Shown here one piece after another: positions 1 to 64,000 of a stretch of 64,000 nucleotides of DNA (positions are counted from its first letter, which is position 1; every line of letters starts with the position of its first letter). This DNA is from Muricoccus pecuniae (GTDB lineage: Bacteria; Pseudomonadota; Alphaproteobacteria; Acetobacterales; Acetobacteraceae), in NCBI RefSeq assembly GCF_014199205.1, contig NZ_JACIJD010000003.1, positions 186,001 through 250,000 on the forward strand, written 5' to 3'. A program made the position numbers and the translations under genes. Below the pieces are notes generated by a model. It was not told the DNA's origin and made no database searches. It saw only the letters and a list, made by a program, of their open reading frames with translations.

Positions 1-1
1 C

Positions 2-25
2 TTCTTCAAGTTCATCAAGCGCTGA
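2..25 (+). CDS. C-terminal end of an unidentified upstream gene
   Basis: Frame 2 reads FFKFIKR and then TGA, so this looks like the last seven codons of a gene that lies off the left edge. It is followed within 15 bases by a strong hairpin, which fits a gene end. Seven residues are far too few to name a family, and a chance reading cannot be excluded. Confidence 0.4.
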   Translation, partial: FFKFIKR

Positions 26-39
26 TCCCGCGCCTCATC

Positions 40-83
40 GCGGGAGGGCCGGGGATGCCGCGCTTGGCATCCGGGCCTCCCGC
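40..83 (+). terminator. Hairpin terminator candidate
   Basis: A long imperfect stem: GGATGCC pairs exactly with GGCATCC across a 6-base loop (GCGCTT), and the stem continues outward through GCCGG/GGGCC and GCGGGAGG/CCTCCCGC. It sits just after the TGA at 23-25. No U-run follows, so it is either a U-poor terminator or another RNA structure. Confidence 0.5.
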
Positions 84-175
84 CCGCTAGCCTCTCCCCG
101 CTGGGCCGGGAACACGGCCCGGGGGGAACCTGCCGGTCGCGCGTCTTCCAACCTCTCGGATGGGATGCGGGCTGG

Positions 176-1213
176 ATGATCAAGGGATTACGGGCGGCGG
201 TCGGGCGGGCGGTGCTCGGGGCCGCGGCGCTGTGCGGGGCGGCGGGCGCCGCCGGGGCGCAATCGACGGCGGACACGATGGGGGCCATCCGCTCGCGGGG
301 CGCGGTGCTCTGCGGCGTGGCCGGCACCACGGCGGGGTTCAGCCTGCCGGACAGCCAGGGCGCGATGCGCGGGCTGGATGCCGATGGGTGCCGCATCGTG
401 GCGGCGGCCATCCTGGGGGACGCGAACAAGGTCCGCTTCATCAACACCACCGCGACGAACCGCTTCACCGCGCTGCAATCGGGCGAGGTGGACATGCTCG
501 TCCGCAACACGACCTGGACGCTGGGGCGGGAGGCCGCGCTCGGCCTCGAATTCGCGAGCATCAACTTCTACGACGGCACCGGCTTCATGGTGAAGAAGGC
601 CTCCGGCGTCACCTCCGTGCGCGGGCTGGACGGCGCGACGGTCTGCGTGCAGCCGGGCTCGACGACGGAGCTGAGCCTGACGGACTACTTCCGCGTCCAC
701 CGCATGCGCTTCACCCCGCTGGTGATCGAGAACCTGGAGGAGCTGCGGGCCGCCTTCATCGCCGGGCGCTGTGACGCCTTCACCACCGATGCCAGCTCGC
801 TCGCCGCCTTCCGCTACACCCAGGGGCCGAACGCCGATCAGTACCTTCTGCTGCCCGAGATCATCTCGAAGGAGCCGCTGGGGACGATGGTCCGCAAGGG
901 CGACTGGAAGTTCTTCGACATCGTGCGCTGGGCGCATTTCGCGCAGCTCACGGCCGAGGAGCTGGGGATCGACAGCGAGAACATCGGCAGCTTCCGCAAC
1001 AGCCCGCTGCCGGAGGTGCAGCGCTTCATGGGCGTGACGGGGGACCTGGGCAAGTCGCTCGGCGTCGCGCCTGATTGGGCGGTGCAGATCGTGAAGCAGG
1101 TCGGCAATTTCGGGGAGATGTGGGACCGCAACATCACGCCGCTGGGCGTGCAGCGCGGGATCAACAATCTCTGGACCAAGGGCGGGCTGCAATACGCGCC
1201 GCCGATGCGCTGA
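176..1213 (+). CDS. aapJ: AapJ-like amino-acid ABC transporter substrate-binding protein
   Basis: Periplasmic binding protein of the general L-amino-acid (AapJ/YhdW) family, which delivers amino acids to an AapQMP-type ABC importer. The 345-aa product has a signal peptide ending AGAAGA|QS (cleavage about residue 28) and the family's whole-length features: CGVAGTTAGFSLPD, GLDADGCRIVAAAILGD, RFTALQSGEVDML, RNTTWTLGREAALGL, QPGSTTELSLTDYF, EIISKEPLGTMVRKGDW, and the C-terminal GINNLWTKGGLQYAPPMR. The canonical GxDVDFCRA motif appears as GLDADGCRI, a small departure. No permease or ATPase follows; the next gene is an SDR. A second paralogue lies at 45091-46113. The ATG at 176 fits the signal peptide; a CGGATGGGATGCGGG stretch precedes it without a clear Shine-Dalgarno. 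The family call is firm; the substrate is inferred. Confidence 0.88.
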   Translation: MIKGLRAAVGRAVLGAAALCGAAGAAGAQSTADTMGAIRSRGAVLCGVAGTTAGFSLPDSQGAMRGLDADGCRIVAAAILGDANKVRFINTTATNRFTALQSGEVDMLVRNTTWTLGREAALGLEFASINFYDGTGFMVKKASGVTSVRGLDGATVCVQPGSTTELSLTDYFRVHRMRFTPLVIENLEELRAAFIAGRCDAFTTDASSLAAFRYTQGPNADQYLLLPEIISKEPLGTMVRKGDWKFFDIVRWAHFAQLTAEELGIDSENIGSFRNSPLPEVQRFMGVTGDLGKSLGVAPDWAVQIVKQVGNFGEMWDRNITPLGVQRGINNLWTKGGLQYAPPMR

Positions 1214-1372
1214 TCCCTGGCTGAGGGCCGGGGGAGGGAGGATTCCCCGGCCCGGTCCCCCCTGGGTGGCGCGCGGCGTCGGGCGCCGGCACGGGGGCGC
1301 ATGCGGGGCGGGTGTTTCGCGCGGCCTCCTGGCCGCCCGGCCGGGCCGCGTGGCGGCCGGTGGAACGATGGG

Positions 1373-1407
1373 CCCGCCCGGGGGTTAAGGGCTGTGGCCC
1401 GGGCGGG
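1373..1407. other. Perfect 10-bp inverted repeat upstream of the SDR gene
   Basis: CCCGCCCGGG (1373-1382) pairs perfectly with CCCGGGCGGG (1398-1407) around a 15-base loop containing GGTTAAGG. It lies in the 226-base gap between the binding protein and the SDR, 33 bases before the chosen GTG. It may terminate the upstream transcript or belong to the SDR leader; the sequence alone does not decide. Confidence 0.4.
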
Positions 1408-1439
1408 TGCGCCGCGCCGGGTTTCCCGGAGGCCACCCC

Positions 1440-2483
1440 GTGCTGCCCTTGCCCCTTCCGCTCTTCCCCCTCGCCGCCCTCGCCCTCGTCGGGGGGCTGT
1501 TGTCCGCCTGCGCCGTGCCCTCCTCCTCCGCCGCGGACAGGGGGCGGATCGCGGGGCGGACCTATGTGGTCACGGGGGCGTCCAGCGGGCTCGGGCGCGG
1601 GGTGGCGGTTCGGCTGGGGGCGCTGGGGGCGAATGTCGTGCTCGCTGCGCGGCGGGCCGAGCTGCTGGAGGAGGTGGCGGCCGAGGTGCGGGCCGGGGGC
1701 GGCCAGGCCCTCGTCGTGCCGACCGACGTCTCGGACCCCGCGGCCGTGCAGCGCCTGGCGGGGGCCGCGGTGGAGCGCTTCGGCAAGATCGACGTGTGGA
1801 TCAACAACGCCGCCGTCGCCTCCATCGGGCGCTTCGAGGAGATCCCGATCGAGGATCACATGCGGATCGTGGACGTGAACCTGAAGGGCGCGATCGCGGG
1901 CAGCCACGCCGCGCTGCGCCAGTTCCGCGCGCAGGGCGGGGGCACGCTGGTGAACATCGCCTCCGTCGAGGGGCGGGTGCCGGTCGCCTATCACGCGAGC
2001 TACGCCGCGACGAAGGCCGCGCTGCTCGGCCTCGGCGCCGCGATCAACGAGGAGATGCGGCTGGCGCGGACGACGACGATCAAGGTCGCCTCCGTCCTGC
2101 CCTGGGCGGTGGACACGCCCTACTGGGTCCATGCCGGCAACTACACCGGGCGCGAGGCGCGGATGATGATGATGGACGCGCCGGAGGACGTGGCGGAGGC
2201 GATCGTGCGCGTCTCCGTGGACCCCGTGCGGGAATACGCCGTGGGCTGGAAGGCGCAGGCGGCGGTGCTGGGCGGGCAGGTCTGGCCGGCCCTCGCCCAG
2301 CAGCTCGCCGGCAGCGCCGTGCAGAAGTCCCAGATGGAGGACGGCCCGCCCTCGCCGGTCACCTCCGGCAACGTGCACCGGCCCGTGGCGCGCGGCGCGG
2401 GGGAGAGCGGCGGGATGCGCGAGCGGATGCGGGAGGAGGATGCCGGCGGGCAGGCGGCCCCCGGCGCGGAGGGCGCGCGGTAG
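1440..2483 (+). CDS. Short-chain dehydrogenase/reductase with lipoprotein-like N-terminus
   Basis: NAD(P)-dependent oxidoreductase of the SDR family; the substrate is unknown. The Rossmann motif TGASSGLG is at residues 45-52, NNAA at about 122-125, and the catalytic triad is complete (S175, Y188, K192 in SYAATK). After the roughly 250-residue SDR core the protein has an extension of about 70 residues ending in a charged Gly/Ala/Glu tail. The N-terminus is odd: a hydrophobic stretch leading to LLSAC at residues 20-24, which matches a lipobox. The GTG at 1440 is chosen because GGAGG (1428-1432) sits 7 bases before it. A GTG at 1407 has no Shine-Dalgarno but would add an Arg-Arg pair that suits a signal peptide. 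An SDR tethered by a lipid would face the periplasm, where NAD(P)H is absent, so a non-cleaved membrane anchor is an alternative. Confidence 0.82.
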   Translation: MLPLPLPLFPLAALALVGGLLSACAVPSSSAADRGRIAGRTYVVTGASSGLGRGVAVRLGALGANVVLAARRAELLEEVAAEVRAGGGQALVVPTDVSDPAAVQRLAGAAVERFGKIDVWINNAAVASIGRFEEIPIEDHMRIVDVNLKGAIAGSHAALRQFRAQGGGTLVNIASVEGRVPVAYHASYAATKAALLGLGAAINEEMRLARTTTIKVASVLPWAVDTPYWVHAGNYTGREARMMMMDAPEDVAEAIVRVSVDPVREYAVGWKAQAAVLGGQVWPALAQQLAGSAVQKSQMEDGPPSPVTSGNVHRPVARGAGESGGMRERMREEDAGGQAAPGAEGAR

Positions 2484-2537
2484 GGAGCTTTCGTTGCGGG
2501 CGGAAACCGGCGGCGTGCCCGGGCGTAGAGGCCCCGC

Positions 2538-3491
2538 ATGTCCGACCCCATCCCCCTGCCGCCGGAAGACCGGGCACTCCTGGACCTCGCCCGCGCGCTG
2601 CTGGCCGAGGGCTACGCCTTCATCACCCCCACCCCCGCGACCCATGCCCGGGTGAATGCCCGGCCGGGCAACGAGGAGGCGCGGGATCTCCGGGGCGTCT
2701 TCGGCTGGAGCCGCCCTTTCCACCCGGGCCTGCTGCCGGAGCCCATGCTCGACCTCCTGCGCGCCGGCGGGGCGTTGGAGGAGGCGGGCGGGCTGCTCCG
2801 GAGCCGGGTGCGGCTCTCCTGCCTCGACGGGCTGGCCTTCCTCCACTCCGCCCATCCCACCACCGAGCCGGACTCCGTCTTCTTCGGCCCCGATACCTAC
2901 CGCTTCGCCCGGGCGATCGAGGACGCGCTGCGGGAGCGGCAGCGCCCGGTGCGGCGGGCGGTGGACATCGGCTGCGGCGCGGGGCCGGGCGGCATCCTCG
3001 TCGCGCGGGCATGGCCGGAGGCGGAGGTCACTCTCGGTGACATCAACGGCGCGGCCCTCCGCCTCGCCCGCATTAACGCGGCGCTGAACGGCGCTGGCCG
3101 GGCGAGGGCGGTGCACAGCAACCTGCTGGGTGGCGTCGAGGGGGCGCCCGACCTGATCGTGGCCAACCCGCCCTATCTCGTGGACCCCGCGGAGCGCACC
3201 TACCGCCACGGCGGCGGGCCGCTCGGGGCGGGGCTGTCGCTCGCCATCCTGGACGCGGCGCTGGAGCGCTTGGCGCCGGGCGGAGCCCTCGTCCTCTACA
3301 CCGGTGCCGCGGTCGTGAACGGGGAGGACCCCTTCCGCTCCGCCGCCCTGGCCCGAATTGCCGGGGAGAACGCGGCCTGGACCTATCGCGAGATGGACCC
3401 CGACGTCTTCGGCGAGGAGCTGGAGGCCGAGGCCTATCGCGGGGCCGACCGCATCGCCGCCGTGGTGCTCACGGTCGCGAGGGAGGGATAA
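2538..3491 (+). CDS. Class I SAM-dependent methyltransferase with NPPY motif
   Basis: 317-aa methyltransferase. The SAM-binding motif I is DIGCGAGPGG (from D143), motif II is VTLGDINGAAL, and the substrate-side motif IV is IVANPPYL (NPPY from N210), as in the PrmC/HemK and N6-adenine MTase groups that methylate a planar amide or amine nitrogen. About 130 N-terminal residues precede the catalytic fold and probably form a recognition domain. It is not PrmC itself: the N-terminal region does not look like PrmC's helical domain. Only 5 bases separate its TAA from the GTG of the haem-oxygenase-like gene, so the two are very likely co-translated and may act on the same substrate. The family is clear; the target is unknown. 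Confidence 0.82.
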   Translation: MSDPIPLPPEDRALLDLARALLAEGYAFITPTPATHARVNARPGNEEARDLRGVFGWSRPFHPGLLPEPMLDLLRAGGALEEAGGLLRSRVRLSCLDGLAFLHSAHPTTEPDSVFFGPDTYRFARAIEDALRERQRPVRRAVDIGCGAGPGGILVARAWPEAEVTLGDINGAALRLARINAALNGAGRARAVHSNLLGGVEGAPDLIVANPPYLVDPAERTYRHGGGPLGAGLSLAILDAALERLAPGGALVLYTGAAVVNGEDPFRSAALARIAGENAAWTYREMDPDVFGEELEAEAYRGADRIAAVVLTVAREG

Positions 3492-3496
3492 GCGAC

Positions 3497-4396
3497 GTGC
3501 CAGAAGGCCTCTTCACCACCACCACCGGCACGGCGCGCCCCGAGAGCGACGAGGCCGACTTCCAGCGCGGCCTCGCCGAGTTCAACCGCCGCCGCTTCGA
3601 CCCCGCCCTGCCGGCGGGCGACTGGCGCGACGACATCCGGCACATGGCCGAGTGGAGCCTGCGGGAGGGCGAGTTCCTGGAGGCCCGCCGCGCCGCCGTC
3701 GCCGAGCGCGCGGCCGCGGCGCCGCGGGACGCGGACGGCTTCGTCGCCTGGTTCGCCGGGCTGGAGAGGGATGGCCCCGGCCAGAACGACCCCCTCTTCC
3801 CCTGGCTCGCCGAGAAGGCGACGCGGGAGCAGATGTGCTGGTTCCTGACCCAGGAGGTGGCCGGGGAGGCGGGGTTCGAGGACCTCTCGGCGCTGACCCA
3901 GGTGAAGCTGCCGCAGCGCCCGAAGCTGGAGATCGCCCGCAACTACTGGGACGAGATGGGCCGGGGCAACGCCAAGGGCATGCACGGCCCGCTGCTGGAG
4001 ACCCTCGCCCACCGGCTCGGGCTGGAGCCGCGGGTGGAGACGACGGTGTGGGAATCGCTGGCCCTGGCCAATGTCATGGCCGGGCTCGCCGCCAACCGCC
4101 GCTACGCCTACCAGTCCGTCGGCGCGCTGGGGATCATCGAGCAGACCGCGCCCTCCCGCGCGGGGCTGGTGGCGGAGGGGCTGAAGCGGCTGGGCGTGCC
4201 CTCGGGCGACCGGCACTACTTCGACCTGCACGCGATCCTGGACGTGAAGCACGCTCTCGCCTGGAACGCCGAGGCGATCCACCCCCTCGTCGCCTCCGAT
4301 CCCGGCCTCGCCCCGGCCATCGCGGAGGGCGCGCTGATGCGGCTGGAATGCGGCGCCGCCTGCTTCGAGCGCTACCGGCGCGAACTGGGCGTCTGA
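3497..4396 (+). CDS. Iron-containing redox enzyme, haem-oxygenase-like fold
   Basis: 299-aa member of the haem-oxygenase-like di-metal oxidase/oxygenase group (iron-containing redox enzyme family). Candidate metal ligands are spread as the family expects: Glu in FLTQEVAGEAGFE, Glu and His in YWDEMGRGNAKGMHG, Glu in TVWESLALAN, and Asp and His residues in HYFDLHAILDVKHALAW. Known relatives oxidise small amines, amino acids or fatty acids; none can be assigned here. It starts with GTG 5 bases after the methyltransferase stop, which points to a two-gene unit modifying one compound. It is followed by about 100 bases without a gene. Confidence 0.8.
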   Translation: MPEGLFTTTTGTARPESDEADFQRGLAEFNRRRFDPALPAGDWRDDIRHMAEWSLREGEFLEARRAAVAERAAAAPRDADGFVAWFAGLERDGPGQNDPLFPWLAEKATREQMCWFLTQEVAGEAGFEDLSALTQVKLPQRPKLEIARNYWDEMGRGNAKGMHGPLLETLAHRLGLEPRVETTVWESLALANVMAGLAANRRYAYQSVGALGIIEQTAPSRAGLVAEGLKRLGVPSGDRHYFDLHAILDVKHALAWNAEAIHPLVASDPGLAPAIAEGALMRLECGAACFERYRRELGV

Positions 4397-4498
4397 GCCC
4401 GCGCCCCCCCGACGCGCACGGGGTCGTGCCCGGGCGCGTTAAGACTTGTGCAGCATCTCTCTCCCCATCCTGCGCGCACGGAACGCAGGGGTCTGGGC

Positions 4499-4780
4499 AT
4501 GTCTCTCGAGAGCAGCGAGATGGAGCGGGTCGGCTTCGCCGGGGGAGGCGCCGCGGAGGAGAGCCGGCGGCCCGGCCGCAGGGAGGCCAGCCCGGAACTC
4601 CTCTCCCTCCTCCGCGGGAAGGCCAGGCCCGGCGCGGCCGAGGCGCCCGGCAAGGCCCCCTCCCTGGAGGAGCCGGATCACCTCGGCAGCCCGGCGCGCG
4701 GGATCATCATCGGCCTCGGTATTTCCGTGCCGGTCTGGGCGGGCGTCCTCTACGGCCTCGCACGACTCGTGCGGGGGTAG
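4499..4780 (+). CDS. Small hypothetical protein with C-terminal membrane helix
   Basis: 93-aa protein I do not recognise. The first 65 or so residues are charged and low in complexity (MSLESSEMERVGF, then Arg/Glu/Pro/Gly-rich), followed by one predicted membrane helix (GIIIGLGISVPVWAGVLYGL) and a short ALRLVRG-type basic end, so it looks like a tail-anchored protein with a cytoplasmic N-terminus. The ATG at 4499 is preceded by AGGGGT at a reasonable distance; a GTG at 4448 would add 17 residues. It is convergent with purQ, 19 bases away. Confidence 0.62.
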   Translation: MSLESSEMERVGFAGGGAAEESRRPGRREASPELLSLLRGKARPGAAEAPGKAPSLEEPDHLGSPARGIIIGLGISVPVWAGVLYGLARLVRG

Positions 4781-4799
4781 GGGACCGCTCCCCACCGCC

Positions 4800-5474
4800 T
4801 CAGGCCGAGACGAGGCTCTCCGCGAGGCTCTGGAACAGGGGCAGCCCGTCCTCGCCGCCCATCAGGGGGTCCACGAGGTCCTCGGGGTGCGGCATCAGCC
4901 CGAGGACGCGGAGGTTGGGGGAGAGGATGCCGGCGATGTCCCGCGCGGCGCCGTTGCGGTTGCGGTCGGCGTAGCGGAAGGCGACGAGGCCCTCGCCCTC
5001 AAGCCGGTCCAGCGTCGCGTCATCGGCGAAGTAGTTGCCGTCGCCATGGGCCATGGGCGCGCGGAAGGTGGCGCCCTTCTGCCAGCGGGCGGTGAAGGGG
5101 GTGCCGGCGCGCTCGACGCGGAGAACGCAATCCATGGAGAGGAAGCGCAGACCCGCATTCTGGAGGAGGGCGCCCGGCAGCAGCCCAGCCTCGCAGAGGA
5201 TCTGGAAGCCGTTGCACACGCCGAGCACGTGGCCGCCCCGCGCCGCGAAGTCCCGCACCGCGCCCATGATCGGGGACTGGGCCGCCATGGCGCCGCAGCG
5301 GAGGTAGTCCCCGTGCGAGAAGCCGCCGGGCAGGACGACGAGGTCCGTCCCCGCGGGCAGCTCCGTCTCCCGGTGAAAGGTGATGGAGGGCTTGCGGCCC
5401 GTGGCGCGCTGCAGCGCGATCGCCATGTCGCGCTCGCGGTTCGTGCCGGGGAAGAGAAGGATGGTCGCGTTCAT
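4800..5474 (-). CDS. purQ: Phosphoribosylformylglycinamidine synthase subunit PurQ
   Basis: Glutaminase subunit of FGAM synthase, step 4 of de novo purine synthesis: it releases ammonia from glutamine for PurL, with PurS as the bridging subunit. The 224-aa class I glutamine amidotransferase carries the nucleophile C87 (GVCNGFQ) and the His-Glu pair H196/E198 (LMPHPED), plus the PurQ-typical FPGTNRERD start and [12 protein letters not shown]. The length is normal for a separate PurQ. It is last in the unit purC-purS-small gene-purQ, and its ATG overlaps the preceding stop by 4 bases. purL and purF are not in the window. Confidence 0.96.
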
Positions 5475-5725
5475 TGCTGGAACACCCTGAGCCAGTGGAG
5501 TCCGCCGAGCACGGCGATGGTGAGGAGGGCCGCGATGGCGGCGGCGGTCATCCAGCGGTCGATCCCCGCCTTGCCGCGGGCGATCAGCCCGGGCGCGCGG
5601 CCCCTGCGCGCCCCGCGCGCGGGGGGCGCGGGGCGGGCCACCGCCATGCGGCGCTCCCTCCAGGAGAGGAGCATCGCGATCAGGACCGTCAGCACGGTCA
5701 TGATGAGGAGGCTGGTCTTGATCAT
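5471..5725 (-). CDS. Small two-helix membrane protein inside the pur operon
   Basis: 84-aa protein with two predicted membrane helices (about residues 3-21 and 58-77) joined by an Arg/Ala/Pro-rich loop that should be cytoplasmic. It lies between purS and purQ, 34 bases after purS, and its TGA overlaps the purQ ATG by 4 bases, so it is translated in the purine operon. I do not recognise it and no purine role is known to me. The clean overlap and biased codon use argue it is real. Confidence 0.65.
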
Positions 5726-5759
5726 CGCCCCTGGATGCCCGTCCGCCCCGGGATCGCCC

Positions 5760-6017
5760 TCAGGCGATCTCGACCCGGAAGGACTCGATCACGGTGTTGG
5801 CCAGCAGCTTGCGGGCCATCGCCTCGGCGGCGGCCTTCGCCGCGTCGGGATCGGTCTCGGACAGCTCCAGCTCGATCACCTTGCCCGTGCGGACCTCGCC
5901 GATCCCCTCGAAGCCGAGGGTGCCGAGGGCGTGGCCGATCGCCTTGCCCTGGGGGTCGAGCACGCCGTTCTTCGGCATGACGAAGACGCGGGCCTTCAGC
6001 CCCTTCGCGGCGCTCAC
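5760..6017 (-). CDS. purS: Phosphoribosylformylglycinamidine synthase subunit PurS
   Basis: 85-aa small subunit of the PurLQS complex, which docks PurQ on PurL for ammonia transfer. Family signature: [20 protein letters not shown] near the N-terminus, [17 protein letters not shown] in the middle, and [18 protein letters not shown] at the end. The start is the GTG at 6017, which overlaps the purC TGA as GTGA; the open frame extends far upstream but only as a shadow of purC. Confidence 0.94.
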
Positions 6018-6778
6018 TGCATCAGCTCCGGGCCCTTCATGTCGCGCATCCCGGCCTCGGGCAGGATCCCGAGGCGCTTGGCCACCTCCTGGTAGCCCTC
6101 CTCGACCTTGCCGAGGTCGCGGCGGAAGCGGTCCTTGTCCATCTTCTCGCCGGTCTTGGAGTCCCACAGGCGGCAGTTGTCCGGGGAGATCTCGTCGGCC
6201 AGCACGATCCGCATCTCGTCGTTCTCGTAGAGGCGGCCGAATTCCAGCTTGAAGTCCACCAGGGAGATGCCGACGCCCAGGAAGAGGCCGGTGAGGAAGT
6301 CGTTCACCCGCAACGCGAGCGCCACGATGTCGTCCAGGTCCTGCGTGCCGGCCCAGCCGAAGCAGGTGATGTGCTCCTCGGAAACCATGGGGTCCTGGAG
6401 GCCGTCGTTCTTGTAGTAGTACTCGACGATCGAGCGGGGCAGGCGGGTGCCCTCCTGGATGCCCAGGCGCTTGGCGAGGCTGCCCGCGGCGATGTTGCGG
6501 ATCACCACCTCCAGCGGGATGATCTCCACCTCGCGGATGAGCTGCTCGCGCATGTTCAGCCGGCGGATGAAGTGGGTGGGGACGCCGATCTCGCCGAGCT
6601 TCGTCATCAGGTACTCGCTGATGCGATTGTTCAGCACGCCCTTGCCGGTGATGACGCCCTTCTTCGTGCCGTTCCCGGCCGTCGCGTCGTCCTTGAAGTA
6701 CTGGACGAGGGTGCCGGGCTCGGGGCCCTCGAAGAGGACCTTCGCCTTGCCTTCGTAGAGCTGTCGCCTGCGGGCCAT
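6014..6778 (-). CDS. purC: Phosphoribosylaminoimidazole-succinocarboxamide synthase PurC
   Basis: 254-aa SAICAR synthetase, which joins aspartate to CAIR using ATP. It shows [34 protein letters not shown] in segments typical of the family: [50 protein letters not shown] and [14 protein letters not shown]. The ATG at 6778 is chosen because GGGAAG stands just upstream and [13 protein letters not shown] is the normal beginning. It leads the unit purC-purS-small gene-purQ; purB lies on the same strand about 4 kb upstream, separated by other genes. Confidence 0.96.
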
Positions 6779-7149
6779 GGGGACTTCCCGAAACCTGTTC
6801 AGCCGCCCGCAGCGGGGCCTTCCGGCCCCGGCCACGGCGGCGATCGAAGGGGCCGTATAGCAGGGGGGGCGGCCCGGGGCCACAGCCTCCGGAGCGGGGG
6901 ACCATCGCCTCAGGCGCGGGGGACTGCCGCCTCGATGCGGGGGGACTACCGCTTCCGGCGCGGGCCGGGGGCGTGGCGAGGAGGGGACTCACGGCTGCGT
7001 GAGGGGCGCCGCCCTCCGGGCCGTTGCGGCGTTAACCCCGTGCGAGGTGCGGAACGTCGCGCCTTCGATCCGAAAGTCCCGGGCAGGGCCAGAGAGGCGA
7101 GAGCCTCGAGGCCGGTCCCATGGGGCAGAACGTTTTGGGAGAAACCGCA
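6779..7149. promoter_or_regulatory. Divergent intergenic region between purC and a secreted protein gene
   Basis: 371 bases without a gene. It must hold the purC promoter (minus) and that of the gene at 7150 (plus). Visible content: three imperfect tandem copies of a GCGGGGGAC-type unit at 6894-6957, a GTTAAC hexamer at 7031-7036, and GGGAG at about 7138-7142 just before the plus-strand ATG. No riboswitch or clear sigma-70 boxes were recognised. Confidence 0.45.
6894..6957. repeat. Three imperfect tandem copies of a ~21-bp unit
   Basis: Copies begin GCGGGGGACCATCGCCTCAG (6894), GCGGGGGACTGCCGCCTCGA (6916) and GCGGGGGGACTACCGCTTCC (6937). Each has a G-run, then GAC(C/T), then an xCCGC(C/T)TC block. 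A similar GGGGGACC..CGCCTCAGG string occurs near 19430-19452 and a weaker one near 4778-4803, both beside minus-strand gene ends. The function is unknown. Confidence 0.5.
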
Positions 7150-7686
7150 ATGCGCACGAGCGTCGCCGCCCTGGCCATCGCCGCGGCCCTGGCCACCCCG
7201 GCCCTGGCCCAGCAGGGCAACACCGCCAACCCCGGCTCTCAGGGCACCACCGGCGGTGCGCCCGCCATGACCATGGCGCCCGCCACCCAGGCCCCCGGCG
7301 GCACCGCCGCCCCGGGCACGACGACCGGCCCCGCCGCCTCCCAGTCCCGCGCGGGCACTGCCACCCAGGGCGCCGGCCTGGGCAGCACCTCCGGCAGCAC
7401 CACGACGACGACGGGCGGCGGCATGACCGGCGGCCAGTCCGCAGTGCGGACCGAGAATCCCGGCAGCGCCCCGGCTACCACCACCACCCCCGCGGCCGGC
7501 GCCAACTCCTTCACCGAGGGCCAGGCGCGCAGCCGCATCGAGGCGGCCGGCTTCACCGGGGTGCAGGAGCTGAAGAAGGACGAGTCCGGCGTGTGGCGCG
7601 GCCGCGCGATGCGCGGTGGCCAGACCGCCGAGGTCGGGCTCGACTTCCAGGGCAACGTCGTGACGGGCGCCGCCCCGGCCCGCTGA
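7150..7686 (+). CDS. Secreted Thr/Gly/Ala-rich protein with PepSY-like C-terminus
   Basis: 178-aa exported protein. It starts with a textbook signal peptide (MRTSVAALAIAAALATPALA|QQ), continues with about 100 residues of Gly/Thr/Ala/Pro low-complexity sequence, and ends in a small folded domain of about 55 residues: SFTEGQARSRIEAAGFTGV, then QELKKDESGVWRGRAMRGG and VGLDFQGNV. That pattern resembles a PepSY domain. The ATG at 7150 is preferred over 7120 because GGGAG precedes it and the signal peptide then starts correctly. It stands just upstream of the repeat protein at 7796 and may share its role in envelope stress, which is inference only. Confidence 0.72.
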   Translation: MRTSVAALAIAAALATPALAQQGNTANPGSQGTTGGAPAMTMAPATQAPGGTAAPGTTTGPAASQSRAGTATQGAGLGSTSGSTTTTTGGGMTGGQSAVRTENPGSAPATTTTPAAGANSFTEGQARSRIEAAGFTGVQELKKDESGVWRGRAMRGGQTAEVGLDFQGNVVTGAAPAR

Positions 7687-7795
7687 CCCCCGGCCTGCTG
7701 ACCACGGCCCGCTGACCCCGGGGCACCGCGCCGGCGCGCCGAGAGGCGCCCGGCCGCGACCCGGCCCCCAAGAACCCTTTTCAAGGATCAATCCC

Positions 7796-9169
7796 ATGGC
7801 GATGCGGACAATTGCCCGCCTTTACGACAACTACTCCGATGCCCAGGCCGCGGTGAGCGCGCTGGAGGCCGCGGGCTTCATGCGCGACGACATCAGCGTC
7901 GTGGCGCGCGATAGCAACAACACCGGCGGCGCCGATGCCGACACGGTGGCGGATGGTGACGAGACGGCCACCGGCGCCGGCACGGGCGCGACCATCGGCA
8001 CTGTGCTCGGCGGCGGCGCGGGCGTGCTCGCCGGCATCGGCGCGCTGGCCATTCCCGGCATCGGCCCCATCGTCGCGGCGGGCTGGCTGGTGGCGGCGCT
8101 GACCGGCGCGGGCGCGGGCGCGGCGGCGGGCGGCCTGCTCGGCAGCCTGACCGGCGCGGGCGTGGAGGAGCGCGACGCGCATGTGTACTCCGAGGGCGTG
8201 TCCCGCGGCGGCAGCCTCGTGACGCTGCGGACCGACGATGCGCGCGCCTCCGAGGCCGAGAGCATCATGATGCGCCACAACCCCGTGGACGCGACCACGC
8301 GCGAGGCGGACTACCGCTCCTCCGGCTGGAACGGCTACCAGGAGAGCTCGGTCCTGCCGCATGCGGGCGACGCGCCCGAGGGCACCCCGGCCAACCCACC
8401 GGGCACCATGCTCTCCCGCGGGGTGGACCAGGTGGCCGGCACCAACGTCTCCGGCGCGCATCCCGAGAACGAGACGAGCCGCGGCAGCGGTTCGGGCATG
8501 GGCATGGGCATGGGCACGGCGACCGGCCTGGGCGCCGGCATGGCCGGCATGGGCATGGGTGCGGGCCTGACGGGCAGCTCGCGGGACGGCACGCCGGGCA
8601 ATCCCCCGGGGACCATGGCCTCGCGCGGCGCCGACCAGGTGCTGGGCACCGATACCTCCGGCGCCTATCCCGGCAATGAGATGGGCCGCGGCTCCTCCAT
8701 GGGGACCGGCACCATGGGAACGGGCACGACCGGCTCGCTGACGGGCTCCACCCCCGATGGCACGCCGGGCAACCCCCCGGGGACCATGGCCTCGCGCGGC
8801 GTCGACCAGGCGCTGGGCACCAACACCTCCGGTGCCTATCCCGGGAACGAGACGGGCATGGGCGGCGACGCCTCTCGCATGCGCTCGACCTCGGACATCG
8901 GCACGGGCAGCATGGCCGGCAGCCCGCCGGACGGCACGCCGGGCAATCCCCCGGGCACGAAGCTGTCCCGCGGCGTGGACGAGACGCTGGGCACCAACAT
9001 CTCGGGCGCGCATCCCGAGAACGAGGTCAGCCGGGCCGACAGCACCACCTATCCCAAGTCCACGGCGACCGGCAGCAACCCGCCGGGCACCGAGGCGAGC
9101 CGCAGCTTCGACCGCGCGGCCGGGACGAACGTTTCGGGCGCCAACCCGACGCGCAAGACCGACGTCTGA
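7796..9169 (+). CDS. YflT/GsiB-like stress protein with five NPPGT repeats
   Basis: 457-aa protein. Residues 1-60 (MAMRTIARLYDNYSDAQAAVSALEAAGF, with RDDISVVARD) match the YflT-type general-stress domain. A long Gly/Ala-rich hydrophobic stretch follows at about 60-122 and may enter or cross the membrane, then a second alpha/beta part (DAHVYSEGVSRGGSLVTLRTDD). From residue 195 to the end come five copies of a 31-35-residue unit with the core NPPGTxxSRgxDxxxGTNxSGAxPxNE, separated by Gly/Met/Ser/Thr-rich linkers. Copies begin at residues 195, 264, 321, 379 and about 428. The repeat is unknown to me. The gene has its own upstream gap and a strong terminator at 9206-9241. Confidence 0.78.
   Translation: MAMRTIARLYDNYSDAQAAVSALEAAGFMRDDISVVARDSNNTGGADADTVADGDETATGAGTGATIGTVLGGGAGVLAGIGALAIPGIGPIVAAGWLVAALTGAGAGAAAGGLLGSLTGAGVEERDAHVYSEGVSRGGSLVTLRTDDARASEAESIMMRHNPVDATTREADYRSSGWNGYQESSVLPHAGDAPEGTPANPPGTMLSRGVDQVAGTNVSGAHPENETSRGSGSGMGMGMGTATGLGAGMAGMGMGAGLTGSSRDGTPGNPPGTMASRGADQVLGTDTSGAYPGNEMGRGSSMGTGTMGTGTTGSLTGSTPDGTPGNPPGTMASRGVDQALGTNTSGAYPGNETGMGGDASRMRSTSDIGTGSMAGSPPDGTPGNPPGTKLSRGVDETLGTNISGAHPENEVSRADSTTYPKSTATGSNPPGTEASRSFDRAAGTNVSGANPTRKTDV
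8378..9166 (+). repeat. Five in-frame coding repeats (NPPGTxxSR unit)
   Basis: Copies start at 8378, 8585, 8756, 8930 and about 9077. The second and third are nearly identical in protein (DGTPGNPPGTMASRG) and close in DNA; the first and fourth share the ISGAHPENE-type ending; the fifth is degenerate. Repeat spacing is 50-70 codons, so unit number could change by recombination without a frameshift. Confidence 0.8.
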
Positions 9170-9205
9170 CCCGCGCGCCGGGCATCCCGGCGGGCCATGA
9201 GAGGC

Positions 9206-9241
9206 GGGGCGGTTCCTTCGGGAGCCGCCCCGTTCTTTTTT
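9206..9241 (+). terminator. Intrinsic terminator with UUCG loop and U-run
   Basis: GGGGCGGTTCC (9206-9216) pairs with GGAGCCGCCCC (9221-9231) with one G-T wobble, closing a TTCG tetraloop, and is followed by GTTCTTTTTT. This is the clearest rho-independent terminator in the window. It ends the repeat-protein transcript just before the convergent gene at 9249. Confidence 0.92.
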
Positions 9242-9248
9242 GGGGGCA

Positions 9249-10184
9249 TCAGCGGCGGGTGGCTTCCCCGCAGCGGCGCAGCGTGGCCCCGGGCTGGATG
9301 CCGCGCGCGGCCAGGGCGGGCGGGATGGTGCCGGAGAGGCGCAGGCTGCCATCCGGCAGCCCCTCGATGACCCGCGCCGGGCCGCCCGGGGGCAGGAGGT
9401 AGAAGCGCTGCGGGTCGGCATAGATCTCGTAGCCCGTCTCCCCCGGCACGGGCCGCCCGCCCAGCCGCAGCCCGTTGCCAATCCAGGAGGCCGTGCCCGC
9501 CGCGCCGCAGCCCGAGAGGGCGTAGCGCTCGTTCAGCGCGGGCGGGAAATGGGGGAGCCAGACGGTGCCGGGCGGCGGGGCTGTGGCGGAGGGCGCGGGC
9601 GGCGCAGCCCCGCCGGATGGCCGGGCGGGCGCGGCGGGAAGAAGCGCGACGGTGCGCCCGTCCAGGAAGCCCGTCGCGGGGAGGCCGCCCCTCCCCTGGA
9701 GCGCGGCGATTGCCTCGCGCCGCGCCGCGGGGGCCGGGGGGATGCCGGCGGCGGCGAGGCGCCCCTCCAGCGCCTCCGCCTCCTCCCCGGCCCGGTCGGC
9801 CTCCTCCAGCGCGGGGCCGGTGAGCCAACGGCGCAGGTCCTCGCGCTTGGCCTCGTGGGCGCGGGCGAGGCAGGCCGGATCGGGCCTGCCACCCGGGGCG
9901 CAGTTGGCGGCGAGAAAGGCCTCGAAGCCCCGCGCATCGGTCTCCAGCCCCGGCCGCTGCACGGGCTGGAGGGCGTGGCGCAGGGCCTCGTAGGTGCGGG
10001 CGCGGCGACGGTCCGCCCCGCGGGCGGCGGGGTCGGCGCAGGTGGCGGCCGAGAGGGCGTCGGGCGGCACCTCGCAGGACACCGCGGCGCCGGGCGGGGC
10101 GGCAGGTGCCTGCGACAGGGCGGGCGGGGCGATGAGGAGGGCCAGCGCGACGGGGATCAGGAGGCGCGGCATGCGGGCGGTCAC
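9249..10184 (-). CDS. Secreted hypothetical protein, Cys-containing N-terminal domain
   Basis: 311-aa exported protein with a signal peptide (PRLLIPVALALLIAPPALS|QA). Residues 35-125 hold a helical, Cys-bearing segment (SCEVPPD, SAATCADPAARG, ANCAPGG, ACLARAHEAKREDLRRWL) that recalls LprI/DUF1311-type proteins. Next comes a Pro/Ala linker and a C-terminal domain of about 100 residues with two more cysteines (ALSGCGAAG, LRRCGE). I do not recognise the full protein. The GTG at 10184 has GGAG 9 bases upstream; an ATG at 10172 would give MPRLLIP and is equally possible. Confidence 0.62.
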   Translation of the reverse strand: MTARMPRLLIPVALALLIAPPALSQAPAAPPGAAVSCEVPPDALSAATCADPAARGADRRRARTYEALRHALQPVQRPGLETDARGFEAFLAANCAPGGRPDPACLARAHEAKREDLRRWLTGPALEEADRAGEEAEALEGRLAAAGIPPAPAARREAIAALQGRGGLPATGFLDGRTVALLPAAPARPSGGAAPPAPSATAPPPGTVWLPHFPPALNERYALSGCGAAGTASWIGNGLRLGGRPVPGETGYEIYADPQRFYLLPPGGPARVIEGLPDGSLRLSGTIPPALAARGIQPGATLRRCGEATRR

Positions 10185-10241
10185 CCCCGGAATCTCCGGG
10201 CGCGGCCCTTCCCGGTCAAGCCGTTGCCCCGTGCTCCCGCG

Positions 10242-10580
10242 CTAGTAGCGGAAGTAGAGGCCCACCCCCGGCGGCGGCGCGTAGTAGCGCGGCGGCGGCG
10301 GGGCGTAGCCGTAGTAGCCCGGCGGCGGGGGCGGCCGGCGCCAGTGGCGGCGGTAGTAGCCCGGCGGCGGGGGAGGGGGCGGGGCGTAGTAGCGCGGCGG
10401 CGCGTAGTGGCGCGGCGGGCCGTAGTAGTACTGCACCTCCTGCAGGGCGGCGCCGGCGCCGGGCAGGGTGGCCAGGGGCGCCGCTTCCGCCGAAGGCACG
10501 GCCATGGCGCCCGCCAGCCCGCCCACCAGCACGGCGGCGGCGAGCGCGGCGCGACGGATGCTGAACGGGGACGGCATCAT
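10242..10580 (-). CDS. Small secreted Tyr/Pro-rich protein
   Basis: 112-aa protein. A signal peptide (about residues 1-33, ending PSAEA) is followed by repeats built from YYxPP, PPPPPPPGYY and PRYYAPP, ending GVGLYFRY. Tyr/Pro-rich exported proteins of this kind are common in alphaproteobacteria and are usually unannotated; an envelope or surface role is inferred. The start is the double ATG at 10580/10577, directly after GAGGAGAGG. A GTTAAG hexamer lies 50 bases upstream (10629-10634, minus strand). Upstream open frame to 10733 is not needed. Confidence 0.68.
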   Translation of the reverse strand: MMPSPFSIRRAALAAAVLVGGLAGAMAVPSAEAAPLATLPGAGAALQEVQYYYGPPRHYAPPRYYAPPPPPPPGYYRRHWRRPPPPPGYYGYAPPPPRYYAPPPGVGLYFRY

Positions 10581-10692
10581 CCTCTCCTCCTCTCGCCTGA
10601 ACGCCCGCAGGATGGGCGTCCATGAGGGCTTAACGAGGGCAGGGGGCGCCGCATTGCGGCGGCGCGGCCCCCGGACGATCACGCCTTGGCGA

Positions 10693-12048
10693 TCACGCCT
10701 CCGCGAAGACCCGGGCGAGGGTGGCGCGGACATGGGTGAAGTCCCGCTGGGGGTCCATCACCCCGTCCAGCGCCTCCGGGGCGATGAGGGCGGTGACGGC
10801 GGGGTCGGCCAGCAGGTTGTCGCGGAAGCTCCGCCCGCCGGGGGTGCCGAGGTTCTCCCAGGTGGCCATGGCGCTGCGCTGGACCGTGGCATAGGCGTCC
10901 TCGCGGCTCATGCCGGCCTGGGTAAGGGCGAGCAGCACCTTCTGGCTGTGCACGACGCCGCCCAGGCTCTCCAGGTTCGCCCGCATCCGCTCGGGGTAGA
11001 TCGTCAGCTTCTCCATCATCCCCGCCGCGCGGGCGAGGGCGAAGTCGAGGGCGATGGTCGCGTCCGGCCCGATCACGCGCTCGACCGAGGAGTGGGAGAT
11101 GTCGCGCTCGTGCCAGAGGGCAACGTTCTCCAGCGCGGGCATGGCGTAGCCGCGCACGAGGCGGGCGAGGCCGGTCAGGTTCTCGCTCAGCACGGGGTTG
11201 CGCTTGTGCGGCATGGCCGAGGACCCCTTCTGCCCGGGGTGGAAATATTCCTCGGCCTCCCGCACCTCGCTCCGCTGGAGGTGCCGGACCTCGGTGGCCA
11301 GCCGCTCGATCGCGGAGGCGGCCACGGCGAGGGCGCAGAAATAGGCGGCGTGGCGGTCCCGCGGGATCACCTGGGTGGAGACGGGCTCGGGGCGCAGGCC
11401 GAGCCTCTCCGCGACGAAGGCCTCCACGCGCGGATCGACCGAGGCGAAGGTACCGACGGGGCCGGAGATGGCGCAGGTCGCCACCTCCTCCCGCGCGGCC
11501 ACCAGCCGGCGGCGGCAGCGCGCGAACTCGGCCCAGTGGCCGGCGAGCTTGATGCCGAAGGTGGTCGGCTCCGCATGGATGCCGTGGGAGCGGCCGATGG
11601 TGGGGGTGAGGGCGTGCTCCTCCGCCCGGCGGCGCAGCGCGGCCAGCAGCGCGTCCATGCTCTCGATCAGCAGGTCAGCGGCGCGGACCAGCTGGAGGTT
11701 GAGCGCGGTGTCCAGCACGTCCGACGAGGTCATGCCCTGGTGCATGAAGCGGGCGTGCTCGCCCATGCCCGACCCGTCCTCGCGCGTCTCGCCGAGCCAG
11801 GTGAGGAAGGCGATGACGTCGTGGCGCGTCACGCGCTCGATCTCGTCGATCCGCTCGAGGTCGGCGGGGGAGATGGCGGCGATGCGCCGGTCGCCCTCGC
11901 GCCGGATGGCCTCGGCGGATTCGCGCGGGATGGTGCCGAGATCGGCCATGGCCTCGGCGGCCAGCGCCTCGATCTCGAACCAGATGCGGAAGCGGGCCTC
12001 GGGCGACCAGATCGCGGCCATCTGCGGGCGGGTGTAGCGCGGAACCAT
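10693..12048 (-). CDS. purB: Adenylosuccinate lyase PurB
   Basis: 451-aa lyase of the fumarase/aspartase superfamily. It removes fumarate from SAICAR (step 8 of purine synthesis) and from adenylosuccinate. Evidence: the superfamily signature SSAMPHKRNP at residues 276-285 carrying the mobile catalytic serine, TSSD at 107-110, GRSHGIHAEPTT around the catalytic His (about 155-163), and RDRHAAYF and SHSSVERV. Length is normal. It is transcribed in the same direction as purC but is separated from it by about 4 kb with genes on both strands, so it probably has its own promoter in the 267-base gap before terC. Confidence 0.96.
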   Translation of the reverse strand: MVPRYTRPQMAAIWSPEARFRIWFEIEALAAEAMADLGTIPRESAEAIRREGDRRIAAISPADLERIDEIERVTRHDVIAFLTWLGETREDGSGMGEHARFMHQGMTSSDVLDTALNLQLVRAADLLIESMDALLAALRRRAEEHALTPTIGRSHGIHAEPTTFGIKLAGHWAEFARCRRRLVAAREEVATCAISGPVGTFASVDPRVEAFVAERLGLRPEPVSTQVIPRDRHAAYFCALAVAASAIERLATEVRHLQRSEVREAEEYFHPGQKGSSAMPHKRNPVLSENLTGLARLVRGYAMPALENVALWHERDISHSSVERVIGPDATIALDFALARAAGMMEKLTIYPERMRANLESLGGVVHSQKVLLALTQAGMSREDAYATVQRSAMATWENLGTPGGRSFRDNLLADPAVTALIAPEALDGVMDPQRDFTHVRATLARVFAEA

Positions 12049-12315
12049 GCGGGCGGGCCTTCCTTGGCCGAGAGGGGCGAGGGGGCGGTATCCGCGAGGC
12101 CGGGCGCCGTCAACCTCGCATCGGGGCTCACATCACGGGCAGGGGCGAAGACCGGCCCGGATGAATGGTTGCCCAGGCATTGCCGATTGTTTATGCGCCG
12201 TCCGGCCGCGACGTCGCGGCGGGCGCCTCCGCCCGGGCCCGCGGCCCGCGGCGGCGGTGCATTCATTGTTGGCCGGGGTCCGCAGTCGGCGACCGGCAAG
12301 GGAGGCACATCGCCG

Positions 12316-12972
12316 ATGGGAGCGGATTGGTTCATCGCCCTCGGGCAGGTCCTGTTGATCGACCTCGTGCTCGCGGGCGACAACGCCATCGTGGTGGGCA
12401 TGGCGGCGGCCGGCCTGCCGCCGGTCCAGCGTCGCCAGGCTATTCTCTGGGGCATCGGCGCCGCGACGGTGATGCGCATCGGCTTCGCCGCGATCACGAC
12501 CCAGCTCCTCGCCATCGTCGGCCTCACCCTCTTCGGCGGGCTGCTGCTGCTGTGGGTCTGCTGGAAGATGTATCGCGAGCTGCGCCAGCCGCACGAGCAG
12601 CACGCGGGCGCCGAGGTGGTGAGCGGCGGCGATGCGGGCGCCGCGGATGCCGGCGTGCCCACGAAGACGCTCGGCCAGGCGATCATCCAGATCCTCGTCG
12701 CCGACGTCTCCATGTCGCTCGACAACGTGCTGGCCGTGGCCGGCGCGGCGAAGGAGCACCTGGACGTGCTCGTCATCGGCCTCGCCATCTCGGTGGTGCT
12801 GATGGGCGTGGCGGCGACCTTCATCGCCCGCCTGCTGGAGAAGCATCGCTGGATCGCCTGGGTGGGCCTGCTCGTCATCCTCTACGTCGCAGTGGACATG
12901 ATCTGGTCCGGCTCGGGCGAGGTGCAGAACTGGTTCAGCGGCACGCCGCTGGCCCCGCGAACGGGCCACTGA
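12316..12972 (+). CDS. TerC/YjbE family integral membrane protein (1)
   Basis: 218-aa membrane protein of the TerC family, whose members are linked to tellurite resistance and to export of manganese or other metals loaded during secretion. The paired acidic motifs are present: LAGDNAIVVGMA in the first half and ADVSMSLDNVLAVAG in the second, inside a pattern of about seven helices. A polar loop rich in His/Glu/Gly (PHEQHAGAEVVSGG) divides the halves. The ATG at 12316 has GGGAGG 11 bases upstream. A paralogue follows after 203 bases. Metal specificity is inferred from the family. Confidence 0.86.
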   Translation: MGADWFIALGQVLLIDLVLAGDNAIVVGMAAAGLPPVQRRQAILWGIGAATVMRIGFAAITTQLLAIVGLTLFGGLLLLWVCWKMYRELRQPHEQHAGAEVVSGGDAGAADAGVPTKTLGQAIIQILVADVSMSLDNVLAVAGAAKEHLDVLVIGLAISVVLMGVAATFIARLLEKHRWIAWVGLLVILYVAVDMIWSGSGEVQNWFSGTPLAPRTGH

Positions 12973-13175
12973 GGTCCGCCGCCCCCCCGATGATGGCGGG
13001 GCGGTTAAGAGCAGGTCATCTGACGCTGAAGGCGCCGTCCGGGAGACCGGGCGGCGCTTTCGCGTCCGGGGGGGCGTCGTTAGGTTCCGCGCGCGGGCGG
13101 TAAGGCCCGGCTCCCTTCAAGCAGGAAGGCCGCGCGGTGCCACCCGGCGCCGGCGCGGCCTGACCGGAGACGTTC

Positions 13176-13817
13176 ATGGAATCGATCACCTCGGCGCTGC
13201 CACAGCTTCTCGAGATCATGTGGCTCAACATCATCCTGTCCGGCGACAACGCCGTGGTGATCGGCCTCGCCGCCGCGGGCCTGCCGGAGAGCCAGCGCAA
13301 CAAGGCCGTGCTCTTCGGCATCGTCGCCGCGGCGGTGCTGCGCATCGTCTTCTCCCTCATCGCGCAGCAGCTCCTCGCGCTCTGGTGGATCGACATCGTG
13401 GGCGGCCTCGCCCTCCTCTACATCGCGGTCAACTTCCTGATCGAGCTGCGCCGCGCGCAGCACGAGGAAGCGGCGGAGGGCACGTCCCACCACGACAAGT
13501 CGCTGATGGCGGCGCTGTGGCAGATCATCGTGGCCGACGTCTCGATGTCGCTCGACAACGTCCTCGCCGTCGCCGCCGTGGCGCGCGCCAACGTCACCCT
13601 GCTGATCGTGGGCCTGGCCGTCTCCATCGTGATGATGGGCCTGCTGGGCGGCGTGCTCGCCCGCATCCTGGACCGCTACAAGTGGATTGCCTATCTCGGC
13701 GTGGCGCTCATCGCCTATATCGGCTTCGAGCTGCTGTGGGAGGGCGTGATCATGGCCAATGCGACGCTGAACCTCGGTCTTCCCGTGCCCGCGCCCCACG
13801 AGGCCGCGGCGCATTAG
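13176..13817 (+). CDS. TerC/YjbE family integral membrane protein (2)
   Basis: 213-aa paralogue of the preceding gene with the same two acidic motifs (LSGDNAVVIGLAAAGLP and ADVSMSLDNVLAVAA) and a His-rich polar loop (HEEAAEGTSHHDK). The ATG at 13176 follows a GGAGACG sequence. The 203-base gap before it contains a hairpin (GGCGCCGTCCG/CGGGCGGCGC, about 13030-13055) and a GTTAAG at 13004-13009, so it probably has its own promoter rather than only reading through from the first copy. Confidence 0.86.
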   Translation: MESITSALPQLLEIMWLNIILSGDNAVVIGLAAAGLPESQRNKAVLFGIVAAAVLRIVFSLIAQQLLALWWIDIVGGLALLYIAVNFLIELRRAQHEEAAEGTSHHDKSLMAALWQIIVADVSMSLDNVLAVAAVARANVTLLIVGLAVSIVMMGLLGGVLARILDRYKWIAYLGVALIAYIGFELLWEGVIMANATLNLGLPVPAPHEAAAH

Positions 13818-13827
13818 GGCCCGGGGC

Positions 13828-14472
13828 GTGATGGGGCGGATGACGAAGAGGGTGACGGGGGGAGCGGGGCCGCGCGGCGCCGCCCGCCGCGCCCTGGCCG
13901 CGGGGGGCGGGCTGCTCCTCGCGGGCCTCGGCCTCCTCGGGCTGGAGGGCTGCGCGCCGGTCGAGCCCCCGCCCCCGCCCGGGCCGCCGCCCCTGGAAGC
14001 CGTCCTCGCCCGCCTGCCCGCCGAGGTGGCGGGCTTCCAGCGCGGCGCCGTGCAGGACGTCGCCCCCGGCGATCCGGGCGCGGGGAAGGTGGTGGAGTAC
14101 ATCACCCCCCGCCGCGTCGCGGTGGCCTATGTCTTCCTCTACGACCTCGGCCGGCCCGCCGTGACCGAGGCCGACCTGCCCCCCGAGGTGGAGCGGGCGG
14201 TCTCGGAAGCCACGGCGCTCCCCTCGGACCGGACGGGGCGCCAGCTCTCCGTCGCCTCCCGCTCGGGCCTGCCGGCCGGCGGCGGGAACCTCTCCTGCGC
14301 CGCGCTGGACGGCAGCTTCGGGCGGATGCGGGTGGAGCGGCAGGTCTGCGTCGGCGTGGCCGCCGGCCGCTTCCTGCGCGTGCAGGTCACCATGCCCAAC
14401 CGCCCCTCGGGGCCGGTGGCGGACCCGCTCGCCTTCGCCTCCGGCGTGGCCGCGGCCGTCCGCGGCGGCTGA
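13828..14472 (+). CDS. Putative lipoprotein of unknown function
   Basis: Up to 214 aa. A basic N-terminus and hydrophobic helix end at LEGC (Cys 42 counting from the GTG at 13828), a possible lipobox although Glu at -2 is unusual. A Pro-rich linker follows (PPPPPGPPP) and then a compact domain of about 160 residues with two cysteines (NLSCAALDG, RQVCVGVA). I do not recognise the domain. The start is unsettled: GTG 13828, ATG 13831 or ATG 13840. It follows terC2 by 10 bases and is likely co-transcribed. A large hairpin at 14500-14534 ends the unit. Confidence 0.62.
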   Translation: MMGRMTKRVTGGAGPRGAARRALAAGGGLLLAGLGLLGLEGCAPVEPPPPPGPPPLEAVLARLPAEVAGFQRGAVQDVAPGDPGAGKVVEYITPRRVAVAYVFLYDLGRPAVTEADLPPEVERAVSEATALPSDRTGRQLSVASRSGLPAGGGNLSCAALDGSFGRMRVERQVCVGVAAGRFLRVQVTMPNRPSGPVADPLAFASGVAAAVRGG

Positions 14473-14499
14473 ACCCGGCCGCGCCGCCCGGTGCCAGGT

Positions 14500-14534
14500 G
14501 GCGCCGGCCGGGGCTCAGTAGGCCGGCCGGCGCC
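14500..14534. terminator. Bidirectional hairpin between convergent genes
   Basis: GGCGCCGGCCGG (14500-14511) and CCGGCCGGCGCC (14523-14534) form a perfect 12-bp stem with an 11-base loop. A third CGCCGGCCGGCG block at about 14549-14560 could pair with either arm. It lies between the lipoprotein gene and the convergent dinB-type gene. There is no U-run, so termination in either direction is inferred from position and stem strength. Confidence 0.55.
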
Positions 14535-14567
14535 CGGAGCTTGGCAGCGCCGGCCGGCGCGCGGGCC

Positions 14568-15137
14568 TCAGGGGCGGGCGGCCCAGACCGCCTCCTCACT
14601 CCAGCCGAGCTCGGCGAACTCCCCCGCGCGCAGCGGGGCCTCCTCCTCCGCGAAGAACTCGTCGAGCTGGGGCGGCGCCACGGAGGTGCCACTGAGCATC
14701 GCGTGCGCCTGGCCGCGATGGTGGATCCCGTGCTGGAAGAGGTGCAGCAGCAGCCGGTCCATGCGCTCCCGCTGCACGCGGCTGCCGCGATGGACGGCCA
14801 CGATCCGCCCCAGCCCCGCCTCGTCCAGCCCTTCCGTGACCGCGATCAGCCGGCGGTCCTCCGCCGCCTGCGCCCGGTGGAGCGCGGCGGGGGTGGCGCA
14901 GGGCTCCGGCTCGGCCCAGGCCGCCGGGCCGAGCGTGCCGCCCTCCATGGCGTCGATGTAGAAGCGGTCGATGACGAGGATGTGGTTCAGCGTCGCGCGC
15001 AGGCTCGGGAAGAAGCCCGTCCGCGGCGCCGTGAACTCCGCCTGGGAAAGGCCGGCGCAGGCGGAGAGGAGGCGGTGGTTCGCCCAGGCGTTGTTGCGCG
15101 CCAGGGCGCGGAAGGGGAGGGCGGCGTCCCCTGGCAT
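14568..15137 (-). CDS. DinB family protein
   Basis: 189-aa four-helix-bundle protein of the DinB/YfiT group, typically metal-dependent thiol transferases or unknown enzymes. The three metal-binding histidines are in the usual places: LNHILVIDRFY (about H52) and the pair in LFQHGIHHRGQAH (about H136-H140). The N-terminus FRALARNNAWANHRLL is also typical. It is convergent with the lipoprotein gene and 9 bases downstream of the proline-rich gene. No cofactor or substrate can be assigned. Confidence 0.86.
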   Translation of the reverse strand: MPGDAALPFRALARNNAWANHRLLSACAGLSQAEFTAPRTGFFPSLRATLNHILVIDRFYIDAMEGGTLGPAAWAEPEPCATPAALHRAQAAEDRRLIAVTEGLDEAGLGRIVAVHRGSRVQRERMDRLLLHLFQHGIHHRGQAHAMLSGTSVAPPQLDEFFAEEEAPLRAGEFAELGWSEEAVWAARP

Positions 15138-15146
15138 CGTAGCCTC

Positions 15147-15461
15147 TCAGCCCATCGCGGCGAGGCCGCCGGCAGAGACCTCGCGCGAGTTGGGCGGCGG
15201 CACGTCGCGGGGATCGAGCGGCGGGGGCTTCCCGGCCGGCGTTCCGGAACGGGGCGCCTGCCCCTCCAGCGGCGGAGGCTTGCCGGCGGGCGGCGCCGCG
15301 CCGCGCGGAACAGGGGCCGGGCCGGCCGGCGGGGGCTTGCCCGGGATGGGCCGGCCGGGCGGGGAGGCGCCCTGGGCGGGGCTCTGGTTTGGGCTCTGGG
15401 CGAGGCCGGGCGATGCGGCGAGGAGCGCTGTGGCGAGGATCGCGGCGTGGGAGGCGCGCAT
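15147..15461 (-). CDS. Small secreted proline-rich protein
   Basis: 104-aa protein with a signal peptide (MRASHAAILATALLAASPGLA|QS) and a mature part made largely of Pro/Gly/Ala/Lys with the recurring element (A/P)GKPPPL and PGKPPPAGP. No folded domain is visible. The ATG at 15461 is chosen for the signal peptide; the Shine-Dalgarno is weak, and the open frame extends back to 15554. It runs divergently from the LuxR-type gene and 9 bases before the DinB gene. Confidence 0.55.
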   Translation of the reverse strand: MRASHAAILATALLAASPGLAQSPNQSPAQGASPPGRPIPGKPPPAGPAPVPRGAAPPAGKPPPLEGQAPRSGTPAGKPPPLDPRDVPPPNSREVSAGGLAAMG

Positions 15462-15594
15462 GCCGCCAGCCTGGGCCGCCCGGGGGCGCCCGGTCAATCC
15501 TTCCCCTCCGCCCGCGGCCGGGCGCGGCGCGGGCTCCTGATTGCCAGCCTGCAACGAGCGTGCTCCGATCCCCTCGTCCGGGAAGGAGAGGGGG

Positions 15595-16725
15595 TTGGAG
15601 GCAGGGGAGCTTCACGTCCTGGCAGGCCTCGCCTACGACGCCGCCATGGGCGAGTGCGGCTGGGACGCGGTCGGGCACGCCCTCCTGGCGCTGGTGGGCG
15701 GCCGCACGGCCACCTTCTGGGTCGGCGACCCCCGGCGGGGGGAGGTGGACACGCTCTTCGCCTCTGCCCCGCCCGAGGCCCTCCAGCTCTATGCCGAGTA
15801 CTACTGCGCGCGGGACATTTGGACCCAGGGCTATCTCGACCTCATGCGCGCGCGGGGCATGGGCGCGGACACCCCGGCCATGATCGGCACGGAGCTGGTC
15901 TCCGAGAGCGAGGTGCGGCGCAGCGAGATCTACAACGACTTCATGCGCGGCTTCGGGATGTTCGACCTCGTCGGCAACGTCTCGCCGCTGGGGGATGCGG
16001 GCTTCCTCACCCTCGGCATCCACCGGCCCGAGGATGCGGAGCGCTACGGGGTGCGGGAGCGGGACCTGCTCGGCCTCGCCCTGCCGCACCTGCGCCGGGC
16101 GCTGCGGCTGCGCCACCGGCTGAAGGCCGCGGAGGAAGCGCCGGCGGTGCTGGACCTCCTGCCCATGGCCGGGGCGGTGGTGGATGCGGGGCTGCGGCTG
16201 GTGCAGGCGAACAGGGCCGCGCTGGCCCTCGCGGCGCCGGGCGGTCCGCTGCGGCTGGAGCGGTGCGGGGCCCCCGCCGGCCCGCCCCTCGTCACGGCCG
16301 CGCGGGTGGCGGACCGGGCGGTGCTGGAGCGGCTGGTGCGCGCCGTGGCCCTCGGCGCCTCGCCCGGGGGCGGGATGCGGCTGAGCGCGGCGGATGGCGG
16401 GGCGCTGGCCCTGATCGCCATTCCCCTGCCCGGGCGGCTGGGCGGGGGGCCGGGCCCTTCCGCGCCGCGCCGCGTGCTGCTCCTCGTCCGCAACCTGGCG
16501 GGCGTGCCGCCTCCCGTGCCGCTGCTGCGCGACGTCTTCGGGCTGGGCCAGGGGGAGGCGGAGGTGGCGGCGGCCCTGGTGGGCGGCGTCTCGGCCGAGG
16601 CGGTGGCCGAGGCGCGGGGCGTGGCGGTCGCCACGGTGCGCGGGCAGATCCGCTCCATCCTCGCCAAGACCGGCGCCTCGGGGCTGCGGGAGCTGGAGCG
16701 GATGATGGCGCTGCTGGCGGGCTGA
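15595..16725 (+). CDS. LuxR family transcriptional regulator
   Basis: 376-aa regulator. The last 65 or so residues form a LuxR-type helix-turn-helix (FGLGQGEAEVAAALVGG, SAEAVAEARGVAVATVRGQI, RSILAKTGASGLRELERM). The long N-terminal region holds a conserved block (YYCARDIWTQGYLDLMRARG, RRSEIYNDFMRGFGMFDL) seen in alphaproteobacterial LuxR-type regulators without an autoinducer domain, and probably a PAS-like sensor near the middle. The start is the TTG at 15595, after AAGGAGAGGGG; the frame stays open to 15541. No cognate signal or target can be read from the neighbours. Confidence 0.78.
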   Translation: MEAGELHVLAGLAYDAAMGECGWDAVGHALLALVGGRTATFWVGDPRRGEVDTLFASAPPEALQLYAEYYCARDIWTQGYLDLMRARGMGADTPAMIGTELVSESEVRRSEIYNDFMRGFGMFDLVGNVSPLGDAGFLTLGIHRPEDAERYGVRERDLLGLALPHLRRALRLRHRLKAAEEAPAVLDLLPMAGAVVDAGLRLVQANRAALALAAPGGPLRLERCGAPAGPPLVTAARVADRAVLERLVRAVALGASPGGGMRLSAADGGALALIAIPLPGRLGGGPGPSAPRRVLLLVRNLAGVPPPVPLLRDVFGLGQGEAEVAAALVGGVSAEAVAEARGVAVATVRGQIRSILAKTGASGLRELERMMALLAG

Positions 16726-16738
16726 GGTGCCCGGGGCG

Positions 16739-17566
16739 TCAGATCAGCCCCTCCCGCCGGAAGGAGAGGTGGCGGCCGTTGCCGATGACGAGGTGGTCGT
16801 GCAGCGCGATGCCCATCACCTCCGCCGCCTTCGCGATCTCGGCCGTCATCTCGATGTCGGCGCGCGACGGGGTGGGGTCGCCCGAGGGGTGGTTGTGCAC
16901 GAGGATCAGCGCCGTCGCGTGCAGCTCCAGCGCGCGCCGGACGACCTCCCGGGGATAGACGGGCGTGTGGTTGACGGTGCCGCGGCCCTGCACCTCGTCG
17001 GCAATCAGGCGGTTGCGGCTGTCGAGGAAGAGGACGCGGAACTGCTCCACCGGTTCCCGCGCGAGGGCGGCGGTGAGATAGGCGGTCAGGCGCGCGGCAT
17101 CGCCCAGCAGCGGCGCCTCGCGCGCCTCCCCGGCCAGGAGCCTGAGCGCCACGGCCTGCACGGTGCGGAGCGCGGCGATGGCGGAATCACCCATGCCTTC
17201 CACGGCGCGCAGCTCGGCCTCGGGTGCCGTGACGACGCGGGCGACGCTGCCGAAGCGCGCCATGAGGCGCTTGGCATGGGGCTTGGTGTCCACCCTCGGC
17301 AGGGCGAGGAAGAGGAGCATCTCCAGCAGCTCATAATCCGCGAGCGCCTCGGGCCCGGCGCGGAGGAGCTTCTCGCGCAGGCGCTTGCGATGGCCCTCTG
17401 GGCCGGGGGGCGCGGCTGCCGGGCGGGAGGCGGCGGGGGATTCGAGGAGGGCGGCGAAGAGGGTGCTCGCCTCCTCCATGCCGGGCTTGCGGGGCAAGTC
17501 TCGCGGCAACTCCGCCTCCCGGATCCGTGAGCGAGAAGGATGATCGGGGCGGGCGGGTTTGTCCAT
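16739..17566 (-). CDS. radC: RadC family JAB1/MPN-domain protein
   Basis: 275-aa RadC. The N-terminal half has a helix-hairpin-helix (ELRAVEGMGDSAIAAL) and the C-terminal half is the JAMM/MPN metalloprotease-like fold with HNHPSGDPTPSRAD (H224, H226, S228, D237 region). The family was named for a DNA-repair phenotype later found to be due to another gene, so the role is uncertain. The ATG at 17566 gives MDKPARPDH; the frame runs open to 17821 but with poor coding character. Confidence 0.92.
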   Translation of the reverse strand: MDKPARPDHPSRSRIREAELPRDLPRKPGMEEASTLFAALLESPAASRPAAAPPGPEGHRKRLREKLLRAGPEALADYELLEMLLFLALPRVDTKPHAKRLMARFGSVARVVTAPEAELRAVEGMGDSAIAALRTVQAVALRLLAGEAREAPLLGDAARLTAYLTAALAREPVEQFRVLFLDSRNRLIADEVQGRGTVNHTPVYPREVVRRALELHATALILVHNHPSGDPTPSRADIEMTAEIAKAAEVMGIALHDHLVIGNGRHLSFRREGLI

Positions 17567-17885
17567 CGCCGCGCGGCCCGGCGGGACGAGGATGCAGCGC
17601 CCCTGCCCGGGGCGGCAACCGGCGGCCGAGTAGAGGAGAGGCCTCCGCCAGTAACGCGGCGCGGGATGATGGGGTGGCAAGGACAGACGGAATGAGGGGC
17701 TAAGATCGCCGGGACGGCCTGGGCCGAATGCGCGCGTGTGACGGGGCGCCGGTACTTCTTCGATACTAATGCACGGCCGTAAGTTAACGCGAATCCATTC
17801 CGCCTGTCTTCGAGGCTTCATCTCGGGACCTTACCCGCTCCCGGGCAGCGCCGCTCACCTGCTGCACGAAGAAGGGACTCCCGAC
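17567..17885. promoter_or_regulatory. Divergent region between radC and alkaline phosphatase
   Basis: 319 bases without a gene. Its right part (about 17735-17822) is clearly less GC-rich than the flanks and holds CGATACTAAT (a -10-like string at 17761-17770), GTTAAC (17783-17788) and a degenerate Pho-box-like direct repeat (17804-17821). GAAGAAGGGA at 17867-17876 is the Shine-Dalgarno for the phosphatase. Promoters for both genes are expected here. Confidence 0.5.
17804..17821 (+). promoter_or_regulatory. Weak Pho-box candidate
   Basis: CTGTCTT CGAG GCTTCAT has the layout of a PhoB site (two CTGTCAT heptamers 11 bp apart) with six of seven matches in the first half and four of seven in the second. 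It is placed 65 bases before the alkaline phosphatase ATG, where such a site is expected. The match is too weak to be more than a candidate. Confidence 0.25.
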
Positions 17886-19334
17886 ATGGCTGACGAGAAG
17901 GCCGCCGCGAAGAACGTCATCCTGCTTGTCTCGGATGGCGCCAGCCCCGGAACCTGGGACGCCGCCAGCTACTACCAGCACGGCAAGCTGGGCGAGCAGG
18001 CCTATGACGGCTTCTCGACCAAGGGCTACATGAGCACCTACCCGCTCAACACCTCCACGACGCCCACCAACACCGCCGAGGGCGAACTCGGCTACGACCC
18101 GACGAAGGTGTGGAACGCGGCGACGGCCGAGGGCGAGTTCGGCGACTACCCCGCCGCCTTCGAGGGCTACGAGTATCTGCGCAGCGGCATCACCGACAGC
18201 GCCGCCGCCGGCACCGCGCTCTCGACCGGCGAGAAGACCTACAACAACGCAATCAGCTACGACAATTTCGGCCAGCCGCTGATGAATATCGGCGACTACG
18301 CGGTCGAGAGCGGGCGCGCGCTCGGCGTCGTCACCAGCGTCCAGTGGTCGCACGCCACCCCCGCCTCCTTCGCGGCGCATAACGCGAGCCGCAACGACTA
18401 CGAGGGCATCTCGAAGGAGATGATCGAGAGCGGCAAGGCCTCCGTCATCATGGGCGGCGGCCATCCCTTCTACGACGCCAACGGCGAGTTCCGCATCCCG
18501 ACGAGCGGCGAGGACTACGAGTATGTCGGCGGCGCGGAGACCTTCGCCGAGGTCCTCTCCGGCAACACCGACTACACCTTCATCGACAGCGAGGCGCAGT
18601 TCGCGGCGCTGGCCGATGGCAGCTACGAGCTGGCCGAGGGCGAGAAGATCCTCGGCACCTTCCGCAGCGGCACGACCCTGCAGCAGGGCCGCGACGGCGA
18701 GGGCATGACGCCCGGGCTCGACAACGTGCCCGAGCTCTCCACCATGGCCGAGGGCGCGCTGAACGTCCTCAGCCAGGACGAGGACGGCTTCTTCCTCATG
18801 GTCGAGGGCGGCGCGGTGGACTGGGCCGCGCATGCCAACGACACCGGCCGCATCATCGAGGAGCACGTCTCCTTCAACGAGACCGTGGCCTCGGTGGTCG
18901 ACTGGGTCGAGGCGAACAGCAGCTGGGACGAGACGATGGTCATCGTCACGACCGACCACGGCAACGGCCTCCTGCTCGGGCCGGACGCCGCCACGGTGCC
19001 GTTCCAGCCCGTGCAGAACAACGGCGAGGGCGAGATCCCCGGCGTGAGCTGGCACACGGGCAACCACACGAACGAGCTCGTGCCGATCTGGGCCCAGGGG
19101 CCGGGCTCGGAGCTGCTGGCCGAGGCGGCGACGAAGGTCGATCCCGGGCTCGCGAACTACGAGTTCCGGGGCCTGGGGCAGAACTACCTCGACAACACGG
19201 ACGTCTTCCACGCGATGATGGGCGCGATGGGGCTGGATGCGGCCGCCGTCACCGCCGAGGTGGAGGCCGCGGAGATCGAGGTGGGTGCGCTGGCCGGGTT
19301 GGCCCCGGCTTCGACGGATCTCGTCTTCGCCTGA
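17886..19334 (+). CDS. Alkaline phosphatase without N-terminal signal peptide
   Basis: 482-aa PhoA-type phosphomonoesterase. Catalytic features are complete: metal Asp in LLVSDGAS (D17), nucleophile in ITDSAAAGTALSTG (S105), FLMVEGGAVDWAAHAND for Glu, Asp and His ligands, TTDHGNG, and WHTGNHTNE for the last His. The protein begins MADEKAAAKNVILL, so the catalytic fold starts at once and no Sec or Tat signal is present, although this family works outside the cytoplasm. The C-terminus is acidic and ends ASTDLVFA, which resembles a type I secretion signal (acidic residue followed by hydrophobic residues); the M10 protease at 56869 ends GGIVFA. The start has GAAGAAGGGA upstream. Export by type I secretion is inference; no secretion genes are in the window. 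Confidence 0.86.
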   Translation: MADEKAAAKNVILLVSDGASPGTWDAASYYQHGKLGEQAYDGFSTKGYMSTYPLNTSTTPTNTAEGELGYDPTKVWNAATAEGEFGDYPAAFEGYEYLRSGITDSAAAGTALSTGEKTYNNAISYDNFGQPLMNIGDYAVESGRALGVVTSVQWSHATPASFAAHNASRNDYEGISKEMIESGKASVIMGGGHPFYDANGEFRIPTSGEDYEYVGGAETFAEVLSGNTDYTFIDSEAQFAALADGSYELAEGEKILGTFRSGTTLQQGRDGEGMTPGLDNVPELSTMAEGALNVLSQDEDGFFLMVEGGAVDWAAHANDTGRIIEEHVSFNETVASVVDWVEANSSWDETMVIVTTDHGNGLLLGPDAATVPFQPVQNNGEGEIPGVSWHTGNHTNELVPIWAQGPGSELLAEAATKVDPGLANYEFRGLGQNYLDNTDVFHAMMGAMGLDAAAVTAEVEAAEIEVGALAGLAPASTDLVFA

Positions 19335-19353
19335 GGCCAGTCGCCACCAGCGG

Positions 19354-19377
19354 CAGGGCGCCCGGAGGGGCGCCCTG
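19354..19377 (+). terminator. Hairpin terminator after alkaline phosphatase
   Basis: CAGGGCGCCC (19354-19363) and GGGCGCCCTG (19368-19377) form a perfect 10-bp stem with a GGAG loop, 20 bases after the phosphatase TGA. A CCCTTTTGAG stretch follows at about 19394, too far for a classical U-run, so efficiency is uncertain. Confidence 0.65.
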
Positions 19378-19448
19378 TCCGTATCCTGCGGGCCCTTTTG
19401 AGCGACGATGATGTCGCCGCCGCACCGGGGGACCGCCGCTTGGCCGCC

Positions 19449-20120
19449 TCAGGTGAGGGGCGCGTCGTCCAGGGCGCTGAACTCGCCGCTCGCCTCGTCC
19501 AGCACGCGCAGCGAACCGTCGGCCACGTCGAACCAGAGGCCGTGCAGGGCCAGCTCGCCGGCCCGCTCGCGCTCGGCCAGCCAGGGGAAGGTGCGGAGAT
19601 GGACGAGGGACTGGCGGATCGCGGCCAGCTCCATCGCGTTCTGGTCCTGCAAGGGGTCCACGCCCTCGCAGGTCAGGGCGAGGCGGGTCGCGGGGGCGAT
19701 CATGTCCATCCAGCGGGCCACGAAGTCGCCATGCGCCGCGTCCACCCCCTTCAGGGCGTTCTGGCGGAAGGCGTTGATGCCGCCGCAGGAGGCGTGGCCG
19801 CAGACGACGATGTGCCGCACCTTCAGCTGGCGCACCGCGAACTCGATGGCGGCCGAGGTGCCGTGATAGCCCGCATCGGGCTGGTAGGGCGGCACGAGGT
19901 TGGCGACGTTGCGGACCACCAGCATCTCGCCGGGGTCGGCGTCGAACACCACCTCGGGCGCCACGCGGCTGTCCACGCAGGCGATCATCAGGGTGGTGGG
20001 CTGCTGCCCGGCCTCGGCCAGGCGGGCATAGTGGTCGCGCTCGCGGCGGAAGCGGGTGTGGCGGAAGCCGCGGTATCCCTCCGCCAGGCGGGCGGGAATC
20101 GGGTGGGTAGGGGTGCTCAT
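19449..20120 (-). CDS. Beta-class carbonic anhydrase
   Basis: 223-aa zinc enzyme that interconverts CO2 and bicarbonate in the cytoplasm. Zinc ligands and the catalytic dyad are visible: C48-V-D50-S-R52 (CVDSRV), then H109 and C112 in VCGHASCGGI. The NVANLVPPY and GTSAAIEFAV segments are typical. Its ATG overlaps the stop of the methionine aminopeptidase gene by 4 bases, so the two are translated together; no functional link is obvious. Confidence 0.95.
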   Translation of the reverse strand: MSTPTHPIPARLAEGYRGFRHTRFRRERDHYARLAEAGQQPTTLMIACVDSRVAPEVVFDADPGEMLVVRNVANLVPPYQPDAGYHGTSAAIEFAVRQLKVRHIVVCGHASCGGINAFRQNALKGVDAAHGDFVARWMDMIAPATRLALTCEGVDPLQDQNAMELAAIRQSLVHLRTFPWLAERERAGELALHGLWFDVADGSLRVLDEASGEFSALDDAPLT

Positions 20121-20923
20121 GCCCCGTAAGGTGGCTTGTGCAGGCCCCCTGGCGAAAGAGTGAAGATCTCGCAGCCGGTCTCCGTCACGCCGACCATGTG
20201 CTCGAACTGGGCGGAGAGGGAGCGGTCCCGCGTCACGGCCGTCCAGCCGTCGTCCAGCACCTTCACCTCGGCGCGGCCGGCATTCACCATCGGCTCGATG
20301 GTGAAGAACATGCCGGGCTTGAGCACGGGGCCCTCGCCGGGGCGGCCGAAGTGCAGGATGTTCGGCGGCGCGTGGAACTTGCGGCCGACGCCGTGGCCGC
20401 AGAAATCCCGCACCACGGAGAAGCGGTGCTTCTCGACATAGCTCTGGATGGCGTGGCCGATGTCGCCCAGCGTGTTGCCCGGCTTCACCACGGCGATGCC
20501 GCGCATGAGGCTCTCATAGGTCACGTCCATCAGCAGCCGCGCCTTGGTCGAGGGCGTGCCCGCGACATACATGCGCGAGCTGTCCCCGTGCCAGCCATCG
20601 AGCAGCGGCGTGACGTCGATGTTGAGGATGTCGCCCTCGGCCAGGGTGCGGTCGCCGGGGATGCCGTGGCAGACGACGTGGTTGATGCTGATGCAGGAGG
20701 ACTTGGTGTAGCCGCGGTAGCCCAGCGTCGCCGGCGTGGCGCCATGGGCCAGCATGAAGTCGTGGCAGAGCTGGTCCAGCGCGCCGGTCGTCACGCCCGG
20801 GCGGACATGGGGCGTGATCATGTCCAGGCACTCGGCCGCCAGCCGCCCGGCGCGGCGCATGCCTTCGAAGTCTTCCGGTCCGTGGAGGGGGATGCGGCGC
20901 GCTTCGCCGGCCGATTGGTCCAT
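20117..20923 (-). CDS. map: Type I methionine aminopeptidase
   Basis: 268-aa enzyme that removes the initiator methionine from nascent proteins. The five metal ligands of the pita-bread fold are recognisable: Asp in LNIDVTPLLDG, Asp in WHGDSSRMY, His in CGHGVGRKFH, Glu in FTIEPMVNAG and Glu in AQFEHMVGVTE. SCISINHVVCHGIPG is also typical. The start is the ATG at 20923 (MDQSAGEARRIPL); frames extend further upstream without sense. The carbonic anhydrase gene overlaps its end by 4 bases. Confidence 0.95.
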   Translation of the reverse strand: MDQSAGEARRIPLHGPEDFEGMRRAGRLAAECLDMITPHVRPGVTTGALDQLCHDFMLAHGATPATLGYRGYTKSSCISINHVVCHGIPGDRTLAEGDILNIDVTPLLDGWHGDSSRMYVAGTPSTKARLLMDVTYESLMRGIAVVKPGNTLGDIGHAIQSYVEKHRFSVVRDFCGHGVGRKFHAPPNILHFGRPGEGPVLKPGMFFTIEPMVNAGRAEVKVLDDGWTAVTRDRSLSAQFEHMVGVTETGCEIFTLSPGGLHKPPYGA

Positions 20924-21110
20924 GGCGCGAAAATGCGCGCGCGCGCGGGCGGTTGCAAGGCATGGCGGGGTTGCCGGGAGCGAAGGTCTGCCCTCCCCCC
21001 AGGGGCTTCGCGCCCCCGCCTCCCCGGGAGCATCCTCCCGGCCAGGCAGGGCGGGGGAGCGGGGGACGGTGGCGGGATCGGGGCTGGATGCGGCTGAAGG
21101 GGTGGCGGGG

Positions 21111-22529
21111 GTGCCCGGCGGGCCGGCCCCGGCGCCGCCCGCAGATGCGCGGCGGGTGGCGGTCATCGTGGCCAGCGCCCTGTTCATGCAGAACCTCGAT
21201 TCCAGCGTCATCGCGACGGCGCTGCCCGCCATGGCGCGGGAGCTGGGGACGGAGCCGCTGCACCTCTCGGCGGCCATCACCGCCTATCTCGTCGCGCTCA
21301 CCGTCTTCATCCCCGTCTCGGGCTGGGTGGCGGACCGCTTCGGGGCGAAGCGGGTGTTCATGCTGGCCATCGCGGTCTTCGCCATCGCCTCCGCCCTCTG
21401 CGGCCTCTCGCGGGGCTTGGGGGAGCTGGTGGCGGCGCGGGTGCTGCAGGGGATGGGGGGCGCGATGATGGTGCCCGTCGCGCGCCTGCTGCTGCTGCGC
21501 CGCGTTCGGCCGGAGGAGGTGGTGCGGGCGACGACCTGGCTCTCCATGCCCGGCCTGCTCGGCCCGATCATCGGGCCGCCGCTGGGCGGGGTGCTGACCG
21601 ATACCCTCTCCTGGCGGGCGGTGTTCTGGATCAACCTGCCCATCGCCGCCCTCGGGCTGCTGGCCGTCTGGCGCTTCATCCCGGCGACGAGCGAGGCGCG
21701 GCCGCCGCGGCTGGACCTGCCGGGCCTGGCGCTGACCGGCACCGCCCTCGCGCTGCTGATGTTCGGGGCGGAGACGGCGGGGCGCGGGGTGGTGCATCCC
21801 GCCCTGCCGCCGCTCGCGCTGCTCGCGGGGGCGGGGCTCGGCTGGCTGGCGATCCGCTGGTCGCGGCGGGCGCCGAACCCGGCGCTGGACCTCGGCCTCT
21901 TCTCCGTCGCCTCCTTCCGCATCGCCGTCGCGGCGGGCAGCCTGTTCCGCATCGGCGCGGGGGCCTCGCCCTTCCTCCTGCCGCTCTTCCTCCAGCTCGG
22001 CTTCGGCGCCTCGGCGACGCTGTCGGGCACGGTCACGCTCGCCACCGCCCTCGGCGCCTTCGCGATGAAGCCGATGACGAGCTTCGCGCTGCGCCGCTAC
22101 GGCTTCCGCAACGTGCTCGTCTGGAACGGGGCGATCGTGGCCGTCACGCTGGCCGCCTGCGCCGCCTTCGAGCCGGCATGGCCGCTGCCGGCGGTGTTTG
22201 CCGTGCTCGCGCTGGGCGGGCTGGCGCGGAGCCTGCAGTTCTCCTCCTTCAACGCGCTCACCTATGTGGAGGTGCCGCCGGGCCGGCTCTCCTCGGCCAC
22301 CGCCATCGCGGCCACCGCGCAGCAGCTCTTCATGGCGCTCGGCGTCACCTGGGGGGCGGGCTGGCTCGCGGCCTCGGCGGCGGCCGGGGGGCGGGCGGAG
22401 CCGGGGGTGCCGGACTTCGCCATCGCCTTCCTCGGCGCGGCGCTGCCCACGCTGCTGGCCTCGCCCCTCGCGGCGCGGCTGGCGCCGGATGCGGGGGCGG
22501 CGGCCTCGGGGCACGGGCGGCGGGGATAG
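21111..22529 (+). CDS. MFS transporter, DHA2-type
   Basis: 472-aa major facilitator with about 14 predicted helices, as in the DHA2 (EmrB/QacA) drug:H+ antiporters. Motifs: ALFMQNLDSSVIATALPAM in helix 1, WVADRFGAKRVF (motif A), ARVLQGMGGAMMVP (helix 4), and GLLGPIIGPPLGGVL (motif C, antiporter). The GTG at 21111 is chosen because GAAGGGG stands 8 bases upstream; GTGs at 21069 and 21102 are alternatives. Without an adjoining regulator or adaptor, substrate and control are unknown. Confidence 0.86.
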   Translation: MPGGPAPAPPADARRVAVIVASALFMQNLDSSVIATALPAMARELGTEPLHLSAAITAYLVALTVFIPVSGWVADRFGAKRVFMLAIAVFAIASALCGLSRGLGELVAARVLQGMGGAMMVPVARLLLLRRVRPEEVVRATTWLSMPGLLGPIIGPPLGGVLTDTLSWRAVFWINLPIAALGLLAVWRFIPATSEARPPRLDLPGLALTGTALALLMFGAETAGRGVVHPALPPLALLAGAGLGWLAIRWSRRAPNPALDLGLFSVASFRIAVAAGSLFRIGAGASPFLLPLFLQLGFGASATLSGTVTLATALGAFAMKPMTSFALRRYGFRNVLVWNGAIVAVTLAACAAFEPAWPLPAVFAVLALGGLARSLQFSSFNALTYVEVPPGRLSSATAIAATAQQLFMALGVTWGAGWLAASAAAGGRAEPGVPDFAIAFLGAALPTLLASPLAARLAPDAGAAASGHGRRG

Positions 22530-22830
22530 GGGGGGGGCAGGGGCGGGGTTCCGGCCCCTGGCAGGGGGCGCCACGGCAGCGTCACCGGCGCGGGCGGCGC
22601 CCCCTCCCGCTCGGGGGCGCGGCGATGCGCGTGCCGCTGGCCGCCCCGGAGCGGGAAGGGGGTGCCGCTGGCCCCCCGTGGATCCTCACGAAGCTTACCT
22701 CGGGCCCTCCGGCGGAAAACGGCGCCGGCCGGCAATCATTCCGCGCTTCCGCGCGTTCAGCCGCCGGGACACCGCATCGGGGAGGGGACTCTTCCGGGTT
22801 CGGATCGAGGACCAGGATGCGGGAGCCGGG
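22530..22830. other. Intergenic region between MFS and HWE kinase genes
   Basis: 301 bases without a gene. GGGGGCGCC (22564-22572) and GGCGCCCCC (22596-22604) can form a 9-bp stem with a 23-base loop and may end the MFS transcript. GTGCCGCTGGC occurs twice (about 22630 and 22662). The stretch 22686-22760 is lower in GC and is the likely promoter zone for the kinase. GGGAG at 22821-22825 serves the ATG at 22831. Confidence 0.4.
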
Positions 22831-24705
22831 ATGCCGAGGACGGAGATGATGCTGCGGCGCCAGGAAGTGCTCGCCGATTTCGGGGACCTGGCACTCCGCT
22901 CGAACGACCTGGACGAGGTGCTGAACGAGGCCTGCCGCCAGGTCGGCGAGGCGCTCGGCACGGGCCGCGCCAAGATCCTGGAGATCGAGCGGGGCGGGGA
23001 GTGCCTTCTCGTCCGCGCCGGCATCGGCTGGGATCCCGGCATCGTCGGCCGGATGCGGCTGCCCATGGAGGAGCGATCCTCCGAGACCTTCGCGATCAGG
23101 GCCGGGGAGCCCGTGATCTCGCAGGACATCGGGAAGGAGACGCGCTTCGAGGTTCCCGGCTTCATGAAGGAGGAGGGCGTCGTCGCGCTGGTCAACGTGC
23201 CGGTCTTCCTGCCGGGCGGGCGGGCCTTCGGCCTGCTGCAGGTGGACTCCACCGAGCCGCGCGAATTCGACGAGGACGACGCGCGCTTCCTCCGGACCTA
23301 TGCCACGATCCTCGGCCCCGTCATCGACCGGCTCCGCATGCACCGCGAGCTGCGCTCGACCGAGGAGCGGTTCCGCCTCACGGTCGAGTCCGCGCTCGAT
23401 TACGCGATCTTCCTCTCCGACCCGGAGGACCGGATCACCGACTGGCTGCCCGGCGCGCAGGCCGTCTTCGGCTGGACGGCGGAGGAGGCCGTCGGGCAGC
23501 CCGCCGGCATCACCTTCACGCCCGAGGACCGGGAGGCCCGGCAGGACCAGGAGGAGATCGAGACGGCCCGGCGGGAGGGCCACGCGCCGAATGTGCGCTG
23601 GCACCTCCGCAAGGACGGCCGGCGCGTCTTCATCGAGGGCTCCACCCGCGCGCTGCGGGAGGCGGACGGCACGCTGCGCGGCTTCCTCAAGATCGGCCAG
23701 GACGTGACCGAGCGCCGCCGGAAGGACGAGCTGCTGCGCGAGAGCGAGGAGCGGCTGCGCCAGTTCGGGGAGGCCTCCTCCGACCTTCTCTGGGTCAGGA
23801 ACGCGGAGACGCTGGACTTCGAGTATCTCAGCCCGGCCTTCGAGGCGATCTACGGCGCGGGCCGGGAGGATTTCCTCGGCCGCGGCGCGCAGGAGCGCTG
23901 GCTCGCCCTCATCCTCCCCGATGACCGGGACCGGGCGCGCGACGCGCTGGAGCGGCTGCGCGGCGGGGAGCGCGCGACGATCGAGTTCCGCATCATCCGC
24001 CCCTCGGACGGCGAGCTACGCTGGATCGAGAACACGGACTTCCCGATGCCGGACGGGGACGGCCGGGTGCGGCGCCTGGCCGGCATCGCCCAGGACGTGA
24101 CGGAGGAGAAGGCGAGCGCCGCCCGCCTGGAGGTGCTGGTCGCGGAGCTGCAGCACCGCGGCCGCAACATCCTCGGCGTCATCGCCTCCGTCGCCTCCAG
24201 GACACTCGGCGATGGCGCGGCGGTGGACACCTTCCAGGCGCGGCTCCAGGCGCTCAGCCGGGCGCAGGGGCTGCTCAGCCAGTCCGGCAGCGACACGGTG
24301 GAGGTCGGCGCCCTCGTGCGGGCCGAGCTCGCGGCCCATGTGGACTCGCATCCCCCGAGGGTGGAGATCGCCGGCCCCCGGGTGAGGCTCACCTCCGCCC
24401 AGGTGCAGAACTTCGCCCTCGCCCTGCACGAGCTGACGACGAATGCAGTGAAGTACGGGGCCCTGCGGGGCGGGGCGGGGCGGCTCACGGTGAGCTGGGC
24501 CACGGGCCGGGACGCGAAGGGGCACCGCCGCCTCTCCCTCACCTGGGCCGAGACCGGCGTGGACATCCCCCCGGAGGCAGCGACCCGCCGCGGCTACGGA
24601 CGGGAGCTGATCGAGAAGGCGCTCGCCTACGCCCTCCGCGCGAGGACGGAATACGTCCTCGGGGCGGACGGGGTCCGCTGCCGCATCGACCTCCCGCTCA
24701 CCTAG
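22831..24705 (+). CDS. GAF-PAS-PAS HWE-family sensor histidine kinase
   Basis: 624-aa soluble kinase. Order: GAF domain at about residues 10-170 (DLDEVLNEACRQVGEALG ... FGLLQVDSTEPREF), PAS at about 180-300, PAS/PAC at about 305-430, and an HWE catalytic core from about 432. The phosphoacceptor is H442 in LQHRGRNILGVI, the N box is LHELTTNAVKYGAL, and W572-A-E in LTWAETG gives the family its name. No membrane helices. The first PAS lacks the GRNCRFLQ cysteine motif, so it is not a LOV domain. The receiver gene begins 8 bases after the stop and is the obvious partner. Such pairs often feed alphaproteobacterial stress or second-messenger circuits; the ligand is unknown. Confidence 0.9.
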   Translation: MPRTEMMLRRQEVLADFGDLALRSNDLDEVLNEACRQVGEALGTGRAKILEIERGGECLLVRAGIGWDPGIVGRMRLPMEERSSETFAIRAGEPVISQDIGKETRFEVPGFMKEEGVVALVNVPVFLPGGRAFGLLQVDSTEPREFDEDDARFLRTYATILGPVIDRLRMHRELRSTEERFRLTVESALDYAIFLSDPEDRITDWLPGAQAVFGWTAEEAVGQPAGITFTPEDREARQDQEEIETARREGHAPNVRWHLRKDGRRVFIEGSTRALREADGTLRGFLKIGQDVTERRRKDELLRESEERLRQFGEASSDLLWVRNAETLDFEYLSPAFEAIYGAGREDFLGRGAQERWLALILPDDRDRARDALERLRGGERATIEFRIIRPSDGELRWIENTDFPMPDGDGRVRRLAGIAQDVTEEKASAARLEVLVAELQHRGRNILGVIASVASRTLGDGAAVDTFQARLQALSRAQGLLSQSGSDTVEVGALVRAELAAHVDSHPPRVEIAGPRVRLTSAQVQNFALALHELTTNAVKYGALRGGAGRLTVSWATGRDAKGHRRLSLTWAETGVDIPPEAATRRGYGRELIEKALAYALRARTEYVLGADGVRCRIDLPLT

Positions 24706-24713
24706 GGCCGGCC

Positions 24714-25175
24714 ATGGCGTTCATCGGGACGAGCCGCCGGTCGCAACCCCTTTCCCCAGGGATTCAGGACGAGATGCCCCAAGCCGCGGGACTACTGGCC
24801 GGCCAGCGCATCCTCATGGTGGAGGACGAGTACCTGATCGCGGAGGCGATGGAGGGCTGGCTCCGCGGGGCCGGCGCCGAGATTCTCGGCCCCGTGCCGA
24901 GCGTGGACCAGGCGCTGGAGATCATCGAGGAGGAGCCCGGGGCGCCGGACCTGGCGGTGCTGGACGTCAACCTCGGCCGTGGCGAGACGGTCTATCCCGT
25001 GGCCGACAGGCTGGACGAGCTGGGCGTGCCCTATCTCTTCGCCACGGGGGACGTGCGGATCAAGGATGCCGCCAACTACCGGCAGCACCCGAAGCTGGAG
25101 AAGCCGATCCTGCGGCAGGAGCTCATCCTCGCGCTCGAGGAGCTGCTGGCGGCCAGCCGCGACCGGGGGCCCTGA
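24714..25175 (+). CDS. Single-domain response regulator
   Basis: 153-aa receiver protein. After about 28 extra residues comes one REC domain: acidic pocket E37-D38-E39 (MVEDEY), phosphoacceptor D84 (VLDVNLG), T111 (FATGD) and K130 (LEKPI). No output domain follows, so it works by protein contact or as a phosphate sink. It lies 8 bases behind the HWE kinase and should be its substrate. The first ATG is 24714; an internal ATG at 24774 (MPQAAGLLAG) is a plausible alternative that trims the unusual N-terminus. Confidence 0.9.
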   Translation: MAFIGTSRRSQPLSPGIQDEMPQAAGLLAGQRILMVEDEYLIAEAMEGWLRGAGAEILGPVPSVDQALEIIEEEPGAPDLAVLDVNLGRGETVYPVADRLDELGVPYLFATGDVRIKDAANYRQHPKLEKPILRQELILALEELLAASRDRGP

Positions 25176-25266
25176 AGGGGGCCTGCCCGCCCTCCCGCGC
25201 GGTCACGCGGTGCGGCAGGGCGCGGTTTCGGCGCGCGTCGCGGGAACATCTTGTTGCCGCGCGGTC

Positions 25267-26145
25267 TCACCGTGCCGCGCGGTCACACCGCGCCGCGCGG
25301 CGGGGCTCGGCGAGGTGGCGGATGAAGTTCCGCAGCTCCGCCTGGCGCCGGGCGGGGTCCGTCACCTCGGCGTCCAGCCCGAGCTGCCAGGCGAGGTCGC
25401 GCCGGCCGGGCTCGCGGGCCAGGGCCTCCACGCGGTCGGCCTGCTCCTTCACCGCCGCACGGTCCGCCGCCAGCCCGTCCTCGACGAGGCTCGCCGCCTG
25501 CCGGCGCAGCGCCTCCGCCACCTCGTGGAGGGATAGCTCGGGGTGGTACTGCACGCCCCAGAAGACGCCCTCTCCCTGCCGGATCTCGGCGGCCTGGACG
25601 GGGGAGGCGGCGCTCCCCGCCAGCAGCGTGGCGCCGGGGGGCAGGCGCTTCACCTCGTCCGAATGGATGGCGGGGGCGTCGTAGGCGGCGGGGCGGCCGG
25701 CGAGCAGCGGGTGGTCCCGCCCGGCCGCGCTGGGGGCGATGCGCCGGGCGAAGCCGGCCTCCTTCCCGCCCTCCCGCGGCCCGACCTCCCCGCCCGCCGC
25801 CACGACGGCGACCTGGAGCCCGGCGCAGGAGCCGAAGGAGGGCGTGCCGGAGGCGAAGACGGCGCGCATGAAGTCCAGCACGCGCCGGGTCTCGGGCGTC
25901 TCCTCATAGACGTGCAGCGGGGAGCCGCAGAGGAAGACGGCGTCGTAGCGGGCGAGCGCCTCGGCCTCGGTGGGGGGCACCCCTTCCTCGGCGGGCTTCA
26001 CCTGATCGCAGACCGCGCCGGGGGCGAGGCGCTGGAGCACCTCCACATAGGTCTCGCCGGAGGAGCGACCGACGCTCGCGCGCCGGGCCTCGCGGTCCTC
26101 GGGCGCCTCGCTCTCGGCGACGAGGAAGCGGAAGGGCTCAGCCAT
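25267..26145 (-). CDS. Class I glutamine amidotransferase-like protein (GuaA N-domain type)
   Basis: 292-aa protein with a class I glutaminase fold: nucleophile in FGSCAGLQVAV and the His-Glu pair in GVQYHPELSLHE. Family members of this stand-alone type hydrolyse glutamine or gamma-glutamyl compounds; the substrate here is unknown. Its ATG at 26145 overlaps the end of the photolyase gene by 8 bases, so it is translationally coupled to it. The last codons lie in a repetitive stretch (GCCGCGCGGTCTCACCGT then GCCGCGCGGTCACACCGC, about 25256-25291) that encodes RRAARCDRAAR and could vary in length. Confidence 0.8.
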   Translation of the reverse strand: MAEPFRFLVAESEAPEDREARRASVGRSSGETYVEVLQRLAPGAVCDQVKPAEEGVPPTEAEALARYDAVFLCGSPLHVYEETPETRRVLDFMRAVFASGTPSFGSCAGLQVAVVAAGGEVGPREGGKEAGFARRIAPSAAGRDHPLLAGRPAAYDAPAIHSDEVKRLPPGATLLAGSAASPVQAAEIRQGEGVFWGVQYHPELSLHEVAEALRRQAASLVEDGLAADRAAVKEQADRVEALAREPGRRDLAWQLGLDAEVTDPARRQAELRNFIRHLAEPRRAARCDRAAR

Positions 26146-27580
26146 GCGCCGCTTCCCCCCGCTCGGCGGCGGCGAGGCGTTCGACCTCGCGCACATAGCC
26201 GTCCGCGTCGAACTTCTTCAGCGTGGCGGCGCCGAGGGTGCGGACATTGCCGAAGACCGGGCGCGGCCCCCAGGGGCGGTCGTGCAGGCCGAAGAGCCAG
26301 CCGATATTGGTGAAGGAGTTCGCGTCCCGCCCGTCGATGAAGTACCGGTTGTTCAGGCGCAGCGCGGTTTCCCAGGCGGCCTCGGGGGTGGGGGACCACT
26401 CGACGATCTTCTTCCCCCAGTACATCCGCATGTGGTTGTGCATGTATCCCGTCTCGCGCATCTCGGTCATGGCCGCGTTCCAGTAACGGTCGTGCGTGAG
26501 GCCGAGTTCGAACTGCTCGGGCGTGTAGAGGAAGGGGCGGGGGTCGGCGCGGTGCGCGTCCAGCGTGCGGCGGGCCCAGGCGGGCACGGCGGAGAGGTCG
26601 TCGTAATTCGGCTCGTAGTGGATGTGGTTCATCGCCAGCTCCCGCCGGACGACCAGCTCCTCGATATAGGCCGTGCGGTCCTCCTCCCCGCCGGCGGGGG
26701 AACTCATCACGGCCAGGGCGATGGCCACCGGCGAGACCTGCCCGAAATGGAGGTAGGGGCTCATATGGGAGGCCGCGCCCGCCTCCGGCCGCCCGCGCCC
26801 GGCGGCGTAGTTGGCGAAGGGCAGGCCGGGCGGGTCGGCCGCCCCCGGCGCGCCGGGGCTGTCCGGGTCGCCGAGATAGCGCCGCAGCCGCGCCTCGGCC
26901 TGGGAGGTGCCGCCGCGGAAGCGGCGCACGGGGCGCACGGAGTGGTCGCAGCGCAGCCCCGCCACGCTGCGCGGGATGTCGGAGAGGTCGAGCGTGCTCT
27001 CAGGCTGCAGCCCCGCGGCGGCGGCGGGGACGCGCACCGGGCGCTCCTCCAGGGGGTGCAGGTATTCCGGCAGCAGGCGCCGCAGCTTCGGGCGCAGGGT
27101 GCGCGCCGCGATCTCGTGCTTGGGCGAGGCGGTCTCGACGGGCACCACCACCTCGCCCTCCACCTGCACCACGCGGCAGGGGGCCTGGGCGGCCAAGTCG
27201 GCGTAGAAGTTCCTGACGGGCTTGAGGTAGTTGCGGTCGAGCACCACCAGCGCGGCGCGCCCGGCGAAGTGCAGGGCCGTCTCCACGGGCGGCGTGCGGC
27301 GGGCGGCGAAGGCGATGCCGCGCCGCTCCAGCGCGGGCCCGACCTCGGCGATCCCTTCCAGCAGGAAGGTCCAGTGGCGGGCATTCACCTCGGGGAAGCC
27401 CTCGGCGATGGCGTAGAGGACGAGGAGGGGGAGGTTCCGGGCATTCGCCTCCTCCACCGCCAGCTCCAGGGCGGGGTTGAAGCGTGCCCGCTGGGCCAGG
27501 CCCATCCAGTAGAGGACGTATTCCGCCCCCTCGCGCTCCGGGGCTTCCTTGAGGGTGCGGATACGGCTGGCCTGGATCAT
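26138..27580 (-). CDS. phrB: Class II CPD photolyase
   Basis: 480-aa FAD-dependent enzyme that repairs cyclobutane pyrimidine dimers with blue light. The C-terminal part is diagnostic of class II rather than class I: MHNHMRMYWGKKIVEW, LNNRYFIDGRDANSFTNI and GWLFGLHDRPWGPRPVFGN, with the Trp residues of the class II electron path expected in this segment. The N-terminal antenna half is recognisable (YVLYWMGLAQRARFNPALE). Length is usual. It leads a two-gene unit with the amidotransferase and lies 74 bases from the end of a histidine kinase gene on the same strand. Confidence 0.94.
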   Translation of the reverse strand: MIQASRIRTLKEAPEREGAEYVLYWMGLAQRARFNPALELAVEEANARNLPLLVLYAIAEGFPEVNARHWTFLLEGIAEVGPALERRGIAFAARRTPPVETALHFAGRAALVVLDRNYLKPVRNFYADLAAQAPCRVVQVEGEVVVPVETASPKHEIAARTLRPKLRRLLPEYLHPLEERPVRVPAAAAGLQPESTLDLSDIPRSVAGLRCDHSVRPVRRFRGGTSQAEARLRRYLGDPDSPGAPGAADPPGLPFANYAAGRGRPEAGAASHMSPYLHFGQVSPVAIALAVMSSPAGGEEDRTAYIEELVVRRELAMNHIHYEPNYDDLSAVPAWARRTLDAHRADPRPFLYTPEQFELGLTHDRYWNAAMTEMRETGYMHNHMRMYWGKKIVEWSPTPEAAWETALRLNNRYFIDGRDANSFTNIGWLFGLHDRPWGPRPVFGNVRTLGAATLKKFDADGYVREVERLAAAERGEAAHG

Positions 27581-27654
27581 CGCCCGGCCATGTAGGGGGT
27601 GATGGCCGGGGCGCTACCGGCCGCCCGGCCCTTTTCCGGAGATGGGAGGGGCCG

Positions 27655-29388
27655 TCAGCCTTCCCCGCCGCCCCCGGCCCAGGTGACGAGGAAGGCGGTG
27701 CCGGGCCCGGGCAGGCGCTCGATCCGCGCGTCGATGCCCCGGAGAAGGCTGTCCACCACCGTCATTCCCAGGCCGCGTCGGGGCTGGTCGGGCATGCCGG
27801 CGCCGTTGTCCGAGACGAGCAGGGTGAAGCCCGCCCCTGCCGCCCCCTCCGCGGGCGCGAGCGGGCGCAGGACGATCCGCACCGTGCCCGGCGCCCGGCC
27901 GATGAAGGCGTATCTGAGGGCGTTGGTCACCAGCTCGTTCATGATGAGGGCGGTCCTCACCGCCACGTCGGCCGGCACCTCGATCGGCCGCAGGTCCATC
28001 TGGATCCCGGTCGCGTTGCCCTCCGTCAGGTCCCGCGCGGCGAGGGCGCGGGCGAGGCGGCCGAGCACTCCCTCCAGCGAGACGAGCCCCCCCGGCCCGT
28101 CATCCAGCATCTCGTAGCTCGTGCCGATGGCGAGGATGCGCCCCTGCGCCGCGCGCAGCGCCTGGAGCGCCGCGTGGTCGGAGAGCTGGCGCTCCTGCAG
28201 GCGCAGGAAGGTCGCGACGAGGGCGAGGTGGTCCCTGATCCGGTGCTGCGCCTCGGCCAGCAGCGCGTCGCGGAGCGCGGCCGCGTCGTCGCGGCTGGTG
28301 CGCGTGGCGGCGAGCCGGCGGAGGAGGCCGGCCACCTCGGCCGGCGGGCCGTCATCCCCGGGTGGCAGGAGCGGCTCCCCCGCCTCGAGCCGGCGCGCCG
28401 CGGCCTCGAGCGGGGCGATGACGGAGCGCCGGACCGCCCAGAACAGCGCGCCCATGCCCAGCAGCAGGATGAGGGCGAGCAGCAGCGGCGGCAGCGCCAC
28501 CTCCAGCGGCGCGCCCGCCCGCAGCATGTGCTGGGGCAGGGTGGCGACGAGGGTGAGGTCGTCGGTCACCCGGGCCTTGAGGAAGAAGGTCCCGCCATGG
28601 GCGGCGTGGCCCGCCCCCACCGGCTGGGGGGCGGCGAAGGAGGCGTGCAGCGCCTCGGGCAGCGCCGGGATCGGCCCCTGCGGGCCGAGCAGGGAGAGGC
28701 TGCCCCCGGCCGCGTCGAGCAGCCAGGCGCGCAGCCCGGGGATGGCCGCCGGCTCCCCCGCCGCGGTGCCGCGCAGCTCCTCCACCGAGAGGGCGGCCGT
28801 CACCGCCCCCACGGGCTGGCCGTTGCGGCGAAGGGGATGGCCGACGCCGATCACGCCCTGGAGGCCGAGCCCGGCCTCCCCGATCAGCCCGTTGGCCGGG
28901 CGCCCGGTGCGCTGGATCGTGCGGAGGGTGGGGCTGTCGGCGAGCCGGCCGGCGGCGCCGGGAAGGGTGGCGCAAAGCACGCGCCCGTCCGGCCCGGTGA
29001 CGAAGAGGTGCCGGATCTCGGCGTCCATCGTGAGATGGGCGGCGTTGAGCAGCGCGCCGCAGCCCTCGGCGCCCCGCGCCAGGGGCTCGGCCACGGCCAG
29101 GGTCGCGATGCCCTGCGCCGCGCGGGCCAGGGTGCCGCCCACCCGCTCGGCCAGGCGCCGCGTCTCGGCCAGGGCCAGCTCCTCGCTCCGCGTCGTCAGG
29201 AGCGAGGCCTGCCAGGCAGAGAAGGCGCCGGCGCAGAGGATGATGAGGAGGGAGACGGCGCCGTAGGCGAGCGCGAGCCGCTGGCCGAAGGACCAGCGCG
29301 GCGCCGCGTCCCTGGCATCGGGCCGCGTCTCTGCAAATCCGGCTTCCGGGGCGGCGGGCAGCCGCGCGTTCTGGGGGCCCTCCGGCAT
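27655..29388 (-). CDS. Membrane-bound HisKA_2 family sensor histidine kinase
   Basis: 577-aa kinase. A first membrane helix (about residues 37-55) is followed by a periplasmic sensor region to about 310 with a Cache-like pattern (IRHLFVTGPDGRVLCATLPG, GVGHPLRRNGQPVGAVTAAL), a second helix (PPLLLALILLLGMGALFWAV) and then a HisKA_2 core: phosphoacceptor in EAQHRIRDHLALVATFLRLQ, N box NELVTNALRYAF, and DNGAGMP and GLGMTVVDSLL for ATP binding. The HisKA_2/HATPase type is close to HWE kinases. It has no adjacent receiver; the stand-alone receiver at 24714 is a possible partner. Confidence 0.87.
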   Translation of the reverse strand: MPEGPQNARLPAAPEAGFAETRPDARDAAPRWSFGQRLALAYGAVSLLIILCAGAFSAWQASLLTTRSEELALAETRRLAERVGGTLARAAQGIATLAVAEPLARGAEGCGALLNAAHLTMDAEIRHLFVTGPDGRVLCATLPGAAGRLADSPTLRTIQRTGRPANGLIGEAGLGLQGVIGVGHPLRRNGQPVGAVTAALSVEELRGTAAGEPAAIPGLRAWLLDAAGGSLSLLGPQGPIPALPEALHASFAAPQPVGAGHAAHGGTFFLKARVTDDLTLVATLPQHMLRAGAPLEVALPPLLLALILLLGMGALFWAVRRSVIAPLEAAARRLEAGEPLLPPGDDGPPAEVAGLLRRLAATRTSRDDAAALRDALLAEAQHRIRDHLALVATFLRLQERQLSDHAALQALRAAQGRILAIGTSYEMLDDGPGGLVSLEGVLGRLARALAARDLTEGNATGIQMDLRPIEVPADVAVRTALIMNELVTNALRYAFIGRAPGTVRIVLRPLAPAEGAAGAGFTLLVSDNGAGMPDQPRRGLGMTVVDSLLRGIDARIERLPGPGTAFLVTWAGGGGEG

Positions 29389-29437
29389 CGCGCTCCGTCC
29401 TCGACGGGGCAGCTTTGGCAGGCGGGGGGGCGCTTCG

Positions 29438-30169
29438 TCAAACCTTCGTGACGTCCCCGGCGGGGCCGGATGCCTCCCCCGCCGCGCCGCACCGCGCGAA
29501 AGCCGCGGCCATGGCGGGCGGCACGGGGGCCGTCGCTGCCAGGGGCGGGTCCAGGGGAAGGCTGATCGAGCGGGCGAGGAGATGCATCGCCGCCCCCTTG
29601 CCGGGCCGCGCCGGCGCGTAGAGGGGATCGCCGAGAATCGGACAGCCCAGCAGCGCGCAATGGACGCGGAGCTGGTGCGTGCGCCCGGTCTCCGGCCGCA
29701 GCTCCAGCCAGGAAAGGGCGCCGTCCCCCGAGGCGCCGAGGAGGCGCCAGGCGGTGCGGGCGGGCTGGCCGGCGGGATGCGCCTCCATCCGCCAGCCCGC
29801 CGCGGCGGTGCTCACCTTGCGGAGCGGGGCGTCGAGCGTGCCGCCCGGCGCTCCTGGCCGGCCGGTGACGACGGCCCAGTAGGTCTTGCCCGCCCGCCGC
29901 TCCGCGAAGAGGGCGCCGAGGGCGGCGAGCGCCGGCTTCGTGCGCCCGAGGACGAGGCAGCCCGCCGTGTCCGTGTCCAGCCGGTGGGCCGGCTGCGGCA
30001 GGTGGCGCTTGCCGAGTTGGAGGAGGGGAAGCCAATCCGCGAGGGAGGCGTTGCCGCCACGGCCGGGGTCGAGCGGCAGGCCGGGCGGCTTGTCCACGAC
30101 CATGACGTCGGGCCGGATGACGAGGATTCGCGCGGCGAGCCAGCCGGGCAGGGATGAGGGGTCGCGCAT
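29438..30169 (-). CDS. RluA family pseudouridine synthase
   Basis: 243-aa enzyme that isomerises uridine to pseudouridine in rRNA or tRNA. Catalytic motif HRLDTDTAG (Asp is the nucleophile), preceded by VVDKPPGLPLDPG, and LRPETGRTHQLRVHCALLG with GDPLYAP later. There is no S4 domain, so it is nearer to the short RluA/RluC-like or YqcB types. The ATG at 30169 (MRDPSSLPG) is chosen; an upstream frame to 30277 is a shadow of the divergent PfkB gene. Confidence 0.88.
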   Translation of the reverse strand: MRDPSSLPGWLAARILVIRPDVMVVDKPPGLPLDPGRGGNASLADWLPLLQLGKRHLPQPAHRLDTDTAGCLVLGRTKPALAALGALFAERRAGKTYWAVVTGRPGAPGGTLDAPLRKVSTAAAGWRMEAHPAGQPARTAWRLLGASGDGALSWLELRPETGRTHQLRVHCALLGCPILGDPLYAPARPGKGAAMHLLARSISLPLDPPLAATAPVPPAMAAAFARCGAAGEASGPAGDVTKV

Positions 30170-30200
30170 GGGTTCCGGTGAGCGAGGAGGGGGGGCGCTG

Positions 30201-31121
30201 GTGGTCTGCCTCGGGCAGGTCGTCACGGACCATACCTTTCGCGTGGACGAGGTGGAGCTTGCGCCCTCCAAGGTCACGGCGCGGGGCTACTCCATGAGCG
30301 TCGGCGGGATGGCGGCCAACGCGGCCATCGCGGTCGCGCGCCTCGGCGGGCGGGCCGTGTTCTGGGGGCGCGTGGGGCGCGACGAGGCGGGGGAGGAGCT
30401 GCGCCAGGCCCTCGAGGATGAGGGAGTGGACACCACCGGCCTCGTCATGGCCGAGGGGGCGCGCACGCCCCTCTCCGCCGTGATCGTGGACAAGCGCGGC
30501 GAGCGGAGCATCGTCACCTATCGCGGGGAGAGGCTGCCGGCCGACCCCTCCGCCCTGCCGCTGGACCGGCTGGCCGAGGCGGGCTCCCTCCTCTGCGATC
30601 CCCGCTGGCCGGAGGCCGCCGAGGCCGCCTTCGCCGCGGCCCGCGCCCGCGGCCTGCCCGGCGTGCTGGACGCGGAGAAGAGCGAGGAGCGCGTGCTGCG
30701 CGCCCTCGTGCCGCTGGCCGACCACGCGATCTTCGCCAAGACGGGCCTGACCATCTTCGCCCCCGGCGTGCCCCCCGCCGAGGGGCTGGCCCGCGCGCTG
30801 GAGGCCGGGCCGCTGCGGATGGCCGCGGTGACGCTGGGCGAGCGGGGGGTGCTGTGGCGCGCGCCGGGAATGAAGGGTATCTCCACCCGCCCCGCCTTCC
30901 CCGTGGAGGCGACGAACACGACGGGGGCGGGGGACGTGTTCCACGGCGCCTATGCCCTGGCCGTGGCGGAGGGGCAGGAGGTGGAGCGCGCGCTCCGATT
31001 CGCCTCGGCCGCGGGCGCGCTCCGGGCAAGGGACGGGCGCACCCCGGACCGGGCGGAGTTGGAGGCGCTCCTGGCGGGTGACACGGACCGCCCGCTCGTG
31101 CGGGCGCGACGGAAGGACTGA
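30201..31121 (+). CDS. PfkB family carbohydrate kinase
   Basis: 306-aa ribokinase-type sugar or nucleoside kinase. N-terminal substrate motif SVGGMAANAAIAVARLGG, C-terminal catalytic signature EATNTTGAGDVFHGAYALA with the GAGD base. The usual DTTGAGD reads NTTGAGD. The start is taken as the GTG at 30201 because AGGAGG (30185-30190) lies 10 bases upstream and the protein then begins with VCLGQVVTDHTF as in relatives; the ATG at 30168 would overlap the start codon of the divergent pseudouridine synthase. The sugar is not predictable. A hybrid kinase gene begins 15 bases downstream. Confidence 0.86.
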   Translation: MVCLGQVVTDHTFRVDEVELAPSKVTARGYSMSVGGMAANAAIAVARLGGRAVFWGRVGRDEAGEELRQALEDEGVDTTGLVMAEGARTPLSAVIVDKRGERSIVTYRGERLPADPSALPLDRLAEAGSLLCDPRWPEAAEAAFAAARARGLPGVLDAEKSEERVLRALVPLADHAIFAKTGLTIFAPGVPPAEGLARALEAGPLRMAAVTLGERGVLWRAPGMKGISTRPAFPVEATNTTGAGDVFHGAYALAVAEGQEVERALRFASAAGALRARDGRTPDRAELEALLAGDTDRPLVRARRKD

Positions 31122-31136
31122 GCGGACCGGACGGGA

Positions 31137-33278
31137 ATGGATTCCGAGAGGATCGAGGAACTCAGGCGGCGGGTGGAGGCGCTGGAGGCCGAGGCGGCCG
31201 CCCTGCGCGCGCGGCTCGGCACCGCCGGGGATGCCGGCTCCGTGCCCTGGGCGAGCGCCGGCAGCGGGCGGGAGATGCTGGCCGCGATCAACGAGCGCTA
31301 CCGACTGGCCGCGCGGGCGACGAACGACGCGGTCTGGGACTGGGACCTCCGCGCCAACACGGTGGAGTGGAACGAGGCGCTGGAGGCCGCCTACGGCCAC
31401 GCCCCCGCCGCCGCGGAGCCGACGGGGGACTGGTGGATCGCCCATATCCACCCCGAGGACCGCGCCCGCGTGCATGACGGCATCCACGCCGTGATCGACG
31501 GCGCGGGCAGCAACTGGACCGGGGAGTACCGCTTCCGCCGCGCCGATGGGGGCTACGCCACGGTGCTCGACCGCGGCTTCGTCATCCGGGACGCCTCGGG
31601 TGCGGCCATCCGCATGATCGGGGCGATGCTGGACCTCAGCGCGAGCAAGCGGGCCGAGGCGGCGCTGCGCGAGAGCGAAGACCGCCTGCGCCTGGCCACC
31701 GCCGCCGCGCGGATCGGCACCTTCGACTTCCTCGTGCGCACCGGCGCGCTGACCTGGGACGACCGCTGCCGCGAGCTGTTCGGCGTGCCGCCCGGCACCC
31801 CGGTGAGCTACGAGGGCACCTTCCTCGCCGGCCTGCACCCGGAGGACCGCGCGCGGGCGGACGCGGCCGTCTCGGCGGCGCTGGACCCCGCGGGCACGGG
31901 CAGCTTCGACACGGAATACCGCACCATCGGCCTGTCGGACGGGGTGGAGCGCTGGGTGGCCGCCAAGGGAGAGGCCTTCTTCGAGGAGGGCCGGGCCGTC
32001 CGGCTGATCGGCACCGTGCTCGACATCGGCGAGCGCAAGCTGGCCGAGATGCGCCAGCGCGAGATGAACGAGCGGCTGGAGGAGCTGGTCGAGGCGCGCA
32101 CGGCGGCGCTGCGCAAGTCCGAGGAGCAGCTTCGCCAGAGCCAGAAGATGGAGGCGGTCGGCCAGCTCACGGGCGGGATCGCGCACGACTTCAACAACCT
32201 GCTGACGGGCATCACCGGCTCGCTGGAGCTGCTGAGCGCGCGCATCGCCCAGGGGCGGGTGCGGGAGGTGGACCGCTACGTCGTCGCGGCGCAGGGGGCG
32301 GCGGCGCGCGCCGCCTCCCTCACGCACCGGCTGCTGGCCTTCTCCCGCCGGCAGACGCTGGATCCCCGGCCGACCGACGTGAACCGCCTCGTCGGCGGCA
32401 TGGAGGAGCTGATCCGCCGCACGATGGGCCCGGGAATGGTGGTGGAGGTGGTGGCCGCCGCCGGGCTCTGGACGACGCTGGTGGACCCGAACCAGCTCGA
32501 GAACGCGCTGCTCAACCTCTGCATCAACGCGCGGGACGCCATGCCCGGCGGCGGGCGGCTGACGGTGGAGACGGCCAACCGCTGGCTGGACGCCCGCGCC
32601 GCGCGCGAGCGCGAGCTGCCGCCGGGCCAGTACATCTCCCTCTGCGTGAGCGACACGGGCACGGGGATGACGCCCGAGGTGATCGCCAAGGCCTTCGACC
32701 CCTTCTTCACCACCAAGCCGCTCGGCCTCGGCACCGGGCTCGGCCTCTCCATGATCTACGGCTTCGCGCGTCAGTCCGGCGGGCAGGTGCGGATCTACTC
32801 GGAGGCGGGCGAGGGCTCGATGGTCTGCCTCTACCTCCCCCGCCACCACGGCGAGGCGGAGGAGGCCGTGCCGCTGCCCGAACTCCCGGCCCTGCCGCGC
32901 GCCACGAAGGGCGAGACGGTGCTGGTGGTGGATGACGAGCCCACCGTGCGGATGCTGGTGGCGGAGGTGCTGGAGGAGCTGGGCTACGCCGCGCTGGAGG
33001 CCGCCGACGCCGCCTCCGGGCTGAAGCTGCTGCGGTCGGATATGCGCATCGACCTGCTGGTGACGGATGTGGGCCTGCCCGGCGGCATGAACGGGCGGCA
33101 GATGGCCGATGCGGCGCGGCTGGCGCGGCCGGGGCTGAAGGTGCTGTTCATCACCGGCTATGCCGAGAACGCGGCCGTGGGGAACGGCCATCTCGAGCCT
33201 GGCATGCATGTGATGACCAAGCCCTTCGCGATGGACGCGCTCGCCACCCGCATCCGGGAGCTGATCGAGGAGCGCTGA
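31137..33278 (+). CDS. Hybrid PAS-PAS-HisKA-HATPase-REC histidine kinase
   Basis: 713-aa cytoplasmic hybrid kinase. A short N-terminal coiled coil (residues 1-28), two PAS/PAC domains (about 50-170 and 180-305), a linking coiled coil ([20 protein letters not shown]), HisKA with H350 in [13 protein letters not shown], HATPase_c ([37 protein letters not shown]) and a C-terminal receiver with D644 (VTDVGLPGG), VVDDEP and [10 protein letters not shown]. No membrane segment. This layout is common in alphaproteobacteria; the output phosphotransfer partner is not nearby. The ATG at 31137 follows ACCGGACGGGA with a modest Shine-Dalgarno. Confidence 0.92.
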
Positions 33279-33348
33279 GCCCGGCCCGGGGGCGGGCGCG
33301 GCGGCTCCCGTCCCCGGCCGGCCCCGCCCGTCCGGCGGGCCCCGCGCG

Positions 33349-34212
33349 TCAGGCGGCGCGGGGGATGATGCGCGCGGTCTCGGCGAAGTCGAAGTAGAGG
33401 CGCCGCGCCTCGGCGGCCACGGGGCCGGGCTGCATGTGGTGGTCGGCGTAGCGGGTGCAGGGCTGGACCTTGCCGAAGTTGCCGGTGGCGAAGATCTCGT
33501 CCGCCGTCTCCAGCATGCCGGTGGTCACGGTGCACTCGCGCACCTCGCGGCCCGCGTCGCGGAGCAGCTGGATGATGCGGGAGCGCGTGATGCCGGCGAG
33601 GAAGGTGCCGTTGGCGGCGGGCGTCATCACCACCCCGTCCTTGACCATCATGAGGTTGGCGGCGGCGAACTCGGCGACGTTGCCGGCCTCGTCCAGCACC
33701 ACCGCCATGTCGTAGCCCCGCGCCTTCGCCCAGGCCGTCGCGCGGGCGGAGTTGGGGTAGAGGGCGCTCGCCTTCGAATCCGTCGGCGCCATGTCGGCGG
33801 CCGGGCGGCGGAAGGGGGCGGTGACGGCGGAGAAGCCGTTCGCCGGCGGCATGGGCGAGTCGTAGATGGAGAGGATGAACTCCGTGCTCGCCGGGTCCGG
33901 CTGGGCCGCGCCGAGGCCGTTGCGGACGAAGAACATCGGGCGGATGTAGAGCTCGGCCTCCGGCCCCATGCGGCGCACGCCCTCGCGGCAAAGCTCCTCG
34001 ATCTCCTCGGCCGTCATGGTGGGCTCCATGAGCATGTTGCGCGCGGACTGCACGCAGCGCCGGCAGTGGAGGTCGAGGTCGGGCACGGTGCCGCGGATGG
34101 CGCGCGCGCCGTCGAAGATGACCGAGCCCAGCCAGAAGGCGTGGTCCATGGGGCCGAGCACCTTCGGCTCCTCGGTCATCCACTCGCCCTTGTGCCAGAA
34201 CACCCCGGCCAT
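33349..34212 (-). CDS. ilvE: Branched-chain amino-acid aminotransferase-like PLP enzyme
   Basis: 287-aa fold-type IV PLP enzyme (class IV aminotransferase). It probably transfers amino groups between branched-chain amino acids and 2-oxoglutarate. Seen: GVFWHKGEWM start, FWLGSVIFDGARAIRG, the lysine in SKASALYPNSARATAWAKA that would carry PLP, EFAAANLMMVKDG for the glutamate that binds the pyridine N, and TPAANGTFLAGITRSRII. D-amino-acid transaminase and aminodeoxychorismate lyase share this fold, so ilvE is the most likely of several roles. The ATG at 34212 has GAGGGAGAGGG just upstream. Confidence 0.85.
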   Translation of the reverse strand: MAGVFWHKGEWMTEEPKVLGPMDHAFWLGSVIFDGARAIRGTVPDLDLHCRRCVQSARNMLMEPTMTAEEIEELCREGVRRMGPEAELYIRPMFFVRNGLGAAQPDPASTEFILSIYDSPMPPANGFSAVTAPFRRPAADMAPTDSKASALYPNSARATAWAKARGYDMAVVLDEAGNVAEFAAANLMMVKDGVVMTPAANGTFLAGITRSRIIQLLRDAGREVRECTVTTGMLETADEIFATGNFGKVQPCTRYADHHMQPGPVAAEARRLYFDFAETARIIPRAA

Positions 34213-34341
34213 CGGCCCTCTCCCTCGTCCCGTGTGAGAGGGGGAAGCTGGCACGGGCGCGGGGGTGGGGAAAGAGCCCCGCCGGGGGTCGCGCGGCGCA
34301 GGGAATGTCGTATCGTTTCGCCAATTCGGGGGAAACGGGCC

Positions 34342-35082
34342 GTGCTGATCGCGCTGCTGGCGGATGTTCATGCGAACCGGGAGGCGCTGGAGGCCTGCCT
34401 GGAGCACGCGCGGGAAGCCGGGGCGGAGCGGCTGGTCTTCCTCGGCGACCTCGTGGGCTACGGCGCCGATCCGGAATGGGTCGTGGAGACCGTCATGGCC
34501 GAGGTGGCGCGGGGCGCCGTGGCCGTGCGGGGCAACCACGACGACGCCGTGCGCAAGGGGCCTGGCGGCATGAACGGGATGGCCGCCGCCGCGATCGACT
34601 GGACGCGGGAGCGGCTCTCGCCGGAGGCGGCGGGGTTCCTCGCGCGGCTGCCCCTGGACTGGGAGGAGGAGGGGCGCCTCTACGTCCATGCCGACGCCTC
34701 CGACCCCGAGGCCTGGCACTACGTGACGGATGCGGACGCCGCGCTCGCCTCGCTGAACGCGACGGATGCCTGGGCGACCTTCTGCGGGCACACCCACGTG
34801 CCCAGGCTGTTCGGGATCACGGCGGCGGTGAAGCTGACGGGCTTCCGGCCGGTGCCGGGCGTCGCGGTGCCGCTGCTGCGCGCGCGGAAATGGGTGGCGG
34901 TGCTGGGCGCCGTGGGCCAGCCGCGGGACGGCGACCCCTCGGCCTGCTACGGCATGCTGGACACCGAGCGGTCCGAGTTGACCTGGCATCGCGTACCCTA
35001 CGACGCGGCGGCGGCGGCGGAGAAGATCCGCGAGGCCGGGCTGCCGGAGGTGCTGGCGCTGCGGCTGCTGCGCGGGGCCTGA
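34342..35082 (+). CDS. Calcineurin-like metallophosphoesterase
   Basis: 246-aa phosphoesterase with all metal motifs of the superfamily in order: LLADVHANREAL (DxH), VFLGDLVGYGADP (GDxxxxG), AVRGNHDDAV (GNHD), LYVHADASD (His) and FCGHTHVPRLFG (GHTH). The family includes bacterial protein phosphatases and cyclic or dinucleotide phosphodiesterases. GTG at 34342 has GGGGGAAA upstream. Its TGA is 1 base before the GTG of a Ser/Thr kinase-UspA gene, a spacing that implies tight coupling; a role in removing phosphate set by that kinase is inferred. Confidence 0.88.
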   Translation: MLIALLADVHANREALEACLEHAREAGAERLVFLGDLVGYGADPEWVVETVMAEVARGAVAVRGNHDDAVRKGPGGMNGMAAAAIDWTRERLSPEAAGFLARLPLDWEEEGRLYVHADASDPEAWHYVTDADAALASLNATDAWATFCGHTHVPRLFGITAAVKLTGFRPVPGVAVPLLRARKWVAVLGAVGQPRDGDPSACYGMLDTERSELTWHRVPYDAAAAAEKIREAGLPEVLALRLLRGA

Positions 35083-35083
35083 G

Positions 35084-36496
35084 GTGGCGCGGCCCCGCCT
35101 GACCACCGGCGACAGGCTGGACGGCTTCCTGATCGGGGAGCGGGTCCATGCCGGCGGCATGGCGCTGCTCTATTCCGTGACGCATCCGGCGCACGACCTG
35201 CCGATGCTCATGAAGGTGCCCCGCCTGTTCGAGGGGGAGGACCCGGCGGCGATCGTCTCCTTCGAGATGGAGGGGATGATCCTCCCCCGCCTGTCCGGGC
35301 CGCATGTGCCGCGCTTCGTGGCGGGGGCGGGGTTCGAGCGCCAGCCCTACATCGTGATGGAGCGGGTGGCGGCGTCCTCGCTGGAGGGGCGGATGCGGGA
35401 GGCGCCCTGGCCGGTGGAGGAGGTGGCCCTCCTGGGCGCCCGGATCGCGGCCGCGCTGGACGCGCTGCACCGCCGGCACGTGATCCATCTCGACATCAAG
35501 CCGGGCAACATCCTGCTGCGGGAGGATGGCACGGCCGTGCTGGTTGATTTCGGCCTGTCCCGCCACGACCAGCTACCCGACCTCATGGAGGAGGAGTTCC
35601 GCCTGCCCTACGGCTCCGCGCCCTACATGGCGCCGGAGCAGGTGATGGGCATCCGCAGCGATCCCCGGAGCGACCTCTTCGCCCTGGGGGCGCTGATGTA
35701 CCACATGGCCACTGGCGCGCTGCCCTTCGGGAATCCCTCGCGGATGAAGGGGCTGAAGCGGCGGCTGTGGCGGGACCCCGTGCCGCCGCGCCGGTTGCGC
35801 CCGGAGGTGCCGCCCGCCCTGCAGGAGGTGATCCTGCGCTGCCTGGAGGTGGAGCCGGACCGCCGCCACCCGACGGCGGCGCAGCTCCTCTTGGACCTCC
35901 GCAACCCCGAGGGGGTGGCGCTGACGCAGCGTGCCGGGAAGCTCCGCCGGGACGGGTTCGGGGCCGTGCTGCGGCGGCGCTTCAACCCGGAGGCGCAGCC
36001 GCGCTTCCGCCGCCCCGTGGCGCAGGGGATCGCGGCGGCGCCGATCCTGGCGGTGGCGGTGGCGCTCAGCCGGGAAGGGGGCGAGGAAGGGGCGGGGCTC
36101 TCAGAGGAGCTGCGCCGGGCGGTGGCGCGGATGCTGCCCACCCTGCCGGGGGCGCGGCTGGCCTGCCTCAACGTGCTCAGGCTGAACCGCATCCAGCTCG
36201 ACACGACGCTGGACGCGGAGGGGCGGAGCAAGCACGCGCGGCGCCTGGCCGAGCTGCGGCACTGGGCGGCGCCGCTGGGCCTGCCGGAAGGGCGCGTGAC
36301 CTTCCACGTGCTGGAGGCGGTGGACCCGGCGGCGGCGCTGCTTGAATTCGTCACCGTGAACCCGGTGGACCATGTCGTTCTGGGCGCGCGGGGAAGCTCT
36401 GCGCTGCGCCAGCACGTGGGCAGCGTCTCGGCGGCGGTCTCCGCGCGGGCCCCCTGCACCGTGACGGTGGTACGTCCCCGTACGCGGGAGGATTAG
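35084..36496 (+). CDS. Ser/Thr protein kinase fused to a universal stress protein domain
   Basis: 470-aa two-domain protein. Residues 12-275 are a Hanks-type kinase: a Gly-rich loop GERVHAGGMALLY, catalytic Lys K44 (MLMKVP), HLDIKPGN with D137 and N142, D155-F-G, and APE at 183-185. Residues 315-466 are a UspA-like domain (ILAVAVALSREGG ... VVLGARGSSAL), with the ATP-loop G434-x2-G437 followed after eight residues, one fewer than usual, by G446-S447. No membrane helix, so both domains are cytoplasmic. The usual HRD is HLD, which occurs in some bacterial kinases. Starts GTG, 1 base after the phosphoesterase stop; the two look like a writer and eraser pair linked to stress or nucleotide sensing (inference). 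Confidence 0.88.
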   Translation: MARPRLTTGDRLDGFLIGERVHAGGMALLYSVTHPAHDLPMLMKVPRLFEGEDPAAIVSFEMEGMILPRLSGPHVPRFVAGAGFERQPYIVMERVAASSLEGRMREAPWPVEEVALLGARIAAALDALHRRHVIHLDIKPGNILLREDGTAVLVDFGLSRHDQLPDLMEEEFRLPYGSAPYMAPEQVMGIRSDPRSDLFALGALMYHMATGALPFGNPSRMKGLKRRLWRDPVPPRRLRPEVPPALQEVILRCLEVEPDRRHPTAAQLLLDLRNPEGVALTQRAGKLRRDGFGAVLRRRFNPEAQPRFRRPVAQGIAAAPILAVAVALSREGGEEGAGLSEELRRAVARMLPTLPGARLACLNVLRLNRIQLDTTLDAEGRSKHARRLAELRHWAAPLGLPEGRVTFHVLEAVDPAAALLEFVTVNPVDHVVLGARGSSALRQHVGSVSAAVSARAPCTVTVVRPRTRED

Positions 36497-36603
36497 GGGG
36501 CCTTCCGCGCGGCCTCCCCATGCCGGGCATCCCGGCCACGCCCGATCAGCGCCCTCACCCCGCGGGCTAGCGGGGCGCCGACGAGCCACTCCACCGCACC
36601 CGG
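36493..36603 (-). pseudogene. Remnant of a DUF808 gene 3' end
   Basis: A 36-codon open fragment on the minus strand (PGAVEWLVGAPLARGVRALI, then GRGRDARHGEAARKAP and TAA) that matches the C-terminus of the intact DUF808 protein at 37396: AVEWLVGA is identical, and PLIRGAKALFGRGREARHGEAA agrees at 17 of 22 positions. A 23-residue block present in the intact gene is missing, apparently by a deletion between two GTCGGCGC-type repeats. An in-frame TAG at 36604-36606 closes its upstream side. The TAA overlaps the TAG of the kinase-UspA gene. At DNA level about nine differences occur in the 76 aligned bases from 36507. Confidence 0.78.
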
Positions 36604-36625
36604 CTATGGACAGCGCGGAGCGGGC

Positions 36626-37258
36626 CTACTCCCGGAAAGCGCCGGCAGAAAGCAGCATCCTTCCGCCATCGGCGTCCATGCTCAGCACGTAGACGATACC
36701 GGTCCCGGCCGGAGGACGTCTGGTACCGACGTAGCGGATATCTCGCCCGATGCCGCCCCCAGGCGTGACCTCCACATCCCCGACCTTCCTCACGTCGTAT
36801 TGCGGGCTCCGGAGACTCTCGACCATGTGGGAGAAGATTTCCGGTGAAACCGACGGCTCGACGCCGCGCGCCAAGACCGAGCACCACGCCTCACCCGGCC
36901 GGGTCACGACGGCATAGGCCGGCATCTGCCCCGCTGGAACCGGTCGCACCCAGGCGACACCTGGTCTCCCGGAGAGGAAGGGGGTGGCTGCTTCCGGCGG
37001 TACGTTGGCAAAGCCCAGGGCGACGAGAGCTCCGCGCCGACCCTCATCGCTTCCGGGGTTCGCGATGCAAACACGGAGATACGCCTTCATGGCGTCCGCC
37101 GTGACGTGCATCGGTCCGCCCGGCGCGGCGCTGCGCGCCGTCACGCCCTGACCGACCGCGGTTCCCGACCTGCTGGGTGCCGTCGCGCAGCCGGAGAGAG
37201 CGGCCATGCCGGCAAGCAGCATGGCGGAACGAGGATCAAGCATGCAGCATCTAGTCAT
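36626..37258 (-). CDS. Putative lipoprotein in a lower-GC island
   Basis: 210-aa protein with a lipoprotein signal ending ALSGC (Cys 24 from the ATG at 37258) and a mature domain of about 185 residues that I do not recognise (MHVTADAMKAYLRVCIANPG, WVRPVPAGQMPAYAVV, GGGIGRDIRYVGTRRP, YVLSMDADGGRMLLS). Local base composition is close to 60-65 percent GC, clearly below the neighbours. It is flanked by the DUF808 remnant (36493-36603) and the intact DUF808 gene (37396), the kind of context left by an insertion or duplication. ATGs at 37243 and 37222 are alternatives; none has a good Shine-Dalgarno. A 15-bp palindrome lies 40 bases upstream. Acquired by transfer is inference. Confidence 0.66.
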   Translation of the reverse strand: MTRCCMLDPRSAMLLAGMAALSGCATAPSRSGTAVGQGVTARSAAPGGPMHVTADAMKAYLRVCIANPGSDEGRRGALVALGFANVPPEAATPFLSGRPGVAWVRPVPAGQMPAYAVVTRPGEAWCSVLARGVEPSVSPEIFSHMVESLRSPQYDVRKVGDVEVTPGGGIGRDIRYVGTRRPPAGTGIVYVLSMDADGGRMLLSAGAFRE

Positions 37259-37297
37259 CACGGTTTCGTTACCGTCAAGGCAAGCGCTCGACAGTCG

Positions 37298-37312
37298 CCT
37301 CGATGATCGAGG
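37298..37312. promoter_or_regulatory. 15-bp palindrome upstream of the low-GC lipoprotein gene
   Basis: CCTCGAT-G-ATCGAGG is a perfect inverted repeat with a one-base centre, 40 bases before the lipoprotein ATG (37258) and amid AT-richer sequence (GCATGCATATTTCCC follows at 37316-37330). Position and symmetry suit a dimeric repressor or activator site; the regulator is unknown. Confidence 0.4.
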
Positions 37313-37395
37313 CCCGCATGCATATTTCCCGAAGGAACGGCCGCCGTGGGCATGGTCGCCCGCCGGGCGGGCGTTGATGGGACCGCGGGCGTCCC

Positions 37396-38484
37396 CTACG
37401 GCGCGGCCTCCCCGTGCCGGGCCTCCCGGCCACGCCCGAACAGCGCCTTCGCCCCGCGGATCAGCGGCGCGCCGACATATCCCACCAGCGGGATCAGCAC
37501 CGCCCCGAGGGCGAGGCCCGCGAGGCCGGAGAGGGCGGCGCCGACGAGCCATTCCACCGCGCCCGCGAGTGCCGGGACGAGCGCGGCGGCTTCCACGGCG
37601 AGGTGGTGGACGAGATGCCCGGGCGCGGCCAGGCCGAAGCCCTCCAGCCCGTGCAGCACGATGCCGCCGCCCACCCAGAGCATCGCCGCCGTGCCGACGA
37701 CGCTCAGCACGCGCAGCAGCACCGGCATCCCCGTGACAAGGCCGCGGCCGAGGAGGCGGGTGAGGGAGAACAGCGCCCGGTCCGCCCCTCCTTGCGGGCC
37801 CGGCGGGGCGGCGCGCAGCCCGAGCAGGGTGGAGGCGGGGCGGCGGTTGGAGGCGAGGGAGACGCCGGCATCGTCCGCCTTCACGATCAGCGCGACGCCG
37901 CCATAGACGAGGGCGGTGAGGGCCAGCCCGACGAGGGCGAGGATCACCGCCTGCGCCGGAAGCGAGGAATCGGGCAGGGTGGCGAGGGTGAGCGCCATGA
38001 TCTCGGCGGAGAGGATGAAGTCCGTCTTGATCGCGCCGCGGACCCGCTCCTCCTCCAGCCGGCAGGGATCGCGGAAGGCGGCGCCCGGCGCGGCGCCGGT
38101 GGCGGCCTCATGCGCCTCGGCGGCATGGGGGTGGAGGGCGTGCCAGACCTTCTCCGCCCCCTCGTAGCAGAGGAAGGCGCCGCCCAGCATGAGCAGCGGC
38201 GTGATCGCCCCGGGCGCGAAGACGCTGAGCAGCAGCGCGACCGGCAGGAGGAAGACGAGCTTGTTGCGAACGGAGCCGAGCGCGATCTTCCACACGATCG
38301 GCAGCTCGCGCGAGGCGGCGAAGCCGACGACGTAGTTGGGCGTCACCGCCGCGTCGTCGATCACCACCCCCACCGCCTTCGTGCCCGCCCGCGCGGCCTG
38401 GGCCGCCACGTCGTCCAGCGAGGCGGCCGAGACCTTCGCGATGGCCGCCACGTCGTCCAGCAGCGCCAGCAGACCTGTGCTCAA
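37396..38484 (-). CDS. DUF808 family inner-membrane protein
   Basis: 362-aa protein of the DUF808 (YedI) family, multi-pass membrane proteins of unknown function. The N-terminus is characteristic: STGLLALLDDVAAIAKVSA, DDVAAQAARAGTKAVGVVID, then NYVVGFAASRELPIVWKIALG, and several helices. The start is the TTG at 38484: GGGAG stands 8 bases upstream and the protein then begins MSTGLLALLDD as in relatives, with no better ATG in frame. A truncated copy of its 3' end lies at 36493-36603. The 216 bases upstream hold a four-copy tandem repeat (38622-38684). Confidence 0.87.
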   Translation of the reverse strand: MSTGLLALLDDVAAIAKVSAASLDDVAAQAARAGTKAVGVVIDDAAVTPNYVVGFAASRELPIVWKIALGSVRNKLVFLLPVALLLSVFAPGAITPLLMLGGAFLCYEGAEKVWHALHPHAAEAHEAATGAAPGAAFRDPCRLEEERVRGAIKTDFILSAEIMALTLATLPDSSLPAQAVILALVGLALTALVYGGVALIVKADDAGVSLASNRRPASTLLGLRAAPPGPQGGADRALFSLTRLLGRGLVTGMPVLLRVLSVVGTAAMLWVGGGIVLHGLEGFGLAAPGHLVHHLAVEAAALVPALAGAVEWLVGAALSGLAGLALGAVLIPLVGYVGAPLIRGAKALFGRGREARHGEAAP

Positions 38485-38621
38485 GTGCAATCTCCCACTC
38501 GCGGCCGGCCCCATTCGCGACTGGCTCGGCCGATGACGGGGTGGCAACGCGGGCCGGGGCTGCGGGTTCGGCGCCCCGCCCCGATGCGTGAACCGGAGCG
38601 CGAGGCGGCGGCGCGCGGCAT

Positions 38622-38684
38622 GCCTCGCCTGAGGGGGCCTCGCCTGAAGGGGCCTCGCTCGAAGGGAACCTCGCTTGACGGGGG
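38622..38684. repeat. Four tandem copies of a 16-bp unit
   Basis: CCTCGCCTGAGGGGG, CCTCGCCTGAAGGGG, CCTCGCTCGAAGGGA and CCTCGCTTGACGGGG follow one another at a 15-16-base period. They end 17 bases before the ATG of the rRNA methyltransferase (38701). Each unit is partly self-complementary (CCTCGCC/GGGG), so the RNA could fold. No known element was recognised. Confidence 0.6.
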
Positions 38685-38700
38685 CCGGGGCCGGGTGTGG

Positions 38701-39480
38701 ATGCGGGCCATGGATCGCCCCCAAGCCCCGAGGCCGCCCCGCCCGCCCGAGCCCGACCGGATCTGCGGCCTCGCCGCCGTCGCGGCCGTCTTCGCCCGGC
38801 GCCCGCGGGACGTGCTGCGCCTCTTCCACCTCCCCTCCCGCCGACGGGAGGCGAACCCCTTCTGCTCGGCGCTCGCCGCCATGCGCCACCCCTATCGCGA
38901 GGTGGGGGAGGAGGAGCTGGCGCGGGTCGCCGGCACCGTCCACCACGGGGGCATCGTGGCGGTGGTGGCGCGGCGGCGCGTTGCCCCGCTCGCCCTGCCG
39001 CTGCCGCCCGCGCTGCGGACCGCGCCCGTGCTGCCGGTGCTGGACGGGGTGTCGAACCCGCACAACCTCGGCGCCATCGCCCGCTCGGCGGCCTTCTTCG
39101 GCTGCATCGGCATGGTGCTCTCGGGCGATCCGCGGCAGGCCGGGCTCTCGGACGCCGCCTGGCGGACGAGCGAGGGCGGGCTGGAGGTATTGAGCCTCTG
39201 GTCCGTGCCGGACCTGCCCGCTGCCCTGCCGGGGATGAAGGTGCTGACGGTGGCCGCCGTCGCCGCGGGCGGGGTGGCGCCGGAGGCCCTGCCCTCGGCG
39301 GATTGCGTGGCCCTCGTCCTCGGCAACGAGGAGCAGGGGGTCAGCGAGCGCACGGCCGCGGCCTGCGACATGAGGGTGACGCTGCCCGGCTCCGGCCGGG
39401 TGGAGAGCCTCAACGTCTCGGTCGCGGCGGCCGTGCTGATCCACGCCCTCTCGGCCCGGCGCCCGGCGCGGGGAGGCTGA
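38701..39480 (+). CDS. TrmH/SpoU family RNA 2'-O-methyltransferase
   Basis: 259-aa SPOUT methyltransferase that uses SAM to methylate ribose 2'-OH in rRNA or tRNA. The three family motifs are clear: LDGVSNPHNLGAIARSAAFF, ALVLGNEEQGVSE and SLNVSVAAAVLIHAL. The N-terminal 90 residues (ICGLAAVAAVFARRPRDVLRL, HRRREANPF-type start) form the usual L30e-like substrate-binding domain. Start ATG at 38701 or 38710. The nearest named homologues are RlmB and TrmH; which nucleotide is modified cannot be told. Confidence 0.9.
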   Translation: MRAMDRPQAPRPPRPPEPDRICGLAAVAAVFARRPRDVLRLFHLPSRRREANPFCSALAAMRHPYREVGEEELARVAGTVHHGGIVAVVARRRVAPLALPLPPALRTAPVLPVLDGVSNPHNLGAIARSAAFFGCIGMVLSGDPRQAGLSDAAWRTSEGGLEVLSLWSVPDLPAALPGMKVLTVAAVAAGGVAPEALPSADCVALVLGNEEQGVSERTAAACDMRVTLPGSGRVESLNVSVAAAVLIHALSARRPARGG

Positions 39481-39513
39481 CGCGCGCCCGGCACGCGGGG
39501 AGCCTGGGCCGGA

Positions 39514-39735
39514 TCAGTCCCGGCCCTTGCGCCCGGCCTCCGGTCCGGTGGCGTGCCCCTCGGCCGCCAGCGCCTCCATCCGCATGGCGAGGGCGATCAG
39601 GATGGCCGGGCGAAAGGCGGGGACCTTCTTCCAGGCCTTCTTCTCCGGCTTCGTCATGCCGCAGCCGAGGCACCAGCCCGTGCGGTCCTCGTAGTCGCAG
39701 ATCCCGATGCAGGGACGGCCGGCGCGCTCGCTCAC
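39514..39735 (-). CDS. DUF1289 family small protein
   Basis: 73-aa protein with the DUF1289 core: PCIGICDYEDRTGWCLGCGM, four cysteines that could bind zinc or an Fe-S cluster, near the N-terminus, then a helical tail. The function is unknown. The start overlaps the stop of the upstream DUF1003 gene by 4 bases (ATGA), so the two are co-translated. Confidence 0.85.
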   Translation of the reverse strand: MSERAGRPCIGICDYEDRTGWCLGCGMTKPEKKAWKKVPAFRPAILIALAMRMEALAAEGHATGPEAGRKGRD

Positions 39736-40286
39736 CGGGCGCCCCCGTCTCCGGCCTGGCGGGATTCGATTTCGTCCAGCACGGCCTCGGGCGCGACGCT
39801 CTTCCGCACCTCCGCCAGCTCCGGGTCGCCGGCCGCGCGGATGCCCTGCTTCTCCGCCATCGCGACCACCAGTTCGGAGAGCTTCGTCAGCTCGTGCTCC
39901 GTCAGTAGGCTGATCTGGAGGTCGAGGTCGGCGCGCTTGTCGGCCGCGGCGGCCATGCGGTTCTGGCTGATGAGGACGAAGGTGGAGAGGAAGATCGCCT
40001 CCACCGAGGCGATCATGGCCAGGGTGACGAAGGAGGGATCGAACTTCGGCACGCCGGGGATCAGCCCGAGATTCACGATGATCCAGCCGCCATAGATGGC
40101 GAGGTGGATGTAGACGAAGAGCATGCTGCCGGTGAAGGCGGTGATGGCCTCGGCCACCTTCTCCTCTCGCGTCGCGCGCGCGGCCTCGTCCCGGCGGCGG
40201 TCCTCCAGCGCCTGGATGTTGCGCCGGAGCGACTGGGTCAGCCCGGCCGGGCCGGGCGGCGAGACGGTAGGGGGCTTGTCGAGCAT
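39732..40286 (-). CDS. DUF1003 family membrane protein
   Basis: 184-aa protein with two membrane helices and the DUF1003 pattern: AEAITAFTGSMLFVYIHLAI, WIIVNLGLIPGVPKFDPSF, and SVEAIFLSTFVLISQNRMA, ending in a soluble helical tail. Function unknown; some relatives affect acid or cyclopropane-linked traits, but that is not enough to assign one. ATG at 40286 with GAGGAAC upstream. It leads a two-gene unit with the DUF1289 gene. Confidence 0.86.
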   Translation of the reverse strand: MLDKPPTVSPPGPAGLTQSLRRNIQALEDRRRDEAARATREEKVAEAITAFTGSMLFVYIHLAIYGGWIIVNLGLIPGVPKFDPSFVTLAMIASVEAIFLSTFVLISQNRMAAAADKRADLDLQISLLTEHELTKLSELVVAMAEKQGIRAAGDPELAEVRKSVAPEAVLDEIESRQAGDGGAR

Positions 40287-40440
40287 GGCGGTTCCTCGGC
40301 GGACCGGGCGAGCGGGCAGGGCTGAGGTAAGTCCCGGCGGAGGCGCCGGTTGCCGGAACCCTGCCATGCGCCCGGGCGGGAAGCCCCGCCGGGGCGGGAG
40401 GTGTCCCGCCGGGGCGGGAGAACCCTCCCGCCGGGAGAAG

Positions 40441-43113
40441 CTAGCGGCCCTCGCCCCGCAGCTGCTCGCCCCGCAGCCGGGCGGCGGTCTCCAGTGCGCG
40501 GCGGGCGCGGGGCCCGTCCTCTCGCGCGCGGGCGATGCGGGCCTCCAGCAGCGCCATCTGCAGCTCGTCGCCCCCCATGGCCTTGCCGTCGGCCAGGATC
40601 TGCTCGGCACGGGAGAGGTTGCCGCGCACCACCGCGATCTCCCCGGCCACCGAGCGCGCCTCCACGTTACGGGGATCGCGGGAGAGGACGCCCTCGGCCA
40701 GCTCCGTCGCCTCCCGCGCGCGGTCGGTGCGGGCGAGGACGCGGGCGAGGGAGAGCTGGGCCCGCCAGCTGTCGGGCACCGTGCCGCCAGCCGCCGCCCC
40801 GGCTCCAGCCCCGGCGCCGGAGACGGCGGGAAGGCCGGCGGCGGTGCGCTGCACGGCGGTGCCCAGGCGCGGGTCGCTCTCGGCGCGGCGGGCGAGGTTC
40901 TCGGCGGCGGTGGCCCGCCCGGCATCGAGCAGGGCCGCGGCCATCAGCGCCTTCGCCTCCGCCGAGTTGGCGGGGGCGGCGGGGTTGGCCGCGCGGGTCG
41001 CGGCTTCCAGGTTCTCGGGCTGGCGGAGGCGGCCGAAGACGCGGAGGATGGCCGCGCGCGTGTCGCCGCCCGGATCGGGCTCGGCCGCCATGGCGATCAG
41101 CCGCTGGGCCGCGGCCGAGCGCGGGTTGCCGCGCGCCGCCACCTCCAGCCGCTGCACCTCCAGCACGCGGCGGTTCCGCGCCAGCAGGGCGTTGGCATCG
41201 GCGTTGCGCCCCCGGATGGCCTCGGCCCGCGCCGCGGCATCGGCGGGGCGGCCGTCATACTCGGCGAGCAGCCCGGCGGCGTAGAGGGAGTCCGGCGTCC
41301 CCCGGCGGATGAGGTCGCGCTCGATCCGGCGCGCCTCGTCCTGCTCGCCGCGCGTCTTCAGCAGGCGGGCGAGGTCGTGGGCGGTCCAGGCATTGTTCGG
41401 CTCGGCGGCGAGGGCGCGCCGGTAGAGGGCGATGCGGGCGTCCACATCGGGGGTGCGCGCGGCCTCGGCGCGGAGCGCGCCGGCGCGGAAGCTCGCGGTG
41501 TTGGTAGCGGGGCTGTAGCCCGCCTCGGCGGCGAAGCGGTCGGCCTCGGCGAAGCGGCCGCGCTGGACGAGGCTGTCATGCAGCGCCGCCTGCACGTCCC
41601 GCTGGCCCGGGCGGCGGGCGAGGGATTCGCGGAAGCGCAGCTCGGCTGTGTCGTAGTCCCGCCGGCGCGCGGCGATGAGGCCGAGGAGCTTGGCCATCTC
41701 CGCCCCCTCGGCGGCGGTGCCCTGCGGCATCCGGCGGGCGAGATCCTCCGCCTCGTCGAGCTGCCCGCGCTCCAGCGCGCGCCAGGCCTGGAGGGCGGGG
41801 CCGGTCACGGGGCGGGTGCCGCGGGCATTGCCGCCGGCGCCATAGGCCACCCCCTGGGCGTTCACATAGCCCATGCTGCGGAGGAACTCGTCCCGCCGGT
41901 CCGGGGCGAGCTCCACGGCGCGCTCGAAGAGCCGGCGCGCATCGGCCTCCCGGCGCTGGGCGCGGCGGAGCATGCCGAGGCCGAGGGTGGAGTCGACGTC
42001 CTCAGGGTTGGCCGCGAGCGCCTGCTCGAAGAGCCGCTCGGCCTCGGCGGGCCGGGTCTTCATGAGGTCGAAGGCACGGATTCGGAGCTGGCCGATCTGG
42101 TCGGTCGGCGAGGGACGCGAATCCTCCAGCTTCTTCGAGATCTCGGGGTCGGTCGGGAAGTGGCGGAGATAGTCGCCGATCGCCGCGATGGTGGCCTCGC
42201 CCGGCCCCTGCCAGAGCAGCGCCTGCCGCCAGGCGGCGCGGGCGGCGTTCGCCGTGTCCGGCAGCTCGGACAGGGCGCGGAGCCGCTCGATCCCGAGGGG
42301 GCGCGTGGGCTCCTGGAAGGTGAGCATCTGGGCGAAGGCGAGCTGGAGCGCCCGGTCCTCCGGGTTGCGGGCGAGCACGCCCTCCATGGCCGCCCGCGCC
42401 TCGGCGAAGGCCTGGGGGGAGATGCTGGAGAGGGTCTGGTAGTATTCCGTGGCGAAGGCGTCCGGCACCACGCCGTCGGGGAAGATGTCGCGGTAGCGGC
42501 GGATGGCGGCGGCGGCCTGCCCGGTCTGGGCCAGGCGCCTCGCCTCGGCCAGCATGCCCTCGTCGATCGAGGCCATGCGGAGGGCGGAGGCGGCGCGCAC
42601 CGCCGCGGGCGAGCCGCGCGCGATGGCGTTCAGCCGGGTGACATAGGCCTGCACCGCCGCGCGGTCCCGGTTGAGGGCCGCGACCTCGGCGGCGGTGGCG
42701 AGGACGTTGGGGTTGTTCGGCTCGATCGTGAGCAGGCGGTCGAGCGATCCCTGGGCGAGGTCGAGCCGGCCCTGGGAACGCCAGTAGTTCGCCTGCTCCA
42801 GCAGCACCGCGCCGCCGCGGCTGGAGGTCACGGGCGGGCCGGGCTGCTCCGCGGCGGGGGCGGTTCCACCCGGCGGCAGGGCGGCCCCGGTCCCGTTGCC
42901 GCCCGCGAGGCCCGGGGGGCCGAAGGGCGGGGCGCCCCCGAACGGCGCCTGGGCCAGGGCGGGGCCGGCGGGCAGGGGGCCGGCGAGCGCGGCCGCGATC
43001 AGGGCGGCGGGCCAGCCAGGGAAGGGCCGGGCATGGAGCGGCCAGGCCGGGGCGGGATGGGGCAGGGGCATGCGCCGGGGCGCCGGGACCGGGTTCTGGG
43101 CGTTCGACCGCAT
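40441..43113 (-). CDS. BcsC-like tetratricopeptide repeat protein without a barrel
   Basis: 890-aa protein. A basic N-terminus and signal or anchor helix (about residues 34-55) are followed by a Pro/Gly-rich linker and then at least a dozen TPR-like helical hairpins, for example SLDRLLTIEPNNPNVLATAA, FEQALAANPEDVDSTLGLG and YRRALAAEPNNAWTAHDLA. The start of the repeat region (LLEQANYWRSQGRLDLAQGS) closely resembles the periplasmic scaffold of BcsC, the cellulose export protein. Unlike BcsC, which continues into an outer-membrane beta-barrel, it ends in helical sequence (RARRALETAARLRGEQLRGEGR). No bcs gene is nearby. Likely a periplasmic scaffold; export role is inferred. ATG at 43113. Confidence 0.78.
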   Translation of the reverse strand: MRSNAQNPVPAPRRMPLPHPAPAWPLHARPFPGWPAALIAAALAGPLPAGPALAQAPFGGAPPFGPPGLAGGNGTGAALPPGGTAPAAEQPGPPVTSSRGGAVLLEQANYWRSQGRLDLAQGSLDRLLTIEPNNPNVLATAAEVAALNRDRAAVQAYVTRLNAIARGSPAAVRAASALRMASIDEGMLAEARRLAQTGQAAAAIRRYRDIFPDGVVPDAFATEYYQTLSSISPQAFAEARAAMEGVLARNPEDRALQLAFAQMLTFQEPTRPLGIERLRALSELPDTANAARAAWRQALLWQGPGEATIAAIGDYLRHFPTDPEISKKLEDSRPSPTDQIGQLRIRAFDLMKTRPAEAERLFEQALAANPEDVDSTLGLGMLRRAQRREADARRLFERAVELAPDRRDEFLRSMGYVNAQGVAYGAGGNARGTRPVTGPALQAWRALERGQLDEAEDLARRMPQGTAAEGAEMAKLLGLIAARRRDYDTAELRFRESLARRPGQRDVQAALHDSLVQRGRFAEADRFAAEAGYSPATNTASFRAGALRAEAARTPDVDARIALYRRALAAEPNNAWTAHDLARLLKTRGEQDEARRIERDLIRRGTPDSLYAAGLLAEYDGRPADAAARAEAIRGRNADANALLARNRRVLEVQRLEVAARGNPRSAAAQRLIAMAAEPDPGGDTRAAILRVFGRLRQPENLEAATRAANPAAPANSAEAKALMAAALLDAGRATAAENLARRAESDPRLGTAVQRTAAGLPAVSGAGAGAGAAAGGTVPDSWRAQLSLARVLARTDRAREATELAEGVLSRDPRNVEARSVAGEIAVVRGNLSRAEQILADGKAMGGDELQMALLEARIARAREDGPRARRALETAARLRGEQLRGEGR

Positions 43114-43264
43114 GACACGATCCTACTACAAAACGTGATCGGCTTCGCACCCCATCGTGAAAATTTCGTTCCGCTGCCTGTGGGCGGATGCCGCGCCGCA
43201 TGGCCTTGTGCCCGCCCGCCCGGGAGGCGACATGACGGGCGCCTCACGAATCGGGAGATCCCGC
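43114..43264. promoter_or_regulatory. Divergent promoter region, TPR protein and Bug receptor
   Basis: 151 bases between the minus-strand TPR gene and the plus-strand receptor. The part 43126-43166 is notably AT-richer (CTACTACAAAACGTGATCGG, then GTGAAAATTTCGTT) and is the most likely promoter for both genes. GGGAG at 43253-43257 is the Shine-Dalgarno for the receptor ATG at 43265. No operator was recognised. Confidence 0.45.
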
Positions 43265-44263
43265 ATGACCCTGCGACGCCGCGCCCTGCTGGGCGCCGCC
43301 GCCTCATCCCCCCTGCTGGGTTCCCCCGCCGCGCTGGCGCAGGCGCCCTGGCCCACGCGCCCGCTCCGTATCGTGGTTCCCTTCGCCCCGGGTGGCGCGG
43401 TGGACCTGACCGGGCGGCTGCTGGCCGAGAAGCTGCAGCCGGTCCTCGGGCAGAACGTGGTGGTGGAGAACCGCGGCGGCGCGGGCGGCAACATCGGGGC
43501 CGACGCGGTCGCGAAGGCGGAGAAGGACGGCTACACGCTCCTGCTCGGCTCCGTCTCGATCATGGCGGCGAACAAGTACCTCTTCCGCCGCTCCATGCCG
43601 CTGGACCCGCTGCGCGACCTCATCCCCGTCACGCGCGTCACGACGGGAACGGTGCTGCTGATCGTGAACTCCAACCGCCCCTGGAACACCTTCGGGGATC
43701 TGATCGCGGCGGCGAAGAAGGATCCGGGCAAGCTCACCATGGGCTCCTCCGGCACCGGCACGGTGAGCCACATCACCATCTCCACCGTCGCCAAGGCGGC
43801 GGGCGTGGACATCACCCACGTGCCCTATCGCGGCGGCGGGCCGGCCTTCGCGGACCTGCTGGCGGGCAACATCGACATGATGTTCGACGTGATCCCGGCG
43901 GCGATGCCGCATGTGCGCGAGGGGCGGTTCCGGCCGCTCGCGGTGGGCAGCGCGGAGCGCATCGCCTACGTGCCGGAGCTGCGCGACGTGCCCAGCATGA
44001 AGGAGCTGCTGCCGGGCTCGGGCATCGACATGCAGAGCTGGTACGCGGTCAACGCCCCCGTCGGCACGCCGCAGCCGGTGATCGACCGGCTGCACGGCGC
44101 GCTGCTCCAGGTCGCGCGCAGCGCCGAGTTCAAGGAGCGGATGGAGCCGCTCGGCTTCACCCCCGTCTGGGACGAGACGCCCGCCGCCTATGGCGAGTAC
44201 CTCCGCCAGCAGGACGTGCTGTGGAAGCGCCTCGTCGAGGAATCCGGCGCGACGCTCGACTGA
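43265..44263 (+). CDS. Bug-family tripartite tricarboxylate transporter receptor (1)
   Basis: 332-aa periplasmic solute receptor of the TctC/Bug family, which captures carboxylates for a TctAB permease. Its signal peptide carries an Arg-Arg-Arg cluster (MTLRRRALLGAAASSPLLGS, possible Tat signal) and ends AALA|QAPWP. Family motifs: PLRIVVPFAPGGAVDLTGRL, GQNVVVENRGGAGGNIGAD, GSSGTGTVSHITI, HVPYRGGGPAFADLLAGN and MMFDVIPAAMPHV. No TctA or TctB gene adjoins it, which is usual for this expanded family. The ligand is unknown. The paralogue at 46317 is a near relative. Confidence 0.9.
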   Translation: MTLRRRALLGAAASSPLLGSPAALAQAPWPTRPLRIVVPFAPGGAVDLTGRLLAEKLQPVLGQNVVVENRGGAGGNIGADAVAKAEKDGYTLLLGSVSIMAANKYLFRRSMPLDPLRDLIPVTRVTTGTVLLIVNSNRPWNTFGDLIAAAKKDPGKLTMGSSGTGTVSHITISTVAKAAGVDITHVPYRGGGPAFADLLAGNIDMMFDVIPAAMPHVREGRFRPLAVGSAERIAYVPELRDVPSMKELLPGSGIDMQSWYAVNAPVGTPQPVIDRLHGALLQVARSAEFKERMEPLGFTPVWDETPAAYGEYLRQQDVLWKRLVEESGATLD

Positions 44264-44268
44264 GTGGG

Positions 44269-44290
44269 CTGGGGGGCCTCAGCCCCCCAG
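44269..44290. terminator. Bidirectional hairpin between receptor and SDR
   Basis: CTGGGGGGC (44269-44277) and GCCCCCCAG (44282-44290) form a perfect 9-bp stem with a CTCA loop. It starts 5 bases after the receptor stop and includes the SDR stop codon (minus, 44279-44281), so it serves both convergent genes. No U-run. Confidence 0.6.
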
Positions 44291-45031
44291 CAACTGCCCG
44301 CCATCCACCACGAGGCTCTGCCCCGTAATCCAGCCCGCGCGCGGGGAGGCGAGGAAGAGGACGGCCTCGGCCACCTCCTCCGGCCGCCCCATGCGTCCGA
44401 AGGGGATCGAGGCCAGGGTGGCGTCGTAGAGGGCGGGGTCCTCCGTGCGGCGCCGCTCCCAGGTGCCGCCGGGGAACTCGATCGAGCCGGGGGAGACGCA
44501 GTTGGCGCGGATTCCCTGCGGCGCCAGGATCCGCGCCTGACTCGACGTGTACTGCACCACCGCCGCCTTCACCGCCGCGTAGGGCGGGTTGCGCTTCGTC
44601 GGGCGCAGGGCGGCGATGGAGGCGATGTTCACGATGTTGGCGCCGGGCCCGGATCGCTCCAGCCAGGGCCGCGCCGCGTGGCTCGCCCGCACCACCGCCA
44701 TGAGGTCGACCGAGAGGGAGGCGGCCCAGCTTTCCTCGTCATCCGCGCGCCCGAAGCCCGAGGCGTTGTTGACGAGGATGTCGATGCCGCCCAGCGCCTC
44801 CGCCGCCGCGGGGAGGAAGCGCGCGATGGCATCGGCGTCCGCCAGGTCGCAGGGCGCGGCATGGGCGCGGACACCGATCGCCTCGATCTCCGCGCGGGTC
44901 CGCTCCAGCGCCTCCGCGCCGCGCGCGCAGATGGCGACCGAGGCCCCCTGCCCCGCGAAGGCGAGGGCGATGGAGCGCCCGATGCCCCGGCTGCCGCCCA
45001 TCACCACCGCGCGCCTGCCGCTGAATTCCAT
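44279..45031 (-). CDS. SDR family oxidoreductase
   Basis: 250-aa classical SDR (FabG-like). The coenzyme motif is MGGSRGIG in place of TGxxxGIG, with D/N residues LVNNASGFG, catalytic Ser in NIASIAAL, Tyr/Lys in PYAAVKAAVV, and the C-terminal GRMGRPEEVAEAVLFLASPR. The substrate is unknown. The ATG at 45031 has GAGAAGGGGCGG upstream. It is followed (upstream in the genome) by an AapJ-like gene on the same strand 59 bases away. Confidence 0.88.
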   Translation of the reverse strand: MEFSGRRAVVMGGSRGIGRSIALAFAGQGASVAICARGAEALERTRAEIEAIGVRAHAAPCDLADADAIARFLPAAAEALGGIDILVNNASGFGRADDEESWAASLSVDLMAVVRASHAARPWLERSGPGANIVNIASIAALRPTKRNPPYAAVKAAVVQYTSSQARILAPQGIRANCVSPGSIEFPGGTWERRRTEDPALYDATLASIPFGRMGRPEEVAEAVLFLASPRAGWITGQSLVVDGGQLLGG

Positions 45032-45090
45032 CCGTCCGCCCCTTCTCGACTGGGCGGCGATGATGCGCCGTGCGGGCGCCGCCGCAAGCC

Positions 45091-46113
45091 TCAGCGGAAG
45101 GGCGGGGACCAGATGAGCCCGCCGTCGCGCGCCAGCCGGTTCGCACCGCGCTGCACGCCGAGCGGCGCCTGGTTGCGCTCCCACATCTCCCCGTAATTGC
45201 CGGTGGCGCGAATGGCGCGCAGCGCCCAATCCCGCTCCAGCCCGATCTGGCGCCCGAACTCGCCGGAGGTGCCGAGCAGGCGCCCCGTCTCGGGGTTGGG
45301 ATCGCCCCGCCGCGCTTCGGCATTGGCGGCGGTGATGCCCCCTTCCTCCGCGGCGACGAGGGCGTTCAGCGTCCACTTCACCACGTCGAACCAGCGCCAG
45401 TCGCCCTTGCGGACCATGGGGCCGAGCGGCTCGCGGGAGATGACGTCGGGGAGAATGACGAACTCGTCCCGCCGCGCGCCCTGTCCCGCGCGGATGGAGG
45501 TGAGGCCGGAGAGGTCGGTGGTGTAGCTGTCGCAGCGGCCGGAGAAGAAGGCCTGCTGCACCTCCTGGAAATCCTCGATCAGCACGGGGTTGAAGCGGAA
45601 GTTGTTCGCCCGCGCCCAGTCCGCGAGGTTCAGCTCCGTCGTGCTGCCGGGCTGGATGCAGATGGTCGCGCCGTCCATCTCCTTCAGCGAGGAGACGCCC
45701 AGCGCGCGCTTCACGATGAAGCCCTGCCCGTCATGCAGCAGCACGCCCGCGAAGGCGAGGCCGATGCCGGTGTCCCGCGCGAAGCTCCAGGTCGTGTTGC
45801 GGGAGAGGAGGTCCACCTCGCCCGATTGCAGGGCGGTGAAGCGGGTCTGCGGCGTGGTGGGCACGAAGCGCACCTTCTCCGGGTCGCCCAGCACGGCGGC
45901 GGCGACGGCGCGGCAGAAATCCGCGTCCAGCCCGCTCCACCGCCCCTGGCTGTCGGCCAGGGAGAGGCCGGCAACGCCGGTCGAAACGCCGCAGGAGAGG
46001 CTGCCGCGCGCGCGCACGGCGGCCAGCGTGTCCGGCGCGGGCTGGGCTCGGGCGGCGGCGGGGAGAAGGGCGGCCGCGGCGAGGGCGGCGGCGAGAAGGC
46101 GGCGGAAGGGCAT
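45091..46113 (-). CDS. aapJ: AapJ-like amino-acid ABC transporter substrate-binding protein (2)
   Basis: 340-aa paralogue of the gene at 176-1213. Signal peptide MPFRRLLAAALAAAALLPAAARA|QPA, then CGVSTGVAGLSLADS, GLDADFCRAVAAAVLGDPEK, RFTALQSGEVDLLSRNTTW, QPGSTTELNLADWA, DVISREPLGPMVRKGDW and GNYGEMWERNQAPLGV. The canonical DADFC motif is intact here. It has no permease or ATPase genes beside it; the SDR at 44279 lies downstream. The ligand is inferred to be an amino acid. Confidence 0.9.
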   Translation of the reverse strand: MPFRRLLAAALAAAALLPAAARAQPAPDTLAAVRARGSLSCGVSTGVAGLSLADSQGRWSGLDADFCRAVAAAVLGDPEKVRFVPTTPQTRFTALQSGEVDLLSRNTTWSFARDTGIGLAFAGVLLHDGQGFIVKRALGVSSLKEMDGATICIQPGSTTELNLADWARANNFRFNPVLIEDFQEVQQAFFSGRCDSYTTDLSGLTSIRAGQGARRDEFVILPDVISREPLGPMVRKGDWRWFDVVKWTLNALVAAEEGGITAANAEARRGDPNPETGRLLGTSGEFGRQIGLERDWALRAIRATGNYGEMWERNQAPLGVQRGANRLARDGGLIWSPPFR

Positions 46114-46316
46114 GGCGCGTCGTCCCGTGGGTTCGCGGGAGAACGTGCCGGAGCGCGGCGGGTTGGCATCGAGGCCCCCGGCCGGGCCGCGCCTGGCACG
46201 GCGCGTGCGAGAAAACTTGGGGCGCGGTGATCGGCATGGCCTGTGCCGGCCGCCCGGGCCCATGCTGCGCTCCGACAGAGCGGCCCGGCGAGGGGCCGAG
46301 GAGATGGAGAAACCCG

Positions 46317-47309
46317 ATGATCCGACGCCGACCCCTCCTGGCCGGGCTGGCCGCCGCGCCCCTTTCCCCCGCCGCCGCCCAGCCCGTCGCGGGTGGGCGG
46401 GTCGTGCGCGTGGTCGTGCCCTTCCCGCCCGGGGGCGCGATCGACCTTCTCGGGCGGCTGGTGGCCGAGCGGCTGGGGCCCGCGCTTGGGCAGGACGTGG
46501 TGGTGGAGAACCGCGGCGGCGCGGGCGGCATCCTCGGCACGGACGCCGTGGCCAAGGGGCCGAAGGACGGGAGCGTGATCGGGGTGATCGGCGGGGTGAC
46601 GCTGCTGGCCTATCCCACGCTCTACCCCAGGCTGCCCTTCGACCCCGCGCGGGACCTCGCGCCGCTGACGCTCATCACCACCGGCGCGCTGATCTGCGTG
46701 GTGAACGCCGAGGCGGCGGCGCGGCGGGGATGGACGGATTTCCGCGCCCTCGTCGCCTGGTCCCGCGCGAATCCGGACATGGTGAAGATGGGTTCCTCCG
46801 GGCCGGGCACCTCGTCGCATCTCTGCATCGAGGCGGTGAACGCCATGGCCGGAGCGCGCATCCTGCACGTGCCCTATCGCGGCGGCGGCCCCGCCATCAC
46901 CGACCTTCTCGGCGGCACGATCGACATGATGTTCGACGTGACGCCCGCGCTGATGCCGCATGTGGCGAGCGGGAAGTTCCGTGCCCTCGTCCTCTCCTCG
47001 CGCGAGCGGATGGCCTTCGCGCCGGAGGTGCCGGGGATGGGGGAGTTCGCCGATCTCGGCCTTGGCGAGCTCGACATCCAGCCCTGGAACGCGCTGATGG
47101 TCCCGGGAGGCACGCCCGCGCCGGTGGTGGACCGCCTCTTCGCCGCCGTCCGGCAGGTGGCGGCCGACCCCGTGCTGCGCGAGCGGCTCCGGCCCCTGGG
47201 CTACGAGGTGGCGCTGAGCGAGAGCCCCGCCGCCCTCACCGCGCAGGTGGAGCGGGAGACGCCGCTGTGGCGGCGGCTGGCCGAGTTGTCGGGGGTGAAG
47301 ATGGACTAG
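46317..47309 (+). CDS. Bug-family tripartite tricarboxylate transporter receptor (2)
   Basis: 330-aa periplasmic receptor, a paralogue of the protein at 43265 with the same ordered motifs: VVRVVVPFPPGGAIDLLGRL, GQDVVVENRGGAGGILGTD, GSSGPGTSSHLCIEAV, HVPYRGGGPAITDLLGG and MMFDVTPALMPHV. Short signal peptide with RRR (MIRRRPLLAGLAAAPLSPAAA|QP). The ATG at 46317 follows GAGGAGATGGAGAA. Again no TctAB genes. The carboxylate bound is unknown. Confidence 0.9.
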   Translation: MIRRRPLLAGLAAAPLSPAAAQPVAGGRVVRVVVPFPPGGAIDLLGRLVAERLGPALGQDVVVENRGGAGGILGTDAVAKGPKDGSVIGVIGGVTLLAYPTLYPRLPFDPARDLAPLTLITTGALICVVNAEAAARRGWTDFRALVAWSRANPDMVKMGSSGPGTSSHLCIEAVNAMAGARILHVPYRGGGPAITDLLGGTIDMMFDVTPALMPHVASGKFRALVLSSRERMAFAPEVPGMGEFADLGLGELDIQPWNALMVPGGTPAPVVDRLFAAVRQVAADPVLRERLRPLGYEVALSESPAALTAQVERETPLWRRLAELSGVKMD

Positions 47310-47345
47310 AGTGGTTCGCGTTCGCCGTGGCTCACGGCAACCGCT
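47310..47345. other. Extragenic hairpin between convergent genes
   Basis: AGTGGTT (47310-47316) pairs with AACCGCT (47339-47345) with one wobble, around an inner perfect stem GCCGTG/CACGGC (47324-47329, 47333-47338) with a GCT loop. The block starts in the last base of the receptor's stop codon. It could be a terminator or a REP-like element; I have seen only one copy in this window. Confidence 0.5.
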
Positions 47346-47353
47346 CCCGCCTC

Positions 47354-47779
47354 TTACCTTGTCGCATTTTCCGAGGCGCCGGGTGATTCCACCCGGCTTG
47401 AAAAGGCTCCGGCCCCGGGCAGGCCGCGGCGCGCCGCCGCGCCGTCGATCTCCCGCTGCAGGAAGAAGTTGAGCGCCGTCCGCACCGCCGCGATGGCGGC
47501 GAGCTGCCCGATCTCGGACCAGGTGGGCGCGATGGCCGTGCGGAGGATGTCCGCCCCCAGCTCGAATTCCAGGGCCAGCGCCAGCCAGCGGCCGAGGCGG
47601 AGCCGCACCTCCTCCTTCTCCTCGTGCGACTCGCCGGGGTTGCCGCGCCTGCCCGCGCGCAGCAGCACGCCGGCGATGCGGAAGGTCGCCTCGATGATGG
47701 CGATGGCGATCAGCACCCCCGCGATCGCCTCGGTGGCCGTGGCGAGGAGGAGGGTGGCTTCCTTGATCGTCTCGGTCAT
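47354..47779 (-). CDS. DUF1622 family membrane protein
   Basis: 141-aa protein. Three predicted membrane helices (TEAIAGVLIAIAIIEATFR, LGRWLALALEFELGADIL, and SEIGQLAAIAAVRTALNFFL) and the family's charged middle piece (REAGRRGNPGESHEEKEEVRLR) match DUF1622. Function unknown. Its ATG at 47779 overlaps the stop of the DUF421 gene by 4 bases, so the two are co-expressed. The last 25 residues after the helices are extra. Confidence 0.85.
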   Translation of the reverse strand: MTETIKEATLLLATATEAIAGVLIAIAIIEATFRIAGVLLRAGRRGNPGESHEEKEEVRLRLGRWLALALEFELGADILRTAIAPTWSEIGQLAAIAAVRTALNFFLQREIDGAAARRGLPGAGAFSSRVESPGASENATR

Positions 47780-48252
47780 TTCAGCACCGTGATCTTGCCG
47801 CTGGGCTCGAGCATCACGAGCCGGGTCCGCGCCAGCTCCTCGACGCCGGCGCCGCGCAGCGCCTCGTCCATGTCCGCGCGGCTGATCGAATCCCGCACCA
47901 TCGCCCCCGGCCGCGCCGCGCCGTCCCGCGCCAGCTCGACCGCGCTCCCCTCGACGACAGCCGAGACGGCGCGGAAGCGGGCTGCCCCCTGGGCGAGCAG
48001 CCAATGCAGCGCGAGGAGGAGGGTGGTGGCCAGCAGCGTGCCGCCGAGCGGCGCGCTCCCGGTCAGCGCGCGGCTGAGATTCGAGCCGATGATGACGGAG
48101 ACGATGATGTCCAGCGCCGACCACTTCCCGAAGACGCGCCGCCCGGCGAGGCGGACGAGGAGGAGGCCGTAGGCGAAAACGACGACGGCGCGCAGGCATT
48201 CCTGCCAGGGGCCGACATGGCCGGTCTCGCCGAAGAGGGCGGCGGCACTCAT
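47776..48252 (-). CDS. DUF421 (YetF/YcaP) family protein
   Basis: 158-aa protein. N-terminal membrane helices (FAYGLLLVRLAGRRVFGKW, SALDIIVSVIIGSNLSRAL) carry the family motif with the R-x-x-G-R-R pattern, followed by a short soluble YetF-like domain (VELARDGAARPGAMVRDSISRADMDEALRGAGVEELARTRLVML). Function unknown; some relatives affect membrane or spore traits. No Shine-Dalgarno is visible: the start codon directly abuts a four-copy 12-bp repeat (48253-48300). Confidence 0.83.
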   Translation of the reverse strand: MSAAALFGETGHVGPWQECLRAVVVFAYGLLLVRLAGRRVFGKWSALDIIVSVIIGSNLSRALTGSAPLGGTLLATTLLLALHWLLAQGAARFRAVSAVVEGSAVELARDGAARPGAMVRDSISRADMDEALRGAGVEELARTRLVMLEPSGKITVLK

Positions 48253-48300
48253 GGCGGCCCGAGGGGCGGCTTGAGGGGCGGCTTGAGGGGCGGCCCGAGG
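48253..48300. repeat. Four perfect 12-bp tandem repeats abutting a start codon
   Basis: On the plus strand the units are GGCGGCCCGAGG, GGCGGCTTGAGG, GGCGGCTTGAGG and GGCGGCCCGAGG: four exact-length units differing only at positions 7-8 (CC or TT). On the minus strand they form the immediate leader of the DUF421 gene, ending at its ATG (48252) and replacing any Shine-Dalgarno. Twelve bases is a multiple of three, so copy-number change would keep all frames. Confidence 0.75.
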
Positions 48301-48513
48301 GTCATGGGAGGTCTCCGGGGCGCGGACGGGGTTCCACAGAACCGGCGAGCGGGGAGGGGGATGCCGCGCCGGGGATCACGACCTCGCGCGCCCCTTTCAC
48401 GCGCCTGCCCGCGCCTCCCGTCGCGCCGCGCGGGGCCGCCCTGCGGAACGGGGGGCTGGCGCCCGGGGGAGGAGCGGTGGAAACCCTGTCCCGATTGGGC
48501 CGCTCTGGTCGGG

Positions 48514-49815
48514 ATGATGTCGCGGGATTGCGATCTGCTGGTGGTGGGCGCGGGGGCCGCGGGGATCGCGGCGGCGCGCGAGGCGCTGTCGCTCGGGCTC
48601 TCGGTGCGGGTGCTGGAGGCGCGCGGGCGCGTGGGCGGGCGCGCGCTGACGGATGCCTCCCTCGGCGCGCCGATGGATCTCGGCGCCACCTGGCTGCACG
48701 CCGCCCAGTCCAACCCGCTAGCGCCGCTCGCCGAGGCCGCCGGCCTCGAACTGTTCAATCATGACTCCGTGCGGGACTCGCGCGTCTGGATGGGGGATCG
48801 CTGGGCGGGCGCTGCCGAGATGGCGGAGTACGAGGCGGCGGAGCGCGCCTGGCACGAGGCGGTGCGGCTGGCCGATGCGCTGCCGGCCGGCGAGCGGCCC
48901 CTGAGCCTTGCCGACGCCGCGCCGCGCGGCGGGCCCTGGGACGCGACGCTCACCCATTGGGAAGGGCCGGTGATCGCGGCGGCCGAGGCGGCGGAGATCG
49001 ACCTCGGCGACTATCTCTCCACCCTGCTGACCGGGACGAACCTCCTGCCGCGCGAGGGCTGCGGCCACCTTCTCGGCACTCTCGCGCGCGGGCTTCCCGT
49101 GACGTTCGACGCGCCTGTCGAGCGCCTTTCCTGGGGCGGTCCCGGCCTGCGCGCCGAGGGACCATTCGGCGCGCTCACCGCCGGTGCGGCGGTAGTGACG
49201 GTCTCGACCGGCGTGCTCGCCTCCGGCGCCATCCGCTTCGACCCCGCCCTGCCCCAGGCCACCGCCCAGGCGGTGCACGACCTGCCCATGGGGCTGCTGA
49301 ACAAGATCGGCCTCCGCGCCACCGGGGAGGACCGGCTGGACCTTCCCTCCTTCGGCGGACTGGAGCGGCGGCTCGGGGAGGGGGAGCGGGCGATGACCTT
49401 CGTCGCCTGGCCCTTCGGGCGCGACCACCTCGAGGGCTTCGTGGGCGGCGCCCTGGCATGGGAGACCTCCCGGGCCGGGGAGGGCGCGCTGGCCGAACTC
49501 GCCTTCGCGGAGCTGGGCCGCATCTACGGCGCCCGCGCCGGGCGGGCGCTGCGGCGGGACATCCGGGCGGAATGGGACTGGGGGCGCGATCCCCACGCGC
49601 TCGGCGCCTATGCCGCGCTGCGCCCGGGGCGCGGCGGGGCGCGGGAGGCGCTCTCGGCCCCGCTCGCGGGCGGGCGGCTGATGCTGGCGGGCGAGGCCTG
49701 CCACGCGACGCTCGCCGGTACCCTTGCCGGGGCCTGGCTGAGCGGGGCGGGTGCGGCGCGGGAGGCCGCGGCCGCGCTGTTGCCCCACGGCATCCTCGGG
49801 AGACGGCCGGCGTGA
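48514..49815 (+). CDS. FAD-dependent amine oxidase-like oxidoreductase
   Basis: 433-aa flavoenzyme of the amine oxidase (MAO/polyamine oxidase) family. N-terminal Rossmann motif VVGAGAAGIAAA, adenine-side EARGRVGGRA, GATWLHAAQ, and C-terminal LAGEACHATLAGTLAGAWLSG that binds FAD. It would oxidise an amine or similar substrate with O2; the substrate is unknown. ATG at 48514 (second ATG 48517). Its TGA overlaps the GTG of mlaE, so it leads the lipid-transport operon, an unusual partner. Confidence 0.86.
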   Translation: MMSRDCDLLVVGAGAAGIAAAREALSLGLSVRVLEARGRVGGRALTDASLGAPMDLGATWLHAAQSNPLAPLAEAAGLELFNHDSVRDSRVWMGDRWAGAAEMAEYEAAERAWHEAVRLADALPAGERPLSLADAAPRGGPWDATLTHWEGPVIAAAEAAEIDLGDYLSTLLTGTNLLPREGCGHLLGTLARGLPVTFDAPVERLSWGGPGLRAEGPFGALTAGAAVVTVSTGVLASGAIRFDPALPQATAQAVHDLPMGLLNKIGLRATGEDRLDLPSFGGLERRLGEGERAMTFVAWPFGRDHLEGFVGGALAWETSRAGEGALAELAFAELGRIYGARAGRALRRDIRAEWDWGRDPHALGAYAALRPGRGGAREALSAPLAGGRLMLAGEACHATLAGTLAGAWLSGAGAAREAAAALLPHGILGRRPA

Positions 49816-51116
49816 GTGGGCGCGAACCGGCCCTTCCCGGCAGGGAAGGCCGCGAGGCGATCGGCGAGGGCGCGGGCGACCGCCGCCCGGGGCCGGCCGG
49901 GGAGCGCGTCTCCACCCCCGGCAGCCCCGCCCTACCGCCGGCCGAGGACATGGGTGCCGGCCCCGTGCCGGACGCCGCGCCCGCGCCCGGCGCCGCCATG
50001 GACGCGCCCGCCCCGGCCAGGGGCGGGAAGGGCGGTGCCGAGGTGCGGCGCGAGGGCGACGCGCTCCGCCTCTCCGGCCGCCTGACGAGCCTCACCGCCG
50101 GCGCGGCCTGGCGCCCGGCGATGAAGGGCGCGCGCGGGGCACGGCGGATCGACCTCTCCGGGCTGGAGACGCTGGATACGAGTGGCGCGGCGCTGGTGCT
50201 CGCGGCGGCGGGGGTCGCCGGGCGGGACGTGCCGGTCGAGGGCGCCTCGCGCCCCGTGGCGGCGGTGCTGGAGCGCTCCCGCGGCGCCTCCGGGCGCCCG
50301 GCCGCCGCCCAGGCCGGGCCGCGGATGGGACCCGTGCGGGGGGTCGGCGAATGGGGCGTCGGGCTGTGGAACGCGGCGCTGGACGGCATGGCCTTCCTCG
50401 GCGAGGCGGCGGCGACCGTGGTGAACGCCGCCCGCCGCCCGCGGGACCTGCGCGTGGCCGACCTCCTGCGCCACCTGGACGAGGCGGGCACCCGCGCCTT
50501 CGGGCTCGTCGCGCTGCTCGGCGTGCTGATCGGCGTGATCCTCGCCTTCCAGTCGGCCATCCCGATGCAGCAGTACGGGGCGGACATCTTCGTGCCGCGC
50601 CTCGTCGGCATCTCGCTCCTGCGCGAGCTCGGGCCGCTGCTGGCGGGGGTGATCCTGGCCGGGCGCACGGGATCGGCCTTCGCCGCCGAGCTGGGCACGA
50701 TGACGGTGAACGAGGAGGTGAGCGCGCTGCGGATCATGGGGATCGACCCCATGGTGCTGCTCGTGCTGCCGCGGATGCTGGCGGCCACCATCGCCATGCC
50801 GGTGCTGGCGCTGCTGATGGACCTCGCCGGGCTGGTCGGCATGTCCATCGTCATGATCGGGCGGGGCTTCCCGCTGCAGCTCGTGCTCAACCAGCTCCAT
50901 ATCGGGGTCGCCCTCGGCGACCTGCTGGGGGGGCTGGGCAAGGCGGCGGTGTTCGGGCTGGTGATCGCGGGCATCGGCTGCCGCGCGGGGCTCGCGGCGG
51001 GCAGCGGCCCGCGCGCGGTGGGCGACGCGGCCACCGCGGCCGTGGTGGGCGGGATCGTCGCCCTCGTCCTGCTGGACGGGATCTTCGCCGTGCTCTTCTA
51101 CCGGCTGGGCTGGTGA
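49812..51116 (+). CDS. mlaE: MlaE-type lipid ABC transporter permease fused to a STAS-like domain
   Basis: 434-aa permease of the MlaE/Ycf63 family, the membrane core of the Mla phospholipid transport system. The permease half (residues about 190-434) shows the family run ARAFGLVALLGVLIGVILAF, LLRELGPLLAGVILAGRTGSA, and TMTVNEEVSALRIMGIDPMV. Residues 75-165 look like a STAS domain (LRLSGRLTSLTAGAAW, RIDLSGLETLDTSGAALVLAAA), which in enterobacteria is the separate protein MlaB. An Ala/Pro-rich N-terminal linker precedes it. Starts GTG, overlapping the amine oxidase stop by 4 bases; it overlaps mlaF by 1 base. Confidence 0.9.
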   Translation: MSGREPALPGREGREAIGEGAGDRRPGPAGERVSTPGSPALPPAEDMGAGPVPDAAPAPGAAMDAPAPARGGKGGAEVRREGDALRLSGRLTSLTAGAAWRPAMKGARGARRIDLSGLETLDTSGAALVLAAAGVAGRDVPVEGASRPVAAVLERSRGASGRPAAAQAGPRMGPVRGVGEWGVGLWNAALDGMAFLGEAAATVVNAARRPRDLRVADLLRHLDEAGTRAFGLVALLGVLIGVILAFQSAIPMQQYGADIFVPRLVGISLLRELGPLLAGVILAGRTGSAFAAELGTMTVNEEVSALRIMGIDPMVLLVLPRMLAATIAMPVLALLMDLAGLVGMSIVMIGRGFPLQLVLNQLHIGVALGDLLGGLGKAAVFGLVIAGIGCRAGLAAGSGPRAVGDAATAAVVGGIVALVLLDGIFAVLFYRLGW

Positions 51117-51922
51117 TGGACGGAATGGCGGAGCGCGCGGGGGTGGGGGACGGCATCGCCGATCGCCCGGCGGATCGCCCGGCGGTGATCGAGGCGCGCG
51201 GGATCTCCATGGGCTTCGGCAGCCGCGTGCTGTTCCGGGACGTGAACTTCGATGTCGGGCGCGGCGAGGTCTTCGTCATCCTCGGCGGCTCGGGCTGCGG
51301 CAAGTCCACCCTGCTGAAGCTGATGATCGGGCTGTACCAGCCCACCGCCGGGCGCGTGACCATCCTCGGCGGGGACCTCTCCCGGGCGGATGGGGAAGCC
51401 CGCCGCAACCTGCTGCGCCAGCTCGGCGTCATGTGGCAGTCAGGCGCGCTCTTCGGCTCGATGACGCTGCTGGAGAACGTGATGCTGCCGCTCGAGGCCC
51501 ATACCGACCTGCCGCGCGACGCCCGCGAGGATGTCGCGCGGGTGAAGCTCGGCCTGGTGGGGCTGGGGGACGCGGCGGGGCGGCTGCCGGCGGAGATCTC
51601 GGGCGGCATGGCCAAGCGCGCGGGGATCGCGCGCGCCATGGCGCTCGACCCGCCGATCCTCTTCCTCGACGAGCCGAGCGCGGGGCTGGACCCCGTGACC
51701 TCGGCGGGGCTGGACGAGTTGATCAAGGACCTCGCGCGCGACCTCGGCACCACTTTCGTCGTGGTCACGCACGAGCTGCAATCGATCCTGGCGATCGGGG
51801 ATCGCTGCATCATGCTGGACAAGGAAGCGCAGGGAATGATCGCCGAGGGTGATCCGCGCCATCTCAGGGACGAGCCGCCCAACGACACCGTGCGCCGCTT
51901 CTTCCGGCGGGAGACGCGCTGA
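51116..51922 (+). CDS. mlaF: MlaF-type lipid ABC transporter ATPase
   Basis: 268-aa ATPase. Walker A GGSGCGKST at residues 57-65, signature ISGGMAKR, Walker B LFLDEPSAGLD, switch His in VVTHELQS, and Q-loop in MWQSGALFGSMT. It powers MlaE-mediated lipid movement between inner and outer membranes. About 25 N-terminal residues precede the ABC domain. Start ATG at 51116 shares a base with the mlaE TGA; the stop overlaps the MlaD start by 1 base. Confidence 0.93.
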   Translation: MDGMAERAGVGDGIADRPADRPAVIEARGISMGFGSRVLFRDVNFDVGRGEVFVILGGSGCGKSTLLKLMIGLYQPTAGRVTILGGDLSRADGEARRNLLRQLGVMWQSGALFGSMTLLENVMLPLEAHTDLPRDAREDVARVKLGLVGLGDAAGRLPAEISGGMAKRAGIARAMALDPPILFLDEPSAGLDPVTSAGLDELIKDLARDLGTTFVVVTHELQSILAIGDRCIMLDKEAQGMIAEGDPRHLRDEPPNDTVRRFFRRETR

Positions 51923-52950
51923 TGCCGGCCACAACCCGCAAGCTCTACATGCGCGTGGGCGTGCTCATCCTCGCCGGCATCGCGCTGGCCGTGGGCTTCG
52001 TGCTGTTCTTCACCGCGGGCAAGCTCGGCCGCAACACCCAGATGTACGAGACCTATCTCCGCGAGAGCGTGCAGGGGCTGGACGTGGGCGCGGCCGTTCG
52101 CTTCCGCGGCGTGCAGCTCGGCCAGGTGACGGATATCGGCCTCGTCGCCACGGAGTACTCGCCGCCCGAGAACAGCCCCTTCAGCGTGGCCTACCAGCGC
52201 GTGATCGTGCGCTTCGCGATCGACCTCGCGCGGCTGCGCGACGCACCGGACACGGAGAAGGCCGTGCAGATCGGGCTGCGCGCCCGCCTGGCGAGCACGG
52301 GCATCACCGGCGTGGGCTATCTCGAGCTCGACTTCGTCGATCCCGAGCGCTTCCCGCCGGAGAACCTGCCCTGGAAGCCGGACAACCCCGTGATCCCCGC
52401 CATCCCGAGCACGGTGGCGCAGGTGACCTCGGTGGCCGAGCAGCTCGCGCTGCGGATCAGCAACCTGCCGATCGAGGCGATCCTGGGCGACATCTCCGGC
52501 CTGCTCACCGATCTCCGGCGGCAGGTGAACGACGGCGAGATCGCTCAGGCCTCCCGCTCGGCATCCGACACGCTGGCCATCCTGCGGCAGACCGTGCAGG
52601 AGCTGAACCTGCCCGCGCTGTCCAACGACCTCCGCGGCACGATCGCAGAGGCGCGCGATCTGATCGGCGGGCCGGAGGTCCGGGGCACGCTGCGCAACGC
52701 GAACGTGGCGATGGAGCGGCTCCAGGCCGGGATGCAGCGCCTGCCCGCCGCCATCGCGCAGGTGGAGGGGGCGGCGCGCTCGGTGAACAACACGGTGGGC
52801 GACATCAACGCGGACCTGACGCCGACCCTGCGGGACCTGCGGGCGGCCTCGGGCAACCTGCGCGACACGACGGAGCTGCTGCGGCGCTCGCCGGGGGCGT
52901 CGCTGCTCTCGCCCGCGCCGCCCGCGCCGGATTACACGAGGAGGCGGTGA
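51922..52950 (+). CDS. mlaD: MlaD-type MCE family lipid-binding protein
   Basis: 342-aa MCE protein. One N-terminal membrane anchor (VGVLILAGIALAVGFVLFF), then the MCE domain (YLRESVQGLDVGAAVRFRGV ... TSTGITGVGYLELDF in shortened form ARLASTGITGVGYLEL), then an alpha-helical segment of about 160 residues (LALRISNLPIEAILGD, coiled-coil-like) and a Pro/Ser tail. It forms the hexameric periplasmic ring that collects phospholipid. Start overlaps mlaF by 1 base; stop overlaps the lipoprotein start by 1 base. Confidence 0.92.
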   Translation: MPATTRKLYMRVGVLILAGIALAVGFVLFFTAGKLGRNTQMYETYLRESVQGLDVGAAVRFRGVQLGQVTDIGLVATEYSPPENSPFSVAYQRVIVRFAIDLARLRDAPDTEKAVQIGLRARLASTGITGVGYLELDFVDPERFPPENLPWKPDNPVIPAIPSTVAQVTSVAEQLALRISNLPIEAILGDISGLLTDLRRQVNDGEIAQASRSASDTLAILRQTVQELNLPALSNDLRGTIAEARDLIGGPEVRGTLRNANVAMERLQAGMQRLPAAIAQVEGAARSVNNTVGDINADLTPTLRDLRAASGNLRDTTELLRRSPGASLLSPAPPAPDYTRRR

Positions 52951-53561
52951 TGCGGAGACGGGTTCTGCTGGCGGGCGCCCTGCCCTTGGCCTTGGGGGCG
53001 TGCTCGGTCTTCAACCAGACCTATGTGGAGCCGCGGCGCTATCCACTCGCGCCCCGGCGGCCGCCCGGCCCCGCGGCGCGACGGGCCCCGAGGGGGACGG
53101 TGCTGATGCGGCTCACCCGCGCCGCGCCGGGGCTGGACACGAAGCTGCTCCGCTCCATCCGCGCGGACGGCACGGAGGCGCTGGAATACTACGCCGAGTG
53201 GTCCGCCCCGCCGGCCGAAGCGGCGGAGGAGGCGCTGCGCCGCTGGATCGTCGATGCCGGCATCTTCGCCGCCGTGCTGGCGCCCGGCACCCGGGGCGAT
53301 GCGGACCTGCTGCTGGAGAGCGAGCTGGTGGCGCTGCACGTCGATCTCGGCGCGGGCGTCGCCGTGGCCTCCATGACCGCCGTGCTGCTGCGGAACACGA
53401 GCCAGTTCGGCACGCGGGTGGTGGCGCAGATCTCCGAGACCGCCTCCGTGCCCGTGCCCCCTGAGCGGCCCCTCGGCCCCGACGCCCAGGCCGCCGGGAT
53501 GGTCGCGGCCCTGGCCGGGGTGCTCGCCAGGATGGAGAGGGAGCTGGCCCGCCGAGCGTGA
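52950..53561 (+). CDS. ABC-type transport auxiliary lipoprotein
   Basis: 203-aa lipoprotein. Signal RRRVLLAGALPLALGAC with a lipobox (LGAC, Cys 18), then the PqiC/YmbA-type domain (YVEPRRYPLAPRRPPGPA, TDTKLLRSIRADGTEAL, EYYAEWSAPPAEAAEEALRRW, LLESELVALHVDL). In related MCE systems this protein bridges the MCE ring to the outer membrane. It is the last gene of the chain and shares a base with MlaD. A 17-bp palindrome lies 7 bases after its stop. Confidence 0.88.
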   Translation: MRRRVLLAGALPLALGACSVFNQTYVEPRRYPLAPRRPPGPAARRAPRGTVLMRLTRAAPGLDTKLLRSIRADGTEALEYYAEWSAPPAEAAEEALRRWIVDAGIFAAVLAPGTRGDADLLLESELVALHVDLGAGVAVASMTAVLLRNTSQFGTRVVAQISETASVPVPPERPLGPDAQAAGMVAALAGVLARMERELARRA

Positions 53562-53567
53562 CGCGCC

Positions 53568-53584
53568 GTCTCATGTGATGAGAC
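53568..53584. promoter_or_regulatory. Perfect 17-bp palindrome GTCTCAT-GTG-ATGAGAC
   Basis: Two 7-base arms around GTG, 7 bases after the lipoprotein stop. The half-site TGAGAC/GTCTCA recurs nearby at 53615-53620, 53627-53631 (AGAGAC) and 53656-53661. With a 3-base loop it is a poor terminator, so an operator or an RNA element is more likely. Confidence 0.55.
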
Positions 53585-53614
53585 GTTAAGTCTTTGGTCA
53601 GACCTGTCGCGCCA

Positions 53615-53676
53615 GTCTCAAAAACAGAGACAAGGTGCCAGGAAGGCACCGTTCCTGAGACAAATGGGACGGTGCC
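53615..53676 (+). promoter_or_regulatory. Structured leader with three hairpins before the DUF2939 gene
   Basis: GTCTC (53615-53619) pairs with GAGAC (53627-53631); GGTGCC (53634-53639) pairs with GGCACC (53645-53650); and GGCACCGT (53645-53652) can instead pair with ACGGTGCC (53669-53676), whose last base touches the ATG at 53677. The last two hairpins share a strand and exclude each other, and the second would cover the translation start. This is an attenuator-like layout; its trigger is unknown. Confidence 0.5.
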
Positions 53677-54336
53677 ATGCGTGGCTACAATCGTGCGGAT
53701 ATCTGGGACGAGGTTTGGGCGGAGTACGATGCCCGCCAGGCCGCCCACGCCGAAGCGGAGGCCGCGGCACAGGCGATGGCCACCCGCGGCCACTCCGAAG
53801 CGCCAGCGTTCCGGCCGCTCTCCCACGTGCTGCCCGCCGTGCTCGCCGGCATCCTCCTCGTCGCGGCCTGGATGGCGCTGCCCTGGCTGCTCGGGGCCCG
53901 GCTGGCCGCGCCCATCGCCGCCCGCGACGCGGCCGCGCTGCTCCAGCACTTCGACCGGCCCGCGGCCATGGCCAGCCTGCGCGCCGGCCTGGCTGCGGAG
54001 GTGCCGCAGAGCGAGGGGGAGGGGGCCCGCCGCTTCTTCGACCGCATGGCCGGCCGCATGGCCGCCGCCTGGGAGGAGCCGGAGCGGGTCGCCGCCTGGC
54101 TCTCCCTCCGCGCGGCGGGCGGGGAGGGGACTGCCGCCGCCCTCTCCTCCCTCCGCTCGGCCCGCCCGCTCGGGCTGACCTCCTTCCGAGTGGAGTACGG
54201 TCCGGCTGGCGAGGCCTCGGGCGTGGCCTTCGACATCGCCTGGCGGGGAGAGGGCTTCCGGGTGACCGGGCTGCGCTTCCTCGACACCCCCTCCGCCCCG
54301 GCGGGCGTTTCCGGCCCGGCCCTGGCCATGCGCTGA
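53677..54336 (+). CDS. DUF2939-type membrane-anchored protein
   Basis: 219-aa protein. The first 45 residues are charged and coiled-coil-like (NRADIWDEVWAEYDARQAAHA), followed by one membrane helix (VLPAVLAGILLVAAWMALPW) and a periplasmic domain of about 145 residues (ARDAAALLQHFDRPAAMASLRAGLA, then FRVEYGPAG and FDIAWRGEGFRVTGLRFLDTP) that fits the DUF2939 pattern. Function unknown. The start codon is adjacent to a hairpin arm (53669-53676). A strong terminator follows at 54382-54413. Confidence 0.74.
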   Translation: MRGYNRADIWDEVWAEYDARQAAHAEAEAAAQAMATRGHSEAPAFRPLSHVLPAVLAGILLVAAWMALPWLLGARLAAPIAARDAAALLQHFDRPAAMASLRAGLAAEVPQSEGEGARRFFDRMAGRMAAAWEEPERVAAWLSLRAAGGEGTAAALSSLRSARPLGLTSFRVEYGPAGEASGVAFDIAWRGEGFRVTGLRFLDTPSAPAGVSGPALAMR

Positions 54337-54381
54337 CCGGGGAGGGACGCGCCGCCTCGTAGCGGCTCCGGGCAGGGGCGA

Positions 54382-54413
54382 GGCCCGATCAGGTGGGGTT
54401 ACCTGATCGGGCC
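54382..54413. terminator. Strong bidirectional hairpin terminator
   Basis: GGCCCGATCAGGT (54382-54394) and ACCTGATCGGGCC (54401-54413) form a perfect 13-bp stem with a GGGGTT loop between convergent genes. GATTGCTTTCC follows on the plus strand. This is the longest perfect stem in the window. Confidence 0.8.
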
Positions 54414-54454
54414 GATTGCTTTCCGGAGAGGGCCGGAGCGGACCGGCGCCGCGC

Positions 54455-56791
54455 TCAGGCGGCCCGGGCCAGCTCCAGCGCCTTCCAGACCGTCTCGGGC
54501 GTGGCCGGCATGTCGAGATGGGTCACGCCGTCCTCGGAGAGGGCGTCCACCAGCGCGTTCATCAGCGCGGGCGGGGAGCCCACCGCCCCGGCCTCACCCG
54601 CGCCCTTCACCCCGAGCGGGTTCGTCAGGCAGGGGATGGAGAGGAGCGCGACCTCGATCTCCGGCAGGTCCACCGCCCTGGGCAGGGCGTAGTCCATGAA
54701 GGAGGCCGAGAGGAGCTGGCCGCTGTCGGGGTCGTAGGCCGTGCGCTCCAGGATCGCCTGGCCGAGGCCCTGGGCGACGCCGCCATGCACCTGCCCCCGC
54801 ACGATCAGCGGGTTGAGCGCGTGGCCCACATCGTCCGCCACGATGTAGCGGAGCACGGAGACGGTGCCCGTATCCGGGTCCACCTCCAGCTCGGCGACGT
54901 GGCAGCCATTGGGGAAGGTGTGGCGGGGGATGGCCGCGATCTCCGCCGCGTCCAGCAGGGTGACGGACTCGCCCCGCGCCGCGCGCTCCCGCTGCCCGGC
55001 CGCGAGGTCGAGGATGCCGATCGCGCGGTCCGTGCCGGCGATGGCGAAGCGGCCGCCCTCGAACTCGATGTCCCCGGGCGAGGCCTCCAGCGCCTCGGAG
55101 GCCGCCTGCCTGCCCTTCTCGATCACCGTCGCGGTGGTGGCGAGCAGCGCCGTGCCCTCGGAATAGAGGGAGCGGGCGCCGCCCGTGCCGCCGCCGGTCG
55201 GGATCTCGTCCGAGTCGCCCTGGATGATCCGGATCCTCTCGACCGGGATGCCCAGCTCGTTGGCCGTGATCATCACATAGGCGGTCTCATGGCCCTGGCC
55301 GGTGGACTGGGTGCCGACGAGCACCTCCACCATCCCGTCCGGGGCGAAGCGCACCTCGGCCCGCTCGCTGTCCGAGCCGCCCGTCGCTTCGAGGTAGTAG
55401 GCGAGGCCGATGCCGCGCCGCTTGCCCCGGGCGGCGGCGGCCGCGCGGCGCGCGGGGAAGCCGGCCCAGTCGATGAGGGAGAGGGCGTGGTCCATCACCC
55501 GCTCGAACTCGCCGGAATCGTAGGTCTGGCCCACGGGGGTCGTGTGCGGCATGGCCGAGGGCGGGACCATGTTGCGGCGGCGGATCTCGATGCGGTCGAT
55601 CCCCGTCTCACGCGCCGCGGCATCGATCAGCCGCTCGACGAGGTAGTTCGCCTCCGGCCGCCCGGCGCCGCGATAGGCGTCCACGGGCACGGTGTTCGTC
55701 ACCACGCCGACGACGTTCGCGTAGATGGCGCGGAAGCCGTAGACGCTGGCCAGCACCTTCGTGCCCGCGGCGGTGGGGATGAAGGGGCCGTAGGTGGAGA
55801 GATAGGCGCCCATGTTGGCGATGTTCCGCGTGCGCATCGCGAGGAACTTGCCGTCGCTGTCCAGCGCCAACTCGCCGGTGGTGATGTTGTCCCGCCCGTG
55901 GGTGTCGGAGAGGAAGGCCTCGGTGCGCTCGCTCGTCCAGCGCACGGGGCGGTGCAGGCGGCGCGCGGCCATCATGCAGAGGCCGTATTCGGGATAGGTG
56001 AAGATCTTCATCCCGAAGCCACCGCCGACATCGTGGGTGACGACGCGCAGCTTCTCCTTGGAGACGCCGAAGACCTTGGCCAGCGTGTCCTTCAGCGGCC
56101 AGCTTCCCTGGGTGCCGGCATGGAGGGTGAAGCGCTCCGTCCCCGGGTCGTACTCGGCCAGCGCCGCGCGTCCCTCCATGGAGGCGACGACGACGCGGTT
56201 GTTCACCACCGTCACGCGGGTGACATGCGCCGCCCCGGCGAAGAGGCGGTCGGTCTCCTCGCGGTTCCCGGTCTCCCAGTCGAAGACGACGTTGTCCCGG
56301 ATGCCCGGCCAGACCTGGGGCTGCCCCGGCTCCGTCGCCGTGGCGAGGTCGGTGGCGGAGGGGAGCATCTCGTAGTCCACCTCCACCGCCTCGGCGACGT
56401 CGCGCGCCGCGCCATGCGTCTCGGCCACGATGAAGGCGACGGGGTCGCCGACATGGCGGACGACGCCGTCGGCCAGCCCGCCCCGGGGCGTGTCCCCGCG
56501 CGGCGAGCCGTCCCGGTTCTTCATCGGGATGGCGCAGGGGATCTCCCCCAGTCCCTCGGCCTTCCAGTCCTCCGCGGTCAGCACGGCGAGCACGCCCGGC
56601 ATGGCGGCCGCCGCGCCCGTGTCGATGGAGAGGATGCGCGCATGGGCGTGGGGCGAGCGGAGGATGTAGCCCACCGCCGCGCCGGCCGCGACGCCCTGGG
56701 GCACGAGGTCGTCCGTGTAGCGCCCGCCGCCTTTCAGGAGGCGAGGGTCCTCCACCCGGCGCAGGGGCTGGCTGAGGCCGAATTTTGCCAT
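54455..56791 (-). CDS. Xanthine dehydrogenase family molybdopterin-binding subunit
   Basis: 778-aa large subunit of the xanthine oxidase/CO dehydrogenase-type molybdenum hydroxylases. Seen: VEDPRLLKGGGRYTDDL start, VGDPVAFIVAETHGAA, VTHDVGGGFGMKIFTYPEYG, AYRGAGRPEANYL (not the AYRCSFR of CO dehydrogenase, so a carbon-monoxide role is not supported), GTQSTGQGHETAYVMIT, and the active-site Glu in GVKGAGEAGAVGSPPA. The normal partners, an FAD subunit and a 2Fe-2S subunit, are absent next to it. The ATG at 56791 (MAKFGLSQP) has GGGAGA upstream; an ATG at 56806 does not. Substrate unknown. Confidence 0.9.
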   Translation of the reverse strand: MAKFGLSQPLRRVEDPRLLKGGGRYTDDLVPQGVAAGAAVGYILRSPHAHARILSIDTGAAAAMPGVLAVLTAEDWKAEGLGEIPCAIPMKNRDGSPRGDTPRGGLADGVVRHVGDPVAFIVAETHGAARDVAEAVEVDYEMLPSATDLATATEPGQPQVWPGIRDNVVFDWETGNREETDRLFAGAAHVTRVTVVNNRVVVASMEGRAALAEYDPGTERFTLHAGTQGSWPLKDTLAKVFGVSKEKLRVVTHDVGGGFGMKIFTYPEYGLCMMAARRLHRPVRWTSERTEAFLSDTHGRDNITTGELALDSDGKFLAMRTRNIANMGAYLSTYGPFIPTAAGTKVLASVYGFRAIYANVVGVVTNTVPVDAYRGAGRPEANYLVERLIDAAARETGIDRIEIRRRNMVPPSAMPHTTPVGQTYDSGEFERVMDHALSLIDWAGFPARRAAAAARGKRRGIGLAYYLEATGGSDSERAEVRFAPDGMVEVLVGTQSTGQGHETAYVMITANELGIPVERIRIIQGDSDEIPTGGGTGGARSLYSEGTALLATTATVIEKGRQAASEALEASPGDIEFEGGRFAIAGTDRAIGILDLAAGQRERAARGESVTLLDAAEIAAIPRHTFPNGCHVAELEVDPDTGTVSVLRYIVADDVGHALNPLIVRGQVHGGVAQGLGQAILERTAYDPDSGQLLSASFMDYALPRAVDLPEIEVALLSIPCLTNPLGVKGAGEAGAVGSPPALMNALVDALSEDGVTHLDMPATPETVWKALELARAA

Positions 56792-56868
56792 GACGCGCTC
56801 TCCCATAGGTCCGTTGGGGGGATCATGGGGGAAGGGGCGGGGTGGCGTGAAGGGGTGGCGTCAGCAGG

Positions 56869-58677
56869 TCAGGCGAAGACGATGCCGCCCTCGATCCATC
56901 CCTGGGTCGCGATCTGGAACTCGGTGCTCTCGGAGAAGCCGACCACGACCCCCGGGCGGTCCGCCGCGCCGGCCTGCAGGGCCTGCGTCCAGGCAGCGAA
57001 GCCGCCAGGGTCCGGCGCCCGGCCGAGCACGTTCCCGTAGAGCAGCGTCACGAAGCCCGCCTCGTCCGGCTGGCCGTAGCGGGCGCGGGATTCCGGGCTG
57101 TCCAGGAAACCCTGCACCATGGTCTGCAGCGGCATGCCGGCATCCAGCGCGGCGACCCAGCCGCGCAGCCCGGCCTCTTCGGGGTGGCGGCCCAGCGTGG
57201 CCTGGTAGACCCGGGCGGCGGCGGCGGCGTTCTCGTCCTGGTCCCAGATCCCATTCGCGAGGGCGGGCAGGAGCTTCGCCTTGAACTCCACTGACTCCGA
57301 GAAGCCGACCAGCATCGCCTCCCGGCTCATCCCCGAGGCGAGGCCGCTCATCCAGCCGGAGGCGCCCGCGGGGTCCGGCGCGCGGCCGAGCACGTTCTGG
57401 TAGGTGCGGGCGATGAAGCCGGCATCGTCCAGCGTGCCGAAGCGGGTCGTGAACTCGGCGCTCCGGATGAAGCCGGCGGCGATGCTGTCGAGCGGCGCGC
57501 CGCTCTCCACCGCCTCCACCCACCCGTTCAGCCCGACGCTGTCCGGCGCGCGGCCCAGCGCGGCCTGGTAGACGCGATAGACCTGCATGGCGGGGTCGGT
57601 ATGGGCGAAGACGAGGCGGCCGTCGAGGAAGGCGAAGTTCTCCACCTCCGAGAAGCTCGCCCGGTCCACGCCGCTGGTCGCGCTGCCGCGGAAGACGCTC
57701 ACCCGGCTGCCATCGACGAAATCGACGTGGTCGAGCGTGCGGTTCACCACCGCGCTCCGGCGCCCGCCATCGAGGGCGAGGGTGTCGATGCCGCGCCCGC
57801 CCTGCACGAGGTTGACGCCCGCGCCGCCGGCCAGCCACTCGTCCCCCGAGCCGCCGAGCAGCGTATCGTTCCCGCCGCCGCCGAACAGGCCCGAGCGCCG
57901 CCCCGTGCCCCAGATCGTCTCGCCCGTGGCGTCACCGGGCAGGATGACGGAATCGGTCGCCGCGTTGTAATGCGCGCGCGTGGCCCAGGCGGGCTCGGAG
58001 GCCTGGCTGCCGTAGAGGTAGGTGATGGCGAGATGGTCGAAGGGCGCGATGCCGGCCGGGATGGGGCCCGACTGGTTGTAGGACATGACCGTGTTCTGCC
58101 GGTTGTCCATCGTCGCCGGGAGCGTGGTCCCGTTGCCGTAGGTCGACTCGAACGGGTGCTTGAGGCCCAGCGCGTGGCCGATCTCGTGCAGGAGGACGAG
58201 ATAGCCGTAGCTGCCGGGCGCCATGGGATCGCTGGCGTAGAGCGAGGAGGAGAGGGTGATGGCGCCGTAGGGCGGGTACTGGCCCGTGCCCGCGGTGCCG
58301 GAGGGCAGGTCCCCGCGCATGAAGCGGATGTCCACCCCGTTCCCCCCGGCGCGATCGGGAATCTCGACGAAGGCGATCCCGGAAGCGCCGGACCAGGAGG
58401 CGAGGGCCTGGCGCGCGGAGTTCATCTGTGCCGGGGTGAGGGGGGCGAAGCCGGGCAGGCTGCCCGGCATCCCCTCGGGCGTCCCGGCGAAGCTGTAGTT
58501 CACCACGCCGCCCCGGCCGATGACGCCGCTCCAGCCGGGATTGGTGTTGTAGAGCAGCGCCTGCACCTCGATCCCGAGAGCGGCCGCTGCGTCCTCCGCC
58601 GGCGCGAAGGCCGCCCCCTCCGGCGGGGCGGCCGCGCAGCCCCACTGGATCGTTCCCTGGTTGCAGAGAGAGCACAT
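56869..58677 (-). CDS. Serralysin-like M10 metalloprotease with DUF4214 repeats
   Basis: 602-aa secreted zinc protease. Zinc motif HEIGHALGLKH at residues 164-174 and Met-turn VMSY at 197-200 place it in M10. An RTX-like Gly/Asp stretch (GGGGNDTLLGGSGDEWLAGG) at about 265-300 should bind Ca2+. From about 367 to 590 there are four copies of a YxxxLGRAPDxxGxxxW repeat (starts near 369, 427, 492, 549), i.e. DUF4214 units. It has no N-terminal signal peptide and ends in IEGGIVFA, both as in type I secreted proteases. The N-terminus MCSLCNQGTIQWGC is Cys-rich and unusual. No secretion ATPase or adaptor lies nearby. Confidence 0.9.
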   Translation of the reverse strand: MCSLCNQGTIQWGCAAAPPEGAAFAPAEDAAAALGIEVQALLYNTNPGWSGVIGRGGVVNYSFAGTPEGMPGSLPGFAPLTPAQMNSARQALASWSGASGIAFVEIPDRAGGNGVDIRFMRGDLPSGTAGTGQYPPYGAITLSSSLYASDPMAPGSYGYLVLLHEIGHALGLKHPFESTYGNGTTLPATMDNRQNTVMSYNQSGPIPAGIAPFDHLAITYLYGSQASEPAWATRAHYNAATDSVILPGDATGETIWGTGRRSGLFGGGGNDTLLGGSGDEWLAGGAGVNLVQGGRGIDTLALDGGRRSAVVNRTLDHVDFVDGSRVSVFRGSATSGVDRASFSEVENFAFLDGRLVFAHTDPAMQVYRVYQAALGRAPDSVGLNGWVEAVESGAPLDSIAAGFIRSAEFTTRFGTLDDAGFIARTYQNVLGRAPDPAGASGWMSGLASGMSREAMLVGFSESVEFKAKLLPALANGIWDQDENAAAAARVYQATLGRHPEEAGLRGWVAALDAGMPLQTMVQGFLDSPESRARYGQPDEAGFVTLLYGNVLGRAPDPGGFAAWTQALQAGAADRPGVVVGFSESTEFQIATQGWIEGGIVFA

Positions 58678-58734
58678 GCCGGTCGCGCTTTACGAGTGAT
58701 CCGGCATCCTACTCGTCTCAACAAGCGAGTCGCA

Positions 58735-58764
58735 ACGGCCCGCACCCGTCAGGGCGCGGGCCGT
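58735..58764 (-). terminator. Hairpin after the RND operon
   Basis: ACGGCCCGC (58735-58743) and GCGGGCCGT (58756-58764) form a perfect 9-bp stem with a 12-base loop, 11 bases beyond the RND pump stop on the minus strand. No U-run follows. It separates the pump from the protease gene. Confidence 0.55.
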
Positions 58765-58774
58765 GCCGCGGGGC

Positions 58775-61700
58775 CTAGTGCGTGTCGGCCGGCGTGCCGG
58801 TGGAGGGCGGCCCCACCTTCGGCTCGCGCGGGCCGAACCAGCCCTTCACCCGCTCGCGCACGGACTGGAACACGACGTAGAGCATCGGGATCATGAAGAT
58901 GCCGATGGTCGAGGCCGCGAGCATCCCGCCGAAGACGGGCGTGCCCACCGCGCGGCGGGAGATGGCCGCGGCCCCCTCCGCAATGACCAGCGGCACGAGG
59001 CCGAGGATGAAGGCGATCGAGGTCATCATTACCGCTCGGAAGCGGAGCCGCGCACCCTCGGTCGCCGCCTCGCGGATGGGCATGCCGCGCTCGCGCGCCT
59101 CCTTCGCGAACTCGATGATGAGGATGCCGTTCTTCGCCGCCAGCGCGATCAGCACGACGAGGCCGATCTGGGCGTAGATGTCGAGCGACAACCCTCCCAG
59201 CAGGATGGCGACGAAGGAGCCGAGCACGCCCACTGCGATCGAGAGCAGAACCGGGATCGGGATGGTCCAGCTCTCGTAGAGGGCGACGAGGAAGAGGTAG
59301 GCGAAGAGGATGGCGAGGGCGAGGATGTAGGCCGTCTGCCCCGACGCCAGCTTCTCCTGATAGGCGGTGCCGGTCCAGGCATAGCCGTAGCCGTTGGGCA
59401 GCACGCGGTCCGACAGCTCCTCCATGGCCGTCAGCGCCTGGCCGGAGGAGACGCCGGGACGGGGGGCGCCGTTGATCGAGATGGCGCGGTAGTTGTTGTA
59501 GCGGAAGATCGTCTGCGGGCCGAGGACGGTGCGGATCTCCGCGAAGGAGCGGAGCGGCACCATGTCGCCGCTGCCGTTGCGGACGTGGAGTCGCCAGATG
59601 TCGTCCAGGTCGTTGCGGTCGCCGGCCTCGGCCTGGATGTTCACCTGCCAGACGCGGCCGTAGAGGTTGAAGTCGTTGACGTAGATGCCGCCCAGCGCCG
59701 CCTGCAGCGTGGTGAAGACGCTGCTGATCGGCACGCCGAGCGCCTGCGCCTTGTCGCGGTCCACCTCCAGGAAAAGAGAGGGGTTGTTGGGCGAGAAGGT
59801 GGAGAAGACGGCGGTGAGGTTCGGGTCCCCGTTCGCCGGCACGATCAGGCCGTTCATGGCGGCGGCGAGGTCGTTGATGTCGCGGCCCTGGTAGTCCTGC
59901 AGGATGTACTCGAAGCCGCCGCCGGTCCCGAGGCCCACGATGGGCGGCAGGTTGAAGGCAAAGATGTTGGCGGTGCGGATGCCCTGGGTGGTCCCGAACA
60001 CCCGGCCGATGGCGGCCTGCACGCTGTTGGCCACCCCCTCGCGGTCGGCGAAGGGCTTCATGCGGATGACCATGAAGGCCGAGTTGGACTGGGCGCCGCC
60101 ATCGATGAGGGAGAAGCCGACGATGCCCAGCGTGCCCTGCACGGAGGGGATGGGGCGGACGATCTCCTCGATCTGTCGCACCACCTCGCGCGTGCGGGCG
60201 ACGCTGGCGCCGGGGGGCAGCTGGGCCTGGACGAAGAAGGCGCCCTGGTCCTCCTGCGGCAGGAAGCCCGTCGGCGTCACCTTGCTGATGGTCCAGATGC
60301 CGAAGCCGAAGCCGGCGGTCAGCAGCAGGGAGAGGAAGGAGACGCGCACCAGCCGCCGCACGCCCCCGGCATAGCGGTCCCGCGTCCAGTCGATGCCGCG
60401 CAGCACGTAGCCGATCGGCCCGCGCCGGGGCCCGTGATGGGGCTTGAGGATGATGGCGCAGAGGGCGGGGGAGAGGGTGAGGGCGTTGATGGCCGAGATG
60501 ACCATCGCCGCCGAGATCGTCACCGCGAACTGGCGGAACAGCTCGCCCGAGAGGCCGGGGATGAAGGCGATGGGGACGAAGACGGAGAGGAGGACGAGGG
60601 TGATGGCGATGATCGGCGCCGTGATCTCGCTCATCGCCTTCTTCGTGGCATCCGCGGTGGAGAGCTCCGGGTGGTCCTCCATCACGCGCTCGACGTTCTC
60701 GACCACGACGATCGCGTCGTCCACCACGATGCCGATGGCGAGCACCATGGCCAGCAGCGAGACGGTGTTGGCCGAGTAGCCCATGGCCAGCAGGATGATG
60801 AAGGCGCCGATGAGGGAGACGGGCACCGCGATGGTCGGGATGATCGTCGCCCGCCAGGAGCCGAGGAAGAGGTAGACGACGATGACGACGAGGACGAAGG
60901 CCTCCAGCAGGGTCTTGATGACCTCGTGGATTGTCTCGTTCACGAAGTCCGAGCTGTCGTAGAAGACCTCGGTGTCCAGCCCCTGGGGAAAGCGGGCCGA
61001 GAGTTCCTGCAGGCGCTGCTTGACGGCGCCCGAGACCTGCACGGCATTCGCGCCGGGGGCGAGGTAGATGCCGAAGGCGATGGCGGGCTGGCCGTTGAAC
61101 CGGTTCTCCGTGTCCATGTTCGCCGCGCCGATCTCGACCCGCGCCACGTCGCGCACGCGGAGCACCGAGCCGTCCTGGTTGGCGCGGACGACGATGTTGC
61201 CGAACTCCTCCGGGCTCTGGAGGCGGCCGCGGGTTTCGAGGTTGATCTGGAAGGACTGGTCGTCCCCGATCGGCCGCCCGCCCAGGCGGCCCACCGCGGC
61301 CTGGACGTTCTGGCCCTGGATGGCGGCGATGACGTCCTGCGGCGTCATGTTCAGCGAGATCAGGCGGTCCGTCTCGAACCAGATGCGCATGGAGTAGTCC
61401 TGCGCGCCGAAGACGTTCACCTGGCCGACGCCGGCCACGCGGGCGAGGTCGTCGAGCATGTTGATGGTGAAGTAGTTCGAGAGGAACAGCGGGTCGAGCC
61501 CGCCTCCCTTGGCGTAGAGGAAGGCGAACATCAGCACGGCGGAGGACTGCTTGCGGACGGTGACGCCGCTGCGCTGCACCTCGCTCGGCAGCCGGGCCAT
61601 GGCGGCCTGGACGCGGTTGTTCACGTTCACCGTCGCCAGGTCGGGGTCGGTGCCGAGCTGGAAGGAGACGTTCAGGGAGTAGGTGCCGTCATTGGCGGAG

Positions 61701-61945
61701 TTGGAGCGCATGTAGATCATGCGGTCCACGCCGTTGATCTGCCCCTCCAGCACCTGCCCGATCGTCTGCTCGATCACGGCGGCCGAGGCGCCGGGATAGC
61801 GGGCAGCGACAGAGACCTGGGGCGGCACGATGTCCGGGAACTGGGACACCGGGATGCGGATGAGGGAGATCGCGCCCGCGATAAGGGTGAGGAGCGCGAT
61901 GACGATCGCCAGCCGGGGGCGATCGACGAAAGTGCCGGAGATCAT
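58775..61945 (-). CDS. RND family HAE1-type multidrug efflux permease
   Basis: 1056-aa inner-membrane pump of the AcrB/MexB group, driven by proton exchange. Evidence: [19 protein letters not shown] start, the proton-relay Asp pair in [14 protein letters not shown], Lys in [58 protein letters not shown] and two large periplasmic loops with duplicated topology. Length is normal. It follows the adaptor gene with 6 bases between stop and start, and no outer-membrane channel gene is in the unit. Substrate range unknown. Confidence 0.95.
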
Positions 61946-61951
61946 CGGGGC

Positions 61952-63403
61952 TTACCGCGCCTGGCCGGACTGGTTGGCGGGGGGCGTCGCGGCCTGGGGC
62001 TGGCTGGTGCCGGGGCGGCCGGTGTTCGGCGCGGCCGGGGCGCCGGGCGGGGAGGCGCCGGCGCCGCCGGGGGCGCCCTGGGCGGTGCCCTGGTTCGCGC
62101 CGCCGGGGGCCGCGCTGGCAGGGGCGTTGCCGGCTGCGGCGTTTCCGCCGGCCGGGGCGGCTTGGCCGCCCGGGGCGCCGGGGGCGCCGCCTCCCGGCCC
62201 GGGCGGGGCGCCGGCCGGCGCCGCGTTCACCTGCTGGCCCGCGCGGACGCGCTGGATGCCCTCGACGATCACCCGGTCCCCGGGGTTCAGCCCCTCCTCC
62301 ACCACCGCCGTCTCCGGCGTGTTGCGGCCGAGGCGGAGATTGCGGCGCTGGGCCTTGCTCTCCCCGTCCACGATGAAGGCGTAGCTGCCCTGCTGGTCCT
62401 GAAGGACGGCGGCGCGGGGGATGGTGATGGCGAGCACGGGCTCGACGCCCTGCACGAACACGGTGACGAACTGGCCGTCGATGAGCGCGCGGTCGCCCCC
62501 CTCGCGCGGCGGGTTGGACACGCGGGCGCGGACGAGGATGCTGTCGGTGGCGCGGTTGATCTGGTTGTCGATGAACTCGATGCGGCCGATCTCGGGATAG
62601 GTCTTGCCGTCCGCCGTGCGGAAGCGGACCTGCACCGCCTCGACCCCGCCGCGGGAGGCGTAGCGGTCCCGCAGCTCCAGCGCCTGGCGCTGGGAGATGG
62701 GGAAGGAGACGCGCATGGGGTCCTGGCTGACGATGGTGGCCAGCGTTCCCGTCTGCGGCCCGACGACGTTGCCGACCGTGACGTTGGTGCGGCCGATCTT
62801 GCCGTCGATGGGGGAGGCGATCTCGGTGTAGCCGAGATTCACCTCCGCGCTCCGGGCGGAGGCACGGGCGGCGACGAGCTGGGCGTTGGCCGTCCGCTCC
62901 TGGGCGGTCGCGTTGTCGAGCGCGACCCGGGTGCCGGCGCCGGTGCGGGTCAGCTCCTGTGCGCGGGAGAGGGTGACGCGGGCATTGGCCACCTCCGCCT
63001 CGGCCGAGGCGATGTTCGCCTGGGCGCGGGCGAGCTCGGCCTCGAAGGTCTGGCGCTCGATCCGGTAGAGCGGGTCGCCGCGCTTGACCTCCTGCCCCTC
63101 CTGGAAGAGACGCTCCTGCAGGAAGCCGGTGATCCGGGCGACGATGTCCACCCGCTCCACCGCCTCGACGCGGCCGACGAACTCGGTGCTCTCGGTCACC
63201 GGGCGGCGCGCGGCCTCCATCACGCCCACGGCGGGCGGCCCCTGGGGGCCGAACTGCGCCTGGGCGGGTGCGGCGAGCGCGAGCAGGCCGAGCAAGGGGG
63301 TGGCCAGGAAGGCCGCCCTGCGCAGCCCTCCCTGCATGGCCCGTGGCACGGACCGGGGGGCCAGGGCCGCCTGGGGACCTGGATGGCTTTTGCGGCGCGT
63401 CAT
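61952..63403 (-). CDS. RND efflux periplasmic adaptor subunit
   Basis: 483-aa membrane-fusion protein of the HlyD/AcrA type that links the pump to an outer-membrane channel. It has a signal region (MQGGLRRAAFLATPLLGLLAL, ending AQA|Q), then VDIVARITGFLQERLFQEGQEV and RGDPLYRIE (lipoyl half-motif), a coiled-coil hairpin (ELARAQANIASAEAEVANAR) and the beta-barrel/MP domain (SFPISQRQALELRDRY, AVLQDQQGSYAFIVDG). After about residue 395 it adds a low-complexity tail of Gly/Ala/Pro/Gln (GPGGGAPGAPGGQAAPAGGN) of some 85 residues, which most relatives lack. The ATG at 63403 is used; an ATG at 63337 gives a tidier signal peptide. An 18-bp palindrome lies 41 bases upstream. Confidence 0.9.
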   Translation of the reverse strand: MTRRKSHPGPQAALAPRSVPRAMQGGLRRAAFLATPLLGLLALAAPAQAQFGPQGPPAVGVMEAARRPVTESTEFVGRVEAVERVDIVARITGFLQERLFQEGQEVKRGDPLYRIERQTFEAELARAQANIASAEAEVANARVTLSRAQELTRTGAGTRVALDNATAQERTANAQLVAARASARSAEVNLGYTEIASPIDGKIGRTNVTVGNVVGPQTGTLATIVSQDPMRVSFPISQRQALELRDRYASRGGVEAVQVRFRTADGKTYPEIGRIEFIDNQINRATDSILVRARVSNPPREGGDRALIDGQFVTVFVQGVEPVLAITIPRAAVLQDQQGSYAFIVDGESKAQRRNLRLGRNTPETAVVEEGLNPGDRVIVEGIQRVRAGQQVNAAPAGAPPGPGGGAPGAPGGQAAPAGGNAAAGNAPASAAPGGANQGTAQGAPGGAGASPPGAPAAPNTGRPGTSQPQAATPPANQSGQAR

Positions 63404-63443
63404 GGCGCCGATGTGGCGGAATGGTGGCCGGGCTGCAAGAAGG

Positions 63444-63461
63444 CTGAACCGCACGGTTCAG
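63444..63461. promoter_or_regulatory. 18-bp palindrome at the RND operon promoter
   Basis: CTGAACCG-CA-CGGTTCAG is a perfect 8-base inverted repeat with a 2-base centre, 41 bases upstream of the adaptor ATG and within an AT-richer divergent region (63404-63655). This is the size and position of a TetR-family operator, the usual control of RND pumps. No TetR gene is in the window; the downstream regulator gene is IclR-type. Confidence 0.6.
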
Positions 63462-63655
63462 TTTGGTCCGTCCTGCTCGTTTCCTTGTGAAGAACGTTTC
63501 TGTGACTGATACTCTTTCGCATATTTGTCCGAACCGTTCTGCTGTGCGGCACAAATATCTTCCAGACGCAACGAACCTTGGTGAATAGTCGGCCAGTATG
63601 TCGCAGCGCCCCGTCCGGCACGGGGCCGGGCGCCTGCCGCAAAGGAGATGCTATC

Positions 63656-64000
63656 TTGGAACCCATCCTCGTGAGGCCCGAAGCCTCCGCCCTGCCGGAT
63701 GGGCCGGTGCCCCCGTCCGGCAACGGGACGCGGGCGGCCCGGGGACGACTCCTGTCCCCGCCCTCCACGGCCTCGGGGGTTGCGGCGGTCGGGCGGGCGA
63801 TGACGGTGCTCAGCGCCTTCCGCCCGGGGGACACGGCCCTGCCGCTGCGCGTGCTCGCCGCGCGCACGGGCCTCTACAAGAGCACGATCCTGCGGCTGCT
63901 CGCCTCGCTCGAGAAGCACTGCTGCGTGAAGCGCAACGCCGATGGCTCCTGGTCTCCCGGGCCGATGCTGCTTCACTGGGGCTCGCTCTACACCCGCAGC
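63656..64000 (+). CDS. IclR family transcriptional regulator, N-terminal part
   Basis: 115 residues reach the right edge without a stop. After about 40 Pro/Gly/Arg-rich residues comes an IclR winged helix-turn-helix: AAVGRAMTVLSAFRPGDTAL, LRVLAARTGLYKSTILRLLA, SLEKHCCVKRNADGSW and SPGPMLLHWGSLY. The start is the TTG at 63656: AAGGAG lies 8-9 bases upstream, and the nearby ATG at 63648 leads to a stop after eight codons. The ligand-binding domain lies off the edge. It is divergent from the RND operon across 252 bases; it may not control that operon. Confidence 0.82.
   Translation, partial: MEPILVRPEASALPDGPVPPSGNGTRAARGRLLSPPSTASGVAAVGRAMTVLSAFRPGDTALPLRVLAARTGLYKSTILRLLASLEKHCCVKRNADGSWSPGPMLLHWGSLYTRS

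Follow-up and report, generated by a model that had tools for sequence, protein, structure and literature searches.

A kinase-universal stress protein fusion and its near-constant metallophosphoesterase neighbour suggest a compact stress-signalling switch

Described relatives and the layout of the locus

The union of a Ser/Thr kinase with a universal stress protein (Usp) domain has been on record for some time. Sections of a 2005 survey list Ser/Thr kinases (STYKs) joined to USPA in three proteobacteria, with a suggested induction by stress, and also list fusions of PP2C with a kinase (PMC1262709). These kinases share with the protein described here the combination of kinase and USPA, and Bradyrhizobium is among the relatives that we found; the likeness is one of domain listing, and the parts of the survey that include section 6 and Table 2 give no order of the two domains. 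In its main text, 'phosphoesterase' and 'calcineurin' both have 0 occurrences. Plants likewise join a Usp to a kinase, as passages of a study on Usp structures published in 2013 mention, and some Usp domains are stated there to bind nucleotides (PMC3673472). These two papers were the relevant reports in a literature search on kinase with Usp, and a search on phosphoesterase with Usp and kinase found no on-topic paper; in both, most subscription papers lay outside the search.

In the window, the 64,000-nucleotide stretch of Muricoccus pecuniae DNA analysed here, a first-pass annotation had described a Hanks kinase with residues K44, D137, N142 and D155, joined to a C-terminal Usp domain and preceded, one base away, by the gene for a calcineurin-like metallophosphoesterase (MPE). 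Each element of this description is confirmed (Table 1). Pfam assigns the fusion to Pkinase (6.6e-29) and Usp (2.7e-13) and the MPE to Metallophos_2 (7e-18) and Metallophos (2.1e-12). The Usp half belongs to the Usp fold family, scoring 51.1 bits against a curated Pfam cut-off of 24, and all four additional fusions that were scanned (4/4) also exceed the cut-off. The DxH, GDxxxxG, GNHD and GHTH motifs attributed to the MPE can all be read, as D8xH10, G35DLVGYG, G64NHD and G149HTH, together with H116. Upstream of the pair on the + strand, an open frame at 31137-33278 resembles, by eye, a hybrid sensor histidine kinase with a receiver domain.

Table 1. Features of the locus in window coordinates.
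Feature	Position	Strand	Remarks
Calcineurin-like metallophosphoesterase (MPE; Metallophos_2)	34342..35082	+	GTG 34342, TGA 35082, 246 aa; partner enzyme
Single base between the MPE and fusion genes	35083	.	Tight junction, suggesting co-translation
Hanks-type kinase fused to a C-terminal universal stress protein (Usp) domain	35084..36496	+	GTG 35084, TAG 36496, 470 aa
Kinase domain	35153..35890	+	Residues 24-269 by Pfam; nucleotide loop HxGGMA from residue 22
Kinase-domain residues K44, E61, HLD137 (non-RD), N142, DFG155-157, APE183-185	within 35153..35890	+	
Activation segment SRHDQLPDLMEEEFRLPYGS	35558..35617	+	Residues 159-178; no classical phospho-Thr; conserved E170-E171
Usp domain by Pfam	36113..36475	+	Residues 344-464; first strand from 321 in structure model
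Shortened Usp ATP-type loop GARGSSALRQHVGS	36383..36424	+	Residues 434-447

Pairing of the fusion with the metallophosphoesterase across genomes

Pooling the fetched matches, choosing those of full length and removing near-copies gave 106 distinct fusions. The first-pass annotation had proposed looking for homologues of the same domain order and for conservation of the phosphoesterase neighbour; close homologues with the Usp domain proved to be common, and an MPE lies directly upstream in 104/106. One of the two exceptions, L108, stands at a contig edge, with just 125 bases ahead of the fusion that by eye resemble the tail of an MPE. The other, L124 (1323-2841), is a shortened copy with no MPE upstream, in which the N-terminal 31 residues are missing and unrelated sequence takes their place; it is apparently the result of decay or misassembly. 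At L061, the MPE is only partly within an open frame. The gap between MPE and fusion is +1 to +6 nt in 78/104 pairs and ranges from -10 to +191, with outliers of 117 and 191.

Broader sampling gave the same picture. Across a class sample of 385 genomes, 10 full-length fusions were found in 9 genomes, all 10 with an MPE upstream; the worst E value among them was 2.8e-153, and the next matches, kinases without a Usp domain, came at 1.5e-38. A phylum sample of 398 genomes, sharing four fusion-carrying genomes with the class sample, held 24 copies in 23 genomes, with the MPE linked in 23 of the 24. A scan of named genomes returned at least 499 relatives; the best 80 of these comprise 58 from Pseudomonadota, 21 from Acidobacteriota and 1 without a phylum, and the MPE is linked in 79 of these best 80. 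The search was also run in reverse, with an MPE profile over the 385 class genomes and at most seven candidates scored per genome. Thirteen places reached E <= 1e-20, and the 10 below 1e-80 are precisely the 10 fusion-linked MPEs; the three weaker places (35-36% identical) had no fusion relative in the surrounding bases examined. The 104/106 linkage and the reverse search rule out chance adjacency of the two genes. Among neighbour families over 81 loci (the best 80 of at least 499 relatives, plus the window), the fusion is present at 81, the MPE at 80 and the next family at 19, the second row of that table being an antisense shadow of the fusion. With a next neighbour at only 19/81, a larger operon is ruled out for the loci seen.

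The two proteins have also diverged together. Distances between pairs of fusions track those between their MPEs, with a correlation of 0.85 where the highest of 200 permutations reached 0.135; the corresponding value is 0.89 for kinase and Usp within one protein, 0.80 for kinase and MPE, and 0.84 for Usp and MPE. A co-inherited partner of some other kind could give the same linkage and correlated distances as a phosphatase. The pair is also present in Acidobacteriota, of which 20 fusions form one branch among alphaproteobacterial copies and a 21st falls elsewhere, in a midpoint-rooted tree built by a fast method from fusion sequences only, with several weak forks. Because these copies branch among alphaproteobacterial ones with the MPE linked, horizontal transfer of fusion and MPE as a pair seems likely.

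The genome of M. pecuniae holds the complete pair a second time, on a different contig, its fusion 63% and its MPE 64% identical to those of the window. Two further matching Hanks kinases carry an N-terminal PP2C phosphatase domain; these PP2C-kinases (574-2454 of L003 and 526-2337 of L004) lie about 9 kb apart on contig C30 of the same genome. As two of the four matching kinases are paired with an MPE and two carry their own PP2C, each has a phosphatase-type partner, with the proviso that kinases unlike the query could be missed.

In a minority of relatives, the region upstream of the MPE hints at a link to oxygen. The sequence TTGA-N6-TCAA, which we take to be an FNR/FixK-type box, occurs within 250 nt upstream of 23/104 MPE genes, giving 24 boxes where the remainder of these loci, mostly coding DNA, would predict 0.46. 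Ten of the 23 boxed genes are from Bradyrhizobium, seven from a genus grouping with Bradyrhizobium and six from others; in the 17 genes of the Bradyrhizobium group, which are not independent, the box lies at -56 to -59 relative to the start of the MPE (e.g. L075, L080, L111 and L118). It is plausible that the pair is linked to low oxygen in rhizobia. No FixK/FNR-type box was found upstream of the window copy or of the second copy in its genome, and FNR/FixK control of the window copy was rejected after a search for TTGAT-N5-TCAA, allowing one mismatch, turned up a single distant site, in line with chance. The parts of papers found in a literature search on FixK with Usp name other usp genes and never 'protein kinase'.

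Kinase and Usp domains

K44, E61, H135, D137, K139, D155, G157, P184 and E185 are invariant in 106/106 fusions, and the window copy has the complete Hanks-kinase set of Lys, alphaC Glu, HxD Asp, Asn, DFG and APE. A catalytically dead kinase, which the first-pass annotation had named as telling against its reading, is therefore not seen at the sequence level. There are, nonetheless, departures from the norm on which a scaffold or pseudokinase, with the Usp domain as the working part, could be argued: the nucleotide loop reads HxGGMA instead of GxGxxG, with His at the first-Gly position in 102/106 (G24 is kept in 105 and G25 in 100), the kinase is non-RD, and N142, kept in 86/106, is Ser in 20/106. 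The invariance of the catalytic residues and the N142 of the window copy make such a role very improbable. The 20 copies with Ser belong to Bradyrhizobium (13) and to a genus grouping with Bradyrhizobium (7) and may, to judge from this substitution, differ in activity from the other fusions. In each of the 20 (e.g. L012, L075, L080 and L118), the residue ahead of the catalytic Asp is His.

An active kinase, as we prefer to read it, would be unusual in its activation segment. Leu precedes the catalytic Asp in 83 fusions, His in 22, Phe in 1 and Arg in 0 (n=106), the window reading HLD; RD kinases thus account for 0/106 fusions against 18/30 control kinases, these controls being fetched kinase loci without a full-length match and not a random draw. 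Past DFG+2 and before the P+1 segment, the loop contains no Ser or Thr in 98/106 fusions against 4/30 controls. When DFG+2 is included, where Ser is common in the fusions, the figures become 20/106 and 2/30. Acidic residues are retained in the loop, E170 in 104/106 and E171 in 101/106. The HRD and phosphorylatable loop of loop-phosphorylated RD kinases of the PknB type are both lacking. Since the fusions are never RD and 98/106 have no loop Ser/Thr beyond DFG+2, control by activation-loop phosphorylation, including loop autophosphorylation, appears unlikely. Among solved kinases, PknB comes closest in both sequence and fold, and the structure model of the kinase is close to it; the fold comparison of the fusion model returned kinases only, and hence informs on the kinase half.

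The Usp domain departs from its classical form in turn. Its ATP loop had been described as one residue shorter than usual, rightly so since G434 to G446 spans 13 residues in the window against 14 in the canonical G-2x-G-9x-G(S/T); being one short is a family trait, shared by 102/106 fusions. The first Gly is kept in 102, the last Gly in 100 and the Ser in 93 of the 106, with the second Gly retained in only 3, the window copy among them. D327, the N-terminal Asp of the Usp domain, is kept in 101/106 and in the second copy of the genome, and is Ala in the window. The fusion family does not show the canonical loop and N-terminal Asp that characterise an ATP-binding Usp. Degenerate loops are common in ordinary Usp domains too: a pattern search found the canonical loop in only 9/31 ordinary Usp loci, a number that includes one wrong-frame match, so that the remodelled loop by itself is not special to the fusion family. 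Because the second loop Gly is lost in 103/106, classical ATP sensing by the Usp domain of the fusion appears unlikely. The idea of the first-pass annotation that UspA nucleotide sensing gates the kinase is weakened by this loss and by the absent Asp of the window copy; a degenerate loop would count against classical ATP binding, and not against another ligand. Two Cys residues of the Usp domain are conserved, C361 (36164-36166) in 104/106 and C458 (36455-36457) in 106/106.

The metallophosphoesterase and the role of the pair

The MPE has the dinuclear metal site of calcineurin-like enzymes (D, H, D, N, H, H, H), with D8, H10, D36, N65 and H66 present in 103/104 copies and H116, H150 and H152 in 104/104. 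Its relatives offer little by way of functional names. Across its whole length the MPE is related to 3rqz in the PDB (E 4.1e-34; E 1.1e-56 to the MPE profile), a metallophosphoesterase presumably from Sphaerobacter, whose label gives no function. Of 11 solved relatives, not one bears the name of a protein phosphatase, and the closest carry no label beyond metallophosphoesterase, hypothetical protein or YfcE. Assignment to the PPP protein phosphatases was rejected, as their signature (GDxHG, GDxVDRG, GNHE) is absent and the MPE reads ADVHAN, GDLVGYG and GNHD. A part in anti-phage defence was rejected too: among the 34 PADLOC rows of the fusion, the 25 listed fall on its kinase part and are mostly PD-T4-6, and the MPE gave no PADLOC match.

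The solved relatives that do have a functional name are dinucleoside tetraphosphatases (2qjc at E 7.2e-8; 2dfj and others at about 0.002-0.003). The main rival to our reading builds on them: the MPE could be a nucleotide phosphoesterase, with Ap4A-like alarmones or a cyclic nucleotide as examples of its substrate, and so control how much of a small molecule is available to a kinase-gating Usp domain, in keeping with the nucleotide binding of some Usp domains (PMC3673472). The short, degenerate ATP loop, the missing Asp of the window copy and the unlabelled function of 3rqz speak against it, and we regard it as possible, if doubtful. Substrates of MPE families are very broad, and the weak, sub-cut-off matches of this MPE are to YfcE and polynucleotide kinase-phosphatase models. 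Both points would suit a kinase and an MPE that serve the same pathway on different targets (protein as opposed to lipid, sugar or an RNA end, for example) and are paired just for joint expression, an arrangement made unlikely by the near-obligate one-to-one linkage and the absence of a third general neighbour.

In the relatives examined, the fusion travels almost without exception with its own MPE, which suggests that the two form a compact stress-signalling switch, perhaps linked to stress or oxygen. We tentatively favour, at a probability a little short of even, a single conserved signalling module in which a soluble Hanks kinase-Usp fusion is opposed by a co-expressed calcineurin-type MPE acting as its dedicated phosphatase. 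The anatomy, the intactness of the catalytic residues, the near-obligate pairing with its correlated divergence, and the non-RD and degenerate Usp loops are observed; to these the reading adds kinase activity, phosphatase activity of the MPE on protein and control by the Usp domain, which we infer. Being non-RD, with an acidic loop free of Ser/Thr beyond DFG+2, the kinase would be active without waiting for activation-loop phosphorylation. Its output would more likely depend on the Usp domain, which might dimerise or bind some ligand that is not MgATP in the classical mode, and also on the amount made under stress or low oxygen, while the MPE would strip phosphate from the substrate of the kinase or from the Usp domain. 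The presence of PP2C-kinase fusions as the two other matched Hanks kinases of the genome fits such an eraser; the names of the solved MPE relatives, the missing PPP signature and the lack of FixK/FNR-type boxes at the copies in this genome count against it.

It is tempting to take the dedicated phosphatase further, to a module that is widespread and moves horizontally. In it, a non-RD kinase that is always poised would be restrained by a Usp domain whose ligand site has been remodelled away from the classical form, and a phosphatase of the calcineurin type, belonging to neither PPP nor PP2C, would act as the eraser. Bacterial Ser/Thr kinases would then have one more type of phosphatase partner, with a tie to low oxygen in rhizobia; in this full form we think the reading rather unlikely. 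If true, it would give universal stress proteins, still poorly understood at the molecular level, a place in a defined kinase/phosphatase switch whose substrate can be tested, and Ser/Thr signalling in bacteria would gain an eraser of the calcineurin type. The small size of the pair and its frequency in the sampled groups make both activities directly testable. What deserves following up is the near-obligate presence of the MPE and an activation loop that is non-RD and poor in Ser/Thr; the Usp site comes after these.

The first-pass annotation knew of no described system with this order, a statement that does not hold for the fusion, which is listed in sections of the 2005 survey (PMC1262709) and named in RefSeq. 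On plasmid NZ_CP115852.1 of Pseudoroseomonas cervicalis, a 'bifunctional serine/threonine-protein kinase/universal stress protein' and a 'metallophosphoesterase family protein' represent the same two genes in the same order with the same 1-base gap, the fusion being 64.5% identical; what is on record there is database product names only. This pair (L157) sits beside sulfate transport genes on the 389-kb plasmid. The fusion is already known, and the MPE pairing is the new part. Plant USP-kinase proteins presumably carry the Usp domain at the N-terminus, whereas it is C-terminal here. PknB-type kinases with PP2C, and PP2C-kinase fusions, likewise combine a Hanks kinase with a linked phosphatase; no PASTA part was matched by Pfam in the fusion, and the pair described here differs from those systems in having a calcineurin-type MPE in place of PP2C, a non-RD kinase and no loop Ser/Thr beyond DFG+2.
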